The notes under the pieces: model-generated
What the model was told of the DNA's origin: nothing
Databases searched by the model: none
The model's input: the letters and a program-made list of their open reading frames with translations, nothing else
Made by a program: the position numbers and the translations under genes
Part shown: positions 1 to 64,000 of the stretch, piece after piece
Position numbering within the stretch: position 1 is the stretch's first letter
Layout of the letters: each line of letters begins with the position of its first letter
Assembly: GCA_913774625.1 (NCBI GenBank)
Contig: CAJYHL010000053.1
Coordinates: forward strand, 62,001 to 126,000
DNA: 64,000 nucleotides
Reading direction: 5' to 3'
DNA from: an uncultured Acidovorax sp.
GTDB lineage: Bacteria > Pseudomonadota > Gammaproteobacteria > Burkholderiales > Burkholderiaceae_C

Positions 1-878
1 GGCACGGTCGCGCATTGCTGGACGGCGGCAGGCAGGTCGCCGGGCGTGCGGCCCAGCCAGGTCGCGAGCTGGTACAGCGCGGCCTGCCGCTGCGCGCGCA
101 GCGCCGGTGGCGCGGCCTCCAGCTGCGCCAGCAGCGACTGGGCACGCGCGAAGTCGGTGGCGCCGGCCCGGCCGGCATCGCGCAGGCGCCGCACCACGTC
201 CACCTGTTCCTTCTGCAAGGCGACGGACGATTCGGCCACGCGCAGCTGCGCACCCGTGGCGCAGGCCGTGGCATAGGCGCGGGCCGTGCCGGCGGCGACG
301 TTCACGCGCGCCAGGTCCAGGCCGGCCTGCGCGGCGGCGGAGTCGGCCTGCGCCGCCTCGGCCGCACGCCGCAGTTCGCCCACCACATCCACCTGGTACG
401 ACAGCCCCACCCCCAGGCTGTAGGCGAACTGGTCGGGCGGGCTGACGCCCGGCGCCAGTTCCGACAGGCCGGACACATGGCCGAACGCGGGGCCGCCGGA
501 CAGCGACAGCTGGGGCCGTTCCTCGGCGCGCACCTGGGCCAGGGCGGCGTTCTGCCGCTCCAGGGCGGCGGCGGCCACGCGCAGGTCGGTGTTGCGCGCC
601 AGCGCCTGCTGCACCAGGGCGTCGAGCGTGGGGTCGCGGAACAAGTGCCACCAGCGCGGCGGCAGCGGGTCGGCCGCGATGGCCGCCGCGGCGCCAGGGG
701 CCTGCGCTTCCTGGAAGGGCCGGGCAGCAGCGGCGTCGCGCGCGACGGCCTCGGACGGCAGCTGGTAGTCGGGGCCTACGGCCATGCTGCCGCAGCCGGC
801 CAGCAGCAAGGACGCCAGCAGGGCCGGCGCGCGGCGGGCGAAGGCCGTGGCACGGCTATGGAAAGGGCGATGCGTCAT
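1..878 (-). CDS. NodT-family outer-membrane efflux lipoprotein (partial)
   Basis: Outer-membrane channel component of a tripartite efflux pump. It starts at ATG 878 and the frame is open to the window edge, so about 292 residues are visible and the C-terminus is missing. The N-terminus is a lipoprotein signal with lipobox LLLAGC and the lipidated cysteine at residue 29. It is followed by the NodT-typical GPDYQLP segment and the paired WWxxFxDPxLxxL region with long helical stretches of the outer membrane efflux family. The start overlaps the HlyD stop by ATGA, so translation is coupled. It is the last gene of the MarR-FUSC-DUF1656-HlyD operon and supplies the exit duct. Substrate not known from sequence. 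Confidence 0.9.
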   Translation of the reverse strand, partial: MTHRPFHSRATAFARRAPALLASLLLAGCGSMAVGPDYQLPSEAVARDAAAARPFQEAQAPGAAAAIAADPLPPRWWHLFRDPTLDALVQQALARNTDLRVAAAALERQNAALAQVRAEERPQLSLSGGPAFGHVSGLSELAPGVSPPDQFAYSLGVGLSYQVDVVGELRRAAEAAQADSAAAQAGLDLARVNVAAGTARAYATACATGAQLRVAESSVALQKEQVDVVRRLRDAGRAGATDFARAQSLLAQLEAAPPALRAQRQAALYQLATWLGRTPGDLPAAVQQCATV

Positions 879-1786
879 GCCCTGCCTCCCTTGCCTTGCG
901 CCACCACTTCCACCAGCACCGTCTGGCCCGCCACCAGGCCCGCCGCGCCCGGCTGGGCATCCAGCTGCACCCGCACCGGCACGCGCTGCGCCAGCCGCAC
1001 CCAGTTGAAGGTCGGGTTGACGCTGGGCAGCAGGTTGGCGCCGGTGGAACGGTCGCGGTCGGCGATGCCCGCGGCGATGCTCTGCACCGTGCCGGCCAGC
1101 GGCTGGCGGCTGCCCATGGGCGTCACGCGCACGGCATCGCCCGGGTGGATGCGCGCGAGCTTGGTCTCCTCGAAATAGCCTTCGACGTAGAAAGAGCCGC
1201 GGTCCACGATGGCCATGGCGCCACGGCCCGCGGCGGCATAGGCGCCGGTGCGCAGGTCCAGGTTGGTGACCCAGCCGTCCACGGGCGCGCGCACGGTGGC
1301 GCGCTGCAGGTTCAGTTCTGCCGTGCGCAGCTCGACCTCGGCGCGGGCCATGGCGGCGGCGGCGGCCTCGACCCGCGCCCGGGTCTGCTCGCGGGCCTCG
1401 CGCGGCACCAGGTCCGACAGGCTGGTGTTGCGGGCGTCCTCGCGGCGGGCCTGCGACAGGCTGGCCTGGGCCGACTGCACGCCCGCGCGGGCCTGCGCCA
1501 CGGCCAGCGCGAAGCGGGCCGGGTCGATCTCGAACAGCACCTGGCCGGCCTTCACCGGCTGGTTGTCCTGCACCTGCACGGCGCTCACCAAGCCCGAGAC
1601 ATCGGGCGCCACCTGCACGACGTTGGCGCGCACGCGGCCGTCGCGGGTCCAGGGCGCGAGTTCGTAGTGGTCCCACAGGCGCAGGCCGGCCCAGGCCGCC
1701 AGCGCCACCACGCCCAGGGTGATCGCCACCCGGGCCAGCTGCGCCGCGAAGGCGCGGGCGCGTGTCGTCGTCATCGTCGAAGTCAT
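875..1786 (-). CDS. HlyD-family periplasmic adaptor of FUSC efflux pump (AaeA-like)
   Basis: 303-residue membrane fusion protein that bridges the inner-membrane FUSC pump to the outer-membrane channel. It has one N-terminal transmembrane helix (about residues 14-31, VAITLGVVALAAWAGL), the first lipoyl half (VQVAPDVSGLVSAVQVQDNQPVKAGQ), a coiled-coil hairpin (about 85-165), the second lipoyl half (ATVRAPVDGWVTNLDLRTGAY) and a beta-barrel. The length and the WTRDGRVRANV segment are typical of the AaeA/EmrA-like group. I chose ATG 1786 because it overlaps the DUF1656 stop as ATGA; the longer frame upstream reads into that gene. E. coli AaeXAB exports aromatic carboxylic acids, so a similar role is inferred. 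Confidence 0.9.
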   Translation of the reverse strand: MTSTMTTTRARAFAAQLARVAITLGVVALAAWAGLRLWDHYELAPWTRDGRVRANVVQVAPDVSGLVSAVQVQDNQPVKAGQVLFEIDPARFALAVAQARAGVQSAQASLSQARREDARNTSLSDLVPREAREQTRARVEAAAAAMARAEVELRTAELNLQRATVRAPVDGWVTNLDLRTGAYAAAGRGAMAIVDRGSFYVEGYFEETKLARIHPGDAVRVTPMGSRQPLAGTVQSIAAGIADRDRSTGANLLPSVNPTFNWVRLAQRVPVRVQLDAQPGAAGLVAGQTVLVEVVAQGKGGRA

Positions 1787-1998
1787 GAGAAGAATCCTCC
1801 CGGCGCGGTCAGCCGCGTCAGCACAAAAAGAATGAGCACATAGAGCGCCGTGTCGAACAGGGCCGCATGCCAGACCCAGCGGTACACCCCCAGGCTGCCC
1901 AGCAGGCGGCGCGCGCCCCAGCACAGTCCCCAGGCCACCAGGGCCAGCACCAGCAGCCAGGGGATGTAGACGCCATAGAACGTGGCTTCACCGGTCAT
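1783..1998 (-). CDS. DUF1656 small membrane protein (AaeX-like)
   Basis: 71-residue inner-membrane protein of the DUF1656 family, with two predicted transmembrane helices (about residues 10-29 and 43-62) and the family's GVYIPWLL start. It begins at ATG 1998, overlapping the FUSC stop as ATGA, and ends overlapping the HlyD start in the same way. These small proteins nearly always sit between a FUSC pump and its HlyD adaptor, as AaeX does in E. coli; their role in pump assembly is not settled. The gene is hidden inside a much longer spurious frame. Confidence 0.88.
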   Translation of the reverse strand: MTGEATFYGVYIPWLLVLALVAWGLCWGARRLLGSLGVYRWVWHAALFDTALYVLILFVLTRLTAPGGFFS

Positions 1999-4154
1999 GC
2001 GAGGGCCTCCTGGGTGGCGGTGGGCGCGGCCGGCCAGGGCCGCGCGGGATAGAGATTGCGGCGCAGGCCGACCAGGGCGGCCAGGGTGCGGCGGCGGTCG
2101 GCATCGGCATCGGCATCGGCAGCGGGGCCCGGGCCGGCGTCGGCCGCCGCGCCGCCGGGCAGCAGCGCCCGCAGCGCCTCGTCGATGCGCTCGGCCAGCG
2201 CCGGCTGCGCCTGCGCGGCCTGGCCGGTGGTGAGCTGCGCCGGATGCTCGCGGAACAGCCGCGCCACGCGCGCCAGGATGTCCGGCCCCAGGCCGCCGGG
2301 CAGCAGCGCCGAATCGCGGTGCAGCGCATGCAGGTCGGTGCCGATGCGCAGGTCCACCAGCGCGTCGTCGGCGTTCACGCCGTCCACGGTGCCGCCGGCC
2401 TGCGCGATGCGCGGGGCCAGCAGGCCGATGCGGTCCAGCACCCGCGCCGCATGCAGGCGGGCCTGGGCCGCATCGGCCTGGCGCAGCGGCCGGCCCAGCT
2501 CGCGCCAGGTCGTGCGCTGGATGCGGCGGGCACCCCAATCGGCGCTGACCGAGCGCACCAGCGCCGTCACCACCGCCGCCGCGGCCACGCCCAGCACCTG
2601 GCCGACCATGGCGTTGGCGAAGCCGGCGAAATCGGCCTGGCCGGTGTCGTACAGCGACAGCGTGCCGATCACGCCCGACAGCAGCAGCGCCATGGCCTTC
2701 ATGAAGGTGGCGGGCCGCGCCAGGTAGCAGCCCAGCACCAGGAAGGCCGGCGCGCACACCAGCGCCAGCGTGGGCAGGTCCACCACCAGCGGCATCAGCA
2801 CCAGCACATAGAGAGCGCCGAGCGGCAGCGACATCAGCAGCGCCTTCAGGAAGCTGTAGATCGAGGGCGCCGGGTCGTCCATGCCCGCGAAGAAGGAACA
2901 GAAGATCGCCGCCATCATGGCCATGGCCGCACCACCGGGCCAGCCGGTGAGGATCCAGAAGGCGGAGCACAGGCAGATGGCCAGCGCCGCGGCCAGGGCC
3001 GACCAGGCTGCCATGCCGACGTCGCGGTGCAGCACGTCGCGGGCTGCGGGCGCGGCAGGGCCGTCGGCGGGCAGCTCCGCGGGGCGGCCCGCCAGGCCGG
3101 CGTCGATGCGCTGGCGCAGTTGCACGCAGGCATGCCAGGCGTCGATCAGTTCCTCCAGCCGCACGGCCAGGCCGATGCGCAGCGCGCGGGTCCAGGCATC
3201 GGCCTGCGGCGGCGGCGCGTCGGCCACCGCACGGGCGGCGGCGCGCAGGCCGGCCAGGTCGGCATCGGCCAGGGGCGCGGCTGGCGCGCCCGGCGCCGCA
3301 CGGCCGCTGTCCGCCAGGCGCGCCAGCACGCGGCCCACGGCCTGCTCGACGTCGGCCGGCAACCGGCCTTCGGCGTCGCGCAGGGCCTGCAGCCGGTCGT
3401 CCACCGCCGAGGCGAAGGGCGTGAGCGCTGCCACCTCGTGCTGCAGCGCGCGGATGGCCGAGGCGGTCCATTGCAGGTGGCTGGTGTCGAAGGGCACGTG
3501 CGTGGCCATCACCCGCAGCTGCGAAATGTCGCCGGCCAGCTTGCGGCGCGCGGCCTGCCGGCCGGCCGCGCCGTCCGCCGTGGCGGCGGCGGGCTGCACC
3601 ATGCCGCGCAGCCAGGCGCCGGCGTCGGAGAGGGTCCGGTCCATCAGGCCGACCAGCGTGGGCCCCAGGCTCACGGGCAGCACCAGGCTGTGGACCAGCG
3701 TGCCGCAGACGATGCCGATGGCGATCTCTTCCACCCGCGCGGACGCGGTCCCGAAGATGCCCAGCGGCGCACCCACGGCCGGAAAGCCGATGAGCGCGGC
3801 GGAGTAGCCGGCCAGCATGAACAGGTAGGACCGCGGCGTGCGGTCCAGCAGCGACACGAACAGGCACAGCGCCACCCACAGCGCCAGGGCCAGCGTCAGC
3901 AATTCGGGCACATCGACCAGCGCCGGCACCAGCAGCAGCGCCGCGGCGCAGCCCAGCAGCGTGCCGGCCAGCCGGAAGACGGCCTTGGAACGCACGGCGC
4001 CGGCCAGCGGGTTGGCGACGATGTAGGCCGTCATCAGCGCCCAGAACGGCCGCGGCAGTCCGGCGAAGCTGGCCACGGCCATCGCCAGCATGGCGGCGGC
4101 GAAGCACTTGGCGGAAAAGACCATCTCGGCCGCGCTGAAGCGGGGCAGCGTCAT
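1995..4154 (-). CDS. FUSC-family inner-membrane efflux pump (AaeB-like)
   Basis: 719-residue pump of the fusaric acid resistance / aromatic acid exporter family. It has two sets of transmembrane helices (about residues 15-160 and 370-500), each opening with the family's FWALMTAYIVANP or PGGAAMAMM-type segment. A long cytoplasmic region lies between them and another at the C-terminus. The size matches AaeB and FUSC pumps (about 650-720). ATG 4154 begins MTLPRFSAAEMVF, the usual family start; upstream extensions read through the intergenic gap. It is followed in overlapping operon order by DUF1656, HlyD and NodT genes, which complete a tripartite exporter. Substrates are probably aromatic or other weak acids, by analogy only. 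Confidence 0.9.
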   Translation of the reverse strand: MTLPRFSAAEMVFSAKCFAAAMLAMAVASFAGLPRPFWALMTAYIVANPLAGAVRSKAVFRLAGTLLGCAAALLLVPALVDVPELLTLALALWVALCLFVSLLDRTPRSYLFMLAGYSAALIGFPAVGAPLGIFGTASARVEEIAIGIVCGTLVHSLVLPVSLGPTLVGLMDRTLSDAGAWLRGMVQPAAATADGAAGRQAARRKLAGDISQLRVMATHVPFDTSHLQWTASAIRALQHEVAALTPFASAVDDRLQALRDAEGRLPADVEQAVGRVLARLADSGRAAPGAPAAPLADADLAGLRAAARAVADAPPPQADAWTRALRIGLAVRLEELIDAWHACVQLRQRIDAGLAGRPAELPADGPAAPAARDVLHRDVGMAAWSALAAALAICLCSAFWILTGWPGGAAMAMMAAIFCSFFAGMDDPAPSIYSFLKALLMSLPLGALYVLVLMPLVVDLPTLALVCAPAFLVLGCYLARPATFMKAMALLLSGVIGTLSLYDTGQADFAGFANAMVGQVLGVAAAAVVTALVRSVSADWGARRIQRTTWRELGRPLRQADAAQARLHAARVLDRIGLLAPRIAQAGGTVDGVNADDALVDLRIGTDLHALHRDSALLPGGLGPDILARVARLFREHPAQLTTGQAAQAQPALAERIDEALRALLPGGAAADAGPGPAADADADADRRRTLAALVGLRRNLYPARPWPAAPTATQEALA

Positions 4155-4345
4155 GTCAGTGATCCATAGCGCTGGCTCGCCACCCGCAGGGCATGAAGCC
4201 GGCGCCGCTGTTGTGATCGAAGGGCCGCGGAGCAGGCCATGCCAAGGCACCCGCGGAACGGGCTTGGCCCGGCCGCCGGGTGCGCCCCTTGAGGGGGATG
4301 GAACTTCCACACGCAGTGAGGAAGTTCAAACGGGGTGGTTTCATC

Positions 4346-4852
4346 TCACTGGCCCCCGGCCGCGCCGCCGCGCTCGCCCTTGCCCAGGCGGCTGCAGAGC
4401 GCCGAGAACACGCGCAGGCAGGCACGCACGTCCTCGGCCGGAATGTCCTGGAACAGCTCGGCGCGCAGGCCGGCCAGCGCGTCCTCGATGCCGGCCTGGA
4501 TGGCGGCGCCGGCCGCGGTCAGGTGCAGGGTCTTGGCCCGGCGGTCGGCCGGGTCGTCACGGCGCTCCACCAGGCCGGCGCCCACCAGTTGGTCGAGCGT
4601 GCGGATCAGCGTCGGACCCTCGATGCCCAGCAGGTCTGCGATCACGCCCTGGCGGGCGCCCTCCCCCTGCCGGCCGATGGTCAGCAGCGCCCAGCCCGCC
4701 GCCTGCGACACGCCCAGGTGCGCCACCGTCCGGTCGGCCGCGGCCCGGTAGGCGCGCTGCAGCACGCCGAGCGAGAAGGTCAGCGACCGCAGCTCGTACG
4801 GGTCGATGGCAGAGGCGGAGGCGGAAGGCGGTGTGGACGTTGGATGGGCCAT
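4346..4852 (-). CDS. MarR-family transcriptional regulator of the efflux operon
   Basis: 168-residue winged-helix repressor of the MarR family. The recognition helix lies in the segment GIEGPTLIRTLDQLVGAGLV and the wing is RRDDPADRRAKTLHLT, both highly characteristic. It is transcribed toward the FUSC pump with a 191-bp gap, so it is likely the local regulator and responds to an aromatic substrate. A perfect 12-bp palindrome lies 13 bp upstream of the start codon, consistent with autoregulation. The gap between this gene and the pump (4155-4345) shows no obvious second operator, so either readthrough or a separate promoter could serve the pump. Confidence 0.92.
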   Translation of the reverse strand: MAHPTSTPPSASASAIDPYELRSLTFSLGVLQRAYRAAADRTVAHLGVSQAAGWALLTIGRQGEGARQGVIADLLGIEGPTLIRTLDQLVGAGLVERRDDPADRRAKTLHLTAAGAAIQAGIEDALAGLRAELFQDIPAEDVRACLRVFSALCSRLGKGERGGAAGGQ

Positions 4853-4864
4853 GGCTTTTATTTT

Positions 4865-4876
4865 AGATAGCTATCT
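4865..4876. promoter_or_regulatory. Probable MarR operator palindrome
   Basis: Perfect palindrome AGATAGCTATCT just upstream of the marR start codon, in the only AT-rich patch of the region. An ATCT unit is repeated directly after it. The minus strand reads TAAAAT next to the palindrome, so a bound dimer would cover the promoter. Position and symmetry fit a MarR dimer site; binding is inferred. Confidence 0.6.
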
Positions 4877-4995
4877 ATCTTTCTGCACGGCTTCCATTTT
4901 GTTTCCATGCGGATTCCAGGGCCTGCCCGAGGCCGGTCCGTTTAAAAGCGGGCGGTCCGGAACCAGGACCTTCCCAGAAGCCGCTTCCGGACGCT

Positions 4996-5514
4996 TCAGC
5001 CCGCCTGCAGCAGCTCCGCCAGCCGGTGCCCCGCATGCGCCACGGTCTGCGCGCGCACGGCGGCCCGGTCGCCGTCGAAACGGCAGCGTTCGGCGAAGGT
5101 CTGCCCGCCCACGCGCCAGCCGAACCACACCGTGCCCACGGGCTTGTCGGCGCTGCCGCCCGACGGGCCTGCCACGCCGGTGACGGCCACCGCCACCTGC
5201 GCGGCCGAATGCGCCACCGCCCCTTCGGCCATGGCGCGGGCCACGGGCTCGCTGACCGCGCCGTGGGCGGCGATGAGTTCGGCCGGCACGCCCAGCATCC
5301 CGGATTTGGCGGCGTTGGAATAAGTGACGAAGCCGCGCTCGAACCAGGCGCTGGAGCCGGCCAGGTCGGTGCAGGCGGCGGCGATCAGGCCGCCCGTGCA
5401 GCTCTCGGCCGTGGCCAGCATCCAGCCGCGCGCGGCCAGCAGGCCGGCGATATGGGGCCAATCGGCCTGCAGCCCAAGCAATGCGGCCGCATTGCGCTCA
5501 TCATTCGATAGCAT
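4996..5514 (-). CDS. pncC: Nicotinamide-nucleotide amidohydrolase PncC (CinA C-terminal domain)
   Basis: 172-residue stand-alone CinA C-terminal domain enzyme that deamidates nicotinamide mononucleotide to nicotinic acid mononucleotide in NAD recycling. Family motifs are clear: [12 protein letters not shown] (residues 35-46), [16 protein letters not shown] (61-76), [21 protein letters not shown] (109-129). ATG 5514 is used because it is just downstream of the pgpA stop (15-bp gap). The much longer frame that contains it continues antisense through the lipase gene and is not real. It is downstream of pgpA in the usual pgpA-pncC pair. Confidence 0.93.
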
Positions 5515-5528
5515 CTTGCCGGCCCTGG

Positions 5529-6077
5529 TCACCAGAACCACCTCCAGAGCGCGAAGACCAGCAGCGTGCAGAACGCCGCCACCAGGTCGTCGAAGAGGAT
5601 GCCGAAGCCCCCGCGCCAGCCGAAGCCCTTGAAGCAGCCGTCGGCCCAGCGCACCGGGCCGGGCTTGGCGGCATCGAAAAAGCGGAACAGCGCGAAGGCC
5701 GCCAGCTGGCCCCAGAACCCCATGGGCATGGCCAGCCAGAGCACCAGCCAGATGGCGACGATCTCGTCCCACACGATGCAGCCCGGGTCCGCGATGCCCA
5801 GGTGCCGGGCCGACACCGTGCAGGCCCACCAGCCCACCACCAGCGATGCGGCGATCACCAGCCCGATGGCCGCCGGCTGCAGCCAGGCCTGCAGCACCAG
5901 ATAGGCCAGCCAGCCCCAGGCCGTGCCCACGGTGCCCGGCGCCACGCGCGACAGCCCGCTGCCGCAGCCCAGGGCGATGAAGTGCGCTGGGTGCGACAGC
6001 AGGAAGCGGCGCAGCGCCTGGGGCGAAACGGCGGCGGAAGAAGGAGGAGGAGCGGCAGGAATGGGCGGTGGCGTCAT
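5529..6077 (-). CDS. pgpA: Phosphatidylglycerophosphatase A
   Basis: 182-residue integral membrane phosphatase that converts phosphatidylglycerol phosphate to phosphatidylglycerol. The family signatures [14 protein letters not shown] (residues 39-52) and VWDEIVAIW (102-110) are present, and the C-terminal half has the conserved [14 protein letters not shown] region. There are about four hydrophobic helices. A proline/alanine-rich N-terminal tail of about 20 residues precedes the domain. In many betaproteobacteria thiL, pgpA and pncC are adjacent; here thiL lies about 4.9 kb away beyond a lipase gene and an ABC exporter. The gene is divergent from the lipase, with a 115-bp shared promoter region. 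Confidence 0.93.
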
Positions 6078-6192
6078 GGAGCGATCGATGGCCGGCAGGC
6101 CCCGGGCGCGAAAGCCGAGAGACCGGGGCAGGAACAGGGCGGGGACTGCGGCGCGGCAATGCTAGCAGCGGCGGACGGCACAATCGCTCGCC

Positions 6193-8229
6193 ATGGCCCT
6201 TCCCGCCCCCTTCCCGACGCCCCTGCATCGCCCGCTGCCGCCCTGGGGCCCGTGGCGCTGGCTGTTGCACCGGGGCGTGCTCGCCTGCCTGGCCGCGCTG
6301 CTGGCCGGCTGCGCGGGCGTGCAGGTGGACTCGATCTCCACGGCCGACTACCTGCGCCAGCGGCGCGGCGACGTGCTGACCACCGGCTCGCTCAGCCCGG
6401 CCTCGGCCGAGGTGCTGCGCGTGCTGGGCCTGGACGAGAAGCAGTGCGAGCGCGACGCACCCGCCTGCCGCCGCAGCCTGAGCGAATCCACCGGCCTGAC
6501 CGAAGAGCAGCGCCTGGCCACGCTGGCCGAAGTCTGGCTGGACGCCGCCCAGGCCGGCGCCCGCGCCCCGGCGGCCGAGGCACCCGCGCTGGACGAGCAG
6601 GTGAACCTGTGGCTGGAGGCTGCGCGCCACGCCTACGCCTATCTGTTCTTCACGGCACGCGCGCCCAGCGAACGGGCCTTCGAGGACCGCCAGTCGCAGG
6701 TGCGCGACTACTACAACTACGCCGTGCAGGAGGCGCTCTCGGCACTGTTCAAGGCGCACGCTTCGCCCGACAACCCCGAGCGCAGCCGCGAGGAGGCCGC
6801 GCAGGTCGCCACCGTGGGGCCCTGGCAGCTGGACTTTTCCTCGCTGCGGAGCGCGGGACTGGAGCCCGGCCGCGTGCGCGAGGTGATTCCCGCCGCGTCG
6901 ATGCGCTTTTCGGGCCTGCGCAACGTCTACCGGCGCGACGGCTTCGGCGCCGAGCTGGTGCTGGGGCTCGCGCCGCAGGCCGATCAGCAGCAGCAGCCCT
7001 TCCGCACGATGCCCTACCCGCCCGCCACGGCGGTGATGGTCTTCGAGGGCAGGACCCAGCGCGAGGTGCTGGCCACCCGCCGCATCCGCGTGCTGCTGCG
7101 CGACCCCTACCGCACCGCGTCCGAACGCATCGCCCGCCACACGGTGCCGCTGGCCGCCAACTTCAGCGCGGGCTACGGGCTGTGGCTGGCGCGCTCGGGC
7201 TTCGCCACCCAGGCGCTGGACACGCTGCTGGGCCTCTCCGGCGGCATCGACCGCCCGCGCATCCACCTGATGCAGCCCTACGACCCCGGCCGGCGCATCG
7301 TCATCATGCTGCACGGCCTGGCCAGCAGCCCCGAGGCCTGGATCAACGTGGCCAACGAGGTGCTGGGCGACGAGGCCCTGCGCCGCAACTACCAGATCTG
7401 GCAGGTGTACTACCCCACCAATGCGCCGCTGGCGGTGAACCGCGACACCATCGCCACGGCCATCGAGGCCACGCTGCGCCACTTCGACCCGGAGGGCACG
7501 GCGCGCGCCTCGCAGCACGTCACGCTGATCGGGCACAGCATGGGCGGCGTGCTGGCACGGCTGCTGGTGTCGTCTTCGGGCGACCGGCTGTGGAATGCGC
7601 TGCAGGCCCGCTACGAGCTGCCGGACGATGCGCCGCAGGAGCCGGGCGCGGAAGGCGCGCCGGACGTACCCGGCACGCGCCAGGCGCTGGACCGCTACCT
7701 GCGCTTTTCGCCGCTGCCGCAGGTGAGCGAGGCCATCTTCATCGCCGCTCCGCACCGGGGCACGCCCTTCGCCAACCACCGGCTGGCGCGCTGGGCGGCC
7801 AACCTCATCAGCCTGCCCATCGGCATGGTGCGGCAGCTGGGCGACGCCACGCGCGTGATGGGCCGGCTGCGGCCGCGCGCCGTGTCGGCCGACACCGGGG
7901 CCGCGGCGCCCATCGGCATTCCCAACAGCATCGACAACCTGAGCGACCGCGACGACTACATCCGCTGGACGGCCGACCTGCCGATAGACCCCGGCGTGCG
8001 CTACCACTCCATCATCGGCGACGACACGCCGGACGTGCCGCTGGCGGAGTCGTCCGACGGCATCGTTCCCTATGCCAGCGCGCACCTGCCGAGCGCCGCT
8101 TCGGAACTGGTGCTGCCCTCGGCCCACAGCGTGCAGGAGCATCCCCGCGCGATCCTGGAGATCCGCCGCATCCTGAACGAGGAACTGCAGGAGGGCGAAG
8201 GCGCCGCGCCCACCGGGCCGGCGCGCTGA
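6193..8229 (+). CDS. Alpha/beta-hydrolase lipoprotein (triacylglycerol lipase-like)
   Basis: 678-residue predicted outer-membrane or periplasmic lipoprotein: hydrophobic signal about residues 24-39 with lipobox LLAGC and cysteine 40. The second half is an alpha/beta-hydrolase with an [15 protein letters not shown] oxyanion segment and nucleophile motif GHSMGG (residues 447-452, serine 449). A late [12 protein letters not shown] segment and a histidine in [11 protein letters not shown] complete a likely Ser-Asp-His triad. The first 370 residues are a helical region with no motif I recognise. The stop is only 9 bp from the stop of the convergent ABC permease gene. Esterase or lipase activity is inferred from motifs; substrate unknown. 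Confidence 0.82.
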
Positions 8230-8238
8230 GGCGATCTC

Positions 8239-9042
8239 TCAGCTGCCGGTGGACGCGTGCCGCCGCAGCCCGGCGCCCCACGCCACGAAGGCCAGCGCCA
8301 GGAACGCGAAGCCCGCCAGCGGCGACACCCAGCCCACCCAGCCCGGGGCGCCCAGCGGATCGGCGCGCTGCAGGATGGCCAGGGCCGGGTAGTAGCTGAC
8401 CGCCGCCAGCGGCACGGCGAAGGTCAGCAGCCGCCGGAACCAGCGCGCGTAGATGGCCAGCGGGTACTGGCCGGCCTCCACGCCGCCGTAGGTGAAGACG
8501 TTGGCGATCTCCAGGCTCTCCACCGTCCAGAAGGCCAGCGCGCCCTGCAGCACCAGGATGCCCAGGAACAGCGCCACGCCGCCGGCCAGCGCGAAGAGCG
8601 CCAGCGCGATCTGCGCAGGCGTCCAGGCGATGCCGGCCTGCGCGGTGGCGAAGGCGATCACCAGGGCCGCCTGCGCCAGCCGTCCCAGCCGGCTGAAGCG
8701 CACGTCCTGGCCCATCAGCTGCAGCGCCAGCGGGCGCGGGCGCAGCAGCAGGCGGTCGAAGGCGCCGGTGCGCAGCAGCTCGGTGCCCAGCACGTCGAAG
8801 CCCCGGCCCAGGCCGTCGGCGATGCCGAACATGGCGTTGACCAGGCCGTAGAACAGCGCGACCTCTCCCAGGCTCCAGCCCTGCACCGCACCGAAGCGGT
8901 CGAACAGCGCCCAGACGGCGATCACCTCGATGCCGGTGACCAGGAACTGCCCCAGGGTCAGCAGCAGGGCCGAGCCCGGATAGCGCATCTGCCCCGACAG
9001 CGAGGCGCCGGCGAAGCGCAGGAACAGCGCGAAGGAACCCAT
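8239..9042 (-). CDS. ABC-2 type transporter permease (DUF990-like)
   Basis: 267-residue inner-membrane permease with about six transmembrane helices, similar in form to the ABC-2 / DUF990 permeases. It includes the RPRPLALQLM segment near residue 105 that is characteristic of this group. It starts at ATG 9042, 4 bp after the stop of the partner permease, so the two are translated together. With the second permease and the ATPase upstream it forms a complete exporter of two different membrane subunits and one nucleotide-binding protein. Substrate cannot be told from sequence. Confidence 0.85.
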   Translation of the reverse strand: MGSFALFLRFAGASLSGQMRYPGSALLLTLGQFLVTGIEVIAVWALFDRFGAVQGWSLGEVALFYGLVNAMFGIADGLGRGFDVLGTELLRTGAFDRLLLRPRPLALQLMGQDVRFSRLGRLAQAALVIAFATAQAGIAWTPAQIALALFALAGGVALFLGILVLQGALAFWTVESLEIANVFTYGGVEAGQYPLAIYARWFRRLLTFAVPLAAVSYYPALAILQRADPLGAPGWVGWVSPLAGFAFLALAFVAWGAGLRRHASTGS

Positions 9043-9046
9043 GCGC

Positions 9047-9910
9047 TCAGCCTCCCTGGATGTCGAGCCGCGCCAGCGTGCGCGCCAGCGCCCAGCGGCC
9101 CAGGGCCACCAGCGCCAGCACCCAGAAGGCCTGCAGCGCCAGCCCACCCGCCGCGTCCCAGCCGGCCAGCCGGCCGAAATAGAGGCGCACCGGAATATCC
9201 ATTAGCCCGGCCAGCGGCTGCGCCAGCAGCGCGGCCTGCCAGGCATCGGGCATGAGCGAGAGCGGCAGCAGGTTGCCCGACAGCACCACCACCGCCGGCA
9301 CGGCGAAGGCGTTGATGCCGCGCGCGTCCAGCGCCGCCGTGGCGGCCACGTTGATCAGCATCACCAGCGCGGCGGACAGCAGCACGGCCAGCAGCAGCGA
9401 TGCGGCGAAGAACACCGCCGCCCGCGGCCCGGCCGGCGGCTGCCAGCCCCAGTCCGCATGGCCTGCCAGCGGCAGGACGATGGCGGCGAAGCCCAGCATC
9501 AGCGCGAGGCGCGGCAGGGCGCGCGCGGCGATCCAGCCGGCCGTGCGCGCGAACCAGAAGCCGTAGGCGTCCACCGGCCGCAGCCGGTCGTAGGCGACCG
9601 CGCCGGTGCGCACGGCCTGCGCCACCTCGGGGTCGCCGCCCCAAGGCAGCAGCGCCAGCAGGCCCTGGGCGATCCAGGTGTAGGTGATGGCCTGGACCAG
9701 CGGCATGGCCGCCGCCCCGCCCGTGCTGCCCGAAGCGCCCGCATAGAACGCGGCCAGCACCATGACCTTGATGCCGCCCCACCAGCACTGCGTGGCGAAG
9801 CCCGCCAGCGCGGCCGTGCGGTACTGCAGCATCTGCAGGAAGCGCGAAACGAACGCCGCCGCATAGGGCCGCCAGCGGGCGGGCCGCCGGTCCGCCGCCG
9901 CCGCACTCAT
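9047..9910 (-). CDS. ABC-2 type transporter permease (second subunit)
   Basis: 287-residue permease with about six hydrophobic helices, related to the neighbouring permease and carrying the RPVDAYGFWFARTAGW segment typical of the ABC-2 DUF990/DUF3526 group. ATG 9910 overlaps the ATPase stop as ATGA, which fixes the start; upstream in-frame sequence belongs to a spurious extension through the ATPase gene. It probably forms a heterodimer with the downstream permease. Confidence 0.84.
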   Translation of the reverse strand: MSAAAADRRPARWRPYAAAFVSRFLQMLQYRTAALAGFATQCWWGGIKVMVLAAFYAGASGSTGGAAAMPLVQAITYTWIAQGLLALLPWGGDPEVAQAVRTGAVAYDRLRPVDAYGFWFARTAGWIAARALPRLALMLGFAAIVLPLAGHADWGWQPPAGPRAAVFFAASLLLAVLLSAALVMLINVAATAALDARGINAFAVPAVVVLSGNLLPLSLMPDAWQAALLAQPLAGLMDIPVRLYFGRLAGWDAAGGLALQAFWVLALVALGRWALARTLARLDIQGG

Positions 9911-10905
9911 TCGTTCGCTCCGTGCAGGGCGTAGAAGCGGGTGATGACCTCTTCGATGGGCAGCGCTTCCAGGCGGATGTCCTCCACCGCATGGGCCGCC
10001 GCCACCTGGGCGATGAGCGCGGGCGCGGGCATGGCGGCCGGGTCGAAGGCCAGCACCAGGCGCCGGCCGTCGCGTTCCTGCACCGTCACGCCGGGCAGGG
10101 CCAGGCAGTCGGGCGCCGGCCCGGCGAAGTCCACCACCAGGCGGCGTTCGGCCAGCACCTGGGCGCGCAGCGCATCGACCGGCGCATCGGCCAGCACGCG
10201 GCCATGGCCGATGACGATGACGCGGCCGGCCAGGGCCTCGATGTCGTGCATGTCGTGCGTGGTCAGCAGCACGGTGGTGCCGCGCTCGCGGTTGGCGCGC
10301 AGCACGAAGTCGCGCACCGCGAGCTTGGAGGGCGCGTCCAACCCGATGGTGGGCTCGTCCAGGAACAGGAGGGCCGGCTCGTGCAGCAGCGCCGCCGCGA
10401 TCTCGGCACGCATGCGCTGGCCCAGCGACAGCTGGCGCACGGGCTGGGCCAGCACGCCTTCGAGCCGCAGCAGCGCCACCAGCTCGTCGCGCGTGGCGCG
10501 GAAGCGCCGGGGATCGACGCGGTAGATGTCGCGCAGCAGGTCGAAGCCGTCTTCCACCGGCAGGTCCCACCAGAGCTGGCTGCGCTGGCCGAAGACCACG
10601 CCGATGCCGGCCACGTGGCGCTCGCGGTCGGCGAAGGGATCGCGCCCATCGACGCGCACGATGCCGCCGTCGGGCCGCAGGATGCCCGCGAGGATCTTGA
10701 TGGTGGTGGACTTGCCCGCGCCGTTGGGGCCGACGAAGCCCAGCAGCTCGCCGCGCTCCAGCGCGAAGGACACGCCCGAGAGCGCCTCCACCGTGCGGTG
10801 CCGGCGCTGCACCAGGCCGCGCACGGCTCCCCAGAGGCCGGGCGCGCGCTCGGCCACGCGGTAGGTCTTGACCAGGTTCTGTACGAGGATGTGCGGCTGC
10901 GGCAT
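9907..10905 (-). CDS. ABC transporter ATP-binding protein
   Basis: 332-residue nucleotide-binding subunit. Walker A is GPNGAGKST (about residues 59-67), the signature is LSLGQRMRAE, Walker B is LLFLDEPTIGLD, and the H-loop is LLTTHDMHDIE. A C-terminal extension of about 80 residues follows the ATPase core, as in exporters of the ABC-2 type. It is the first gene of the exporter operon and overlaps the permease start by 4 bp. The segment VVFGQRSQLWWDLPV after Walker A is characteristic of the subgroup paired with DUF990-like permeases. Confidence 0.9.
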   Translation of the reverse strand: MPQPHILVQNLVKTYRVAERAPGLWGAVRGLVQRRHRTVEALSGVSFALERGELLGFVGPNGAGKSTTIKILAGILRPDGGIVRVDGRDPFADRERHVAGIGVVFGQRSQLWWDLPVEDGFDLLRDIYRVDPRRFRATRDELVALLRLEGVLAQPVRQLSLGQRMRAEIAAALLHEPALLFLDEPTIGLDAPSKLAVRDFVLRANRERGTTVLLTTHDMHDIEALAGRVIVIGHGRVLADAPVDALRAQVLAERRLVVDFAGPAPDCLALPGVTVQERDGRRLVLAFDPAAMPAPALIAQVAAAHAVEDIRLEALPIEEVITRFYALHGANE

Positions 10906-10961
10906 GGGGGCGCGATGCTATCCGAAGCGCACCGCAGCGGGCGCGCGCCGGGGCATCGGAA

Positions 10962-11942
10962 TCAGGCGAAATGGTCGAACGAGGCCCAGCGCTGCGCGGG
11001 CAGCTCGCGGCCCGCGCCATCGACCAGCCGCAGTCCGCTGCCGGCCGCCTCGATGCGGCCGATACGCGCGACCGGCGTGGCCGACTGCCGGCCGGCGGCT
11101 TCGACGGCGCCGCGCTGCGCGGGCGGCGCGGTGAAGGCCAGCTCGTAGTCGTCGCCGCCCGCCAGCGCGCACTGGCGCAGCAGGTCTGGGTCCCAGGCGG
11201 CCGTGGCGCCGGCTTCGCCATCGCATGCTGCGATCAACCGCACGGCAGCGTCGGCTTCCACGCAGGCACCGACGCCCGATGCGCCCAGCACGTGGCCCAG
11301 GTCGCCCAGCAGGCCGTCGCTCAGGTCGATGGCGCTGGTGGCCACGCCGCGCAGCGCCTGGCCCAGCGCCACGCGCGGCGTGGGCCGCTCCAGCCGCTGG
11401 CGCGCGGCGGCCAGTACATCGGGCGCCAGGGCGATGCGGCCCTGCAGCGCCTCCAGCGCCAGCCGCGCATCGCCCAGCGTGCCGCTCACCCAGAGGTCGT
11501 CACCCACCTGCGCGCCGCTGCGCAGCAGGGCCTGGCCGGCCGGCACCTCGCCGAACACGGTGATGCAGATGTTGAGCGGCCCGCCCGTGGTGTCGCCGCC
11601 CACCAGCTCGCAGCCGTGCGCGTCGGCCAGGGCCAGCAGTCCGCCGGCGAAGGCTTCCAGCCAGCCGGCATCGGCCTGCGGCAGCGAAAGCGCGAGCGTG
11701 AATGCCAGGGGCCGCGCGCCGCAGGCTGCCAGATCGCTCAGGTTCACGGCCAGGGCCTTGTGGCCCAGGGCCGCCGGGTCCACGTCGGGAAAGAAGTGGC
11801 GGCCCTCCACCAGCATGTCGCTGGACACGGCCAGCTGCATGCCGGGCGCGGGCGCCAGCAGCGCGCAGTCGTCGCCCACGCCCAGCGCGGCGCGGCGCAC
11901 AGGCCGCTGGAAGAAGCGGCGGATCAGATCGAATTCACCCAT
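10962..11942 (-). CDS. thiL: Thiamine-monophosphate kinase
   Basis: 326-residue enzyme that phosphorylates thiamine monophosphate to thiamine pyrophosphate with ATP. Recognisable ThiL motifs: GEFDLIRRFF at the N-terminus, GVGDDCALL (residues 22-30), the SSDMLVEGRHF metal-binding stretch, and AVNLSDLAACGARP. Length fits the family (about 310-330). It follows the metallophosphoesterase gene by 54 bp on the same strand and precedes the ABC exporter ATPase by 56 bp. Its usual partners pgpA and pncC are at 4996-6077, separated by the exporter and the lipase. Confidence 0.95.
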   Translation of the reverse strand: MGEFDLIRRFFQRPVRRAALGVGDDCALLAPAPGMQLAVSSDMLVEGRHFFPDVDPAALGHKALAVNLSDLAACGARPLAFTLALSLPQADAGWLEAFAGGLLALADAHGCELVGGDTTGGPLNICITVFGEVPAGQALLRSGAQVGDDLWVSGTLGDARLALEALQGRIALAPDVLAAARQRLERPTPRVALGQALRGVATSAIDLSDGLLGDLGHVLGASGVGACVEADAAVRLIAACDGEAGATAAWDPDLLRQCALAGGDDYELAFTAPPAQRGAVEAAGRQSATPVARIGRIEAAGSGLRLVDGAGRELPAQRWASFDHFA

Positions 11943-11996
11943 GGGGCGAGGATAAGCGCTGCCTGGCCGCCGGAAAGCCGCCGCCCCGCCCCGGGC

Positions 11997-14282
11997 TCAG
12001 CTGGCGCGGGCCGTCAGCCACTGGCTGGGCGGCAGCGGCGCACCGACGATGCGGACCTCGCCCAGGCTGCCGAGGAAGCCCGTGGACATGCCGTCCGCCC
12101 ATTGGCCGCAACCGACGGCGAAGGGCTGCTGGCCGTTGACGTACTGCACGCCCTTCATGTTGCTGTTGTTGCGCAGCACCGGAGCGCCTTCCACGTACAT
12201 GGTGGTCGCGTAGCTGGCCGAAGGGTCGTTGACCACGGCCACGTGCAGCCACTGGCCGGCCGACACGCTGCCCGACCAGCAGGTCAGATTGGTCGCCTGG
12301 TCCGTCGGCACGATCTCCCACTGGAACTCCATCAGGTTCGAGAAGGCGAACATCAGCGAGGTGTCGCCCTCGCCGCTGCCGAAGCCGGGCAGGTGCGAGC
12401 GGGCGCCCAGCCGGTACAGGATGCCCATCCAGCCGTTCACCTTGGCGTCGAAGGCCGGGTCGATATAGACGAAGGCCTCCACCGTGTAGCCGTTGAGGAA
12501 CTGCTGCGCGTTCAATGCCGAGTTCTGCGCCGTGGTGAAGTACGAGGCGCGCACGTCCGTCGAGTTCAGGAAGCGCAGGCTGCCCGGCGCCGACGACAGT
12601 GGATGGCGGCTCCTGGACCACACCAGGTCGCCGCTCTGCCCCATGCCCGTGTTGAGCGCGATGGGATTGGCGCCGCCCGGGGCCGCATCGGCGATCTGCT
12701 GGCCGGCCTGGTAGGGAAACAGGTCGCCCTCGGCCGCCGTGGCGCTGTAGAAGCGCCAGTGGGCGAGCGTGCCGGCCACCTTGGGATAGTCGTCCGGCCC
12801 CGTGGCCGGGCGGCTCGCCGCCACGGTGGGGCTCTTGAAGTTGGTGAGGATGGTTTCCTTGGCCTGCTGCGTGAGGCTCTTGGTGCGCGTGCCGGGCTGC
12901 AGCGCGAAGGCCGGGTTGAAGCCGCCGAAGCGCGCAGCGAAGTCGATGCCGAGCGTGAAGTTCTGGTTGGCGTCGGGCAGCCAGGCCATGTCGAAGTTGT
13001 TCAGCTCCGCCTGCGGCTTGACCGGCACCCACGGCGAGAACGAGCTGGCCACGATCTTCTTGTTGGTCAGATCGAACTCGTACATGCGCATCAGGCCGTT
13101 GCCGCCCATGTAGGCCATCTGGTAGTCCACCACCATCAGCAGCACGTCATGGCCGAAGGCGTTCTTCTTGGTGGTGGTGCATGAGCCGTGGTAATGGCCG
13201 TTGACCGCCATGAAGATCTGGTCGTTGTTCTTGATCAGCCGGTCCCACATGTAGCTGGAATAGGCCGTATCCACCGCCGTCGTGCCGTCGGGCCCGATGC
13301 CCATCAGCTGGTGGTTGATCAGGATCACCGGCAGCGTCGGATGCTGGCCGATCACCTGGTTGGCCCAGGCGATGGCATCGTCGGACGCGCGCCAGGACAT
13401 CGACAGCACCAGCCAGCTGTTGCCCTCGGCCTGGAAGACGTGGAACTCGTGGAAGCCCGAGGAATGCCGCCCGCCGAAGGTGCTCTGCTGCGCCGCCCGC
13501 GCGGCGGGAAAGACCTTCAGGTAGGGCTCGAACAGGCCCTGCCGGCGGCTGCCGCCGTCCTGGTAGCCGTCGGTGTTGTCGAAGCCGGTGACGCCCACGC
13601 CCCAGTCCGGGCCCCATTGCATGTTGGAGCCGATGGCGCCCACGTCATGGTTGCCGGCGCAGATGGAATACGGGCACTTGGCCTGCTCCAGCACCTGCAT
13701 GGCCTGGCTGGCCAGGTCCCATTCCCTCAGCACCGTGTTGGCTGCGACCTGGCCATTGCCCACCAGGTCGGTGGAGGCCGACCAGGGCGAGGTCTTCTCG
13801 GAATTGAAGTACCACGACTGGTCCACCACGTCGCCCAGATGCATGGTGAAAGCCGTGTTGAGCGACTGCGCGTTCTGCGCGATCCACTGCGTCTGCGCCT
13901 TGAAGGGATTGTTGTAGCGCGGGTCGATGTCCGGGTACAGCTTCTGGTAGAGCGTGCCCATCTTCTGGGACGCATAGCGCGAATAGAACTGCGTGTCGGG
14001 CAGCACCATCAGCGAAAAGGCCGAGCTGGCAGCCGCCGCGGGGGCCGGCGGCTGCGGGGCCGCTGGCGGCGCCGCCGGCGTGGCGGCTCCGCCACTGCCG
14101 TTGACGCTGCTGCTGCCGTCGCTGCTGGCGCCGCCACCGCAGGCGGTCAGCAGGCCGGACATGCCGGCGGCCGAGCCGGCCAGAAAGGCCTTGAGCAGGC
14201 GGCGGCGCTGCACTTCGTTGACGCGCGCCAAGTCATCGATGCTCGTGGGTTGAACATCTGCGGGAGTCTGTCGGTCTTTCAT
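11997..14282 (-). CDS. Secreted metallophosphoesterase with C-terminal LamG-like domain
   Basis: 761-residue exported protein. The N-terminus has an RRRLLKAFLAGSAAG run (residues 26-40, Tat-like) leading to LLTAC with a cysteine at 48, so it may be a Tat-exported lipoprotein; a low-complexity Gly/Ser/Ala/Pro linker follows (49-87). The calcineurin-like metallophosphoesterase domain shows all metal ligands in order: D96 in LPDTQ, LGD (149-151), GNHD (210-213), INHQ (322-325) and NGHYHG (361-366). About residues 545-755 resemble a concanavalin/LamG-like module that could bind carbohydrate or surface polymers. Phosphodiesterase or phosphatase activity is inferred; the substrate is unknown. Confidence 0.82.
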   Translation of the reverse strand: MKDRQTPADVQPTSIDDLARVNEVQRRRLLKAFLAGSAAGMSGLLTACGGGASSDGSSSVNGSGGAATPAAPPAAPQPPAPAAAASSAFSLMVLPDTQFYSRYASQKMGTLYQKLYPDIDPRYNNPFKAQTQWIAQNAQSLNTAFTMHLGDVVDQSWYFNSEKTSPWSASTDLVGNGQVAANTVLREWDLASQAMQVLEQAKCPYSICAGNHDVGAIGSNMQWGPDWGVGVTGFDNTDGYQDGGSRRQGLFEPYLKVFPAARAAQQSTFGGRHSSGFHEFHVFQAEGNSWLVLSMSWRASDDAIAWANQVIGQHPTLPVILINHQLMGIGPDGTTAVDTAYSSYMWDRLIKNNDQIFMAVNGHYHGSCTTTKKNAFGHDVLLMVVDYQMAYMGGNGLMRMYEFDLTNKKIVASSFSPWVPVKPQAELNNFDMAWLPDANQNFTLGIDFAARFGGFNPAFALQPGTRTKSLTQQAKETILTNFKSPTVAASRPATGPDDYPKVAGTLAHWRFYSATAAEGDLFPYQAGQQIADAAPGGANPIALNTGMGQSGDLVWSRSRHPLSSAPGSLRFLNSTDVRASYFTTAQNSALNAQQFLNGYTVEAFVYIDPAFDAKVNGWMGILYRLGARSHLPGFGSGEGDTSLMFAFSNLMEFQWEIVPTDQATNLTCWSGSVSAGQWLHVAVVNDPSASYATTMYVEGAPVLRNNSNMKGVQYVNGQQPFAVGCGQWADGMSTGFLGSLGEVRIVGAPLPPSQWLTARAS

Positions 14283-14703
14283 CGGGATCTCTGAAATGAA
14301 GTGAGCCCGGCGCTTCGGAATAAGCGCCGAAGGAATTCAGATGATCCGGACGCCGTGAGACAAGGCGATGGCATCGCGCATGCCGAGGTCTCTTCTCCGC
14401 TTTCAGCTTTCGTTCAGCTGCTGCATGCATACACACATGAACCATCTCTTTGCCCTCGGCCGCCTCTGCGCAGGCAAGGACGAGAGTCCCCACGGGGGGC
14501 TGTCGCAGAAGCCTCCGATCGGGCCGGCCCCCGGCCACGCCGTCCCAGCAGGCCGACGGCGAATCAGAACCGCCCCGCGAATCCGTTTTCCATGATGGCC
14601 GCCCTGCCACAGCCCTGCAGCGAGCCCGAGCCGATGCGGCCCATCCCCGGGGACCGGACCTTCTGTCGCTCAAGGGGAGCCGAGGACCATGCTGCTGCTG
14701 CGC
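14283..14703. other. Intergenic region upstream of the metallophosphoesterase gene
   Basis: 421 bp between two minus-strand genes, with no convincing gene. An inverted repeat GGCGCTT-6 bp-AAGCGCC lies at about 14309-14328, within what would be the leader of the metallophosphoesterase mRNA. The rest is ordinary GC-rich sequence, with a less GC-rich patch near 14395-14450 that may hold the promoter. The short frames here overlap each other on both strands and lack family features. Confidence 0.5.
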
Positions 14704-16035
14704 TCAGGACAGCAGCGGCTGCACTCCGATGCCGCGTCCGCACGCGGAAGCGCGTGACGCCAGCGCAGCTGCCGTCGCCGTCGCTTCGGCGGCGACCGTG
14801 CTCGCATCCCACGCGACGATGGCCTTCGCCGGCTTGAGCCAGGAGGGCTGCAGCTCCGGGACCTGGATCAGGAAGCCCTGCAGCCCGCGTGCCCCAGACT
14901 GCTGCACCGCCGCGAATTCGGCGGCGGTTTCTATGCCCTCCACCACCACGCAGGGGCACAGCACCGCGCAGGCCGCGACGAGATCGCGCAGCATGTCCGG
15001 CCGCCCGGGCGACTGCAGGGCATGGGCCAGCAGGCTGCGGTCCATCTTCACCACGTCGGCCTGCGAGCGCGCGAGGAATTCGAGGGTGCTGTGGCCGGCC
15101 CCCATGTCGTCGATGGCGATGCTCGCTCCACAGGCCCGCAGCCGCGCCAGCAGCGCGAAGGCGGCAGCCGATGCAGGCACCGCGCTGGTCTCGGTGATCT
15201 CCAGCACCAGCCTTCCGGCGATCAGGGGATGGGCTGCGAGATGGGCGAGCAGCAGCCGCCACCACGCTGCATCGCGCAGCGACGTGGCCGAGACGTTGCA
15301 GCCCAGGCGCTGCTGCGGGTGCGCGTGCAGCAGCTGAACGCAGGTCCAGACCACGCACCGGTCCAGCCGCACGGCACCGCCGGTGCGCTCCAGCGCCATG
15401 ATGGCCTGCGGCACGTTGAAGGCTCCCTGCCCGCCCGGATCCGCATGGCGCAGCAGGGCCTCGTGGTAGAGCACCGCGCCATCCGTGCGCAGGATGGGCT
15501 GGAAAGCCAGGGCCAGGGCACCGTCTTCCAGCGCGTCGAGCAGCATGCCCGCCTGCAGCAGATCGGAGCGCAGGGTGCCGACGGCCACCGCCGGCAGCCC
15601 ATCGTCGCCGGGCGCATCGCCGCCCTGGGCGAAGGCTTCCTGGACATCGGCGGGCGCGCGGTCGTCCGCCCGGTAGAAGACGTCGAGTCCGACCTGCAGG
15701 TAGATGCGGCATCCGGCGCTCACGATCGGCCGGCCTTCGATTTCCGCGCGCAGCCGTTCGAGCAGGCAATCCAATGCGGCGGCCGATGCGTAAGCCGCTG
15801 GCAGATCGATCAGGAACACGGCGCGTTCGCCCGACAGGCTGTGCGCCGGGAAACCGCATCCGTGCAGACGTTCGGCGACGCTCTCTTGCACATGGGCGCT
15901 CAAGCTCGCGCCGTATGCCAGCATCAGCAGATCCAGATTGGCGATGTGGACGATCACCGTTGCCGGCCTGCGCGCCGAGCCATCCCCCTCCGCGAGAAGG
16001 GGCTGGGAAATGGGAGGGAGAAACGCCAGCGACAT
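14704..16035 (-). CDS. EAL-domain c-di-GMP phosphodiesterase
   Basis: 443-residue predicted cyclic-di-GMP phosphodiesterase. Residues 1-150 look like a worn-down GGDEF fold without a GGDEF motif. The EAL domain (about 165-405) keeps the catalytic set: EALLR (192-196), N247 in NVSAT, E282 in EITET, D309-D310 in IDDMGAGHS, K330 and E367 in VEGIET. So it is probably active even though the loop-6 motif reads DDMGAGH rather than DDFGTGY. No membrane segment or sensor domain is seen. It is divergent from a small HTH regulator, and the shared 128-bp region holds a well-formed promoter and operator for that regulator. Confidence 0.88.
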   Translation of the reverse strand: MSLAFLPPISQPLLAEGDGSARRPATVIVHIANLDLLMLAYGASLSAHVQESVAERLHGCGFPAHSLSGERAVFLIDLPAAYASAAALDCLLERLRAEIEGRPIVSAGCRIYLQVGLDVFYRADDRAPADVQEAFAQGGDAPGDDGLPAVAVGTLRSDLLQAGMLLDALEDGALALAFQPILRTDGAVLYHEALLRHADPGGQGAFNVPQAIMALERTGGAVRLDRCVVWTCVQLLHAHPQQRLGCNVSATSLRDAAWWRLLLAHLAAHPLIAGRLVLEITETSAVPASAAAFALLARLRACGASIAIDDMGAGHSTLEFLARSQADVVKMDRSLLAHALQSPGRPDMLRDLVAACAVLCPCVVVEGIETAAEFAAVQQSGARGLQGFLIQVPELQPSWLKPAKAIVAWDASTVAAEATATAAALASRASACGRGIGVQPLLS

Positions 16036-16095
16036 GGGTGATCAACCGAAGACTTATTCAATGCAAATGCCTATCAACTCCATCGCCGACGGTAA

Positions 16096-16124
16096 TCGAT
16101 TTTTACCAAACCGGTAAATAGTAT
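16096..16124 (+). promoter_or_regulatory. Promoter with operator palindrome in its spacer
   Basis: Reading toward the HTH gene: -35-like TCGATT (16096-16101), then a 17-bp spacer, then -10-like TAGTAT (16119-16124). The spacer is exactly the inverted repeat TTTACC-AAACC-GGTAAA (16102-16118). A further GGTAA at 16091 pairs with TTACC at 16103-16107, giving overlapping half sites. A repressor here would block the HTH gene and possibly the divergent EAL gene. The likely ligand is the HTH protein itself (inferred). Confidence 0.55.
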
Positions 16125-16163
16125 TGTGAAATCTGCAACGAGCAGGCCATAGGGTCAACTGCT

Positions 16164-16676
16164 ATGGCGAAAAGTGTTCATGGCGAGGAGACCAAGGCGT
16201 TTGCGGCGCGGCTGCGGCTGGCGCTGGAGGGGGCTGGCGTGCGCCCGTCTCCTTCCGTGGTCGCACACGAGTTCAATCTGCGCTACTGGGGGAAGAGCAT
16301 CACGGCGCACACGGCGCGTGCATGGCTGGCGGGCGTGGCCATCCCCATGCAGGACAAGCTGCGCACGCTGAGCGACTGGTTGAAGGTGAGCCCTGACGAG
16401 CTGCGCTTCGGCGGGCGCAGCAGTTCGCTCGACAGCCTGGTGCGGGAGGCCGACCCGTCGCTGGGCGAACTCAACCTGCAGGACCGGGAGATGCTGGCGC
16501 GCTATCTGACGCTGCAGCCGGCGCAGCGCAAGACGGTGCAGGAAGTCGTCCACGCCCTGTCGGTGGCGGCGCATATGGCGGCGGCGCCCCGCCACCTGTC
16601 GCCGGCGGCGAAGCAGCCCGCAGCGCCGCCGGTCAGCCCCCCGCGCCGCGGAAGCGCTGCGCGGCCTGCCGACTGA
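16164..16676 (+). CDS. Small HTH transcriptional regulator
   Basis: 170-residue protein. The first 90 residues form a helix-turn-helix of the lambda-repressor-like type used by some accessory-gene regulators: the stretch [20 protein letters not shown] (about residues 45-64) reads as the recognition region, followed by [18 protein letters not shown]. The second half is helical and ends in a Pro/Ala/Arg-rich tail. It is divergent from the EAL gene. Its last 44 bp overlap, tail to tail, the end of the YbdK-type gene on the other strand. Autoregulation through the inverted repeat in its promoter is likely. Confidence 0.7.
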
Positions 16677-17757
16677 CCTCGGCCAGCAGCTGCTCCTCGC
16701 GCTGGCGCTCGCGCAGCCAGCGCGCGTCGTTCTGGCCGACCGCGGCCTCGCTGTGCAGCATGTGCAGCGCGCCCGAGGCGCCGTGCGCGCCCGAATGGCG
16801 CGCGATGTGGTCGATGGTCTGCAGGATGTGGTCGCGCAGCGGCATGTGCTCGCCGGTGGCGGGATCGACATAGACCGCCTCCATGCCGAAGCGGCAGGCC
16901 TGGAAACGGTTGTAGGTGTAGACCAGGTAGTCGTCCTCGCTGGGCGTGAAGGGCTGCTCGGCCAGGAACCAGGCGCCCAGCGACTGCACGAAGGCCGATA
17001 GCGCAGCGGCGCGCTCGATGGTGAGCGGCGTGTCGAACACGCGGATCTCGATGGTGCCGAACTCGGGCTTGGGGCGGATGTCCCAGTAGAAGTCCTTCAT
17101 GCTCTTGACCACGCCGGTGCGGGTCATCTTGCCGAAATAGGTCTCGAAGTCCTTCCAGGTCAGCACCATGGGCGCGCGGCCCGAGAGCGGGAAGGCGAAC
17201 ACCGAATTGAGCCGTGCCGAATCGAAGGCCGTGTCCTGTCCCTGCACGTAGGGGCTGGAAGCCGACAGCGCGATGAAGTGCGGGATGTAGCGCGACATGC
17301 GGTGCAGCATCAGCAGCGCCTCGTCGGCGCCCGGGCAGCCGATATGCACGTGCTGGCCGAAGATGGTGAACTGCTTGGACAGATAGCCGTAGAGCTGCGA
17401 GAGCTCCTGGAAGCGCGGCTTGTCGTAGATGCGGCGCTCGTGCCACTGCTGGAAAGGGTGCGTGCCGCCGCCCACGACGGCGATGTTGAGCTTGTCGGCG
17501 CTCCGGACCAGCGCGTCGCGGATCTGCGTGAGCTGGCCCAGCACCTCGCTGCCCGAATGGCAGATGCCGGTCGAGATCTCGATCATGCTGTTGGTCATCT
17601 CGGGCACCACGCTGCCGGGCAGCGGCTGCCTGGCCATCAGGCGCAGCATGTCTTCGGCGTAGGGGGCCAGGTCGTAGTCGTGGGTGTTGACGAGCTGCAG
17701 TTCCAGCTCGACGCCCAGCGTCAGCGGCTCGGAATGGTGGAAGGCTTCAAGACTCAC
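16633..17757 (-). CDS. YbdK-type carboxylate-amine ligase (glutamate-cysteine ligase 2 family)
   Basis: 374-residue member of the GCS2 family related to E. coli YbdK, a weak glutamate-cysteine ligase whose physiological role is unclear. Family motifs: [13 protein letters not shown] (residues 12-24), [14 protein letters not shown] (51-64), [17 protein letters not shown], and [12 protein letters not shown]. Length matches the family (about 370). The start is GTG 17757, giving [11 protein letters not shown] as in relatives, and overlaps the end of the antiporter gene by 11 bp, so the two are co-transcribed. Its C-terminal codons overlap the convergent HTH gene. Confidence 0.9.
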
Positions 17758-19018
17758 GGGCGTTGTCTCCGGTGGGGTTGCTGCGGCCGGCGCGGGTGAG
17801 CGGCGCCCAGGGCTTGGAGCTCTCGCCCGCGCGGTAGATGGCCACGGTGGCGATCACCGCGCCCAGCACCTCCATCAGCAGGATGGCCGGCAGTGCCACG
17901 CTGGCGATCAGCCGCCCGGTGGAGACCGAGGCCACGGCGAACTGCGAGGCGATCAGCAGGGCGATGGCGGACATCGGCGTCATCGCGCAGCTGACCCAGA
18001 GCGCCTGGCGCCAGCTGGCCCCGCTGCCCACGTTGCCCACGGCCACGCCCAGCGCCTTGGCCACCAGGCGCACGGCGATCAGCGCCAGCACCACGCTGGC
18101 CACCGGCCCGCTCCAGTCGGCCTGGGCGGCCACCGTGGAAACGAGCACGAACATCAGCATGGTCAGCAGCGACGAGGTGGTGCCCAGCTGGCGCGGCCAG
18201 GCCCAGGGGCGCGGATTGAGCTGCTTGAGCAGCATGCCCGCCAGCAGCGCCGCCAGCGGGGCCGAGCCACCCATGAACGAGGCCACCGTGGTGGCGGCGG
18301 CCACCAGGGAGAGCAGCAGGATGGAGGTGTTCTCGCTGGTGGGATTCATGAAGCGCAGCGCCATGCGCAGGGCCAGCGCCAGCACGCCGCCCACGATGAC
18401 GGAAACGCCCAGCACCACCATCACCGGATAGATGGTGTCGGCGAAGCGCGCGGCCGGGCGGTTGATGAGTTCGGCCTGGGCGCTGCCCAGGGTCAGGGCA
18501 TAGAGCGTGGAAAGGGTCGCCAGCACGATGGCGCGGTCGGTGACCGGGCCGGCCGCCCGCGTGTCGTGGACCACGCGGGTCAGCACGGCGGGCGATGCGG
18601 CCATGGCCACCAGCGCCAGCGGGCCGGCGGCGCGGGCGGGCACCTCCAGCCAGATCAGCGCCCAATAGACGGCGAAATAGGTGAACGCGGATTCGGCCAG
18701 GCTCTGCACCAGCACCATGGGGTTGTGGCGGAACCAGCGCAGCGGAATGCGCGCGCCGGCCTCGAACAGCACCAGCGAGATGCCCAGCTCCAGCAGGAAG
18801 AGGCCTATGCCCTGCAATGGCCAGACCACCCCGCTGAAGCCCAGCAGCCCCACCACGGTGCCGACCAGCGTATAGCCCACCACCTTGGGCAGGCCCGTGT
18901 GGCGCTGCAGCACGTAGCCCGCGATGGCGGCCACGGCCAGCAGCAGCGACCACTGCACCGTGGGCAGCCCGGCCGAGGGGCGCAGCCATTGCGCCCAGAA
19001 GCTCATCAGCTCATTCAT
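17747..19018 (-). CDS. Cation/proton antiporter (CPA2/KefB-like, membrane domain only)
   Basis: 423-residue membrane protein with about 12 hydrophobic helices, of the CPA2 sodium/hydrogen exchanger type. The [19 protein letters not shown] segment and the [20 protein letters not shown] segment (about residues 70-90) match the family's helices 2 and 3, which line the ion pathway. It lacks the C-terminal RCK/TrkA domain of KefB/KefC, so it is more like a short antiporter. It forms a two-gene unit with the YbdK-type gene through an 11-bp overlap. If that partner makes a gamma-glutamyl thiol, a glutathione-gated role is conceivable but unproven. Confidence 0.85.
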
Positions 19019-19036
19019 GTCTTGGTCAATCCTCTT

Positions 19037-19054
19037 GGAACGTGTTCACGATCT
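19037..19054 (+). repeat. Copy of the 21-bp AGAACGTGTTNACGATCT repeat
   Basis: GGAACGTGTTCACGATCT, the short repeat also found at 23206, 23226, 26651, 26903, 40615, 54541 and, degraded, at 59008 and 60063. It lies 18 bp upstream of the antiporter start. This is the one clear copy that is not next to a stop codon. Confidence 0.65.
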
Positions 19055-19135
19055 GGGCTCCGGAGCGATGGTGGCAGCCCGCGGCGCCGCAGAGACCGCC
19101 CTGCCCCTGGGCGGCATGGGGGTAAGGCGCTGCGG

Positions 19136-19158
19136 CCGGGCGCTCATGGAGCGCCCGG
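19136..19158. terminator. Hairpin after the Gcr gene
   Basis: CCGGGCGCTC-ATG-GAGCGCCCGG, a perfect 10-bp stem with a 3-bp loop, lies 65 bp after the stop of the minus-strand Gcr-family gene. There is no clear T run on the minus strand, so it may be a transcript-end stabiliser rather than a true intrinsic terminator. Confidence 0.4.
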
Positions 19159-19222
19159 CAAAGGCCCGAATCTACCCGCCAAGCACCCGGCGCCCCTGTA
19201 GGACACCGGCGGCGATGGGTCT

Positions 19223-21292
19223 TCAGCCCGCGTCCGCGCCGGACATGGAAGAAGAAGAAGAGGAAGCGCAAGCAGAAGCCGGCGCGGCAGCCACGGAGGC
19301 CGGAGCAGGCGCCCCACGGCGGCGGCGCACGGGCATGAAGAAGCTCAGCGGCGCGCTGCGCAGCCGCGCGCGCAGCGCACGGTAGAGGCGCGAGCGCTCG
19401 CCGACCGTGGTGTTCTCTGCGCGCAGCGCCACGCGGAAGGCCAGGTAGAAGCTCACCGAGACGTTCAGCGCGCCGATCAGCGGCAGGGAGGCCACCGCCC
19501 ACCAGAACGCCGGCATGTGCAGCACGCCCAGGCCCAGCGTGGTGGCGGCTGCGCCGATCTGCCCCGAAGACAGGGTCACATGCCGCACGTCCAGCCCCAG
19601 GCCGAAGAAGGCCGCGAAGGCGGGCAGCAGGCCGAGCATGAAGCCCAGCGAGATGTTGGCGGCGAAGCCCGAGAGGTTTTCGCGCATGAAATGCGCCCAG
19701 CGCGCCGCGCGCGGCTTGCCCAGCAGCCGCGTGATGCGCGGGTTGTAGCGAATGGCCGAATCCAGGCGCTGCAGCACGAACCAGTTCTCGGCCCAGCCCG
19801 CGATGATGCTGGAGGCGAACAGCAGCACCCCGGTGAACGCGGCGAAGAGCAGCGACGGCCCCAGCAGATGCTGGGCCTGCAGCACGTGCTGCGCCTGGCG
19901 GGCGGTGATGGCCGGCGTGCCGCTGAAGTGCGCGATCAGCCAGGTGATGCCCACCACGGCCGGGAACACCACCAGCACGTTGCCCAGCACCGCCGCCACC
20001 TGCGAGCGCACCAGGTGCGTGACCTCGTCCACGAAGGACTCCACGGCCTCGTCGTCCTGCAGCTCCTTGAGCTTGGCGGCCATGGCCGGCGCGGTCATGG
20101 CGGGCTGCTTGGTGGCCACGGTGAAATGCAGCAGCTGGATGAGCACGAAGCTCACCGCGTAGTTGGCCCCCGCCCAGAAGCCGGACCAGAACGCCGACAG
20201 CGCCAGCGCGGCGATGCCGAACTTCATCAGCGTGGTGAAGGCCATCACGAAGCCGCCGCCGGCCGCCTTGGCCACCATGGCGCCGTACTCGGCCCCGGTG
20301 CGGGTGATGTAGTGCTCGCCGGTCTCCGCGCTGCGCTCGGCCACCTTGGCGGCCAGCAGCGAGGAATTGGTGGACAGCAGGGCGCGCACGCTGCGGCGCT
20401 CGATGCCCACGTTCACCAGCCGCCCCATGAGCTGCGCCGCAGCGACGGCGGGCTTGGGCGAGAGCAGGCAGTCCAGCAGAGCGCGCACGCGCAGGATGCG
20501 CTCGCGCAGCTGCCGCAGGCGGAACACCAGGCCCACCGAGATGCCGTTGTCCTCGAAGTGCGAATACACCGTGAAGGCTGCGGCGCGGCAGGCATCGAGC
20601 CGGTCGCGCAGGCGCTGCACGGCCTCGTCCAGCCGGTCGCTGGTGCGCAGCTGGTGCAGCACCTCCACGCGCAGGCTCTCCACATCGCGGATCAGCGCAT
20701 GGAAGGGCTGCGCGTCGCGCGCCGCATCGGTCATGCGCAGGCGCAGCTCCGGGGCGAAGCCGGTGGAGAGGATCTGCCCCGCGCAATAGGTCATGGCGTC
20801 GAGCAGGGAGCGCTGCCAGCGCGTGGCGCCCTGGCCGCCCGCGGGCGCCAGCACGGCCAGCAGGCGCGCGAGCAGCGGCTCGTCCAGCGCCGCCAGCCAG
20901 CGCGCATCGAATTCGCTGCGCAGCGCCAGCATGAAGAGTTCGGAGGCGTCTATGGTCTCCGGGCTGCCGGGCAGCAGCTTGTAACGCATGCGCTCGGCGA
21001 TCTCGCTGAAGAGGGCCGTGCGCGGCGCGAAGCCGAAGTCGGCCAGCAGCGTGGTGATGTCCACGGTCTGGATCAGCGCCAGCCACCAAGCCTGCAGGCG
21101 GACCTGCAGTTCGGCGTCCTGCTCCACCGCCGCCACCAGTTCGGCGATGCGCCCGGTGGCCCCTTCCACGGAACGGCCGTCGCCACGCACCCAGTCCAGC
21201 AGGGCGATGAGCTGCAGATGGCGCTGCGCCAGCGGCGCCGCGGGGTCCAGCGCGGCCAGCAGCGGGCCCGGATCGGCGGGCAAGCGCCTCAA
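19223..21292 (-). CDS. 'Site-specific recombinase Gcr' family membrane protein
   Basis: 689-residue protein of the COG4389 family, often labelled site-specific recombinase. The first 370 residues are helical and soluble-like. The second half holds several clear transmembrane helices (for example near ALALSAFWSGFWAGANYAV, VLVVFPAVVGITWLIAHF, LGPSLLFAAFTGVLLFAS). I see no tyrosine or serine recombinase catalytic motif, so the recombinase name is doubtful. The best start is TTG 21292 (MRRLPADPGP), whose bases overlap the apaG stop as TTGA; a TTG at 21283 is the alternative. The tail is Ala/Ser-rich. Confidence 0.8.
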   Translation of the reverse strand: MRRLPADPGPLLAALDPAAPLAQRHLQLIALLDWVRGDGRSVEGATGRIAELVAAVEQDAELQVRLQAWWLALIQTVDITTLLADFGFAPRTALFSEIAERMRYKLLPGSPETIDASELFMLALRSEFDARWLAALDEPLLARLLAVLAPAGGQGATRWQRSLLDAMTYCAGQILSTGFAPELRLRMTDAARDAQPFHALIRDVESLRVEVLHQLRTSDRLDEAVQRLRDRLDACRAAAFTVYSHFEDNGISVGLVFRLRQLRERILRVRALLDCLLSPKPAVAAAQLMGRLVNVGIERRSVRALLSTNSSLLAAKVAERSAETGEHYITRTGAEYGAMVAKAAGGGFVMAFTTLMKFGIAALALSAFWSGFWAGANYAVSFVLIQLLHFTVATKQPAMTAPAMAAKLKELQDDEAVESFVDEVTHLVRSQVAAVLGNVLVVFPAVVGITWLIAHFSGTPAITARQAQHVLQAQHLLGPSLLFAAFTGVLLFASSIIAGWAENWFVLQRLDSAIRYNPRITRLLGKPRAARWAHFMRENLSGFAANISLGFMLGLLPAFAAFFGLGLDVRHVTLSSGQIGAAATTLGLGVLHMPAFWWAVASLPLIGALNVSVSFYLAFRVALRAENTTVGERSRLYRALRARLRSAPLSFFMPVRRRRGAPAPASVAAAPASACASSSSSSMSGADAG

Positions 21293-21696
21293 TGCAGCAC
21301 CCTGTCGTTCAGCGGCTGGCCGGCATCGCCGCCGTCCACCGCTTCGAGCACGAAGAGCGGGATGGGGCAGTCGAAGCGCTCGCCGTCGGCCGCCACGCAC
21401 AGATAGCTGCCGTGCATGCTGCCGCTGGCCGTGCGCAGGCGGCAGCCGCTGGTGTACTGGAAGGCCTCGCCCGGCTTGAGCAGCGGCTGCTGGCCCACCA
21501 CGCCCAGGCCCTTGACCTCTTCGGTATGGCCGCGCGCGTCGCTGATGATCCAGTGCCGCGCGATGAGCTGGGCCGGCACCTCGCCGGTATTGGTGACGGT
21601 GATGGTGTAGGCGAAGCTGTAGACGCCCTCCGCCGGGGCGGATTGCTCGGGCAGGTATTCGGGCCGCACTTCGGCCTGGAACTGGTACTTGGGCAT
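21289..21696 (-). CDS. apaG: ApaG protein
   Basis: 135-residue ApaG/FN3-like fold protein. The family's features are clear: AYTITVTNTGEVPAQLIARHWII, the glycine-rich GLGVVGQQPLLKPGE segment and the YTSGCRLRTASGSMHGSY segment. Start ATG 21696 (MPKYQFQAEV) is preferred over an upstream in-frame start that would add an atypical 11-residue extension. ApaG is linked to cobalt/magnesium resistance in enterobacteria, though its biochemical role is not settled. It is divergent from rpe, a common arrangement in this lineage, and is translationally coupled to the Gcr gene. Confidence 0.94.
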   Translation of the reverse strand: MPKYQFQAEVRPEYLPEQSAPAEGVYSFAYTITVTNTGEVPAQLIARHWIISDARGHTEEVKGLGVVGQQPLLKPGEAFQYTSGCRLRTASGSMHGSYLCVAADGERFDCPIPLFVLEAVDGGDAGQPLNDRVLH

Positions 21697-21791
21697 GGCG
21701 GCAATGGTAAAGGGTAAGTACGGAGGCACCCTGGGGCCTCCGGGGGCGCTCCCGCAACAGGTCCAGGCGCCAACTGCGACAATCCGCAGCC

Positions 21792-22475
21792 ATGAGCAGC
21801 CCCACCTACCGCATCGCCCCCTCGATCCTCTCCGCCGACTTCGCCCGCCTGGGCGAAGAGGTGAAGAACGTCATCGCCGCCGGCGCAGACTGGATCCATT
21901 TCGACGTGATGGACAACCATTACGTGCCCAACCTCACTTTCGGCCCCATGGTGTGCCAGGCACTGAAGCCGCATGCCAAACAGGCCGACGGCACGGCCGT
22001 GCCCATCGACGTGCATCTGATGATCCAGCCGGTGGACGCGCTGGCCGCCGCCTTCGCCGAGGCGGGAGCCGACTACATCAGCTTCCACCCCGACGCATCG
22101 GGCCATGTCCACCGCAGCATCCAGGCGATCCGATCCAAGGGTGTCAAGCCCGGCCTGGTGTTCAACCCAGCTCAGCCGCTGGACGTGCTGGACTGGGTGA
22201 TCGACGACATCGACCTGATCCTCATCATGAGCGTGAACCCGGGCTTCGGCGGCCAGAGCTTCATCGACTCCGCCCTGCGCAAGATCGAGGCCGTGCGCCG
22301 CCGCATCGATGAGAGCGGCAAAGACATCCGCCTCGAAGTCGATGGCGGCATCAAGGAAGGCAACATCCGCCAGGTGGCGGATGCGGGTGCAGACACCTTC
22401 GTGGCGGGCAGCGCCATCTTCGGCAAGCCGGACTACCGCGCCGTCATCGACGCGATGCGCAGCGCCCTGGCCTGA
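21792..22475 (+). CDS. rpe: Ribulose-phosphate 3-epimerase
   Basis: 227-residue TIM-barrel enzyme interconverting ribulose 5-phosphate and xylulose 5-phosphate in the pentose phosphate and Calvin pathways. Motifs: [16 protein letters not shown] (residues 9-24), [17 protein letters not shown] (catalytic Asp and metal His), [19 protein letters not shown] and the phosphate-binding EVDGGI. In related genomes rpe is usually followed by gph and trpE; here gph is 18.2 kb away, past the chemosensory island. Confidence 0.97.
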
Positions 22476-22518
22476 CGGGCAAGCCGCAGGCAGGAGGCTG
22501 CTGCGCGGCAGCGCCGTG

Positions 22519-23076
22519 TCAGGGTGCCGGCTTGGGTGCCGGCATCGGCGCAGGAGCACCCTCCGGCATGGGCTTGGGTTCGGGCTTGGCCTTGGGGCCG
22601 TGCTTCGGGCCGTGCTTGTGCTTGGGCGGCTTGGGCTGGTCCATCTCGCCGCGCATGGGAGCGGGCATGGGCATGGGCTTGGCTCCAGGCGTCGCCACGG
22701 GCACCAGGGTCTCGGCTTCCAGCAGCACGCCGCCACCGCTGACCGAGCCCGAGGCGGGGCCGTTCTTCACGCGGGCGATACAGGCATCGCGGTCCACCGG
22801 CTCGCGGAACACGTTGCAGCGCTGCTCGGCGTTGCGCTGGTAGTCGGCGTCGGCCGACAGGGACAGCTTGCCCGCGCGCTCGGCCTGGCGCGCGGCGCCG
22901 GCTTCGCGGATGCAGGCGGCGCGGCTGTCCGGCGCAGCGATCTGCGCGCAGGCAGCGCGGTCCTCCTGGTAGCTGCTGCCGCCGCCGTCGCCGCGTGCGG
23001 GAGCGGCCTGGGCAAGGCCTGCTGCAGCCACGAGGGCCAGGGCCGGGAGGGCGCGGATGATCTGGTTGAGTCGCAT
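22519..23076 (-). CDS. Secreted hypothetical protein with Lys/Pro-rich tail
   Basis: 185 residues from ATG 23076 (an in-frame TTG two codons upstream is less likely). The N-terminus is a Sec signal ending near AGLAQA (about residue 24). The middle (about 40-105) has two pairs of cysteines in the pattern AACAQ...AACIR and QRCN...DACIA, suggesting two disulfides. The last 50 residues are low-complexity Pro/Lys/Met/His with repeats such as KHKHGPKHGPK and PMPAP. I do not recognise a function. Similar short Cys-pair proteins with an AACxRE-type motif occur in Comamonadaceae. It is convergent with rpe. Confidence 0.7.
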   Translation of the reverse strand: MRLNQIIRALPALALVAAAGLAQAAPARGDGGGSSYQEDRAACAQIAAPDSRAACIREAGAARQAERAGKLSLSADADYQRNAEQRCNVFREPVDRDACIARVKNGPASGSVSGGGVLLEAETLVPVATPGAKPMPMPAPMRGEMDQPKPPKHKHGPKHGPKAKPEPKPMPEGAPAPMPAPKPAP

Positions 23077-23205
23077 GTCCAATCCTCTTCTTTGGGTAGC
23101 AAAAGACGGGGCAAGCGTACGGCCGCGCCGCCGCCGCGCCTGTCAGACAGTCCGGACAATCCGGGTCGGCCGACCGGGCGGTGGAGGCGGGTCCGGGCAG
23201 GCGCT

Positions 23206-23247
23206 CAGAGCGTGTTTGACGATCTCAGAACGTGTTCACGTTCTCAG
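23206..23247. repeat. Two overlapping copies of the AGAACGTGTTNACGATCT repeat at the end of cheW
   Basis: Two tandem copies: AGCGTGTTTGACGATCTC (23206-23227, with one inserted base) and AGAACGTGTTCACGTTCTC (23226-23247). The second contains a perfect 8-bp-arm palindrome AGAACGTG-TT-CACGTTCT and overlaps the cheW stop codon, TCA on the plus strand at 23244-23246. Confidence 0.7.
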
Positions 23248-23780
23248 GCCTCGGCCATGGCCTCGGACTCGGCACCCGAAGGCGGCGCCGACACGCCCAG
23301 ATCATCGAGCGACAGCACGCGCTCGAGCTCCAGCAGGATCACGAAGCGCCCGCGGACCTTGCCCATGCCGTGGATGAAGTCGGTGCGGATGCGGGAACCG
23401 AAGGACGGCGGCGGCTCGATGTCCTCGGGGGGGATGTCCACGACTTCGTTGACCGCATCGACGATCACCCCGATCACCTGCCGCTCGCCCTGCGCCTCGA
23501 CCTCGACGATCACGATGCAGGTGCGCTTGCCCGCCACCACGGCGCCCTTGCCGAAGCGGGCCTGCAGGTCGATCACGGGCACGACGGCGCCGCGCAGGTT
23601 GATCACGCCGCGCACGGTGCTGGGCATCATCGGCACCGACGTGAGTTCGCCGTATTCGATGATTTCCTTGATGGTCAGGATGCCGATGGCGAACATCTCG
23701 CCGCCGAGCTGAAAGGTCAGGAACTGCGCGGAGGCCTGGGAAGCGCCCACGGAGGCGCCGGATCGCTTGTCATCGCTCAT
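23244..23780 (-). CDS. cheW: Chemotaxis coupling protein CheW (second copy)
   Basis: 178-residue coupling protein that links CheA to the receptors. The CheW fold spans about residues 17-165 and keeps the receptor and kinase contact motif NLRGAVVPVIDLQARFG (about 61-77). It is very similar to the CheW at 30883-31431, including the GGEMFAIGIL and IEPPP segments, which suggests duplication within the island. It follows the poly-HAMP receptor by 21 bp, so receptor and adaptor form a two-gene unit. The C-terminus is an acidic Ala/Glu tail. Confidence 0.95.
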   Translation of the reverse strand: MSDDKRSGASVGASQASAQFLTFQLGGEMFAIGILTIKEIIEYGELTSVPMMPSTVRGVINLRGAVVPVIDLQARFGKGAVVAGKRTCIVIVEVEAQGERQVIGVIVDAVNEVVDIPPEDIEPPPSFGSRIRTDFIHGMGKVRGRFVILLELERVLSLDDLGVSAPPSGAESEAMAEA

Positions 23781-23801
23781 GGTGTACCTCTTGCGCGCGC
23801 A

Positions 23802-26108
23802 TCAGTAGCGGACGAACTGGCGTTCATCGACTCCGCCGCCCTGCAGGGAGGTGGCAGCCATGGCCAGCGCGCGCGCCGGCCTTGCCGTGCCCGCCAGGGC
23901 AACACGGCGCTGCGTGGCAGAGGCCGCCTGGGGCAATGCAGGCGCCGCAGCGGGGGCGGCGGCTGCATCCAGCTTGAAGAAGCTCATGGTCTGGCGCAGC
24001 TGCTCGGCCTGGCCGCTCATCTCTTCGGCCGTGGCGGCCAGCTGTTCGGAACCCGAGGCGTTCTGCTGGGTGGTCTGGCTCAGCTGGTTCACGGCCGCGT
24101 TGATCTGGCCCACGCCCGAAGATTGCTCCTCGCTGGCGGCCGTGATCTCCTGCACCAGGTCGGAGGTGCGGCGGATGTTGGGAACCATCTCGTCCAGCAG
24201 GCGGCCGGCGCGCTCGGCCAGCTCCACGCTGGAGCCCGCCACGTTGCTGATCTCCTGCGCCGCCACCTGGCTGCGCTCGGCCAGCTTGCGCACCTCGGCC
24301 GCCACCACCGCGAAGCCCTTGCCGTGCTCGCCGGCACGGGCCGCCTCGATGGCCGCGTTCAGCGCCAGCAGGTTGGTCTGGTAGGCGATGTCGTCGATGA
24401 TGCCGATCTTCTGGGCGATCTGCTTCATGGCCACCACCGTGGCCTTCACGGCGTCGCCACCCTCCGTCGCCTCGGTGGCGGCCTTGGTGGCGATGCCGTC
24501 TGTCACCTTGGCGTTGTCGCTGTTCTGCGAAATGGAAGCCGTCATCTGCTCCAGCGATGCGCTGGTCTCTTCCACGCCGGCCGCCTGCTCGCTCGACGCC
24601 TGGCTCAGCGTCTGCGCGGTGGCGCTCACCTCTTCCGAGGCGCCGGCCAGCGCTTCGGCGCCACTGTTGACTTCGGAAACCACCTCCACCAGCTTGGCCA
24701 CGGTGAAGTTCGCGGCATCGCACAAGGCCTTGAGCTGGCCCTTGCAGTCCGATTCGACGGTACGCGTGAGGTCGCCCACGGACAGCGCCTTGAGCGTGGC
24801 GCCCACGGCCTCGACGGGCTGCACGATGGCATCGAGGGTGTCGTTGATGCCATCGACGATGCGCCTGAAGTCGCCGTGGTGGCGCTGGGCTTCGGCGCGC
24901 ACTTCCAGGCGCCCTTGCGTGGCGGCCTCGACCAGCATGGAGGTGTCGGCGATCAGGGCCTGCAGATGCGCCCGCACCTGCTCGATCGTCTCGTTGATGA
25001 AGGCCTTCTTGCCCGGAAAGGTTTCCAGCGGCGCATTGAAGTTGCCGCGGCCGAATTCGGCCACGCAGGCCATGGCCTTCTTCTTCACCGTGATGTGGCC
25101 GGCCACCATGTCGTTGATGCCCTGGGCCATGCTGCGGAAGTCGCCGGTGAAGCGGTTCGTGTCGATCACCACGTCGATGTCGCCCCGGTCGTGCTCGGCC
25201 GACATGTGGTTCATCTCGGCGATCAGGCCGGTGAGGTTGGAGCGCACCTGCTCGATCGTCTCGTTGATGAAGGCCTTCTTGCCAGGCAAGGCCTCCATGG
25301 GGGCGCTGAAGTTGCCGCGGCCGAATTCGGCCACGCAGGCCATGGCCTTCTTCTTCACCGCGATGTGGCCGGCCACCATGCCGTTGATGCCGCTGGCCAT
25401 GGTGCGGAAGTCGCCAGCGAAACGGTCCGCATTGATCATCACGTCGATGTCGCCCCGATCGTGTTCGGCGGACATGTGGTTCATTTCCGAAACCAGGCCG
25501 GTGAGGTTGGCGCGCACCTGCTCGATCGTCTCGTTGATGAAGGCCTTCTTGCCGGGCAGCGCCTCCATGGGGGCGCTGAAGTTGCCGCGGCCGAATTCGG
25601 CCACGCAGGCCATGGCCTTCTTCTTCACCGCGATGTGGCTGCCCACCAATTGATTGATGCCCTGGGCCATGGCGGCCAGATCGCCCTTGAGCGCCAGCAC
25701 GTCCAGGCTGGCATCGATGTCGCCCGCGTCATGCGCGCGGCTCACGCGCTGCAGGTCGTCCACCATCCAGGCCAGCTTGGCACGCAGTGCCTGCTGGGCC
25801 GCCAGCAGCTCGCCCAGCTCGCCCAGCTCGCCCGCCGAGGCCGGCACCTGCGCTGCCGCGGCGGCCTCGCGGAAGTCGCCCTGAGCCAGGCGCTCTGCCT
25901 GCACCAGGGCCTGGCGCAGCGGCCGCGCGATGCTGCCCGCCAGCCACACGGCCAACACGACGACCAGCAGCAGGGCTGCGGCGACGAGCCCCCAGGCTTC
26001 GCCCGGAGAAATGCTGTGGGCCTGCAGGAGTGCCCAGGGCAGGATGAGCGCCAGGGCGGCCGTACCGAAACAGACCCCGGTGCGAGTGGTGATGCTGGTG
26101 TCTTTCAT
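23802..26108 (-). CDS. Methyl-accepting chemotaxis protein with tandem HAMP repeats
   Basis: 768-residue receptor starting at ATG 26108. Two transmembrane helices (about 12-30 and 36-58) are separated by only a few residues, so there is no periplasmic sensor domain. About residues 140-400 are three tandem 90-residue units, each reading like a pair of HAMP domains ([47 protein letters not shown]). A further HAMP follows (about 410-470). The signalling domain (about 480-720) has the canonical tip [20 protein letters not shown]. The C-terminus QFVRY fits the CheR-tethering pentapeptide pattern. With no external domain it probably senses a cytoplasmic, membrane or HAMP-mediated signal. Confidence 0.93.
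24950..25700. repeat. Three 270-bp tandem coding repeats (poly-HAMP units)
   Basis: The motif GTTGCCGCGGCCGAATTCGG begins at 25041, 25311 and 25581, giving an exact 270-bp period and near-identical DNA over much of each unit. All lie in frame inside the receptor gene, so each unit is 90 residues. High DNA identity between units suggests recent expansion or gene conversion. Outer limits are approximate. Confidence 0.85.
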
Positions 26109-26650
26109 GATGTGGTCTCGATAAGCGAAGAAACAAGTAAGAACAAGGAGGAAGAAAGGCGGCTCCGACAGCCGCTCACCCATCAGGCCCTCGATAGCTT
26201 GTCAATAGTGCAATTGCGTGATGGCTCGCCGAAGACCGTGGGCGTAAGGTAGGCGAGCCGCAGGGCTCGGCCGGGACAGGAGAAAGCCCAAAAGGGCACC
26301 CAATCGGCCAGAAAAGACAATATTTGTTTCAAACACTTACATAGAATTTCAACTGGTTTTATTTGCCCATAGTTTTCTTTTTTGCCACAGGACATTTGCC
26401 GGTGCGACAAGTCGAGTCCGGAGGGAGTGAAAAGAGAAACGCGGCACTCCACCGCCGCCCTGGATTCGCGGAGGAGGGAATCACGGATCGGATGCGCATG
26501 GCGAGCAAGCCCCGGGCCACGTGCCGCCCATGCGCCAGTTGCTTGCGGGGTCCGGACAAGGGAGCGGGAGCGCCAGCGCTCACCGAATGCGGCCGAAGTG
26601 GCGGGCCCTGAGCGCCGCGCAAGGCGCAACAGGCCGCCGCGCCCGGGCCT
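26109..26650. other. Intergenic region upstream of the poly-HAMP receptor
   Basis: 542 bp without a convincing gene. An AT-rich patch (26310-26400) stands out and probably holds the receptor promoter. Short frames here (for example minus strand 26183-26629) have no family features and biased composition. Confidence 0.5.
26301..26326 (-). promoter_or_regulatory. Possible sigma-28-type promoter for mcp-cheW
   Basis: On the minus strand, CAAA (26326-26323) and GCCGATTG (26308-26301) are separated by 14 bp. The motility sigma factor FliA consensus is TAAA-15 bp-GCCGATAA. The match is imperfect in both boxes and in spacing. It lies about 195 bp upstream of the receptor start, within an AT-rich patch. 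Confidence 0.35.
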
Positions 26651-26923
26651 TAGAACATGTTTACGATCTCGCAGGGGATCGCGTTGGAGCGCAATCGGGA
26701 TGAGTGGATGCTTCGAATGCGCCGCATGGGCTCATGCCCATGCAAGCAGCCGGGGCGTCCAATCGCCCGATTTCGCTCCAACCCGAAGGGCAGCGGTCTG
26801 GGCGGGCGGTCTGCGGCGTTGCGGCGCTTGTGGATAGCCGCGCTATCCACTGCGCACCGCGCCTTGCAGTCCATCTCGCCCACACCGCTGCGCGCCCCCT
26901 GGGAGATCGTCAACACGTTCTTA
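26651..26923. mobile_element. MITE-like element with inverted ends
   Basis: About 273 bp bounded by inverted copies of the dispersed 21-bp repeat: TAGAACATGTTTACGATCTC at 26651-26670 and its inverted partner GAGATCGTCAACACGTTCTTA at 26903-26923. The interior has no open frame of note but contains short inverted repeats (GGATAGCCGCGCTATCC near 26832). Compact size, inverted ends and lack of coding capacity are those of a miniature inverted-repeat element. Whether a mobile parent exists elsewhere cannot be seen. It lies 6 bp after the cheB stop, between cheB and the second mcp-cheW unit. Confidence 0.6.
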
Positions 26924-26929
26924 CTGCAC

Positions 26930-28006
26930 TCAGCCCTGTGCGATTTCGCGCCAGATGACGCCCAGCGAGACGATCTTGTCCACACCGCCGCGCTTGATGG
27001 CTTCCTTGGGCATGCCGAACACCACGCAGCTGTCTTCGTCCTGCGCCACGGTGCGCGCGCCCGCCTGGTGCATCTCCAGCAGGCCGGCAGCACCATCGTC
27101 GCCCATGCCGGTCATGATGATGCCCTGAGCATTCGCGCCAGCGCTCTTGGCCACCGAGCGGAACAGCACATCGACGGACGGGCGGTGGCGGTTGACCAAG
27201 GGGCCGTCCACCACCTCGACGTGGTACTGCGCGCCGCTGCGCCGCAGCAGCATGTGGCGCCCGCCGGGCGCGATCAGGGCGCGGCCCGGCATCACGCGGT
27301 CGTTGTTCTCGGCCTCCTTCACCTCGATCTGGCAGAGCTTGTCTAGCCGGCTGGCGAAGGCCGCGGTGAACTTCTCGGGCATGTGCTGGACGATGACGAT
27401 GCCCGGGCAGACGCGCGGCAGGGCCGTGAGCACCTGCTCCAGCGCCTGCGTGCCGCCCGTGGAGGTGCCTATCGCCACCACGCGCTCGGTGGTCTGCGCC
27501 ATCGCCCGCGGCGCGCCCGGCGGCAGGATGACGTCGGCCGTGTGCTTGCTCACCGGCACCAGCGGCTGGGACGGCGCTTCGGCCCGCACGGCCAGCCGCT
27601 TGACGTTGGCGCGGGCCGCCGCCTTGACGGTGGCGATCAGTTCCTCGGCGGCCTCGGAGAGAAAGGTCTTCAGGCCGATGCGAGGCTTGGTCACGATGGC
27701 GACCGCGCCTGCGGCCATGGCCTCCATGGTGGTCCTGGCGCCCTTTTCCGTGAGCGTGGAGCAGATGACCACGGGCGTGGGCCGCTCGGCCATGATCTTG
27801 CGCAGGAAGGTGATGCCGTCCATGCGCGGCATTTCCACGTCCAACAGGATCACGTCGGGCCACTGCTGCTTCATGCGCTGCATGGCCAGGAGCGGGTCGG
27901 CGGCGGCATGCATCACTTCGATGCCCGCAGCCGAGCTCAGCAGGCCCGTCAACACCTGGCGAACGACCGCCGAGTCGTCAACGATCAGCACTTTGATGGA
28001 GGGCAT
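26930..28006 (-). CDS. cheB: Chemotaxis methylesterase/deamidase CheB
   Basis: 358-residue two-domain enzyme that removes methyl groups from receptors. The receiver domain (1-125) begins [14 protein letters not shown], with phospho-acceptor aspartate 56 in [11 protein letters not shown]. The methylesterase domain (about 165-355) has serine in [10 protein letters not shown], histidine in VQHMPEKFT and aspartate in [10 protein letters not shown], the catalytic triad. It follows cheD and cheR in the usual R-D-B order and ends the main chemosensory operon, immediately before the MITE-like element. Confidence 0.97.
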
Positions 28007-28066
28007 GGATGGGTATTACCTCGAGAAGAAAGGAAATCAGGAACCGGATGGACGGAAAGCTCAGGC

Positions 28067-28555
28067 TCAGGGCTTGGGCACGGTGGAAGGAATCTGCCGC
28101 ACCCAGACGGCGCCGCTGGCGACGTCGAACACCACCTGCCGGTGGCCCTCGCCGAAGAGATGCTCGCTGCGCACGGGAATGCCGCGGTCTGCCAGCAGCT
28201 GCCGGGCCGCCTCGCCATTGCGGGTTCCGACCGACTGTAAGGAAAACAGCGGCTTTCCGGGAAACATATTGCCCCCGCCGAAGATCTTGGCCTCGCACTC
28301 CGCCGCGCGCACGCCTTCCCGATGCAGGCCCCGCACCATCAGTTCGAGCGCCTCGTCGCCGTAGCGCGCATCCAGCTGCGTGCCCGGCTGGCGGGGCCGG
28401 TCCGCCAGCAGGAAGTGCGACATGGCGCCGACGAACCGCCGCGGGTGCCAGAGGGTGATGGCCACGCACGAGCCGAGTATGGTGCGCAAGCGCAGCGTGG
28501 CGTCGGCCACGAAGTACTCTCCCGGCTGCAGGAAGAGGTCTGCGGGCTGGACCAT
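28067..28555 (-). CDS. cheD: Chemoreceptor glutamine deamidase CheD
   Basis: 162 residues from ATG 28555; an in-frame GTG at 28564 would add three residues. CheD deamidates receptor glutamines and can bind CheY-P through CheC. The catalytic cysteine is in TILGSCVAI (about residue 30), followed by the histidine in AMSHFLL, and the family segment KIFGGGNMF is present. It lies between cheR (66 bp upstream) and cheB (60 bp downstream). Confidence 0.95.
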   Translation of the reverse strand: MVQPADLFLQPGEYFVADATLRLRTILGSCVAITLWHPRRFVGAMSHFLLADRPRQPGTQLDARYGDEALELMVRGLHREGVRAAECEAKIFGGGNMFPGKPLFSLQSVGTRNGEAARQLLADRGIPVRSEHLFGEGHRQVVFDVASGAVWVRQIPSTVPKP

Positions 28556-28621
28556 CGGCCGCACGGGGTCATTCCCGGGGCCATGCGCCGCCGGGGCGGT
28601 GGAGGCAGGCCTGCAGCGCCA

Positions 28622-29431
28622 TCAGGGCTTTCTGTAGACCGACGGCGCGACCTGTTCCACGGCGCTGGATATCTCGTGCAGGCTTTCCGAATGGCCGATG
28701 TACAGGTAGCCGCCGGGCTTGAGCAGCGAGAGCACCCGCGCCACGACCTGGCGCTTGGTATCGCCGCTGAAATAGATCATCACGTTGCGCAGGAAGATCA
28801 CGTCGAAGCTGCCGAGATCGGGCAGGCGTTCGTTCAGATTGGCGGGCAGGAAACGGACCTTCTGGCGCAGCTCGCGCATCACCAGCAGCGTGCCGGCCTG
28901 CTCGCCCTGCCCCTTCAGGCAGAAGCGCTTGAGGTAGGGCAGGGGAATGTGGCGGGTGCGCTGGTCGGGATAGTGGCCGGCGCGCGCCCGGGCCAGCACC
29001 CGGCTGCTGATGTCGGTGCCCACCACCTCGAAGGGGCGATCGCCCCGGCAGTCGGCCAGCACCATGGCGATGCTGTAGGCCTCCTCGCCGCTGGAGCTGG
29101 CGGCGCTCCATACACGGAACGGCAGGCCGGGCGGTGCCTGCAGGGCCGCCTCGCGCAGCAGCTCGAAATGCTTGGGCTCGCGGAAGAAGTAGGTTTCGTT
29201 GGTGGTCAGCAGATCGATGGCGATCTGCACTTCCTGCGGGTCGTCCTGGCCCTTGAGCAGCTCGAAATAGGCCCCGTAGCTGGACAGCTGCCGCGCATGC
29301 ACGCGCTTGGCCAGGCGTCCGCAGACCAGGGCCTTCTTGGCGGGAGACAGCGTGATGCCGGCCGCATCGAAGATGAAGCGCTGGAACTGGCCGAACTCCT
29401 GGTCGGAGAGAGGTTTGAGGTTCTGGGACAT
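28622..29431 (-). CDS. cheR: Chemotaxis methyltransferase CheR
   Basis: 269-residue S-adenosylmethionine-dependent enzyme that methylates receptor glutamates. Motifs: TNETYFFREPKHFELL, the SAM-binding WSAASSSGEEAYSIAM, GTDISSRVLARARAGHY and FLRNVMIYF. ATG 29431 (MSQNLKPLSDQEF) is the natural start; the longer frame upstream gives an Arg/Pro-rich extension unlike the family. Three receptors of the island end in pentapeptides that could tether this enzyme. Confidence 0.96.
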   Translation of the reverse strand: MSQNLKPLSDQEFGQFQRFIFDAAGITLSPAKKALVCGRLAKRVHARQLSSYGAYFELLKGQDDPQEVQIAIDLLTTNETYFFREPKHFELLREAALQAPPGLPFRVWSAASSSGEEAYSIAMVLADCRGDRPFEVVGTDISSRVLARARAGHYPDQRTRHIPLPYLKRFCLKGQGEQAGTLLVMRELRQKVRFLPANLNERLPDLGSFDVIFLRNVMIYFSGDTKRQVVARVLSLLKPGGYLYIGHSESLHEISSAVEQVAPSVYRKP

Positions 29432-29573
29432 GGGCGGGAATGGAGGAGCTAGGGCGCGGCCCGGGACACGGCGGCCTGCGGCGGTGCGCCACGACGGCGA
29501 TGCGGGGCGGAGGGACGCTCCGCGTGGAGGGAGGCGTTCTGCGGTTTCATGGCATGTGCGGACGACGTCGCGG

Positions 29574-30809
29574 TCAACGCGGCAGGCGGAATTCGGGCAG
29601 CCGCGCGCCATGGGCCTTGTTCCAGGCCGGCAGCTCGCTCCCCGGCATGGCCTTGGCGATCAGCCATCCCTGGGCCGAGGTGCAGCCGAAGGACTGCAGC
29701 ATGCGCCAGTCCTCCAGCGTCTCCACGCCCTCGGCCACGGTGGACAGGTTCAGCCGGCGCGCCATGTCCAGCGCCGACTCCAGGATCACCCGCAGGCTCT
29801 TGCGCCGGTGGGCGCCGTGGACGAAGGAGCGGTCGATCTTGAGCTCGGTGAAGGGAATGCGGGACAGCTGCTGCATGGACGAAAAACCCGTGCCGTAGTC
29901 GTCGATGGACAGCCCGAAGCCCTTCAGCCGCAAGCGTGCCAGCGCGGCATGGGCCGCGCCCTGCGACTCCACCGCGGTGCTTTCCGTGATCTCCAGCGTG
30001 ATCTGCGACGGATGCAGGCCATGCTGCTGCTGCAGGGCGCATATCTCGGTCACGATGTCGTGCCGCGTCAGCAGCTCCGGCGAGACGTTCACGGCCATGG
30101 TCAGCCGCATGCCGCGGGACTGCCAGAGGGCGCACTGAGCGAAGCTCTGGTCCAGCACGGAGAGCGTCAGCGCGTGGATGAGCGACGTCCGCTCGGCCAG
30201 GGCGATGAACTGATCGGGCGGCACCATGCCCCGTTCGGGGTCGTTCCACCGGGCGAGCGCCTCGACGCCGCGCAGGATGCCGGTATTCGTATCGATCTTG
30301 GGCTGGAAGTAGGGCACGATCTGCCCGCAGCGTATGGCCTCCTCCAGCGCCTGCGCGTCGATGCCCGACGGCATGGCAGACGCCCTCGCGCCGCCCTCGG
30401 CCGCAGCACGCTGCGGCACCAGGCAGGCCTGCAGCGCCTCCTGCAGGTCCTTGCGCTCCAGAGGCTTGCGCAAGGCGCGCTTCACGCTGAAACCCAGCGA
30501 CTGCACGGACTCGATCAGCTCGCTCTCCCGTCCCGACAGCAGCACGATGGGACTGCGCACGCCGCGCAGCTGCAGGGCCTCGACCAGCTCGATGCCGTCC
30601 ATCTCGGGCATTTCGAGATCGATGATCCACAGGTCCGGCGGAGCCTCCAGCAGCGCCGCCCGCTCGAGGGCGTCCAGGCCATGCGCCGCTTCGACGACCC
30701 GGCCGACGCCCAGTTCGCTGCAAAGCCGCGCGGCATGGCGCCGCTGCAGTTCGCTGTCGTCCACGACGAGGACGCAGCAGCGGGCCCAGTGGGACTCGGG
30801 GCCGGTCAT
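29574..30809 (-). CDS. Response regulator with EAL phosphodiesterase output
   Basis: 411 residues. The receiver domain (about 11-130) has DDSE near 17-20 and phospho-acceptor D64 in WIIDLEMPEMDG. A short linker leads to a complete EAL domain (about 155-395): EALARW, NVSPELL, LEITEST, IDDYGTGFSSM, LKIDRSFV, AEGVETLEDW and AQGWLI, all catalytic residues kept. It should hydrolyse cyclic di-GMP in response to phosphorylation, most likely by the CheA of the same operon. It sits between cheW and cheR, so chemosensory signalling appears to be coupled to c-di-GMP turnover. The phosphodonor is inferred from position. Confidence 0.93.
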   Translation of the reverse strand: MTGPESHWARCCVLVVDDSELQRRHAARLCSELGVGRVVEAAHGLDALERAALLEAPPDLWIIDLEMPEMDGIELVEALQLRGVRSPIVLLSGRESELIESVQSLGFSVKRALRKPLERKDLQEALQACLVPQRAAAEGGARASAMPSGIDAQALEEAIRCGQIVPYFQPKIDTNTGILRGVEALARWNDPERGMVPPDQFIALAERTSLIHALTLSVLDQSFAQCALWQSRGMRLTMAVNVSPELLTRHDIVTEICALQQQHGLHPSQITLEITESTAVESQGAAHAALARLRLKGFGLSIDDYGTGFSSMQQLSRIPFTELKIDRSFVHGAHRRKSLRVILESALDMARRLNLSTVAEGVETLEDWRMLQSFGCTSAQGWLIAKAMPGSELPAWNKAHGARLPEFRLPR

Positions 30810-30882
30810 GAATGCCTCTTCCGAAGGCGGGCGCCCTCGGCGCGCCGCCCTCCAGCCATGCAGGTGCGGTAGGACAAGCGGC

Positions 30883-31431
30883 TCAGCCTCCTGCCGCCGG
30901 ATCGGCCGGCAGGTCGGCCAGCGCGGCGAGCTCGTCGATGGACAGCGTGCGGTCGAGGTCGAGCAGCACCACGAAGCGCCCCCGCACCTTGCCCATGCCC
31001 TGGATGAAATCGGCACGGATCTGGGCGCCGAAGGCCGGCGGCGGCTCGATGTCGGAGGGGGCGATGTCCAGCACTTCGTTCACGGCATCCACCACCACGC
31101 CGATCACCTGCTGCTGGTCCGCCTGGGCATGGACTTCGACGATGACGATGCAGGTGCGGCGGCCGATCACGGCCGGCGGCCTGCCGAAGCGGGCCTGCAG
31201 ATCGATGACCGGCACCACGGCGCCGCGCAGGTTGATCACCCCGCGCACCGAGCGCGGCATCATGGGCACGGTGGTCAGATCGCCGTATTCGATGATCTCC
31301 TTGATGGCCAGGATGCCGATGGCGAACATCTCGCCACCGAGCTGGAACGTCAGGTACTGGGCCGGGTCGTCGGTCACCGCAGCCCTGGCGGCTGCGCGCG
31401 GAGCGACGGAGTGAGAGGGTGCATCGGTCAT
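30883..31431 (-). CDS. cheW: Chemotaxis coupling protein CheW (main operon)
   Basis: 182-residue CheW adaptor linking receptors to CheA. The motif NLRGAVVPVIDLQARFG is intact, and the domain runs from about residue 20 to 165. It is closely similar to the CheW at 23244-23780, differing mainly at the ends, where this copy has an alanine-rich N-terminus and ends in LADLPADPAAGG. It follows the 4HB-type receptor by 21 bp, the same receptor-to-cheW spacing as in the second unit. Confidence 0.95.
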   Translation of the reverse strand: MTDAPSHSVAPRAAARAAVTDDPAQYLTFQLGGEMFAIGILAIKEIIEYGDLTTVPMMPRSVRGVINLRGAVVPVIDLQARFGRPPAVIGRRTCIVIVEVHAQADQQQVIGVVVDAVNEVLDIAPSDIEPPPAFGAQIRADFIQGMGKVRGRFVVLLDLDRTLSIDELAALADLPADPAAGG

Positions 31432-31452
31432 TGAGACGGCTCCAGGCTGGGG

Positions 31453-33105
31453 TCAGAAGCGGGTGAACTGGGTCTCGTCCATGTCGTCCGAAGACCCGTT
31501 CGCCACCGCCAGCGGGGCTGCGGACTTGCGCACGGCCTTGGGCTTCGTGGACACCGCGGCGCGGCCGGCACCGCGTGCCGGGCGGCCGGGCACGCTGCCG
31601 CTCAGCTTGAAGAAGCTCATGGCATGCTGCAGCTGCTCGGCCTGGCCGCTCATCTCTTCGGCCGTGGCGGCCAGCTCCTCGGAGCTGGAGGCGTTCTGCT
31701 GCGTGGTCTGGCTCAGCTGGCCCACGGCGGAGTTGATCTGGCCCACGCCCGAAGATTGCTCCTCGCTGGCCGCCGTGATCTCCTGCACCAGGTCCGAGGT
31801 CTTCTTGATGCTGGGCACCATTTCGTCCAGCAGGTTGCCCGCACGCTCGGCCAGCTGCACGCTGGAGCTGGCCACGTCGCCGATCTCCTGCGCCGCCACC
31901 TGGCTGCGCTCGGCCAGCTTGCGCACCTCGGCCGCCACCACCGCGAAGCCCTTGCCGTGCTCGCCGGCACGGGCCGCCTCGATGGCCGCGTTCAGCGCCA
32001 GCAGATTGGTCTGGTAGGCGATGTCGTCGATGATGTTGATCTTCTGCGCGATCTGCTTCATGGCCGCCACCGTGGCCTTGACGGCCTCGCCGCCTTCGGT
32101 CGCTTCCGAGGCGGCCTTGGTGGCCATGCTGTCGGTGAGCTTGGCGTTCTCGGTGTTCTGCGAGATGGAGGCCGTCATCTCTTCCAGCGAGGCGCTGGTC
32201 TCTTCCACGCCGGCGGCCTGCTCGCTGGCGGCCTGGCTCAGCGACTGCGCCGTGGCGCTCACCTCCTCCGAAGCGCCCGCCAGGGCTTCGGCGCCGCTGT
32301 TGACGTCGGTCACCACGCTGGAGAGCCTCTCCACCATGTTCTTCATGGCGGCCAGCACGCTGGTGGTGTCGCCGTTGCGGGTCGCGATCTGCAGGGTCAG
32401 GTCACCGCCCGCCACGCTGTTGGCGATGTCGGCCACGTAGGCGGGCTCGCCGCCGAGCTGCCGCACCAGCGACCGGGTGATGACGAAGGCCAGCACCAGC
32501 GCCACCAGCGCGCTGGCCACCAGCACGGTAATGGTCAGGGAGCGCGACTGCGCATAGGTGGCAGCGGCATCCGCCGCTACCTTGTCGCCACCGGCCACAT
32601 TGATGTCGCCCAGTTGGTCCGACAGCGTGCGCACCACGTTGTAGGCCTTGAGGGATTCGCCGTCCAGAACCACCCGGGCTTCGCTGGCATTGCCCTGCTG
32701 CACGAAGGCCATGAGCCGGTCGTGCTCGGCGTACATGCTCTCCATGGCCACCTTGGCCTGGTCGAAGAGGCGGCGCTCCTCGGGCAGCACCACCAGCTTG
32801 CCGTAGTCCTCCCACTGCTTGCGCGTCGCGGCGATGCGGTCGAGGCCTTCCTTGGTGACCTCCCGCAGTGTCGCGGCATCCGTCGTGAGCAGCGCACGCA
32901 TCTCCAGCACCCGCAGGCGGTTGACGTTGGACTTGCTCAGCATGATGAGCTTGACGCTGGGCAGCCAGATGGTCGCGACCTCCTCGGTGGAGCGGTTGAC
33001 CGTGGCCAGTTGCGCGATGGCATAGACGCCCAGGCCGATCATCAGGGCAAGCACGATGACGAAGGATCCGAAGAGCTTGGTCGCTAGTTTCATTTGACGG
33101 AACAT
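31453..33105 (-). CDS. Methyl-accepting chemotaxis protein (4HB-like sensor)
   Basis: 550-residue receptor with two transmembrane helices (about 11-31 and 190-210) flanking a helical periplasmic region of about 150 residues with the look of a four-helix-bundle MCP sensor. A HAMP domain follows (about 212-265, [20 protein letters not shown]). The signalling domain ends in QFTRF, fitting the CheR-tethering pattern. An AGGAG ribosome site lies about 10 bp upstream of ATG 33105, which favours this start over the ATG four codons later. Its signalling domain is nearly identical to the next receptor's. Confidence 0.94.
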
Positions 33106-33232
33106 GAGGCACTACTCCTGAGGAATGGACGGAACGGTTGCTCTAAAAAGAAGGAGCAGGGGAACTACGATCGGAAACCGGCCCGGGAAAACCCCGTGGC
33201 AGAGCGCACGGCGGCGCCTAGCGGACGGCTGC

Positions 33233-35044
33233 TCAATAGCGCGCGAAATCGGCCTCGTCCACGCTCTCGGCCAGCGCCGGTTCGGCCTGGGCCGTCCGGG
33301 CCACGGGCCTGCTGCGCACGGCTGCCGCCGGCTGCTTCAGGTTCAGCCGGCCGCGCGGAACGGGGGCGGCGAACTTGCCCCGCGCGGCGCTGCCGCCCAG
33401 GGTGAAGAAACCCATGGTCTGCTGCAGCTGCTCGGCCTGGCCGCTCATCTCCTCGGCCGTGGCGGCCAGCTCCTCGGAGCTGGAGGCGTTCTGCTGCGTG
33501 GTCTGGCTCAGCTGGCCCACGGCGGAGTTGATCTGGCCCACGCCCGAGGACTGCTCTTCGCTGGCCGCCGTGATTTCCTGCACCAGGTCCGAGGTCTTCT
33601 TGATGCTGGGCACCATCTCGCCCAGCAGGCGGCCTGCACGCTCGGCCAGCTGCACGCTGGAGCTGGCCACGTCACTGATCTCCTGCGCCGCCACCTGGCT
33701 GCGCTCGGCCAGCTTGCGCACCTCGGCCGCCACCACGGCGAAGCCCTTGCCGTGCTCGCCGGCACGGGCCGCCTCGATAGCCGCGTTCAGCGCCAGCAGA
33801 TTGGTCTGGTAGGCGATGTCGTCGATGATGTTGATCTTCTGGGCAATCTGCTTCATGGCGACCACCGTGGCCTGCACCGCCTCGCCGCCTTCCGCCGCCT
33901 CGGAGGCGGCCTTGGTGGCCATGCTGTCGGTGAGCTTGGCGTTCTCGGTGTTCTGCGAGATGGAAGCCGTCATCTCTTCCAGCGAAGCGCTGGTCTCCTC
34001 CACGCCGGCGGCCTGCTCACTGGCGGCCTGGCTCAGCGACTGGGCCGTGGCGCTGACCTCTTCCGCCGCGCCGGCGAGCGCTTCCGCGCCGCTGTTGACT
34101 TCGGCCACGATGTCCGAGAGGCTGCTCACCGTCTTGTTGACGTATTCCTTCATCTCGCCGAAGGCGCCCTGGTATTGCGCGGTGATGGTCTGGGTGAGGT
34201 CGCCATTGGCCAGCGCGCCCATCACGCGGACCACGTCGTTGATGCTCTCGCCCGACATGCGCACCATGTCCTTGACCGTGCTCAGCAGGCTGGTCTGGTC
34301 GCCGGGCCGGGTGGCGACCTGCACGGAGAAGTCGCCCTTGGCGACCTGGCGCATCACCTCGGCGGCGTAGGCGGGTTCGCCGCCGAGCACGCTCTGCAGC
34401 CCGCGCACGATCACGAAGGCGATGACCGCCGCCAGGGCGACCGCCAGCGCGCTGCCGGCGACGAGCACGAGCTTGGTCGTGGACTGCATGGCCTCCGCCT
34501 CCTTCGACCGTACGGCCAGCAGGTCGCTTTCGGCGCTGCGGGCCTGGGCCAGCAGTTCACGCATGCGGTCCATGTGCTGCTTGCCCTTGGCCGCGCTCAC
34601 GCTGGCCACCACGGTGTCCATGGACGCCTTGCCGTCGCTCACGGAGCGGCGCAGCGCGATCTCCGGCTCCAGCACGCGGCCCACCCATTCGTCCCGGGAG
34701 GCCAGCACGTTCGCCAGGCGTTCCTGCTGCTTGGGGTTGTCCTCGGTCAGCTTCTTCGCGTTGTCCAGATGGGTCTTGAAGCTGGCCAGGCCGGACTTGT
34801 AGGGGTCCAGGAAGGCCTCTTCCCCGCTCAGGGCGAAGCCGCGCTCGCCGGTTTCCACGTTGACCAGCGCGGTGAGCATGCCGTCCACCTCGGACATCAC
34901 CTCGTAGGTGTGGACGTTCCAGCGGTTCGCCTCGTTCAGCGCCCCGAAGTTGACATAGGCCACGGTGCTCAGCACGAGCAGGATGGCCAGGACGGCGGCG
35001 AAGCCCGCATACAGACGGGTGGCGACTTTGAGGTTCTTGAACAT
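33233..35044 (-). CDS. Methyl-accepting chemotaxis protein (CHASE3-like sensor)
   Basis: 603-residue receptor. One helix (about 12-31), then a periplasmic region with [17 protein letters not shown], the hallmark of CHASE3, then a second helix (about 190-210). HAMP follows (about 212-290), and the remainder is the signalling domain with the [20 protein letters not shown] tip. The C-terminus DFARY fits the CheR-tethering pattern. It lies 44 bp after cheA. The signal is unknown; CHASE3 ligands are generally unidentified. Confidence 0.94.
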
Positions 35045-35088
35045 GAAAGGTCTGGAGTGACGGAGGTTCCGGATGCGGTCGATGGGGC

Positions 35089-37326
35089 TCAGAACTGCGC
35101 TGCGCTCAGCGCTTCGGCCGCCGCCCCCGCCTGCTCAATGGCCTGTGCGGCCAGGGCGGGCACGTCGAGGATCAGCGCCACCTGGCCGCTGCCCAGGATG
35201 CTGGAGCCGCTGATGCCGCGCAGATGCGCGAACATCGGAGCCAGGGGCTTGATGACGGTCTGTGCCTCGCCCAGCAGGCGGTCCACGATCAGGCCGAAGC
35301 GCTGCGTGCCGTGGCGGACCACCACGATGCTCTGGCGGTTGCCCGCCGTGCCCGGCACGGAGAACATCACGCGCAGCCGCGCGAAGGGCAGCACCTGCCC
35401 GCGCAGCTCGGTGTAGTCGTGGCCCGTGTCATCGCGGAATTCCACGCATTCCTCGATGCTCTCCAGCGGCAGCACGAACACGGATTCGCCCACCGAGATC
35501 TGGAAGCCGTTGATGATGGCCAGCGTCAGCGGCAGGCGCACGGTGACCTTGGTGCCCGCGCCCGGCTGGCTGGACAGCGAGACGCTGCCGCGCAGCGCCG
35601 TGATGTTGCGCTTGACCACGTCCATGCCCACGCCGCGGCCCGAGAGGTTGGTCACCTGCTCGGCCGTGGAGAAGCCGGGCTCGAAGATCAGCTGGTAGAT
35701 CTCGTCGTCGCTCAGCGCCTTGCCGGGGTCCACCAGCCCGCGTTCCGTGGCCTTGGCCAGGATGCGCTCGCGCGAGAGGCCGCCGCCGTCGTCGCTGACC
35801 TCGATCACGATGCTGCCGGAGTCGTGGTAGGCGTTGAGCGTCAGGGTGCCATAGGCCGGCTTGCCGCGCTCCAGCCGCACGGCCACCGGCTCGATGCCGT
35901 GGTCCATGCTGTTGCGCACCAGGTGCGTGAGCGGGTCGGTGATCTTCTCGACCACGGTCTTGTCCAGCTCGGTGTCTTCGCCGTGCACGGCCAGCACGAT
36001 GTCCTTGCCGATCTCGCGCGAGACGTCGCGCACCATGCGCTGGAAGCGGTTGAAGGTGCCGCCGATCTTGACCATGCGCAGCTGCAGCGCGCTGTCGCGC
36101 ACCTCCTGCACCAGGCCGTTGAGCATGGAATGCGCCTCCTGCAGCGCGGCGCTCTGCACGCGCATGCCGGCCTGGGTCGCGGTGGCCGTGGCCGTGATCA
36201 GCTCGCCCACCAGATCGACCAGGCGGTCGAGCTTTTCGGCATCCACGCGGACCGACTGGCTTTCTGCCGGCCGCGCGCCGCCGTCCTTGCCCTGCATGGC
36301 GCCGGCCGCCTTGATCTGCTGCTGGCGCTCCAGCGCGGCCCGCACCACCGGAGGCTCCACGCGGCCCTGCTCGATCAGCAGCATGCCGAGGGGTTTTTCC
36401 AGCGGGCCTTCGTCGCGCTGGCGGTACTGCAGCTGCAGGGCCTGCTCCAGTTCGCGGCGCGTGAGGCTGCCGCACTGCACCAGCATGTCGCCCAGCCGCA
36501 GGGCGCCGCCGTCATCGTCCTCGCCCAGGTTGCCGAGCAGCTCGATGTACTGCGCCACCTGGCTGTGCGGCGGCAGGATGTGGACCAGGCAGTCGTCCAG
36601 CACGAACTCGAAGGCGCTCTCGATCTCGGCCTTGCTGGAGCCGCTGCGCAGCACGATCTCGAAGCCCAGGTAGCACGACTCGGCGTCCATGGCCTCCAGT
36701 CCGGGCAGTCGGTCGGTCAGCGTGACGATGCCGACGATCGTTCCCAGCTTCTTCAGGTAGCGCAGGAAGGAGATCGGATCCATGCCGTTGCGCAGCACGT
36801 CGGAGCCGAAGCGCAGCGAGATGTGCCAGTGATCGGCATTGCCGTGGGCCGTCTCCCCGGCTTGCGGCGCCGGTACGGGTCGAGCCGCACCGGCGGCCCC
36901 GGCCGCAGGTGCGGCGGATGAGGCCGGGCCGTCCAGCAGCTGGTGGAGCCCGGCCAGCAGCGGCTCGGCCTCGGCCTGCAGCTGCGCGTCGGCCTGGTCA
37001 TGGCCGGCTGCGGCCACGTCCACCAGATGGCCGATATGGTCGCGGCAGCCCAGCAGCAGGGTGATGACGTCGTCGTCGATCGCGATGTCGCCCTCGCGGA
37101 CCCGGTCCAGCACGCTTTCGGCCACATGGGCGAAGTCCACGATGAAGTCCAGCCCGAAGAGGCCGGCCGAGCCCTTGATGGTGTGGGCCGCGCGGAAGAT
37201 GGCGTTGATGGCGTCGCTCGGGTCGGCCTCCTGGCGCACGCCCAGCAGGGCCAGCTCCATGTCCTCGAGGAGCTCGCGGCTTTCGGTAATGAAGGCCTGC
37301 AGGGCCTGTTCCATGTCCATGCTCAT
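35089..37326 (-). CDS. cheA: Chemotaxis histidine kinase CheA with tandem MshEN-like motifs
   Basis: 745 residues. The Hpt domain (1-110) has phospho-histidine 48 in HTIKGSAG. Residues 166-265 resemble a P2 CheY-binding domain. Residues 277-335 hold two copies of the pattern RLG..., G at +9, L at +16 and +20, Q at +23 (R277-Q300 and P312-Q335), matching the MshEN c-di-GMP-binding pattern; the second copy lacks the arginine. Dimerisation (about 358-430), HATPase (N-box [10 protein letters not shown] 468-477, G1 DDGGGLS, G2 GRGVGMDVV 563-571) and CheW-like regulatory domains (about 605-740) follow. ATG 37326 overlaps the STAS stop. It phosphorylates CheY, CheB and probably the REC-EAL protein. 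Confidence 0.95.
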
Positions 37327-37649
37327 GGCGCCTCCCCGGGCAGCGCATCGGCGGCGGGCTGCAGGACATCGCCGAAGTAGTCGCCGTTCAGCGCGAACAG
37401 CTCGAACAGTTCGCGGACCGCCGCGCTCGGGGCGGACAGGCGCAGCGGCAGGCCGCGCGCATGCAGGTCGCGCCGCACGGCCAGCAGCAGCTGCACGCCG
37501 GCGCTGTCGATCTCGCTGACCCCGCTCAGGTCCAGCTCCAGCCCGGCAGGGCTGTCGGAGAGGGCCGCCAGCAGGACCTGGCGCAGCTCGGCGGCCCGGT
37601 AGATGTTGAGTTCGCCGTCGAGCGGCAGGACGGTCAGGGCATCGCTCAT
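37323..37649 (-). CDS. STAS-domain protein
   Basis: 108-residue single STAS domain, as in anti-sigma-factor antagonists. The conserved SEIDSAGVQLLLAV segment holds the likely phosphorylatable serine (about residue 50). It overlaps cheY at its start and cheA at its end, both as ATGA, so it is made together with the kinase. STAS proteins in chemosensory operons have been tied to regulation of non-motility outputs, but no partner kinase (RsbW type) is seen here. Confidence 0.9.
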   Translation of the reverse strand: MSDALTVLPLDGELNIYRAAELRQVLLAALSDSPAGLELDLSGVSEIDSAGVQLLLAVRRDLHARGLPLRLSAPSAAVRELFELFALNGDYFGDVLQPAADALPGEAP

Positions 37650-38014
37650 GGCAGCACCAGCTTCTCGACGGCCGACAGCAGCACCGGCGGCTGGAAGGGC
37701 TTGACCACCCAGGCCTTGGCCCCGGCCATCTGGCCTTCGCGCTTCTTGGCCTCCTGGCTTTCGGTGGTCAGCATGATCACGGGCGTGAAGCGGTAGGCCG
37801 GCAGCGCCTTGACGTTCTTCAGGAAGGTGATGCCGTCCATGTTGGGCATGTTCACGTCGCTGATGATCAGATGCACCTTCTGGCCGGTCAGTTTGGACAG
37901 GGCATCGACCCCGTCCCGGCCCTCGATGACCTGGTAGCCGGCGCCGCGCAGAGCGATGCCTACGACGGAGCGCACGGAGGCGGAGTCGTCAACGATCAGA
38001 ATGGTCTTGGCCAT
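37646..38014 (-). CDS. cheY: Chemotaxis response regulator CheY
   Basis: 122-residue single receiver domain. It has DDSA at 9-12, phospho-acceptor D53 in ISDVNMPNMDG, T83 in MLTTES and K105 in VVKPFQP. It is the likely soluble output of the island's CheA. It starts 39 bp after the minimal receptor gene ends and overlaps the STAS start as ATGA. No cheZ is nearby; signal termination could rely on another phosphatase or on a phosphate sink such as the REC-EAL protein. Confidence 0.95.
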   Translation of the reverse strand: MAKTILIVDDSASVRSVVGIALRGAGYQVIEGRDGVDALSKLTGQKVHLIISDVNMPNMDGITFLKNVKALPAYRFTPVIMLTTESQEAKKREGQMAGAKAWVVKPFQPPVLLSAVEKLVLP

Positions 38015-38052
38015 GCGTGGAAATCCCTTGGATGGTGATGCTTGGAGTACGG

Positions 38053-39216
38053 TCAGAAGAAGGTGACTTCTTCCTGCGGTGCGGGTGCGGGCGTGCCGCC
38101 CGCCGGCCCGGAAGTGGCCGCGCTGTGAAGATGGCGTTCGCTGTCCATGGCGTAGGTGGCCTCCAGCTCGTCCAGCAGGCCCTGGGCGTCGAGCGGCTCC
38201 AGCTCGCCGCTGCGGGCATAGCGGTCGCGGTGCTCCTGCAGCACGCCCGGCACGCGCTGGATGTTGTCGCGCACATGGCTCAGTACCTGGCTGACCCGGT
38301 CCTGGAACTGCAGCTGCACCAGGGAGTCGTTGATTTCGTGCTGGATCTCGCGGCCCTCGTCGCGCAGGACCTGGGCCGACTGCGCCAGCTCCGTCGTCAT
38401 CTGCAGGAAGGACCCCAGCACCTGGTCGATCCGGCTCTCGGAGTCGGAGATGACGTGCTGCTCCTGCTGCTTGGAAGCCTCCGCCGCAGCACGGGCGTCG
38501 TCGATGGCGAGGTTGATGGCCCGGACCTTCTCGATGATGCGCTGGCCCGTCTCGCCCGACAGCCGGGACAGCGAGCGCACCTCCTGCGCCACCTGCGCAA
38601 AGCCCCGTCCCCGGTCGCCCGCGTGCGCCGCCTCGATGGTGGCATTGATGGCCAGCAGGTTGGTCTGCTGCGCGATCCGCGAGACGGCGGCGGCCATCTC
38701 CTGCATCTCCGCGACGAAGCGCTGCAGCCCTTCGACCTTGCTGAGCATCTCGGCCTTGCCGTGCATGGCTTCGCGCAGCGAGGCGATCAGCTGCTGCAGC
38801 TGCTGCTGGCTCTGGACGTACACCGCGTCGGCTGCGGCCTCCTGGGATTGCGCGCCGGTGGCGCCGGATTGCAGGGAGGTGCGTTCGAGACGCTGGACGA
38901 TGACGGAAAAGCGCGTGCTGAGCGCAGCGATCGCCTCTTCCGTCTGCTCCCGGGAAGACTCGATGTGCCGGGACCAGACGGGGGCCAGCTGCGCGCTGAA
39001 GGCCTCGACGTCGGCCAGCCATCGCTCCCGCTCAGCCGTGGCCAGGCCCTCGCCCTGCCGGGCCTGGCGCCAGGCCAGACCGCCTCCGATCAGCAGCGCC
39101 GCCGCGCACAGCACGCCCGGGACGCTGAAGGAGGAAAGGGCCAATGAAAACACCGCGCCCAACGCTGAAAGGGCGGGGGCGGCAAGCACGCGGAAGTTCA
39201 GCCGGTCTGTGGTCAT
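38053..39216 (-). CDS. Short methyl-accepting chemotaxis-like protein
   Basis: 387 residues from ATG 39216. Two adjacent transmembrane helices (about 9-28 and 32-48) with almost no external loop, then a coiled-coil region and a shortened signalling tip [20 protein letters not shown]-like (about 190-250). There is no HAMP, and the far C-terminal adaptation region is missing or altered. It ends EEVTFF. It is the first gene of the island, so it may be the dedicated receptor of this CheA. Function as a receptor is inferred from the tip sequence. Confidence 0.85.
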
Positions 39217-39338
39217 CTCAGGGCCCCGAAACGGCTCATGGGTAGTCTTTGCTATCCAAGAGAAGGCAAAAATCAATCCCTTGAAAATAACAGGATGTGA
39301 CAAATAGTCGTAGGAAGTTACCTCACCCTAATCCCCTC

Positions 39339-39379
39339 AAAGGGACCTCATTGACCAAAAAAGGGACCCTATCGGCCAA
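39339..39379 (+). promoter_or_regulatory. Direct repeats, likely AraC-family operator half-sites
   Basis: AAAGGGACCTCATTGACCAA (39339-39358) and AAAGGGACCCTATCGGCCAA (39360-39379) are direct repeats at a 21-bp period, 15 of 20 positions matching. Two half-sites in the same orientation two helical turns apart are the classic AraC-family layout (compare araI1-araI2). They lie just ahead of the AraC-type gene and also upstream of the divergent chemosensory operon. Confidence 0.55.
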
Positions 39380-39405
39380 TATAGATTGATTGACAATTCC
39401 ATGCC

Positions 39406-40617
39406 ATGCGGATGCCAGCATACGCAGCAATGGTCAAGAAACTGAACGACAACGAGGGCTCGCAGCGCCCCAAGAGACAAGGGGCTGCGCGCGACGATCA
39501 GCGAGCCGACATGCCGCCCGTGCTCCTGCGGCTGCTCATCAACGAGGCCCTGGCGAACGGCCCGCCGCCGGCCTCCCTGCTGCGTGGATCCGGGCTGGAG
39601 CCGGCCGACCTGAATTCCGCGCAGCTGAGGATTTCCTATCACCAGTACGCCGAGGTGGTGCGCCGCTTCCTGGCCGCACGCCCTTCGCTGTCGGCCGCGG
39701 TGCAGATCGGCAACCGGGTCAACATCCTGTCGCTGGGCAAGGTGGCGCTGGGCCTGATGGCCAGCGAGAACCACCAGGAGATGCTCGACTTCCTCGTCGA
39801 GTTCCAGCGCGCGGCCGGCTTCGCCATGGGGCTGTCGCTCTACATTTCCGTTCCGCTGCAGCAGATCCAGGTAGAGGTGGCGCCGCGCTTCGATGATCCG
39901 GATATCGAGCCCTTCCTGAGCCTGTTCACGATCGCCGTGCTCAACCAGCTGATCCGGCAGGTGCTGGGCCCGAATTTCCATGCCGTGCGCATCCTGCTGG
40001 CCCAGCCCCGCCCGCCCGACGTCTTCGAATACGAAATGGCGCTGGGCTCGCGCATCAGCTTCGGCGCCCGCACCAGCATGCTGTGCCTGCCGCTGGAGCC
40101 GGTCAGGATCTCCGCGGCCGAGCCCAGCGTGGTGGAACGGATGCGCGAACTCCTCGCCGCAGGCGCCGCCGTGCCGCATTTCGAGCATGGCGCGGCCGTG
40201 ATGCAGATCATCCGCCGTGTCCAGGCGGCAGCGCCGCCGCTGGCGCAGATCGCGGCGGAGCTCAACATCAGCGAACGCACGCTGCGCCGCAAGCTGCAGG
40301 AGGAAGGCCTGACCTACCGCGGCCTGATCAACGAGCACCGCCGGCAGCGCACCATCGCCCTGCTGGTGCAGTCCAGCACGCCGATGACCGAGGTCGCCAG
40401 CCAGACCGGATATTCCAGTCCCCGCAGCCTGCGGCGCGCCGTCCAGCGCTGGACCGGCAGCGGCCCCAGCAACGTCCGGCGCAGCATGGAACCCGGAGCA
40501 CAGGATTGGATCCTGTCCGCCGGCCAGAGGAAGGCCAAGGAGAAGAAAAAGGAGACGGCCGGCTCGCCCCCTGCCGACGGGCAAAGCGGCGGGAACGACC
40601 CCTGCCAGATCACCTAG
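39406..40617 (+). CDS. AraC-family transcriptional regulator (arabinose-binding-domain type)
   Basis: 403-residue regulator. The N-terminal half (about 45-240) resembles the effector domain found in the OruR/ArgR-like AraC subgroup (LLINEALANG, ISYHQYAEVVRRF). The C-terminal 100 residues carry the double HTH: LAQIAAELNISERTLRRKLQ and MTEVASQTGYSSPRSLRRAV. A charged Lys/Glu-rich tail follows. The start could be ATG 39406, 39412 or 39430; the last begins MVKKLND. It is divergent from the chemosensory island, and direct repeats suited to AraC binding sit in between, so it may regulate the island. Effector unknown. Confidence 0.88.
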   Translation: MRMPAYAAMVKKLNDNEGSQRPKRQGAARDDQRADMPPVLLRLLINEALANGPPPASLLRGSGLEPADLNSAQLRISYHQYAEVVRRFLAARPSLSAAVQIGNRVNILSLGKVALGLMASENHQEMLDFLVEFQRAAGFAMGLSLYISVPLQQIQVEVAPRFDDPDIEPFLSLFTIAVLNQLIRQVLGPNFHAVRILLAQPRPPDVFEYEMALGSRISFGARTSMLCLPLEPVRISAAEPSVVERMRELLAAGAAVPHFEHGAAVMQIIRRVQAAAPPLAQIAAELNISERTLRRKLQEEGLTYRGLINEHRRQRTIALLVQSSTPMTEVASQTGYSSPRSLRRAVQRWTGSGPSNVRRSMEPGAQDWILSAGQRKAKEKKKETAGSPPADGQSGGNDPCQIT

Positions 40618-40636
40618 AACGTGTTTACGATCTCAG
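40615..40636 (+). repeat. Copy of the AGAACGTGTTNACGATCTC repeat on the AraC stop codon
   Basis: TAGAACGTGTTTACGATCTC begins in the TAG stop of the AraC-type gene. It closely matches the left end of the MITE-like element at 26651 (one base difference in the first 20). Confidence 0.7.
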
Positions 40637-40682
40637 GATTCCCGCGCCCGCACGACACAACCTCCACCGCCAGGACCCCACC

Positions 40683-41450
40683 TTGACCACCGCTCCCGCC
40701 GCCGCCTTCGACGCCACCCGATACGACGCCGCCATCGTCGATCTGGACGGCACCATGATCGACACGCTGGGCGACTTCAGCGAAGCGCTCAACCGCATGC
40801 TGCGCGACCTGGGGCTGCCGGCCATCGGGGCGAACGACATCGAACGCATGGTGGGCAAGGGCTCCGAGCATCTGCTGCGCTCGGTGCTGCTGCACGTGCT
40901 GGGCAGCGGCGACGCAGCACGGGCAGAGGCGCTCTACCCCGCCGCCTGGGAGGCCTACCAGCGGCATTACCTGGCGCTCAATGGCGAATACGCCAGCACC
41001 TATCCCGGCGTGGAAGCCGGCCTGCGGGCGCTGCGCGCTGCCGGGCTGAAGCTGGCCTGCCTGACCAACAAGCCCACGGCCTTCGCCGTGCCGCTGCTAA
41101 AGGCCAAAGGGCTGGAAGGATTTTTCGACCAGGTGTTCGGGGGCGATGCCTTCGAGCGCAAGAAGCCCGACCCGCTGCCGCTGCTCAAGACCTGCGAGGC
41201 GCTGCGCACCCAGCCCGCGCGCACGCTGATGATCGGCGACTCCAGCAACGACGCCCAGGCCGCGCGTGCCGCCGGCTGCCCGGTGGTGCTGGTCACCTAC
41301 GGCTACAACCACGGCCAGCCTGCGCGCAGCGTGGATGCCGACGGCTACGTGGATGCGCTGACCGAGCTCGTGTGCAGTCCCGCACCCCAGCGCCCGGGCG
41401 AGGCCTCGGCCCCCGTCAGCCCGCCGGCTTGCCCAGCAGCGCGTCCTTGA
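40683..41450 (+). CDS. gph: Phosphoglycolate phosphatase
   Basis: 255-residue HAD-superfamily enzyme that dephosphorylates 2-phosphoglycolate. Motif I is IVDLDGTMIDTL (about residues 19-30), motif II LACLTNKP, motif III KKPDP and motif IV MIGDSSNDAQAA. No ATG fits; TTG 40683 gives MTTAPAAAFDATRYDAAIVDLD and has AGGA about 8 bp upstream. In related genomes gph sits between rpe and trpE. Its last 35 bp overlap, tail to tail, the end of the chalcone-isomerase-like gene. Confidence 0.93.
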   Translation: MTTAPAAAFDATRYDAAIVDLDGTMIDTLGDFSEALNRMLRDLGLPAIGANDIERMVGKGSEHLLRSVLLHVLGSGDAARAEALYPAAWEAYQRHYLALNGEYASTYPGVEAGLRALRAAGLKLACLTNKPTAFAVPLLKAKGLEGFFDQVFGGDAFERKKPDPLPLLKTCEALRTQPARTLMIGDSSNDAQAARAAGCPVVLVTYGYNHGQPARSVDADGYVDALTELVCSPAPQRPGEASAPVSPPACPAARP

Positions 41451-42021
41451 GCCGCCAGTCGGCGGGATTGGGCCCGAGCCAGACGCCCAGCAGCGCGTCG
41501 AAGAATTCCGGCTCCTTGAAAGGCTCGCCCTGCGGCTGGCCCTTGACGGTGATGAGCATGCCGGTGCCGGGCAGCCAATCGACATAGAAGTTGTCGCCCG
41601 CCAGCAGCTTCTTGTGGGCCGAGAAGATCTGACCCATGCGGACCATGCCCGGCACCAGGCGCGAGAAGGAGGTCCGGTCCATGTTGCTTTCCACGCCCCG
41701 GTAGAACAGGCGGCCGAGCTCCTCCGAATCGATGTCCCGCAGCATGGTGATGGTCAGCCGCTTGGCGCCGGGCATGGCGGCGATCTCGGCGGCCGAGGCG
41801 GCGGGCTGCGGCAGGTAGAGGCCGGCAGCATAGACCTTGAACACCGCCTTGTAGCGTATGCCCGCGCCGTTGAGCCGCAGGGTCTGGCCCTGCACGGCCT
41901 GGGTGGGCTCGAAGCGCACGCCGGCCAGCTCGATGCCGGCAGGCTGCTGGGCTCCGGCCCCGCTCCACGCCAGGCTCGCCGCCAGAAACACCATGGGCCG
42001 AAACCAGGACGAAAGAAACAT
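41416..42021 (-). CDS. Secreted chalcone-isomerase-like protein
   Basis: 201 residues from ATG 42021, with a Sec signal (MFLSSWFRPMVFLAASLAWSG, cleavage near GAGA-QQ). The mature part has the chalcone-isomerase-like fold of bacterial periplasmic proteins: LNGAGIRYKAVFKVYAAGLYL, then a DIDSEELGRLF segment. The plant active-site residues are not evident, so enzymatic activity is unlikely to be chalcone isomerisation. It lies antisense between gph and trpE. Its own upstream region holds a 20-bp palindrome. Confidence 0.82.
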   Translation of the reverse strand: MFLSSWFRPMVFLAASLAWSGAGAQQPAGIELAGVRFEPTQAVQGQTLRLNGAGIRYKAVFKVYAAGLYLPQPAASAAEIAAMPGAKRLTITMLRDIDSEELGRLFYRGVESNMDRTSFSRLVPGMVRMGQIFSAHKKLLAGDNFYVDWLPGTGMLITVKGQPQGEPFKEPEFFDALLGVWLGPNPADWRLKDALLGKPAG

Positions 42022-42373
42022 GGGCACCCCCGAAAAAGAACGGTCGTTCTTTTCATTGTGACCGAGTGGCGGGCCGGCTGCACAACGCCCGTTCGAGCCA
42101 CCGGGCTTTGATACACTTTCAGCGATGTTCATCCACCGCGTTTTCATTACAGGTTGCAGCGACCGGGGAGCCTGGCCCTGGCGCAAGCCATCCTCGTCCA
42201 ACAACGCCTGAAAGCACCTGGGCCACATCCCAGCGTGCGCCCGTGGCCCCTCCTGCCTCGATCCCTTCACATCGACGAGCGGGCCGAACCCTTGGAATGA
42301 ACTGCGGCGCTGTGCGTTCACACACGCCGACCTGCCATCCCCTGCAGGCGCCGCATGAGCTGGGAGCTCCCCC
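42022..42373. other. Intergenic region between chalcone-isomerase-like gene and trpE
   Basis: 352 bp, divergent. It holds the palindrome at 42034-42053 and a GC-rich leader before trpE. I looked for a trp leader peptide with consecutive Trp codons and an attenuator pair and found none, so trp control here is probably not classical attenuation. No convincing gene is present. Confidence 0.5.
42034..42053. promoter_or_regulatory. Palindromic operator AAAAGAACGGTCGTTCTTTT
   Basis: AAAAGAACG-GT-CGTTCTTTT, perfect 9-bp arms. It begins 13 bp upstream of the chalcone-isomerase-like start. GAACG-N2-CGTTC cores are typical of TetR/AcrR-family operators. No TetR regulator is in the window, so the regulator would act from elsewhere. 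It is about 320 bp from trpE. Confidence 0.55.
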
Positions 42374-43873
42374 GTGATCACTGAACTCGAATTCAAAAGC
42401 CTCGCCGGCGAAGGCTACAACCGCATCCCGCTGATGGCGGAAGCCTTCGCGGACCTGGAAACCCCTTTATCCCTCTACCTCAAGCTGGCCCATGGCGGCG
42501 GCAGCGGCAAGCACAGCTTCCTGCTCGAATCGGTGGTGGGCGGCGAGCGCTTCGGGCGCTACAGCTTCATCGGCCTGCCGGCGCGCACCCTGCTGCGCGC
42601 CAGCGGCTTCGGCGACGCCGCCCGCACCGAGGTCGTGACCGACGGCCAGGTGGTGGAGACCGCCGCGGGCAATCCGCTGGACTTCATCGCCGCCTACCAG
42701 CAGCGCTTCAAGGTGGCGCTGCGGCCCGGCCTGCCGCGCTTTTGCGGCGGCCTGGCGGGCTACTTCGGCTACGACGCGGTGCGCTACATCGAGAAGAAGC
42801 TGGAAAAGACCTGCCCGCCCGACACGCTGGGCTGCCCCGACATCCTGCTGCTGCAGTGCGAGGAGCTGGCCGTCATCGACAACCTCTCGGGCAAGCTCTA
42901 CCTCATCGTCTATGCCGACCCGGCCCAGCCCGAAGCCTATGCCCGCGCCAAGAAGCGCCTGCGCGAGCTGAAGGACCAGCTGAAGTATTCGGTCAGCGCC
43001 CCCGTGGTGCGCCCCACCGAGAGCCACCCCGCGCAGCGCAGCTTCGCCAAGGCCGACTACCTGGCCGCGGTGGAGCGCGCCAAGGAACTCATCGCCGCGG
43101 GCGACTTCATGCAGGTGCAGGTGGGCCAGCGCATCCACAAGCGCTACACCGAAAGCCCCTTGAGCCTCTACCGCGCGCTGCGCTCGCTGAACCCGTCGCC
43201 GTACATGTACTACTACGACTTCGGCGACTTCCAGGTGGTGGGCGCCAGCCCCGAGATCCTGGTGCGGCAGGAAAGCACGCCGGAGGGTCAGAAGGTCACC
43301 ATCCGCCCGCTGGCCGGGACCCGGCCGCGCGGCGCCACGCCCGAGAAGGACAAGGCCACCGAGGTCGAGCTCATCAACGACCCCAAGGAGCGCGCCGAGC
43401 ACGTCATGCTGATCGACCTGGCGCGCAACGACATCGGCCGCATCGCCCGGACCGGCACGGTGAAGGTGACCGAGGCCTTCGCCGTGGAGCGCTACAGCCA
43501 CGTGATGCACATCGTGAGCAACGTGGAAGGCATCCTCCATGAAGGCATGACCAACATGGACGTGCTCAAGGCCACCTTCCCCGCGGGCACGCTGACCGGC
43601 GCGCCCAAGGTGCATGCCATGGAGCTCATCGACCAGCTGGAGCCCTCCAAGCGCGGCCTCTACGGCGGCGCCTGCGGCTACCTGAGCTACGCGGGCGACA
43701 TGGATGTGGCCATCGCCATCCGCACCGGCATCATCAAGGACGGCACGCTCTACGTGCAGGCCGCGGCCGGCGTGGTGGCGGACTCGGTGCCCGAGATGGA
43801 ATGGAAGGAAACCGAGCACAAGGCCCGCGCCCTGCTGCGCGCGGCCGAGCTGGTCGAGGAGGGCCTGGAATGA
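42374..43873 (+). CDS. trpE: Anthranilate synthase component I
   Basis: 499-residue chorismate-using subunit that makes anthranilate with ammonia from TrpG. The feedback-site motif LLES is at residues 50-53. The catalytic half contains [52 protein letters not shown] and the [21 protein letters not shown] segment. The start is GTG 42374 ([10 protein letters not shown]). It overlaps the chorismate mutase start as ATGA. It is the first gene of the trp operon. Confidence 0.97.
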
Positions 43874-44226
43874 GCCGCGCCATCGACAAGACCCGGCCCT
43901 GCGCCAGCATGGCCGAGGTGCGAGCCCGGGTGGACGCGCTGGACGACGTCCTGGTGCCGCTGCTGGTCGAGCGCGGCGGCTACATGACGCAGGCCGCGAT
44001 CAACAAACCGCAGCGCTCCCAGGTGCGCGACGAGGCCCGCATCGAGGCCATCGTGGCCCGCGTGCGCGCCCGCGCCCAGGCCGAGGGCGGCCAGCCCGAC
44101 CTGATCGAGGCCATCTACCGCGCCATGATGGAGGCGTACATCGCCTACGAGCACCGCGAATTCGAACGCCTGGCCGCCGCCGGCCAGAAGGCACAGCCAC
44201 AGCAGAACCAGGAGCCCACGCCATGA
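43870..44226 (+). CDS. Chorismate mutase (AroQ type)
   Basis: 118-residue chorismate mutase that converts chorismate to prephenate. It has the AroQ helical layout: R in [22 protein letters not shown]-rich [19 protein letters not shown], and [18 protein letters not shown] near the end. ATG 43870 overlaps the trpE stop as ATGA, and the stop overlaps the trpG start, so it is tightly embedded between the two anthranilate synthase subunits. It draws the shared precursor chorismate toward phenylalanine and tyrosine, an unusual partner for the trp operon. Confidence 0.9.
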
Positions 44227-44828
44227 CCACGAATGCGACGAACGCCACGGCCCGCCCCCGGCTGCTGATGGTGGACAACTACGACAGCTTCACCTTCAAC
44301 ATCGTGCAGTACTTCGGCGAACTGGGCGCCGAGGTGGAGGTCTTCCGCAACGACGAGATCACGCTCGAAGGCATCGCCGAGCGCCGGCCCGACCGGCTGG
44401 TGATCTCGCCCGGGCCCTGCTCGCCAGCAGAGGCCGGCATCTCGGTGGCGGCGATCAAGCACTTCGCCGGCAAGCTGCCCATCCTGGGCGTGTGCCTGGG
44501 CCACCAGAGCATCGGCGCGGCCTTCGGCGGCACCATCGTCCGCGCGCAGGAGCTGATGCACGGCAAGACCAGCGTCATCACCACCACGCGGCAGGGCGTG
44601 TTCGCGGGCCTGCCGGAGCAGTTCACCGTCAACCGCTACCACTCGCTGGCCATCGAGCGCGCCACCTGCCCCGAGGCGCTGGCCGTGACGGCCTGGACCG
44701 AAGACGGCGAGATCATGGGCGTGCGCCACCGGGAACTGGACATCGAGGGCGTGCAGTTCCACCCGGAAAGCATCCTGACCGAGCACGGCCACGCCATGCT
44801 GAAGAACTTCCTGGAGCCGCGCGCATGA
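44223..44828 (+). CDS. trpG: Anthranilate synthase component II (glutamine amidotransferase)
   Basis: 201-residue class I glutamine amidotransferase that feeds ammonia to TrpE. The nucleophile cysteine is in [10 protein letters not shown], and the His-Glu pair is in FHPESILT. It begins [26 protein letters not shown]. Start and stop overlap the neighbouring genes by 4 bp each. It may also serve p-aminobenzoate synthesis, as in other bacteria with a single trpG/pabA. Confidence 0.96.
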
Positions 44829-45526
44829 CCGGCCTGGGCCTGCCGGGCATCGACGGACACCAGCTGCTGGTGTTCGTGGCTGCGGGCTGGCTGCTCAACC
44901 TCACGCCCGGGCCGGACGTGTTCTACATCGTCACGCACGCGCTGCGCTCCGGCGCCCGCGCGGGCATCGTGGCGGGGCTGGGCATCACCGCCGGCTGCTT
45001 CGTGCATGTGGCGGCGGCTGCGCTGGGCGTCAGCGCCTTGCTGGCCACCTCAGCCACCGCCTTCACGGCGCTGAAGTGGGCGGGCGCCGCCTACCTCGTC
45101 TACGTGGGCCTGCGCATGCTGCGTGCGCGCCCCGGAGGCGGTCTGGCCGCCGTGGCGCGCGGCGCTGGCGGCCCAGCGCAGGCAGGCAGCACTCCTGCTG
45201 CCGCCGCCGCGTCGCTGGCCGAGGTGTTCAAGGGCGGCTTCTGGACCAATGTGCTCAACCCCAAGGTCGCCGTCTTCTTCCTGGCCTTCGTGCCGCAGTT
45301 CATCGCGCCGGGCACCGAGCACAAGGCCCTGGCCTTCGCGCTGCTGGGCACGCTGTTCAACCTCAACGCCATTCCGGTGAACGTGGGCTGGGCCCTGGCC
45401 GCCACCTGGATGGCGCGCCGCGTGGGCATCGTGCAGCGCGGCATGCACTGGCTGGACCGCGTGGCCGGCGCCCTGTTCGTCGCATTCGGCATCAAGCTGG
45501 CGCTCGCCGAGCCGCCGGCCCCCTGA
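44825..45526 (+). CDS. LysE/RhtB-family amino acid exporter
   Basis: 233-residue inner-membrane exporter with about six helices. The family signature is clear: [29 protein letters not shown] near the N-terminus, then GLRMLR, a Gly/Ala-rich linker (about 105-130) and [21 protein letters not shown]. It overlaps trpG by 4 bp and precedes trpD by 20 bp. Its position inside the trp operon suggests export of tryptophan, an intermediate or a related amino acid, as a relief valve; the substrate is inferred only. Confidence 0.9.
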
Positions 45527-45546
45527 TCTGACCGGAGACCTCTTCC

Positions 45547-46599
45547 ATGTCCATCACCCCCCAGGAAGCGCTGCAGCGCACCATCGAGCACCGCGAGATC
45601 TTCCACGACGAGATGCTGCACCTGATGCGCCTGATCATGCGCGGCGAGCTCTCGCCCGTGATGACGGCGGCCATCGTGACCGGCCTGCGCGTGAAGAAGG
45701 AGACCATCGGCGAGATCACCGCCGCCGCGCAGGTGATGCGCGAGTTCTCGCACAAGGTCCATGTGCAGGACACGCGCCACCTGGTGGACATCGTGGGCAC
45801 GGGCGGCGACGGCGCCAACACCTTCAACATCTCCACCTGCGCGATGTTCGTGGCCGCCGCGGCCGGCGCCAAGACGGCCAAGCACGGCGGGCGCGGCGTC
45901 TCCAGCAAGAGCGGCAGCGCCGACGTGATGGAGTCGCTGGGCGTGCGCATCGACCTGCCGCCCGAGGCCATCGCGCGCAGCATCGCCGAGGTGGGTATCG
46001 GCTTCATGTTCGCGCCCAACCACCACCCCGCCATGAAGAACGTGGCGCCGGTGCGCCGCGAGCTAGGCGTGCGCACCATCTTCAACATCCTGGGTCCGCT
46101 CACCAACCCGGCCGGCGCACCCAACATCCTGATGGGCGTGTTCCACCCCGACCTGGTGGGCATCCAGGTGCGCGCGCTGCAGCGCCTGGGCGCCGAACAT
46201 GCGCTGGTGGTCTATGGCCGCGACGGCATGGACGAGATCAGCCTGGGCGCGGCCACCATGGTGGGCGAGCTGAAGAACGGCGAGATCCGCGAATACGAGA
46301 TCCACCCCGAGGACTTCGGCCTGCCCATGGCCAGCAACCGCACGCTGAAGGTGGACACGCCCGAGGAGTCGCGCGAGATGCTGATGGGCGTGCTGCGCGG
46401 CAGCGCAGGCCCGGCGCAGGACATCGTCTGCCTGAACGCGGGCGCCGCGCTCTACGCCGCGGGCGTGGCCGGCTCCATCGCCGAAGGGCTGGACAAGGCG
46501 CGCGCCGCCATCGCCAGCGGCGCGGCCCTGGCCCGGCTGGAGCGGCTGGTGGCCTGCACGCACATGCTGGCGGATGCAACAGCCGCCGCCCAACCGTAA
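45547..46599 (+). CDS. trpD: Anthranilate phosphoribosyltransferase
   Basis: 350-residue enzyme joining anthranilate to PRPP. Motifs: [14 protein letters not shown] (about residues 82-95), [21 protein letters not shown] and the [17 protein letters not shown] segment. Length fits the family. It lies 20 bp after the lysE-type gene and 110 bp ahead of trpC in the same orientation. Confidence 0.97.
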
Positions 46600-46709
46600 C
46601 CGTCGGGAACCCGGGCCGCCACGCCCGGCTCTGCGCTCTGCGGGGCGGAGCCGGCATTCCGGCCCCTGCCTTTCCCTCTCCCCCTTTCTGCAATCAGAGG
46701 TTCCACACC

Positions 46710-47510
46710 ATGTCCGACATCCTGAACAAGATCGTCGCCGTCAAGCGCGAGGAAGTCGCCGCCGCGCAGAAGAAGATGCCGCTGGCCGCCATGCGCGCCG
46801 ACGCCGAGAGCCGCGTGCTGACGCGCGACTTCGAGGGTGCGCTGCGCGCAAAAATAGCCCGAGGCCAGGCCGCCGTGATCGCCGAGATCAAGAAGGCCAG
46901 CCCCAGCAAGGGCGTGATCCGCGAGAACTTCATTCCCGCCGACATCGCCCAGAGCTATGCCGACGGCGACGGCCAGGTGAGCGCGGCCTGCCTGTCGGTG
47001 CTGACCGACCGCCAGTTCTTCCAGGGCCAGCCCGACTACCTGAAGCAGGCGCGCGCCAGCTGCCAGCTGCCGGTGCTGCGCAAGGACTTCATGGTGGACC
47101 CCTACCAGATCTACGAATCGCGGGCCATGGGCGCCGACGCCATCCTGCTGATCGCCGCCTGCCTGGAAGATGCGCAGATGGCCGAGCTGGAGGCCATCGC
47201 CCGCAGCCTGGACATGGCCGTGCTGGTGGAGGTGCATGACCGCGCCGAGCTGGACCGGGCGCTGAAGCTCAAGACGCCGCTCGTGGGCATCAACAACCGC
47301 AACCTGCGCACCTTCGAGGTGTCGATCTCTACCACGATCGACCTGAAGCAGCATGTGCCGGCCGACCGCCTGCTGGTGGGCGAATCGGGCATCCTGAAAC
47401 CCGACGACGTGAAGACCCTGCGCGATGCGGGCGTGAACGCCTTCCTGGTGGGCGAGGCCTTCATGCGGGCCGACGATCCGGGCCTGGCGCTGGCCAAGCT
47501 GTTCGCCTGA
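46710..47510 (+). CDS. trpC: Indole-3-glycerol phosphate synthase
   Basis: 266-residue TIM-barrel enzyme that cyclises the anthranilate-derived ribulotide. Motifs: [64 protein letters not shown] and VGESGI. A 110-bp gap separates it from trpD. It ends the trp run; trpF, trpB and trpA are not in the window, as expected since they usually form a separate unit in this group. Confidence 0.97.
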
Positions 47511-47519
47511 CACTCGATC

Positions 47520-47536
47520 GCTATCACTTCGATAGC
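47520..47536. repeat. 17-bp palindrome GCTAY-N7-RTAGC, copy 1
   Basis: GCTATCACTTCGATAGC, between trpC and ung, 10 bp after the trpC stop. Same form as the copies at 52273 and 61789. Confidence 0.6.
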
Positions 47537-47577
47537 ATAATGCGCTTGATCCAACTGGGCTACGAGCCGATCCGACC

Positions 47578-48315
47578 ATGAACCCTCCGCACGGCCCGCA
47601 CGACGCCCCCGCCACCCAGCTGCAGAGCGCCGACCCGGCCGACTGGCCGGTGGCGCCCGGCTGGCAGCCGCTGGTGGACGATTTCTTCGCCAGCGCGCGG
47701 GGCCAGGCGCTGCAGGCCTTCCTGCAGTCGCGGCTCGATGCGGGCGCCGTCATCTTCCCGCCCAGGCCGCTGCGTGCGCTGGAACTGACCCCGCCCGAGG
47801 CCGTGCGCGTGGTGATCCTGGGGCAGGACCCCTACCACGGCCGCGGGCAGGCCGAAGGGCTGGCGTTCTCGGTGGCGCCGGGCGTGCAGCTGCCGCCGTC
47901 GCTGCGCAACATCTTCAAGGAAATGCAGCGCGATCTCGGCACGCCCTTCCCGGCCTGGCCCGAACCCGGCGGCAGCTTGGTCAAGTGGGCGAAGAACGGC
48001 GTGCTGCTGCTCAACACCGGCCTCACGGTGGAGGAAGGCCAGGCCGCCAGCCATGCCGGCAAGGGCTGGGAGCTGCTGACCGACGCGGTGATCCGCCATG
48101 TGGCCGAGGGCGAGCGGCCGGTGGTGTTCATGCTCTGGGGCTCGCATGCGCAGTCCAAGCGCGCGCTGATCCCGCCGGACCGCGGCCATCTGGTGCTGCA
48201 GTCCAACCATCCCTCGCCGCTGTCGGCGCTGCGCCCGCCAGTGCCCTTCATCGGCAACGGGCATTTCGGCAAGGCACGCGAATTCCGCCTGCGCCACGAG
48301 GCGCAGCAGGGCTGA
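47578..48315 (+). CDS. ung: Uracil-DNA glycosylase
   Basis: 245-residue family 1 uracil-DNA glycosylase that removes uracil from DNA. The water-activating aspartate is in GQDPYHGRGQAEGLAFSV (about residues 81-98), and the DNA-binding His motif is SNHPSPLS near 210. A 30-residue N-terminal leader precedes the domain. It is convergent with the LysR gene, with 21 bp between the stops. Confidence 0.97.
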   Translation: MNPPHGPHDAPATQLQSADPADWPVAPGWQPLVDDFFASARGQALQAFLQSRLDAGAVIFPPRPLRALELTPPEAVRVVILGQDPYHGRGQAEGLAFSVAPGVQLPPSLRNIFKEMQRDLGTPFPAWPEPGGSLVKWAKNGVLLLNTGLTVEEGQAASHAGKGWELLTDAVIRHVAEGERPVVFMLWGSHAQSKRALIPPDRGHLVLQSNHPSPLSALRPPVPFIGNGHFGKAREFRLRHEAQQG

Positions 48316-48336
48316 CCGCCCCGCTGCCCGCGGCGT

Positions 48337-49263
48337 TCAGGCCTCTCCGCCGGGCGCGGGCAGGCGCTGCTTGAGCAGCTCCAGGAAGGCCTCCGCCGCC
48401 ACCGGCAGGCTGCGGCCGGCCAGCGTCTGCACCTCGATGTCGCGCAGGTCCATGCCCGCATCGGCCAGCGGGCGGGCCACCAGCAGGCCCTGGGCGACCA
48501 TGTCGCGGACGGCGAGCTCGCTGGACACCGACACGCCGCCACCATAGACGACGAAGTTCAGCAGGGTGCGCCCGTGGATGGTTTCCAGCACCGGCGTGAG
48601 GCGCAGGCCCTGCCGACTGCAGGCGATGTCCACCATCTGCCGCACGGCCGTTTCGACGGGCGGCAGGGCCAGCGGGTACTGCGCCATCAGCTCCAGGGTC
48701 ACGCTCGGGGCATCGGCCAGGGGATGGCCCACCGGCAGCAGCGCCATCACCGGAGCGCCCTGCCGGTAGGCGACATGGATCTCCTTCTGCGGCGCCCGGC
48801 TGAAGCACAGGCCCAGGTCGGCCGCGCCTGCACGCACGGCGTCGGACACCTGCGGCGTGGGCGCCACCAGCACGTTGAAGGCGATGCCGGCATGGCTGCG
48901 CTGGAACTCCACGCACAGGCGCGGCACCAGTTCGTTGGCGAAGATGTCGGACGTCGCCAGGCGCACTTGACCCGAGCGCAGGCCCTGCAGCGCGTCGATC
49001 TCGTCCAGCGCACGTTCGGCGTCCAGCCCGGTGCGGCGGGCATGGGCGGCCAGCACCTCGCCGGCGGCGGTGAGCACCATGCCGCGCGGATGGCGCTCGA
49101 ACAGCGGCACGCCCAGCTGCGTTTCAAGCCCGGCGATCTGCCGGCTCAGGGCGGATGCCGCCACATGCAGCCGCGAGGAGGCTTCGGTCAGCGATCCGCG
49201 CTGCGCCACTTCGAGGAAGTAGCGCAAGGCGGTGTCTTGCAGGAGATGGCGACGCGTGGGCAT
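48337..49263 (-). CDS. LysR-family transcriptional regulator
   Basis: 308-residue regulator. The N-terminal winged HTH reads LRYFLEVAQRGSLTEASSRL then ALSRQIAGLETQLGVPLFER. The effector-binding domain follows (about 95-300). ATG 49263 is preferred over an in-frame TTG two codons upstream. It is divergent from the Bug-type and gamma-glutamyltransferase genes, which it probably controls. A perfect 21-bp palindrome sits in the shared 231-bp region. Confidence 0.93.
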   Translation of the reverse strand: MPTRRHLLQDTALRYFLEVAQRGSLTEASSRLHVAASALSRQIAGLETQLGVPLFERHPRGMVLTAAGEVLAAHARRTGLDAERALDEIDALQGLRSGQVRLATSDIFANELVPRLCVEFQRSHAGIAFNVLVAPTPQVSDAVRAGAADLGLCFSRAPQKEIHVAYRQGAPVMALLPVGHPLADAPSVTLELMAQYPLALPPVETAVRQMVDIACSRQGLRLTPVLETIHGRTLLNFVVYGGGVSVSSELAVRDMVAQGLLVARPLADAGMDLRDIEVQTLAGRSLPVAAEAFLELLKQRLPAPGGEA

Positions 49264-49367
49264 GGGCAAGAAGACGGATGAATGACGATGTCATGGAGGG
49301 GCCGGAGAATGGACGGACTCCGTACTGAGCGCAGCAGCTTTGCCGCCACAGCCCTCAAGTATCGGCG

Positions 49368-49388
49368 GCTTTGCCCACGGGGCAAAGC
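49368..49388. promoter_or_regulatory. Perfect palindrome in the LysR-Bug divergent region
   Basis: GCTTTGCCC-ACG-GGGCAAAGC, 9-bp arms, roughly midway between the two start codons (105 bp from the lysR start, 107 bp from the Bug start). It could be the LysR binding site or an mRNA hairpin in the Bug leader. A second TTTGCCGCC stretch lies 28 bp upstream. Confidence 0.5.
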
Positions 49389-49494
49389 GACTTGCCCAAT
49401 CGATGGTGGCGGCAAAGGCGCCGCAGCAAGAAACTCCAGCGGTTCTACGATGTCCCAAGGGGCTTCTCCGCCTCTGAATGCAAAGGCTCATCCG

Positions 49495-50511
49495 ATGCGA
49501 ATCCTTATCGTGCTGGCCCTGCTGCTGGCTTACGCGCTGGGCGTGCAGGCCCAGACCCCGCCTGCCTCGGCGTCCACGGCGGCTCCGCCGGCTTCCGGCA
49601 CCGCATCCTCCTGGCCGCAGCATCCGGTGCGCGTGATCGTCCCCTTCCCGGCCAGCGGCGGCACCGACCTGGTGGCGCGCACGCTCACCCAGCGCCTGGC
49701 GCAGGAGCTGGGCCAGCCCTTCGTGGTGGACAACAAGCCCGGCGCGGGCGGCACCATCGGCACGGCCGAAGCGGCCAAGGCACGGCCCGACGGCTACACC
49801 CTGCTGCTGACCACCAGCAGCACGCATGCCATATCGCCGCACCTGATGCCGCGCCTGGCCTACGACCCCCAGCGCGACTTCGTGCCCGTGGCGCATGTGG
49901 CCGACGCGGCCAGCGTGCTGCTGGTCACGCCCTCGCTGCCGGTCAAGACGGTGGCCGAACTCATCGCCTACGCGAAGGCCCATCCGGGCCAGCTCAACTA
50001 CGCCTCCAGCGGGCAGGGCACGGTCGTCCATCTGAACAGCGCCGCCTTCGCGGCGCAGGCGGGCATAGAGATGACCCACGTGCCCTACAAGGGCACGGCC
50101 CTGGCCATTCCCGACCTGGCGGCCGGCCAGGTGCAGGTGCTGTTCGACGCGCTGCCCACCGGCCTGCCGCACGTCAAAAGCGGCCGCGTGCGCGCCCTGG
50201 CCGTCACCAGCGCCCAGCGGAGCAGCCTGGCGCCGGAACTGCCCACGCTGGCCGAATCGGGCCTGCCCGGCTTTTCCTCGGTGACCTGGTTCGGCGTCTA
50301 TCTGCCGGCCGGCGCACCGCCCGCCCTGGTGAACCGCGTGCATGACGCCTTCGCCCGCGCCCTCCAGTCGCCCGACATGGCGGAGAGCCTGCTGCGCCTG
50401 GGCGTGGAGCCGGCCAAGCCCGGCACGCCCGCGCAGTTCGGCGCCATGGTGCAGGCCGACAGCGCCCGCTGGGCGGCCGTGATCCGGCAGAACCGGATCA
50501 CCCTGGAATAG
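49495..50511 (+). CDS. Bug-family extracytoplasmic solute-binding protein
   Basis: 338 residues from ATG 49495. A Sec signal (MRILIVLALLLAYALGVQAQ) is followed by the Bug/TctC fold: VRVIVPFPASGGTDLVARTL, VDNKPGAGGTIGTAEAAKARPDGYTLL, then YASSGQGTVVHLNSAAFAAQ. Such periplasmic proteins bind small carboxylates or amides, often feeding tripartite tricarboxylate transporters; no TctAB genes are adjacent. It is followed, 133 bp on, by a gamma-glutamyltransferase-like gene, so a gamma-glutamyl or pyroglutamate-like ligand is possible. Confidence 0.93.
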   Translation: MRILIVLALLLAYALGVQAQTPPASASTAAPPASGTASSWPQHPVRVIVPFPASGGTDLVARTLTQRLAQELGQPFVVDNKPGAGGTIGTAEAAKARPDGYTLLLTTSSTHAISPHLMPRLAYDPQRDFVPVAHVADAASVLLVTPSLPVKTVAELIAYAKAHPGQLNYASSGQGTVVHLNSAAFAAQAGIEMTHVPYKGTALAIPDLAAGQVQVLFDALPTGLPHVKSGRVRALAVTSAQRSSLAPELPTLAESGLPGFSSVTWFGVYLPAGAPPALVNRVHDAFARALQSPDMAESLLRLGVEPAKPGTPAQFGAMVQADSARWAAVIRQNRITLE

Positions 50512-50643
50512 AAAAGAAAAGCCCATCTCCCTGAGCCGCCTGCTCCGCGGCCTCCAGAAGAAATGGCGCCACGTGCCGCAGCCGCTGAATACGCCCTCTT
50601 CACTTCTTTCCCTCACCTGCGATCGACATCGGAGACACAACCC

Positions 50644-52266
50644 GTGCAAGACAACGCAAAGCAACTCGACTGGTCCCTTCCCTACGCCTCCCATCGCAGC
50701 GCGGTCATGGGCCGCAACATCGTGTCCACCTCGCAGCCGCTGGCGGCCCAGGCGGGCCTGGCCATGCTGCAGGCCGGCGGCAATGCGGTCGATGCGGCCA
50801 TCGCCGCGGCCATGGCGCTCACGGTGGTCGAGCCCACCGGCTGCGGCCTGGGCAGCGACGGGTTCGCCATCGTCTGGGACGGCCAGGAACTGCACGGCCT
50901 CAATGCCTCCGGCCGCTCGCCCGGCGCCTGGACGCCCGAATACTTCGAGAAGCTGGGCGGCGCCATCCCCGAAACGGGCTGGAACGCGGTGACCGTGCCC
51001 GGCGCGGTATCGGCCTGGGTGGCCCTGTCCAAGCGGCTGGGCAAGCTGCCCTTCGCCCAGCTGGCGCAGCCTGCCATCGGCTACGCGCGCCACGGATTTC
51101 CGGTGTCGCCCACCATCGCCCGCCAGTGGGCGCTGGGCGCTGCCAAGCTGGGCACCCAGCCCGGTTTCGCCGAGTGCTTCATGCCCGGCGGACGCACGCC
51201 GCAGGCCGGCGAGATCTTCCGCAGCGAGGCGCATGCGCGCACGCTGGAGCTGATCGCCGCCACCCAGGGCGGTGCCTTCTACCGGGGCGAGCTGGCCGAG
51301 AAGATGGCCGCGCATTCCCGGGCGAACGGCGGCGCGATGACGGTCGAAGACCTGGCCGCGCATCAGGCCGACTGGGTGGGCACCGTCAGCCAGCGCTTCG
51401 GCGATTCGGTGATCCACGAGATCCCGCCCAACGGCCAGGGCATCGCGGCCCTGATGGCGCTGGGCATGCTGGACCGCATCGACGGCGGTCGCGGCGTAGG
51501 CGCCCACCCGGTGGACAGCGTGGAAACCGTCCACGCCAGCATCGAGGCCATGAAGCTCGCGCTGGCCGACCTCTACCAGCACAACGCCGACGGTGACCAC
51601 ATGCAGGTCGCCCCGGCCGACCTGCTGCAGGACGGCTACCTGGCGGAACGCGCTGCGCTCATCGACCCCGGGCGCGCGGGCGATCCGGCCTACGGCGCGC
51701 CGCGCCCGGGCGGCACGGTGTACGTGGCGGCGGCCGACGCCTCGGGGATGATGGTGTCCTTCATCCAGTCCAACTACATGGGCTTCGGCTCGGGCGTGGT
51801 GGTGCCGGGCACGGGCATCAGCCTGCAGAACCGGGGCCACGGCTTCACGCTGGAGGCCGGCCACGCCAACCGCGTGGCGCCGAGGAAGCGGCCCTCGCAC
51901 ACCATCATCCCGGCCTTCGCCATGCATGCCGACGGCACGCCGCAAATGGCCTTCGGCGTGATGGGCGGCCCCATGCAGAGCCAGGGCCACACGCAGATGG
52001 CGCTGCGCGTGCTGCGCTACGGCCAGAACCCGCAGGCCGCCGCAGACGCGCCGCGCTGGCGCGTGACCGGCGGCAAGGGCGTGGCGGTGGAGCCGCATTT
52101 CGACGCCGCCGTGGTGGAGGCTCTGCGCGCCCTGGGGCACGAGGTGACGGTGGAGGAAGGCAACGGCGTCTTCGCCTTCGGCGGCGCCCAGCTGGTGCTG
52201 CGCCAGGACGGACACTACATCGCCGGATCGGACCCGCGCAAGGACGGGCAGGCCGTGGCGTTCTGA
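50644..52266 (+). CDS. Gamma-glutamyltransferase-family enzyme
   Basis: 540 residues from GTG 50644, with GGAGA about 12 bp upstream. An Ntn-hydrolase that matures by autocleavage: the N-terminal part has VSTSQPLAAQAGLAMLQAGGNAVDA, TGCGLGSDGFAIVWDG and VPGAVSAW. The catalytic threonine is probably T358 in PGGTVYVAAAD, followed by GISLQNRGHGF and the KRPSHTIIPAF segment. No signal peptide is evident, so it is cytoplasmic. The usual GGT sequence is T-T-H at the cleavage site; here it is G-T-V-Y, as in the YwrD-like branch. Substrate unknown. Confidence 0.88.
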   Translation: MQDNAKQLDWSLPYASHRSAVMGRNIVSTSQPLAAQAGLAMLQAGGNAVDAAIAAAMALTVVEPTGCGLGSDGFAIVWDGQELHGLNASGRSPGAWTPEYFEKLGGAIPETGWNAVTVPGAVSAWVALSKRLGKLPFAQLAQPAIGYARHGFPVSPTIARQWALGAAKLGTQPGFAECFMPGGRTPQAGEIFRSEAHARTLELIAATQGGAFYRGELAEKMAAHSRANGGAMTVEDLAAHQADWVGTVSQRFGDSVIHEIPPNGQGIAALMALGMLDRIDGGRGVGAHPVDSVETVHASIEAMKLALADLYQHNADGDHMQVAPADLLQDGYLAERAALIDPGRAGDPAYGAPRPGGTVYVAAADASGMMVSFIQSNYMGFGSGVVVPGTGISLQNRGHGFTLEAGHANRVAPRKRPSHTIIPAFAMHADGTPQMAFGVMGGPMQSQGHTQMALRVLRYGQNPQAAADAPRWRVTGGKGVAVEPHFDAAVVEALRALGHEVTVEEGNGVFAFGGAQLVLRQDGHYIAGSDPRKDGQAVAF

Positions 52267-52272
52267 TCGAAC

Positions 52273-52289
52273 GCTACCAAAACCATAGC
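52273..52289. repeat. 17-bp palindrome GCTAY-N7-RTAGC, copy 2
   Basis: GCTACCAAAACCATAGC, 7 bp after the gamma-glutamyltransferase-like stop and immediately before a strong terminator hairpin. Confidence 0.6.
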
Positions 52290-52327
52290 TGGCAGCGCTT
52301 GCGGACCAAGCGCTGCCAGCCCTTTTT
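52289..52327 (+). terminator. Strong intrinsic terminator
   Basis: CTGGCAGCGCTTG-CGGAC-CAAGCGCTGCCAG, a perfect 13-bp stem with a 5-bp loop, followed by CCC and TTTTT. It ends the Bug/gamma-glutamyltransferase transcript and lies directly before the stop of the convergent EamA gene. Confidence 0.85.
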
Positions 52328-52330
52328 CGT

Positions 52331-53269
52331 TCAGCGCGTCTCGCGCACCGTCAGCCAGGCGCTGGCCGCGCCGCTCAGCACGATGGCCGCGATGCCGGCC
52401 ATCGCCCAGTGGTCCGGCACATGCCGGAACACCAGCCAGCCCGCCAGCATGGCGAAGCCGATCTGGCTGTAGAGAAAGGGCGCCAGCGTGACCGGCGTGG
52501 TGCGCGCATAGGCCTGCATCAGCAGCATGTGGCCGCTGGCGCTGAGCAGCCCCATCAGCAGCATGCCCGCCCAGAGCCACGGGTCGGAGATGGATGCCCA
52601 GGCGAAGGGCACGGCCAGCGACACCAGCGCCGTGGCCAGCCAGCCCGTGTAGAGCTGCGTGGTCGCCGGGCTCTCGTGCCCGGCCATGCGGCTGCTGACG
52701 ACCTGGTAGCCCGTGCCCGTGGCCAGCAGGCACAGGGGCCAGATCAGCGCCCAGCCGAAGGCCTGCCCGCCCGGGCGGATGATGGCCAGCGTGCCGGCCA
52801 GGCCCAGGGCCACCAGCACCCAGCGCGGCACGCTCACGTGCTGGTGCAGCCAGAGCGCGGCCACCACCGTCACGCACAGCGGCGTGGTGGCGACGATGGC
52901 GGTGAATTCGGCGAGCGGCATGTGCAGGATGCTGAGCAGGCCGAACAGGCTCATGGCCGCGAACAGCACGGCCCGCAGCACCTGGAAGCGCGGCTGCGTG
53001 GTGCGCAGCACGCGCGGGCCCTCGCGGTGCAGCACATAGGCGGTGGTGAGCAGGGTGTGGAACAGATAGCGCGCCCACAGCATCATCACCAGCGGCACGG
53101 CGCTGCCGACCCGCTTGGTGGTGAGGTCCAGCAGCGCGAAGCAGGCGCAGGCCGCCACGGCCAGGGCGATGCCCGCCAGCGCCCCGCCCGGCCGGGCGCC
53201 CGGAGGCACCGCGGCCGATCGGCCATGGCCGGCGGCGGATGCGGCAGCCGCGCCGCGCTCTTCGGTCAT
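52331..53269 (-). CDS. EamA/DMT-family transporter
   Basis: 312-residue inner-membrane protein with about ten helices arranged as two EamA repeats. The first repeat contains [20 protein letters not shown] near the N-terminus; the second ends in [22 protein letters not shown]. The start ATG 53269 overlaps the queA stop as ATGA. A 30-residue polar N-terminal tail precedes the membrane part. Substrate unknown; relatives export amino acids or metabolites. Confidence 0.9.
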
Positions 53270-54426
53270 TCCACGCGCGGCGCGCTGCGCTCCAGCAGCA
53301 TCGAATCGCCGTAGCTGAAGAAGCGGTAGCGCTGGGCGATGGCGTGGCGGTAGAGGCCCATCACCTGCGCATAGCCCGCGAAGGCGCTGACCAGCATCAT
53401 CAGCGTGCTCTTGGGCAGGTGGAAGTTGGTGATGAGCAGGTCCACCACGCGGAAGCCGAAGCCGGGCGTGATGAAGATGTCGGTGTCGCCCGTGGCCAAG
53501 CCTGAGCGCGCCCAGGATTCGAGCGTGCGCACGGTGGTCGTGCCCACCGCCACCACGCGCCCGCCGCGCTGGCGGCAGCGCTCCAGCGCGGCCAGCGTGG
53601 CCAGGGGCACCTCGTACCACTCGCTGTGCATGCGGTGCTCGGCCAGGTTCTCGGTCTTCACGGGCTGGAAGGTGCCGGCGCCCACGTGCAGGGTGACGCT
53701 GGCGCGTTCGATGCCGCGCGCGGCCAGGTCGGCCAGCACGCCTTCGTCGAAGTGCAGGGCGGCGGTGGGCGCGGCCACGGCGCCGGGCGCGCGCGCGAAG
53801 ACGGTCTGGTAGCGCTGGCTGTCCTCGGCCTCGTCGGGGTCGTGTTCGACGTTCTGCTGGCGCTCGATGTAGGGCGGCAGCGGCAGGTGGCCGTGGCGCT
53901 CCATCAGCTCCCAGGGCGTTTCGCCGGCGGGTCCGTGCAGCGCGAAGCGGAACAGCGGGCCGTCTTCATCGGGCCAGCGCGAGAGCAGCGTGGCGTCGAA
54001 GCCGCCGGCCGCGCGGCCGCCCGCCATCCACACGGTGCTGCCGGGCAGCGGCTTCTTGCTGACCTTCATGTGGGCCACGACTTCGTTGCCCGTGAGCACG
54101 CGCTCGATCAGCAGCTCCAGCTTGCCGCCGCTGGCCTTCTCGCCGAAGACCCGGGCCTTGACCACGCGCGTGTCGTTGAACACCAGCAGATCGCCTTCGC
54201 GCAGCAGGCCGGGCAGCTCGCGGAAGATGCGGTCGGCGGGCTCGCGGCTGCGGCCGTCGAGCAGGCGCGAGCCGCTGCGCTCGGGCGCCGGATGCTGGGC
54301 GATCAGCTCGGGCGGCAGCGTGAAGTCGAAGTCGCTGAGGGTGAAGGTGCGCGCTGGCGCTGCGGCGCCTTCGGCGGCCGAGGGCGCAGGGGAGGAGGAA
54401 GAGGAAAGGAGGGAAGTCGTCTGCAT
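53266..54426 (-). CDS. queA: S-adenosylmethionine:tRNA ribosyltransferase-isomerase
   Basis: 386-residue enzyme of queuosine synthesis that transfers and isomerises the ribosyl group of S-adenosylmethionine onto tRNA. Motifs: [18 protein letters not shown] (29-46), [25 protein letters not shown], and the C-terminal [20 protein letters not shown] Ser/Ala-rich N-terminal extension of about 25 residues ([17 protein letters not shown]) is longer than usual. It is co-translated with the EamA gene. Confidence 0.96.
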
Positions 54427-54540
54427 GTCGCTTGAGGGCCTGACAGGCCCGTGCCAAGGCTCGGGGGAAAAGGAGCGCGGGGAAAGCGGTGGATTGTCCC
54501 ACGCGCCTTCAGGCAGCGTGCGGCCTGCGTGGCAGGCGTT

Positions 54541-54561
54541 CAGAACGTGTTGACGTTCTCA
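54541..54561 (-). repeat. Copy of the AGAACGTGTTNACGTTCTC repeat on the HD-GYP stop codon
   Basis: CAGAACGTGTTGACGTTCTCA, with a palindromic AGAACG-6 bp-CGTTCT core. Its last three bases are the reverse complement of the HD-GYP stop codon (54559-54561). Confidence 0.7.
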
Positions 54562-55863
54562 AAGAATGCCGTCGGACCAGAGGCCGGTCAGATCGGTGAA
54601 GCCCCAGCGCGCCGGGTCTTCGCGGGCGACGATCTTTTCGCTGCAGCCGGGCGCTGCCAGGTTGATGCGCTCAGGCACGATGCGCAGGCCGGACTTGGTG
54701 GAGAAGAACACGTTCACGTAGGGCGCCACCAGGGATTCGCGCGACTGCTCCATCACCACGCCGATGCGACCCGAAGTCAGCCGCACCAGAGAGCCCACCG
54801 GGTAGATGCCGATGCTCTTGACGAAGGCCTGGAAGAGCCGCTGGTCGAAATGCGCGCCGCCCCATTCGGCCATGCGACGAACCGATTCGGCCGGGTCCCA
54901 GCCGCGCTTGTAGGCCCTGTCGGAGGTGATGGCGTCATAGACGTCGCAGATCGCCGCCATGCGGGCCACGAGGCTGATGCCCTCGCCCTGCTGGCGGTGC
55001 GGATAGCCGGTGCCGTCCATCTTCTCGTGATGGTGCAGGCAGGCGTCCAGCACGGCGGCCGATGCGCCACCCGCCTCGCTCAGCATGGCGTGGCCTGCGA
55101 CGGGGTGCTCGCGCACGATGGCGAACTCCTCGTCGGTGAGCTTGCCGGGCTTGTTCAGGATGTCCAGCGGGATCGCGGCCTTGCCCAGATCGTGCAGCAG
55201 GCCGGCCATGCCCGCCTGCCGCACGTCGTCGTCGGGCAGCCGCACCTGCCGCGCCAGCGCCACCATCAGCGCGCACACGGCCACCGAATGCAGGTAGGTG
55301 TAGTCGTCGGCGGTCTTCAGCCGCGCCAGGCTGATGAGCGCGCTGGGATTGCGGGTGACGGATTCGGCGATCTCGTTGACCAGCTCCGTCGCGCCGGAGG
55401 CATCGACGGCACGCCCCATGCGCGCCTCGGAAAACATGCTGACCACCGCCTCGCGGGCCCGGTTGCAGACCAGCGCGGCGGCGCGCAGCTCGGCCTTCAT
55501 GGAGGTGGGCGCGGTGCCGCGCACCGGCGCAGGGGCGGGTGCGGGCGCGGGCGCGGGAGCCGACGGCGGCACGAGCGGCGTCGGCGGGGCGTCGAACATT
55601 TCCCCGGCCATCTCGGCGAACTGGCTGTCGATCTGGGAGTCGGCCTCTTCGCGGCTGACGCCGGCCACGCCGCTGGCCACGTCCAGCCCGCGGGAGGTGT
55701 CGATCCACACTTCGCGGACAGCGGTGTCCCGGATGCGGGCGAGATCCTTGGGGTCTTTCAGCACAAAGCCGGCACGCCAGAACGGATGATCCATCCACGA
55801 GCCGCAGAACTGGTGCAGGTACATGCCCAGTGTGAGATCTCTGACGCTGATTCGCTTGAGCAT
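54559..55863 (-). CDS. HD-GYP-domain c-di-GMP phosphodiesterase
   Basis: 434 residues from ATG 55863. Residues 1-95 form the DUF3391-like N-terminal domain usual in this group (LKRISVRDLTLGMYLHQFCGSW). A Pro/Ala-rich linker follows (about 100-125). The HD-GYP domain (about 165-370) keeps LLHDLGKAAIP, the HHEKMDGTGYP signature and the CDVYDAITSDRAYK segment. It should hydrolyse cyclic di-GMP. It is divergent from recG and precedes queA by 132 bp on the same strand. Confidence 0.93.
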   Translation of the reverse strand: MLKRISVRDLTLGMYLHQFCGSWMDHPFWRAGFVLKDPKDLARIRDTAVREVWIDTSRGLDVASGVAGVSREEADSQIDSQFAEMAGEMFDAPPTPLVPPSAPAPAPAPAPAPVRGTAPTSMKAELRAAALVCNRAREAVVSMFSEARMGRAVDASGATELVNEIAESVTRNPSALISLARLKTADDYTYLHSVAVCALMVALARQVRLPDDDVRQAGMAGLLHDLGKAAIPLDILNKPGKLTDEEFAIVREHPVAGHAMLSEAGGASAAVLDACLHHHEKMDGTGYPHRQQGEGISLVARMAAICDVYDAITSDRAYKRGWDPAESVRRMAEWGGAHFDQRLFQAFVKSIGIYPVGSLVRLTSGRIGVVMEQSRESLVAPYVNVFFSTKSGLRIVPERINLAAPGCSEKIVAREDPARWGFTDLTGLWSDGIL

Positions 55864-55994
55864 GATGCCTAATGGCCTGCGACGTTGCAGGCGCTGGGGC
55901 GGAGGATGAACGGAGCAATCCGGAGGGGCGCCATGGTAGCCTTTTCCCTCAATCATGCATTGCAAATTATTACAAACCGCTCTTCGTGCCCGGC

Positions 55995-58130
55995 ATGCGC
56001 AGTGAAAGTCCCGCCTCCGCCGCGGCGGCGCCCCCTCGCAAGCCGCCCAGCCCGGCGCAGAAGGCCTTGCAGAAGCTGGGCCTGCTGCGCGACATCGACC
56101 TGGCCCTGCACCTGCCGCTGCGCTACGAGGACGAGACCCGCATCACACCCATCCGCAACGCGCGGGACGGCGACACGGTGCAGATCGAGGCGGTGGTGGT
56201 GTCCAGCGAGATCCAGCAGCGCCCGCGCCGCCAGCTGGTGGTGACGGTGGAGGACGACAGCGGCAGCTGCGAGCTGCGCTTCTTCAGCTTCTACCCCTCG
56301 CACCAGAAGACCATGGCCGTGGGCGCGCGGCTGCGCGTGCGCGGCGAGATCAAGGGCGGCTTCTGGGGCCGGCAGATGCTGCACCCGGCCTTCCGCCTGG
56401 CGGGCGGCGAACTGCCGGCGGCCCTGACACCCGTCTATCCCACCGTGGCGCAGCTGCCGCAGGCCTATCTGCGCCGCGCGATCGCGGGGGCGCTGGTGCG
56501 GGTGGACCTGTCCGACACCCTGCCCCCCGGCGCCCAGCCGCCCGTGCAGCGGACCTATGGCCCGGACGGCCTGATGCGCTTGTGGAACCTGCGCGAGTCG
56601 CTATGGTTTCTGCACCACCCCACGCCCGACGTGTCGCTGGCCACGCTGCAGGACCACAGCCATCCGGCCTGGCAGCGGCTGAAGGCCGAAGAGCTGCTGG
56701 CCCAGCAGCTGTCACAGCAGCGCTCCAAGCGCGAGCGCGACCAGCTGCGCGCCCCGGTGCTGCGCCCCCAGGCAGGAGGCGGCGAGGCGCCCCCCCTGCA
56801 CGAACAGCTGCTGGCCGCCCTGCCGTTCGGCCTGACCGGCGCCCAGCGCCGCGTGGTCGAGGAGATCGCCCGCGACCTGGCCCGCCCCGTGCCCATGCAC
56901 CGGCTGCTGCAGGGCGACGTGGGCTCGGGCAAGACCGTCGTCGCGGCCCTGGCCGCCGCCGTGTGCATGGATGCGGGCTGGCAGTGCGCGCTGATGGCGC
57001 CCACCGAGATCCTGGCCGAGCAGCACTTCGCCAAGCTGGTCGGCTGGCTGGAGCCGCTGCTGGCCGCCAGCGGCCGGCGCATCGCCTGGCTGGCGGGCGG
57101 CCAGAAGAAGAAGGAGCGCGCCGCCATGCTGGCCCTGGCCGAAAGCGGCGAGGCCGCGCTGGTGGTGGGCACCCACGCCGTCATCCAGGAACAGGTGCGC
57201 TTCAGGAACCTGGCGCTGGCCGTGATCGACGAGCAGCACCGCTTCGGCGTGGCCCAGCGCCTGGCGCTGCGCAAGAAACTGGCGGATCACGGCATGGAGC
57301 CGCACCTGCTGATGATGAGCGCCACGCCCATCCCGCGCACGCTGGCCATGAGCTACTACGCCGACCTGGACGTCTCCACCATCGACGAGCTGCCGCCCGG
57401 GCGCACGCCCATCGTCACCAAGCTGATCGCCGACAGCCGCAAGGACGAGGTGATCGAACGCATCGGCGCCCAGGTGGCGGGCGGGCGGCAGGTGTACTGG
57501 GTCTGCCCGCTGATCGAGGAAAGCGAGGCGCTGGACCTGTCCAACGCCACCGCCACCCATGCCGACCTCGCCGAGGCCCTGCCCGGCGTGCAGGTCGGCC
57601 TGCTGCATTCGCGCATGCCCGGCGCCGAGAAGAAGGCGGTGATGGAGCAGTTCAAGAGCGGCGCGATGGGCGTGCTCGTCTCCACCACCGTGATCGAGGT
57701 GGGCGTGGACGTGCCCAACGCCTCGCTGATGGTGATCGAGCATGCCGAACGCTTCGGCCTGAGCCAGCTGCACCAGCTGCGCGGCCGGGTGGGACGCGGC
57801 GCGGCGGCCTCGGCCTGCGTGCTGCTCTATTCGACCGGCGACAGCGGCCGCCTGGGCGAGACCGCCCGCGACCGCCTGAAAGCCATGGCCGAGACCAACG
57901 ACGGCTTCGAGATCGCCCGTCGCGACCTGGACATCCGCGGCCCGGGCGAATTCCTGGGCGCACGGCAATCGGGCGACGCGCTGCTGCGCTTCGCCGACCT
58001 GGCCACCGACGGCCTGCTGCTGGACTGGGCCCGCGAACAGGCGGCCGTGATGCTGGACCGCTATCCCGAACTGGCCGAACGCCACGTGCAGCGCTGGCTG
58101 GGCGGGCGGTCGGACTATCTGAAGGCCTGA
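55995..58130 (+). CDS. recG: ATP-dependent DNA helicase RecG
   Basis: 711-residue branch-migrating helicase that processes stalled replication forks and Holliday junctions. An OB-fold wedge domain (about 55-180) precedes the motor: Walker A LQGDVGSGKTVVAALA (about residues 307-322), LMAPTEILAEQHF, DEXH motif VIDEQHRFGV, MSATPIPRTLA, and QLRGRVGRG. ATG 55995 (MRSESPASAA) is favoured; the longer frame adds 41 residues without family support. In pseudomonads recG neighbours oxyR, as here with one small gene between them. Confidence 0.97.
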   Translation: MRSESPASAAAAPPRKPPSPAQKALQKLGLLRDIDLALHLPLRYEDETRITPIRNARDGDTVQIEAVVVSSEIQQRPRRQLVVTVEDDSGSCELRFFSFYPSHQKTMAVGARLRVRGEIKGGFWGRQMLHPAFRLAGGELPAALTPVYPTVAQLPQAYLRRAIAGALVRVDLSDTLPPGAQPPVQRTYGPDGLMRLWNLRESLWFLHHPTPDVSLATLQDHSHPAWQRLKAEELLAQQLSQQRSKRERDQLRAPVLRPQAGGGEAPPLHEQLLAALPFGLTGAQRRVVEEIARDLARPVPMHRLLQGDVGSGKTVVAALAAAVCMDAGWQCALMAPTEILAEQHFAKLVGWLEPLLAASGRRIAWLAGGQKKKERAAMLALAESGEAALVVGTHAVIQEQVRFRNLALAVIDEQHRFGVAQRLALRKKLADHGMEPHLLMMSATPIPRTLAMSYYADLDVSTIDELPPGRTPIVTKLIADSRKDEVIERIGAQVAGGRQVYWVCPLIEESEALDLSNATATHADLAEALPGVQVGLLHSRMPGAEKKAVMEQFKSGAMGVLVSTTVIEVGVDVPNASLMVIEHAERFGLSQLHQLRGRVGRGAAASACVLLYSTGDSGRLGETARDRLKAMAETNDGFEIARRDLDIRGPGEFLGARQSGDALLRFADLATDGLLLDWAREQAAVMLDRYPELAERHVQRWLGGRSDYLKA

Positions 58131-58175
58131 CGGAAACCGCGTTCTACATCCGAAGGCCCGGGAACGGGTTCACGC

Positions 58176-58658
58176 TCACTGGCGGATGAACACGAAGCTG
58201 GTGTCCAGCGTCGTGGGATATCCGTCGGCATCCACCGGCCCGCCATCGGCAGCGGCGCGTCCCAGCAGCAGCTGCTGCTGGCCGCGCACCACCACCACCT
58301 GCTTGGCCGGGCCGTCGGTCCGGCTGGTGAAGATGACCTTGTCCACCGTTTCGGCGCCGATCGTCTTGGCGCCCTGCAGCACGGCGGTGCCGGTGTCCGT
58401 GGACGATGCGGCCACCGCGCCCGAGCAGTTGGTGGAGGCATAGCCGTTGGCGACCAGGCTGTAGTTGCCGGTCGCTGCCGAGGTCTTGGTGAACGTGGCG
58501 ACCACCTTGGCCGACGCAGCGCCGCTCACGTAGCAGTTGCCCCAGCTGCCGATGTATTTGTCGATGGGGTCGGAGGAGCCGCCGTCGCTCCCGCCTCCGC
58601 AGGCCGTCAAGGCCACGGCCGAAAGAATGCTCAGGCAGGCGAAGAACTGTCGCTTCAT
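58176..58658 (-). CDS. Small lipoprotein of unknown function
   Basis: 160 residues from ATG 58658. The signal peptide leads to lipobox LTAC with the lipidated cysteine at 21, followed by GGGSDGGSSD. The mature domain has YIGSWGNCYVSG near the start and a second cysteine in YASTNCSGAV, likely a disulfide. The rest is beta-rich with several Ala/Thr/Ser stretches, ending TSFVFIRQ. I do not recognise it. It is convergent with recG, with 45 bp between the stops. Confidence 0.72.
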   Translation of the reverse strand: MKRQFFACLSILSAVALTACGGGSDGGSSDPIDKYIGSWGNCYVSGAASAKVVATFTKTSAATGNYSLVANGYASTNCSGAVAASSTDTGTAVLQGAKTIGAETVDKVIFTSRTDGPAKQVVVVRGQQQLLLGRAAADGGPVDADGYPTTLDTSFVFIRQ

Positions 58659-59098
58659 GGAATTGCTCCCTCTGGATATGTCGTTGGTTTTGTATGCGGC
58701 CGCCGGTTGGCGACCGGCCGCTCGCGCCCCGCGCATTGCACGCGAAGCTTCGGCAGCAACGAAATCGTAATGCGCAGCGTCCAACGTTTCGAGACCGCGC
58801 TGCCCATCGCCCCACGATCTACGCGGCATCTCCGTGCGCGAAGCCGCTGGGAACCGGGCGCATGCCGTACTCTTTTTCCCCGGCAAGGCTCGGAGGGCGG
58901 CTCACCAAACCCAGCGAAGCGGTTCCGGCCATGCGCCGCATCGAGCGCAGCACGGGGTAGCCCGACAAGATGCGGCAACGGTGCAAAAAGTGTTTTTTTA
59001 GCCGCTCTTAGAACATGTTCACGGTGGCGGAGCCTCGTGGGGGAACCCGGTGACGCAGAGTTGGCGCACAATCACGCGTTCGACCAGTTTCCTCTCAC
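58659..59098. other. Intergenic region upstream of oxyR
   Basis: 440 bp between the divergent lipoprotein and oxyR genes. It has no convincing gene. A degraded copy of the 21-bp repeat (TTAGAACATGTTCACGG) is at 59008-59024, preceded by a T run (TGTTTTTTTAGCC) at about 58991-59003. The remainder is plain GC-rich sequence. Confidence 0.5.
59008..59024 (+). repeat. Partial copy of the 21-bp repeat
   Basis: TTAGAACATGTTCACGG matches the first 15 bases of the repeat seen at 26651 and 40615, then diverges. A still weaker relative, GAGATCGTGTCCACG, follows the oxyR stop at 60063-60077. Confidence 0.5.
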
Positions 59099-60064
59099 AT
59101 GACCCTCACTGAACTCAAGTACATCGTCGCAGTGGCTCGCGAAAAGCATTTCGGCCGCGCGGCCGACGCCTGCTATGTCTCGCAGCCCACGCTGTCTGTC
59201 GCAGTGAAGAAGCTGGAGGACGAGCTGGAAGTCAAGCTCTTCGAACGCAGCGCCGGCGACGTCTCGGTCACCGCTCTGGGCGAAGACATCGTGCGCCAGG
59301 CGCAGAGCGTGCTGGAGCAGGCCGCCGCCATCAAGGAGATCGCCAAGCGCGGCAAGGACCCGCTGGCCGGCGTGCTGACCCTGGGCGTGATCTACACCAT
59401 CGGCCCCTACCTGCTGCCCGAGCTCGTGCGCCACGCCATCGCCCGCACGCCGCAGATGCCGCTGATGCTGCAGGAGAATTTCACCGTCAAGCTGCTCGAA
59501 ATGCTGCGTACCGGCGAAATCGATTGCGCGATCATCGCCGAGCCGTTTCCGGACACGGGCCTGGCCATGGCGCCCCTCTACGACGAGCCCTTCCTGGCCG
59601 CCGTTCCCAGCAGCCATCCGCTGGCCGAACAAAAGACGGTTTCGGCCTCGCAGCTCAAGAGCGAGACCATGCTGCTGCTGGGCACGGGCCACTGCTTCCG
59701 CGACCACGTGCTGGAGGTCTGCCCCGAATTCGCGCGCTACGCCAGCAATGCCGAAGGCATCCGCCGCACCTTCGAAGGCTCCTCGCTGGAGACCATCAAG
59801 CACATGGTGTCCGCCGGCATGGGCGTGACCCTGGTGCCGCGCCTGTCCGTGCCGCGCGACGCGCTGCTCACCGGCACGCGCCGCCGCAAGAGCGACGACA
59901 CGCACATCCGCTACCTGCCCATCTCCGAGGACGACGGCAGCGCGCCGCCCATGCGCCGGGTGGTGCTGGCCTGGCGCCGCAGCTTCACGCGCTACGAAGC
60001 CATCGCCGCGCTGCGCAATGCCGTCTACGCCTGCGAACTGCCGGGCGTGACGCGGCTGTCCTGA
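59099..60064 (+). CDS. oxyR: Hydrogen-peroxide-sensing regulator OxyR
   Basis: 321-residue LysR-type regulator. The HTH reads GRAADACYVSQPTLSVAVKKL. The redox cysteines are at residues 199 and 208 (GTGHCFRDHVLEVCPE), the same numbers as in E. coli OxyR, so peroxide sensing by disulfide is well supported. A FEGSSLETIKHMVSAGMGVTLVP segment is also typical. It precedes dps, a classic OxyR target, by 210 bp. The neighbourhood recG-oxyR is seen in other proteobacteria. Confidence 0.95.
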   Translation: MTLTELKYIVAVAREKHFGRAADACYVSQPTLSVAVKKLEDELEVKLFERSAGDVSVTALGEDIVRQAQSVLEQAAAIKEIAKRGKDPLAGVLTLGVIYTIGPYLLPELVRHAIARTPQMPLMLQENFTVKLLEMLRTGEIDCAIIAEPFPDTGLAMAPLYDEPFLAAVPSSHPLAEQKTVSASQLKSETMLLLGTGHCFRDHVLEVCPEFARYASNAEGIRRTFEGSSLETIKHMVSAGMGVTLVPRLSVPRDALLTGTRRRKSDDTHIRYLPISEDDGSAPPMRRVVLAWRRSFTRYEAIAALRNAVYACELPGVTRLS

Positions 60065-60274
60065 GATCGTGTCCACGGCCTGAGCGGCGACCCGCCCGGC
60101 CGGCCCACCCGCTGGGCAGCCCAGCCCCCCGATCGCCTGGGGCTGTGACCCGGCAGCGCTGTCCCCGGGCCGGGCTTGCGCTACAGTCTTTGGCGATCAT
60201 CCACCGCATGCGCCCCATGCCGCCCCCCGGCATGCCCGCTGCGCCTTTCACCCCACCCAGGAGGTTGTTTCACC

Positions 60275-60802
60275 ATGGCCAAAGCCCCCAGCAAGACCAC
60301 CGCCGCTGCCGCCAGCAAGACCGGCGCTCCCCGCATCAACATCGGCATCAGCGACAAGGACCGCGCCGCCATCTCCCAGGGCCTGTCGCGCCTGCTGGCC
60401 GACACCTACACGCTGTACCTGACCACGCACAACTTCCACTGGAATGTGACCGGCCCCATGTTCAACACGCTGCACACCATGTTCATGGCGCAGTACACCG
60501 AACTGTGGAATGCCGTGGATCCGGTGGCCGAGCGCATCCGCTCGCTGGGCCACCCCGCGCCGGGCTCCTACGCCCAGTTCGGCAAGCTGACCTCGCTGCC
60601 CGACGTGCCGACCGAGCCGCCCCATGCCCTGGAGATGGTCCGCATCCTGGTCGAAGGCCATGAAGCCGTGGCCCGCACCGCGCGCGAACTCTTCCCCATC
60701 GCCGACAAGGCCAGCGACGAGCCCACGGCCGACCTGCTGACCCAGCGCCTGACGGTGCACGAGCAGACCGCCTGGATGCTGCGCTCCCTGCTCGAAGAGT
60801 AA
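60275..60802 (+). CDS. dps: Dps-family DNA-binding ferritin-like protein
   Basis: 175 residues from ATG 60275, with GGAGG about 10 bp upstream. Dps dodecamers bind DNA and oxidise iron with peroxide, protecting DNA. The ferroxidase ligands are in [20 protein letters not shown] (His, His, Asp/Glu region) and in [16 protein letters not shown] Lys/Ala-rich N-terminal tail (about 20 residues) could bind DNA. Adjacent oxyR suggests peroxide induction; the 210-bp upstream region has a -10-like TACAGT near 60184. Confidence 0.94.
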
Positions 60803-60837
60803 ATTCGGCGCTTGCTGCGCCAGGCAGCCCACCGGAC

Positions 60838-60859
60838 AACGCCCGCCATCGCGGGCGTT
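60838..60859. terminator. Terminator hairpin after dps
   Basis: AACGCCCGC-CATC-GCGGGCGTT, a perfect 9-bp stem with a 4-bp loop, 36 bp after the dps stop, followed by CCCATTTCC. The T run is weak. Confidence 0.6.
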
Positions 60860-60888
60860 CCCATTTCCAGTTCGGACGATTTCGCACC

Positions 60889-61785
60889 ATGCCCCCCACC
60901 AACACCGCCGCTGCGCCTACGCCGCCTCCGCGATCCCGGCTGTCGCTGTACCTCGACCTGATCCGCTGGAACCGCCCGGCCGGCTGGCTGCTGCTGCTCT
61001 GGCCCACGCTGTCGGCGCTGTGGATCGCGGCCGGCGGCTTTCCCAGTTGGCACCTGCTGGCCGTGTTCACGCTGGGCACCATCCTGATGCGCAGCGCCGG
61101 CTGCTGCGTGAACGACGTGGCCGACCGGCGCTTCGACCGCCACGTCAAGCGCACGGCCCAGCGCCCCGTGACCAGCGGCGCCGTGTCGGTGCGCGAGGCC
61201 CTGGCCGTGGGCGCCGCGCTGGCCCTGGCGGCCTTCGCCCTGGTGCTGACCACCAACGCGGCGACCATCGCCTGGTCGGTGCCGGCCCTGGCCGTGACGC
61301 TGGCCTATCCCTACGCCAAGCGTTTTGTCTCCATGCCCCAGGCGGTGCTGGGCGTGGCCTTCAGCATGGGCATTCCCATGGCCTTCACGGCCGTGGGCCG
61401 CGACGTGCCCTGGCTGGCCTTCTGGCTGGTGCTGGGCAACCTGTTCTGGGTGCTGGCCTACGACACCGAATACGCCATGGTGGACCGCGACGACGACCTG
61501 AAGATCGGCATGAAGACCTCGGCCATTACCCTGGGGCGCTGGGACGTGCCGGCGGTGATGGCGTTCTACCTGCTGCTGCTGGCCATCTGGGGGGTGGCGC
61601 TGGCACCGCTCGCGCTGGGGGTGGCGTGGTATCTGGCGCTGGGGGTGGCGCTGGTGCAGGTGGGATGGCACTGGACGCTGATTCGCGGGAGGACGCGGGA
61701 GGGGTGTTTTGCTGCCTTCAGGGCGAATCATTGGGTGGGGTTCGCCTTGTTTGCGGGGGTGGTGCTGGGGTTTTCCTTGCGGTGA
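60889..61785 (+). CDS. ubiA: 4-hydroxybenzoate polyprenyltransferase
   Basis: 298-residue inner-membrane prenyltransferase that attaches the polyprenyl chain to 4-hydroxybenzoate in ubiquinone synthesis. The two Asp-rich motifs are [15 protein letters not shown] and [16 protein letters not shown], each near the cytoplasmic face. About nine helices. It starts 86 bp after dps. The last 200 bp of the coding strand are unusually G-rich, unlike the rest of the gene, and run up to the giant palindrome. Confidence 0.97.
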
Positions 61786-61788
61786 TTT

Positions 61789-61805
61789 GCTACTTTTTTC
61801 GTAGC
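61789..61805. repeat. 17-bp palindrome GCTAY-N7-RTAGC, copy 3
   Basis: GCTACTTTTTTCGTAGC, 3 bp after the ubiA stop, followed by a T run (GCGGTTTTTTTT). Confidence 0.6.
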
Positions 61806-61891
61806 TTCATGCGGTTTTTTTTGGGCTCTGAGCTTATTTAGGGCGTTTTTTTACGTTGCTTCCCGGGGCCGGGTCTCGCCCCGGCGGGCGA

Positions 61892-61925
61892 GGTACTTTT
61901 CTTTGCTTCGCCAAAGAAAAGTACC
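61892..61925. terminator. Hairpin inside the left palindrome arm
   Basis: GGTACTTTTCTTTG-CTTCGC-CAAAGAAAAGTACC, a perfect 14-bp stem with a 6-bp loop. The right arm carries the same hairpin inverted at 62473-62506. Such a stem could end transcription from either convergent gene. Confidence 0.6.
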
Positions 61926-62472
61926 CAAAAGAAAGGCGACCCTGCCGTGCGTGTCCCTCCGCTGCGCTGCGGGCAACCTGCGCTGCTCGGGCAGCGGGTG
62001 CTGCCGCAGAACTCACTGCGCGCTGCGCGCTCCGTTCAAACAGGCTGCGGCAAGTCAGAGCACGAAGTGCGTGTGTCCTTCGGCACACGCACGCACCCGC
62101 CGCCCTGCGCTTCTCGGCACGCACAGAAGGGTGTGGGAGACGATCCGGGCCATTGCTTCGCTCGGCCCAGTGGGGAGCGCGCTCTGCGCTACGCGCAGCG
62201 CGAAGCGCGCGGGTTGTGGGCCGAGCGCAGCGATGGCCCGGATGTGTCTTCGGCTCCCCACCCCTGCTGGCTGCGCCTGCGGCGGGGCGATTGCGGGGTG
62301 CGCATGCGCGTCGAAGCGCGCATGCCTCGTGCTCTGACTTGCCGCAGCATGTTTGAACGGAGCGCCTACGGCGCGCAGTGAGTTCTGCGGCGGCACCCCG
62401 CAAGCGCCCCGACGCAGGTCTGCCCCGTAGCGATAGCGAAGGGGTCGCAGACTGGGGGTCGCCTTTCTTTTG

Positions 62473-62506
62473 GGTACTTTTCTTTGGCGAAGCAAAGAAA
62501 AGTACC
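62473..62506. terminator. Hairpin inside the right palindrome arm
   Basis: Inverted copy of the 34-bp hairpin at 61892-61925, 73 bp after the SulP stop (minus strand). Confidence 0.6.
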
Positions 62507-62578
62507 TCGCCCGCCGGGGCGAGACCCGGCCCCGGGAAGCAACCACCCAGCAAAACCCAGCAACAAGCAGAGCAGAAA

Positions 62579-64000
62579 TCAGCCCCCACCCCCCACCCGA
62601 TCAATCAACACAGCACTCGCCTCACTCACCCCCACCACCTCCACCCCACACCCCTGCCCCCGAAACCGCCCCACCACCGTCTCCAGAGCCCCCACCGCCG
62701 TCACATCCCAGAAATGCGCCCCCGACACGTCGATGCATACCGCCCGCCCCCGGGCAGCCAGCACATCGAACGCCTCGATGAACGCATCCGCCGAAGCGAA
62801 GAACACCTGCCCCCGCACCCGCCAGACCAGCGGCTCCGCTGAACCCGCATCGAGATCGAGATCGAGACCGAACTCAGCCTCCGACGGCCCCTGCACGTCC
62901 AGCATCCGCGACACCTTGAACGCGAAGAACACCCCGCTCAGCAGCACCCCCACCGCCACGCCGGCCGCGAGGTTGTGGGTGGCGATGGTGACCACCACGG
63001 TCGCCAGCATCACCGCGCTGGACAGGCGCGGATGCCGCAGCAGCTGGCCCAGCGACTTCCAGTCGAAGGTCGAGGCCGAGACCATCACCATGATGGCCAC
63101 CAGCGCGATCACCGGCACGCGCGAAACCCAGTCCTTGAGCGCCACCATCAGCACCAGCAGGAACACGCCCGCGAACATCGTGGACAGGCGCCCGCGGCCG
63201 CCATACTTCACGTTGCTCACCGCCTGGCCGATCATTCCGCAGCCGGCGATGCCGCCGAAGCAGCTGGCCGCCATGTTCGCCAGGCCCAGGCCGGCGCATT
63301 CGCGGTTCTTGTCGCTGGGCGTGCCGGTCAGCTCGTCCACCACGGCCGCCGTCAGCACCGACTCCAGCAGGCCGACCAGGGCGATCGCCATGGCCGGCAG
63401 CGCGATGATGCGCAGCGTCTCCCACGAGGCGGGCACGGCCGGCAGGCCGAAGAACGGCAGGCTGTCCGGCAGCCGGCCCAGGTCGGCCACGGTGGGCAGG
63501 TGCAGGCCCAGGAACGAGGCCAGCAGCGTGAGCGCCACCACGCAGATCAGCGGCGACGGAATGGCCGTGAGCGCGCGCAGCCCCAGCCTGCGGCCCAGCC
63601 AGGGCAGGCCGTAGATGATGGCCAGACCCAGCGCCAGGAAGGCCCAGGTGGCGGGCCGCGCATCCTTCAGATGCGGCAGCTGGGCCGAGAAGATCAGCAC
63701 GGCCAGCGCGTTGACGAAGCCCGTGCGCACCGAGCTGGAGACGAAGCGCATCAGCACGCCCAGCTTCAGCAGCCCGAACAGCACCTGCACCGCCCCGGCC
63801 AGCAGGCCCGCCGCCAGCAGATAGCCCAGGCCGTGCGCAGCCACCAGGGGCGCGGCCACCAGCGCCACCGAGCCCGCCGCCGCCGACACCATGGCCGGCC
63901 GGCCGCCCGCGAAGGCGATCACGATGCTGATGACGAACGAGGCGAAGAGCCCCACCGACGGATCAACCCCGGCGACGAAGCTGAAGGCGATCACTTCGGG
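62579..64000 (-). CDS. SulP-family anion transporter with STAS domain (partial)
   Basis: Cut by the right edge, so the first helices are missing; about 473 residues are visible. The SulP membrane domain includes AFSFVAGVDPSVGLFASF, then FGGIAGCGMIGQAVSNVKYG and TFDWKSL. The C-terminal STAS domain (last 100 residues) has VCIDVSGAHFWDVTAVGALE. Likely imports sulfate, bicarbonate or a dicarboxylate; the substrate is not clear. The sense strand of the last 200 bp is strikingly G-rich, mirroring the end of ubiA across the palindrome. Confidence 0.9.
   Translation of the reverse strand, partial: PEVIAFSFVAGVDPSVGLFASFVISIVIAFAGGRPAMVSAAAGSVALVAAPLVAAHGLGYLLAAGLLAGAVQVLFGLLKLGVLMRFVSSSVRTGFVNALAVLIFSAQLPHLKDARPATWAFLALGLAIIYGLPWLGRRLGLRALTAIPSPLICVVALTLLASFLGLHLPTVADLGRLPDSLPFFGLPAVPASWETLRIIALPAMAIALVGLLESVLTAAVVDELTGTPSDKNRECAGLGLANMAASCFGGIAGCGMIGQAVSNVKYGGRGRLSTMFAGVFLLVLMVALKDWVSRVPVIALVAIMVMVSASTFDWKSLGQLLRHPRLSSAVMLATVVVTIATHNLAAGVAVGVLLSGVFFAFKVSRMLDVQGPSEAEFGLDLDLDAGSAEPLVWRVRGQVFFASADAFIEAFDVLAARGRAVCIDVSGAHFWDVTAVGALETVVGRFRGQGCGVEVVGVSEASAVLIDRVGGGG

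Follow-up and report, generated by a model that had tools for sequence, protein, structure and literature searches.

Among the closest described systems, MshE of V. cholerae (PDB 5HTL) binds c-di-GMP with a four-helix bundle made of two tandem 24-residue motifs, for which the published MshEN consensus is RLGxx(LVI)(LVI)xxG(LVI)(LVI)xxxxLxxxLxxQ with a spacer of 5 residues between the motifs (PMC5013675). The ligand is contacted by G at position 2, by two triangles of L (positions 1, 16 and 20 across the motifs) and by Q at position 23; change of MshE Gly11 abolished binding, changes of the hydrophobic residues cost more than tenfold, and changes of Arg9, Asp12 or Gln32 cost at most fivefold (PMC5013675). 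The isolated N-subdomain of MshE binds the ligand, and in an engineered domain binding was weakened 2.4-fold when I replaced L at positions 16 and 20 of the second motif (PMC12002112). In the pilus ATPase PilF of T. thermophilus, GSPII-B binds c-di-GMP at 6 nM with K and L replacing R at position 0, so that R at this position is not defining, and GSPII-C, motif II of which begins with P335, binds with a Kd of about 0.3-0.5 µM (PMC11731258, PMC12002112). By our reading of the alignment, motif II of GSPII-C carries V at +16 and ends in Q at +23, and its spacer is 7 residues. Structures of PilF Q190E and Q218E were solved with ligand, i.e., the Gln is dispensable in these relatives. MshEN motifs are also found on another type of enzyme, namely the membrane glycosyltransferase NfrB, where the domain is C-terminal and where c-di-GMP binding by the E. 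coli protein was reported in a source whose available passages mention chemotaxis in general terms only (PMC8669469). CheA is listed among MshEN-associated proteins in one sentence of Wang et al. (2016); the available passages of that paper give no sequence, position or taxa for MshEN-CheA, and its Supplementary Table 4 may list this very family (PMC5013675). Among the freely accessible papers listed in a literature search, no published test of c-di-GMP binding by such a CheA was seen, and the available parts of PMC12943098, PMC10212136, PMC7288161, PMC10519070, PMC10333796, PMC12564702 and PMC5812497 hold nothing on CheA. What is already known is the link between CheA and MshEN (the 2016 sentence) and the NCBI model that detects the domain; the present analysis adds that the domain lies between P2 and P3 and has a variant second half-site, and describes how far it is conserved, how widely it occurs, where it is missing and which genes surround it.

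The CheA described here is encoded in the window, i.e., the whole stretch of 64,000 nucleotides that was analysed (Table 1). Its identity is given by Hpt, P3, HATPase_c and CheW-like domains, all recognised by Pfam, and its domain order is P1 Hpt, P2-like, MshEN_N insert, P3, P4 and P5, with a linker of low confidence in the AlphaFold2 (AF2) model (residues 344-359) preceding P3. It may belong to chemosensory class F7. Residues 277-335, which hold both motifs, correspond exactly to window positions 36322-36498 on the minus strand.

Table 1. Positions in the window of the chemotaxis genes and of the parts of CheA.
Feature	Position	Strand	Basis
CheB	26930-28006	-	ORF; similar ORFs in relatives; name from sequence and gene order
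CheD	28067-28564	-	ORF; similar ORFs in relatives; name from sequence and gene order
CheR	28622-29611 (start codon uncertain)	-	ORF; similar ORFs in relatives; name from sequence and gene order
REC-EAL protein, 411 aa from chosen ATG	29574..30809	-	PF00563 E 2.3e-70; PF00072 E 9.3e-19
CheW	30883..31431	-	ORF; similar ORFs in relatives; name from sequence and gene order
MCP with 4HB sensor	31453..33105	-	Pfam
MCP with CHASE3 sensor	33233..35044	-	Pfam
CheA histidine kinase, 745 aa	35089..37326	-	ORF; Pfam Hpt, H-kinase_dim, HATPase_c, CheW; AF2 model
CheA P3 dimerisation domain, residues 356-415	36082..36261	-	PF02895; AF2
CheA predicted MshEN_N four-helix domain, residues 272-345	36292..36513	-	AF2; ATPase-only profile at 275-339
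CheA motif II, residues 312-335 (P312, L313, G314, V328, L332, Q335)	36322..36393	-	NF053729 match end = 335
CheA spacer, residues 301-311, 11 aa	36394..36426	-	Sequence
CheA motif I, residues 277-300 (R277, L278, G279, L293, L297, Q300)	36427..36498	-	NF053729 match start = 277
CheA P2-like alpha/beta domain, residues 167-251	36574..36828	-	AF2 secondary structure; PF07194 weak, E 0.19; kept in alignment A3
STAS protein adjoining cheA	37323..37649	-	Pfam
CheY-like receiver, 122 aa	37646..38014	-	ORF; CheY-like hits beside CheA in relatives; name from sequence
MCP-like protein, no sensor domain by Pfam (called soluble)	38053..39303	-	MCPsignal

Motif I of CheA has R, L, G, L16, L20 and Q of the consensus, with S at +10, which confirms the MshEN pattern that a preliminary description of this DNA had read in residues 277-300. 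Motif II deviates from the consensus, and from MshE, by P for R at 0, R for a hydrophobic residue at +10 and V for L at +16; of the earlier statement that the pattern is repeated in residues 312-335 with P in place of R, the P was right, whereas L at +16 is true of motif I only. Both motifs retain the G of position 2 and the Q of position 23 (G279, Q300, G314 and Q335), but only motif I has R at position 0 (R277). The length of the spacer had been counted correctly as 11 residues, but the norm of about 23 with which it was compared does not agree with the published 5 (PMC5013675), so that the CheA spacer is longer than usual and not shorter. The two doubts about ligand binding drawn from these features are thereby weakened, the one on spacer length because of the published value, and the one on the missing arginine because P is usual at this position in the CheA group and also begins motif II of the c-di-GMP binder PilF GSPII-C.

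Two motif-like windows were present in 117 of 126 non-redundant CheAs when Q and R were excluded from anchoring, and Q terminates both motifs in 115 of these 117, the exceptions being L096, which has no insert, and L202, in which it has decayed. Motif II began with P in 77/115 CheAs and had V at +16 in 105/115; these two deviations are therefore a trait of the family and not decay in the window. R at +10 was rarer (7/115), the spacer ranged from 5 to 24 aa across the 115 CheAs, and a strict motif II was found in 0/117.

The NCBIfam model of the c-di-GMP motif pair, NF053729, matched CheA residues 277-335 end to end (E 6.2e-8), scoring 32.3 bits in full-length CheA and 39.1 bits in a 91-residue fragment, with a curated cut-off of 38. 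It also matched all 25 rows of alignment A1 (best E 2.6e-13), which comprises the window insert and 24 relatives chosen as insert carriers (30 ortholog loci, 28 of them extracted with L011 and L031 left out, and 3 insert-less ones omitted); among these rows, all insert carriers, 10 columns were invariant, including both motif-end Q's, G279 and G314. The A1 profile gave 15 matches to PDB sequences at E<=10, the top 14 being PilF, PilB or MshE. A profile derived from ATPases only (17 of the 29 motif regions extracted, namely those in which two clear motifs could be seen) found the window CheA over residues 275-339 with E 1.6e-14 in a single-protein search, and scored the insert at 45.0 bits as compared to a maximum of 9.8 bits when its residues were shuffled 2000 times (1948 shuffles scored). 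In a set of 4836 ORFs taken from the surroundings of CheA matches, and thus not genome-wide, all 136 hits of this profile at E<=1e-3 were CheA, and 136 of the 147 CheAs in these loci were recovered. Moreover, hhalign against the ATPase alignment gave 97.9%, while the controls (Hpt, P2 and P3) reached 0.2-0.5%. The insert was modelled by AlphaFold2 as a four-helix bundle that overlays c-di-GMP-bound PilF and MshE at 1.3-1.9 Å (MshE at 1.9 Å over 60 residues), GSPII-B being among the best structural matches; these matches are a second look at those of Foldseek, further families beyond the listed ones may match too, and the Z scores need caution for helical bundles. The MshEN identity suggested earlier is thus borne out by both profiles, hhalign and the overlay, and structure prediction, which had been proposed as a check, returned a bundle like the N-subdomain of MshE and PilF. 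Sequence and predicted fold alike support homology of the CheA insert to the c-di-GMP-binding N-subdomain of MshE, PilF and PilB.

A second check proposed at that stage, a search with the Pfam family MshEN/T2SSE_N (PF05157), gave no match in CheA, in the insert or in relatives in Pfam scans. This outcome is uninformative and not a refutation, since in the relatives' ATPases with recognisable motifs (L033-L061) the match to the Pfam model named MshEN starts past the second motif; Pfam is blind to the insert because the model begins after the motif subdomain, and NF053729, which describes the motifs, does match. It follows that the C-subdomain is what CheA lacks, and that stand-alone c-di-GMP motif pairs may escape Pfam-based surveys. 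In Walker-motif ATPases of the same group, those of L001, L047, L050, L057, L059 and L061, the PF05157 part is kept and the motif halves are decayed; among other changes, motif II no longer ends in Q. CheA differs from MshE in the spacer, in motif II, in the missing C-terminal subdomain and in that the host protein is not an ATPase, and from PilF in that GSPII domains have the C-subdomain and GSPII-C a third motif. Apart from this CheA, the A1 profile hit two further places in the whole genome of the window, one in an NfrB-like glycosyltransferase (E 3.4e-6) and the other at chance level (E 0.28). The glycosyltransferase (L210:37-1749, contig C39 near 93037) carries a C-terminal MshEN pair that scored 51.6 bits with NF053729, over the cut-off, and motif II of which likewise begins with P; it is a second predicted c-di-GMP receptor of the MshEN type in this genome.

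Judging from homology and predicted fold, from the conserved contact residues, and from the breadth and gene context of the insert, we estimate at roughly three in four the probability that the segment is an MshEN N-subdomain in the P2-P3 linker of a CheA from a second chemotaxis cluster, most likely binding one c-di-GMP and tuning the phosphorelay. We propose that two 24-residue half-sites form a four-helix bundle inserted between P2 and the P3 dimerisation helices, in which motif I would provide one half-site for a single c-di-GMP molecule and the variant motif II, with P at 0 and V at +16 as in PilF GSPII-C, would provide the other. Binding may close or stiffen the bundle beside P3, which would alter the access of P1/P2 to the kinase core, and cell-wide c-di-GMP would thereby tune phosphorelay output; that kinase activity changes, and in which direction, is pure inference.

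Most ligand-contact positions are conserved in the CheA inserts, and from solved and measured relatives we infer that the insert probably binds c-di-GMP. Arguments against binding are the missing contact from the C-subdomain, the lack of a strict motif II in all 117 CheAs, and the dispensable Gln in relatives. Since this Gln is inessential in MshE and PilF, and given the caution due to Z scores of helical bundles, we place slightly less confidence in the proposed reading, and slightly more in a bundle that has kept the MshEN_N fold, has lost ligand binding and now acts as a spacer or as a docking site for proteins; the precedent would be Xanthomonas PilB, the N-domain of which was solved together with PilZ. 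Even so, we regard such a loss of binding as unlikely. It is very improbable that the insert binds another dinucleotide or nucleotide: the variation of the motif II half-site and the weak binding of cGAMP by MshE (Kd 330 µM; PMC7288161) would speak for it, but the two guanine-pairing G's of MshE are kept as G279 and G314 in all 25 rows of A1. As to an origin outside the MshEN family, DUF4388 was the sole Pfam signal for the window insert alone (E 0.058-0.084) and matched 13/25 members of A1 at E<=1 (best 0.0068); however, NF053729, the PDB search, hhalign and the fold all indicate MshEN_N over both motifs, and it is hardly credible that the segment is the helical part of another family, e.g., DUF4388/PATAN, unrelated to MshEN.

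With regard to distribution of the putative c-di-GMP-binding insert, a match spanning P2 and insert (beginning no later than profile position 4 and ending no earlier than 166) was detected in 33 of the 369 genomes of the class, the named relatives belonging to Burkholderiales, Nitrosomonadales, Rhodocyclales, Pseudomonadales, Methylococcales and Chromatiales; in the genus of the window, 7/17 genomes have the orthologous gene (E 0). Outside the class, weaker matches were obtained in 12 genomes, and L241, the one examined, has both motifs in a CheA, with almost no spacer between them. The module is found across beta- and gammaproteobacteria with scattered absences, insert-less CheAs amounting to 11/108 in a quick tree of the kinase part. 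The tree, in which 39/105 forks are open, does not support a single insert-less clade: 10 changes were counted, 5 or more of them forced, and shuffling gave about 10.6 on average. Repeated loss of the insert is the simplest reading, and repeated gain is the alternative.

The genes of the cluster are arranged in the order MCP-like protein, CheY, STAS, CheA, MCPs, CheW, REC-EAL, CheR, CheD and CheB, the first four in identical order in all seven Pseudomonas loci inspected. In the REC-EAL protein, the EAL motifs and the receiver D are intact. Clusters were counted only if the view included CheB or extended 6.9 kb or more downstream, whereby 7 insert-bearing and 1 insert-less short-flank loci were dropped, and EAL was sought in relatives solely by similarity to that of the window; so counted, REC-EAL was present in 9/41 insert-bearing as compared to 0/8 insert-less clusters (Fisher p 0.32), and any EAL hit in 13/41 insert-bearing clusters (p 0.09). 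No association between insert and REC-EAL is claimed because 6 of the nine clusters belong to the genus of the window (the others being L073, L075 and L086), and the insert is independent of REC-EAL in that 32/41 insert-bearing clusters are without it. On the same counts we rejected the idea that the domain is there to close a loop within the operon; of the preliminary suggestion that c-di-GMP and CheA tune each other there, the intact REC-EAL gene in the cluster stands and the loop itself is weakened. It is a tentative and rather doubtful proposition that the core chemotaxis kinase is itself a direct reader of c-di-GMP which, in the window's lineage, also drives the REC-EAL phosphodiesterase of the same cluster, giving a feedback loop between chemotaxis and c-di-GMP, with CheA elsewhere in the proteobacterial family sensing the cell-wide pool. 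The messenger is probably made, since the genome has 49 GGDEF matches. The cluster is also present in P. fluorescens F113 (L136), a relative of P. brassicacearum. Mutants of F113 in cheA2 and cheA3 swim less well, and cheA3 is required under denitrification (PMC4498747). That its CheA2 or CheA3 belongs to the insert-bearing family is only a likelihood.

Motility is known to be influenced by c-di-GMP at the level of the motor, of receptors and of adaptation enzymes, and one paper reportedly concerns a c-di-GMP adaptor and a chemotaxis methyltransferase. If the reading proposed here is true, the messenger would act at the kinase itself, via a receptor domain in CheA across beta- and gammaproteobacteria, and the coupling of swimming and surface lifestyle would become directly testable. 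Given the recurrence of the domain in many related bacteria, the chemotaxis switch itself may therefore read c-di-GMP directly.
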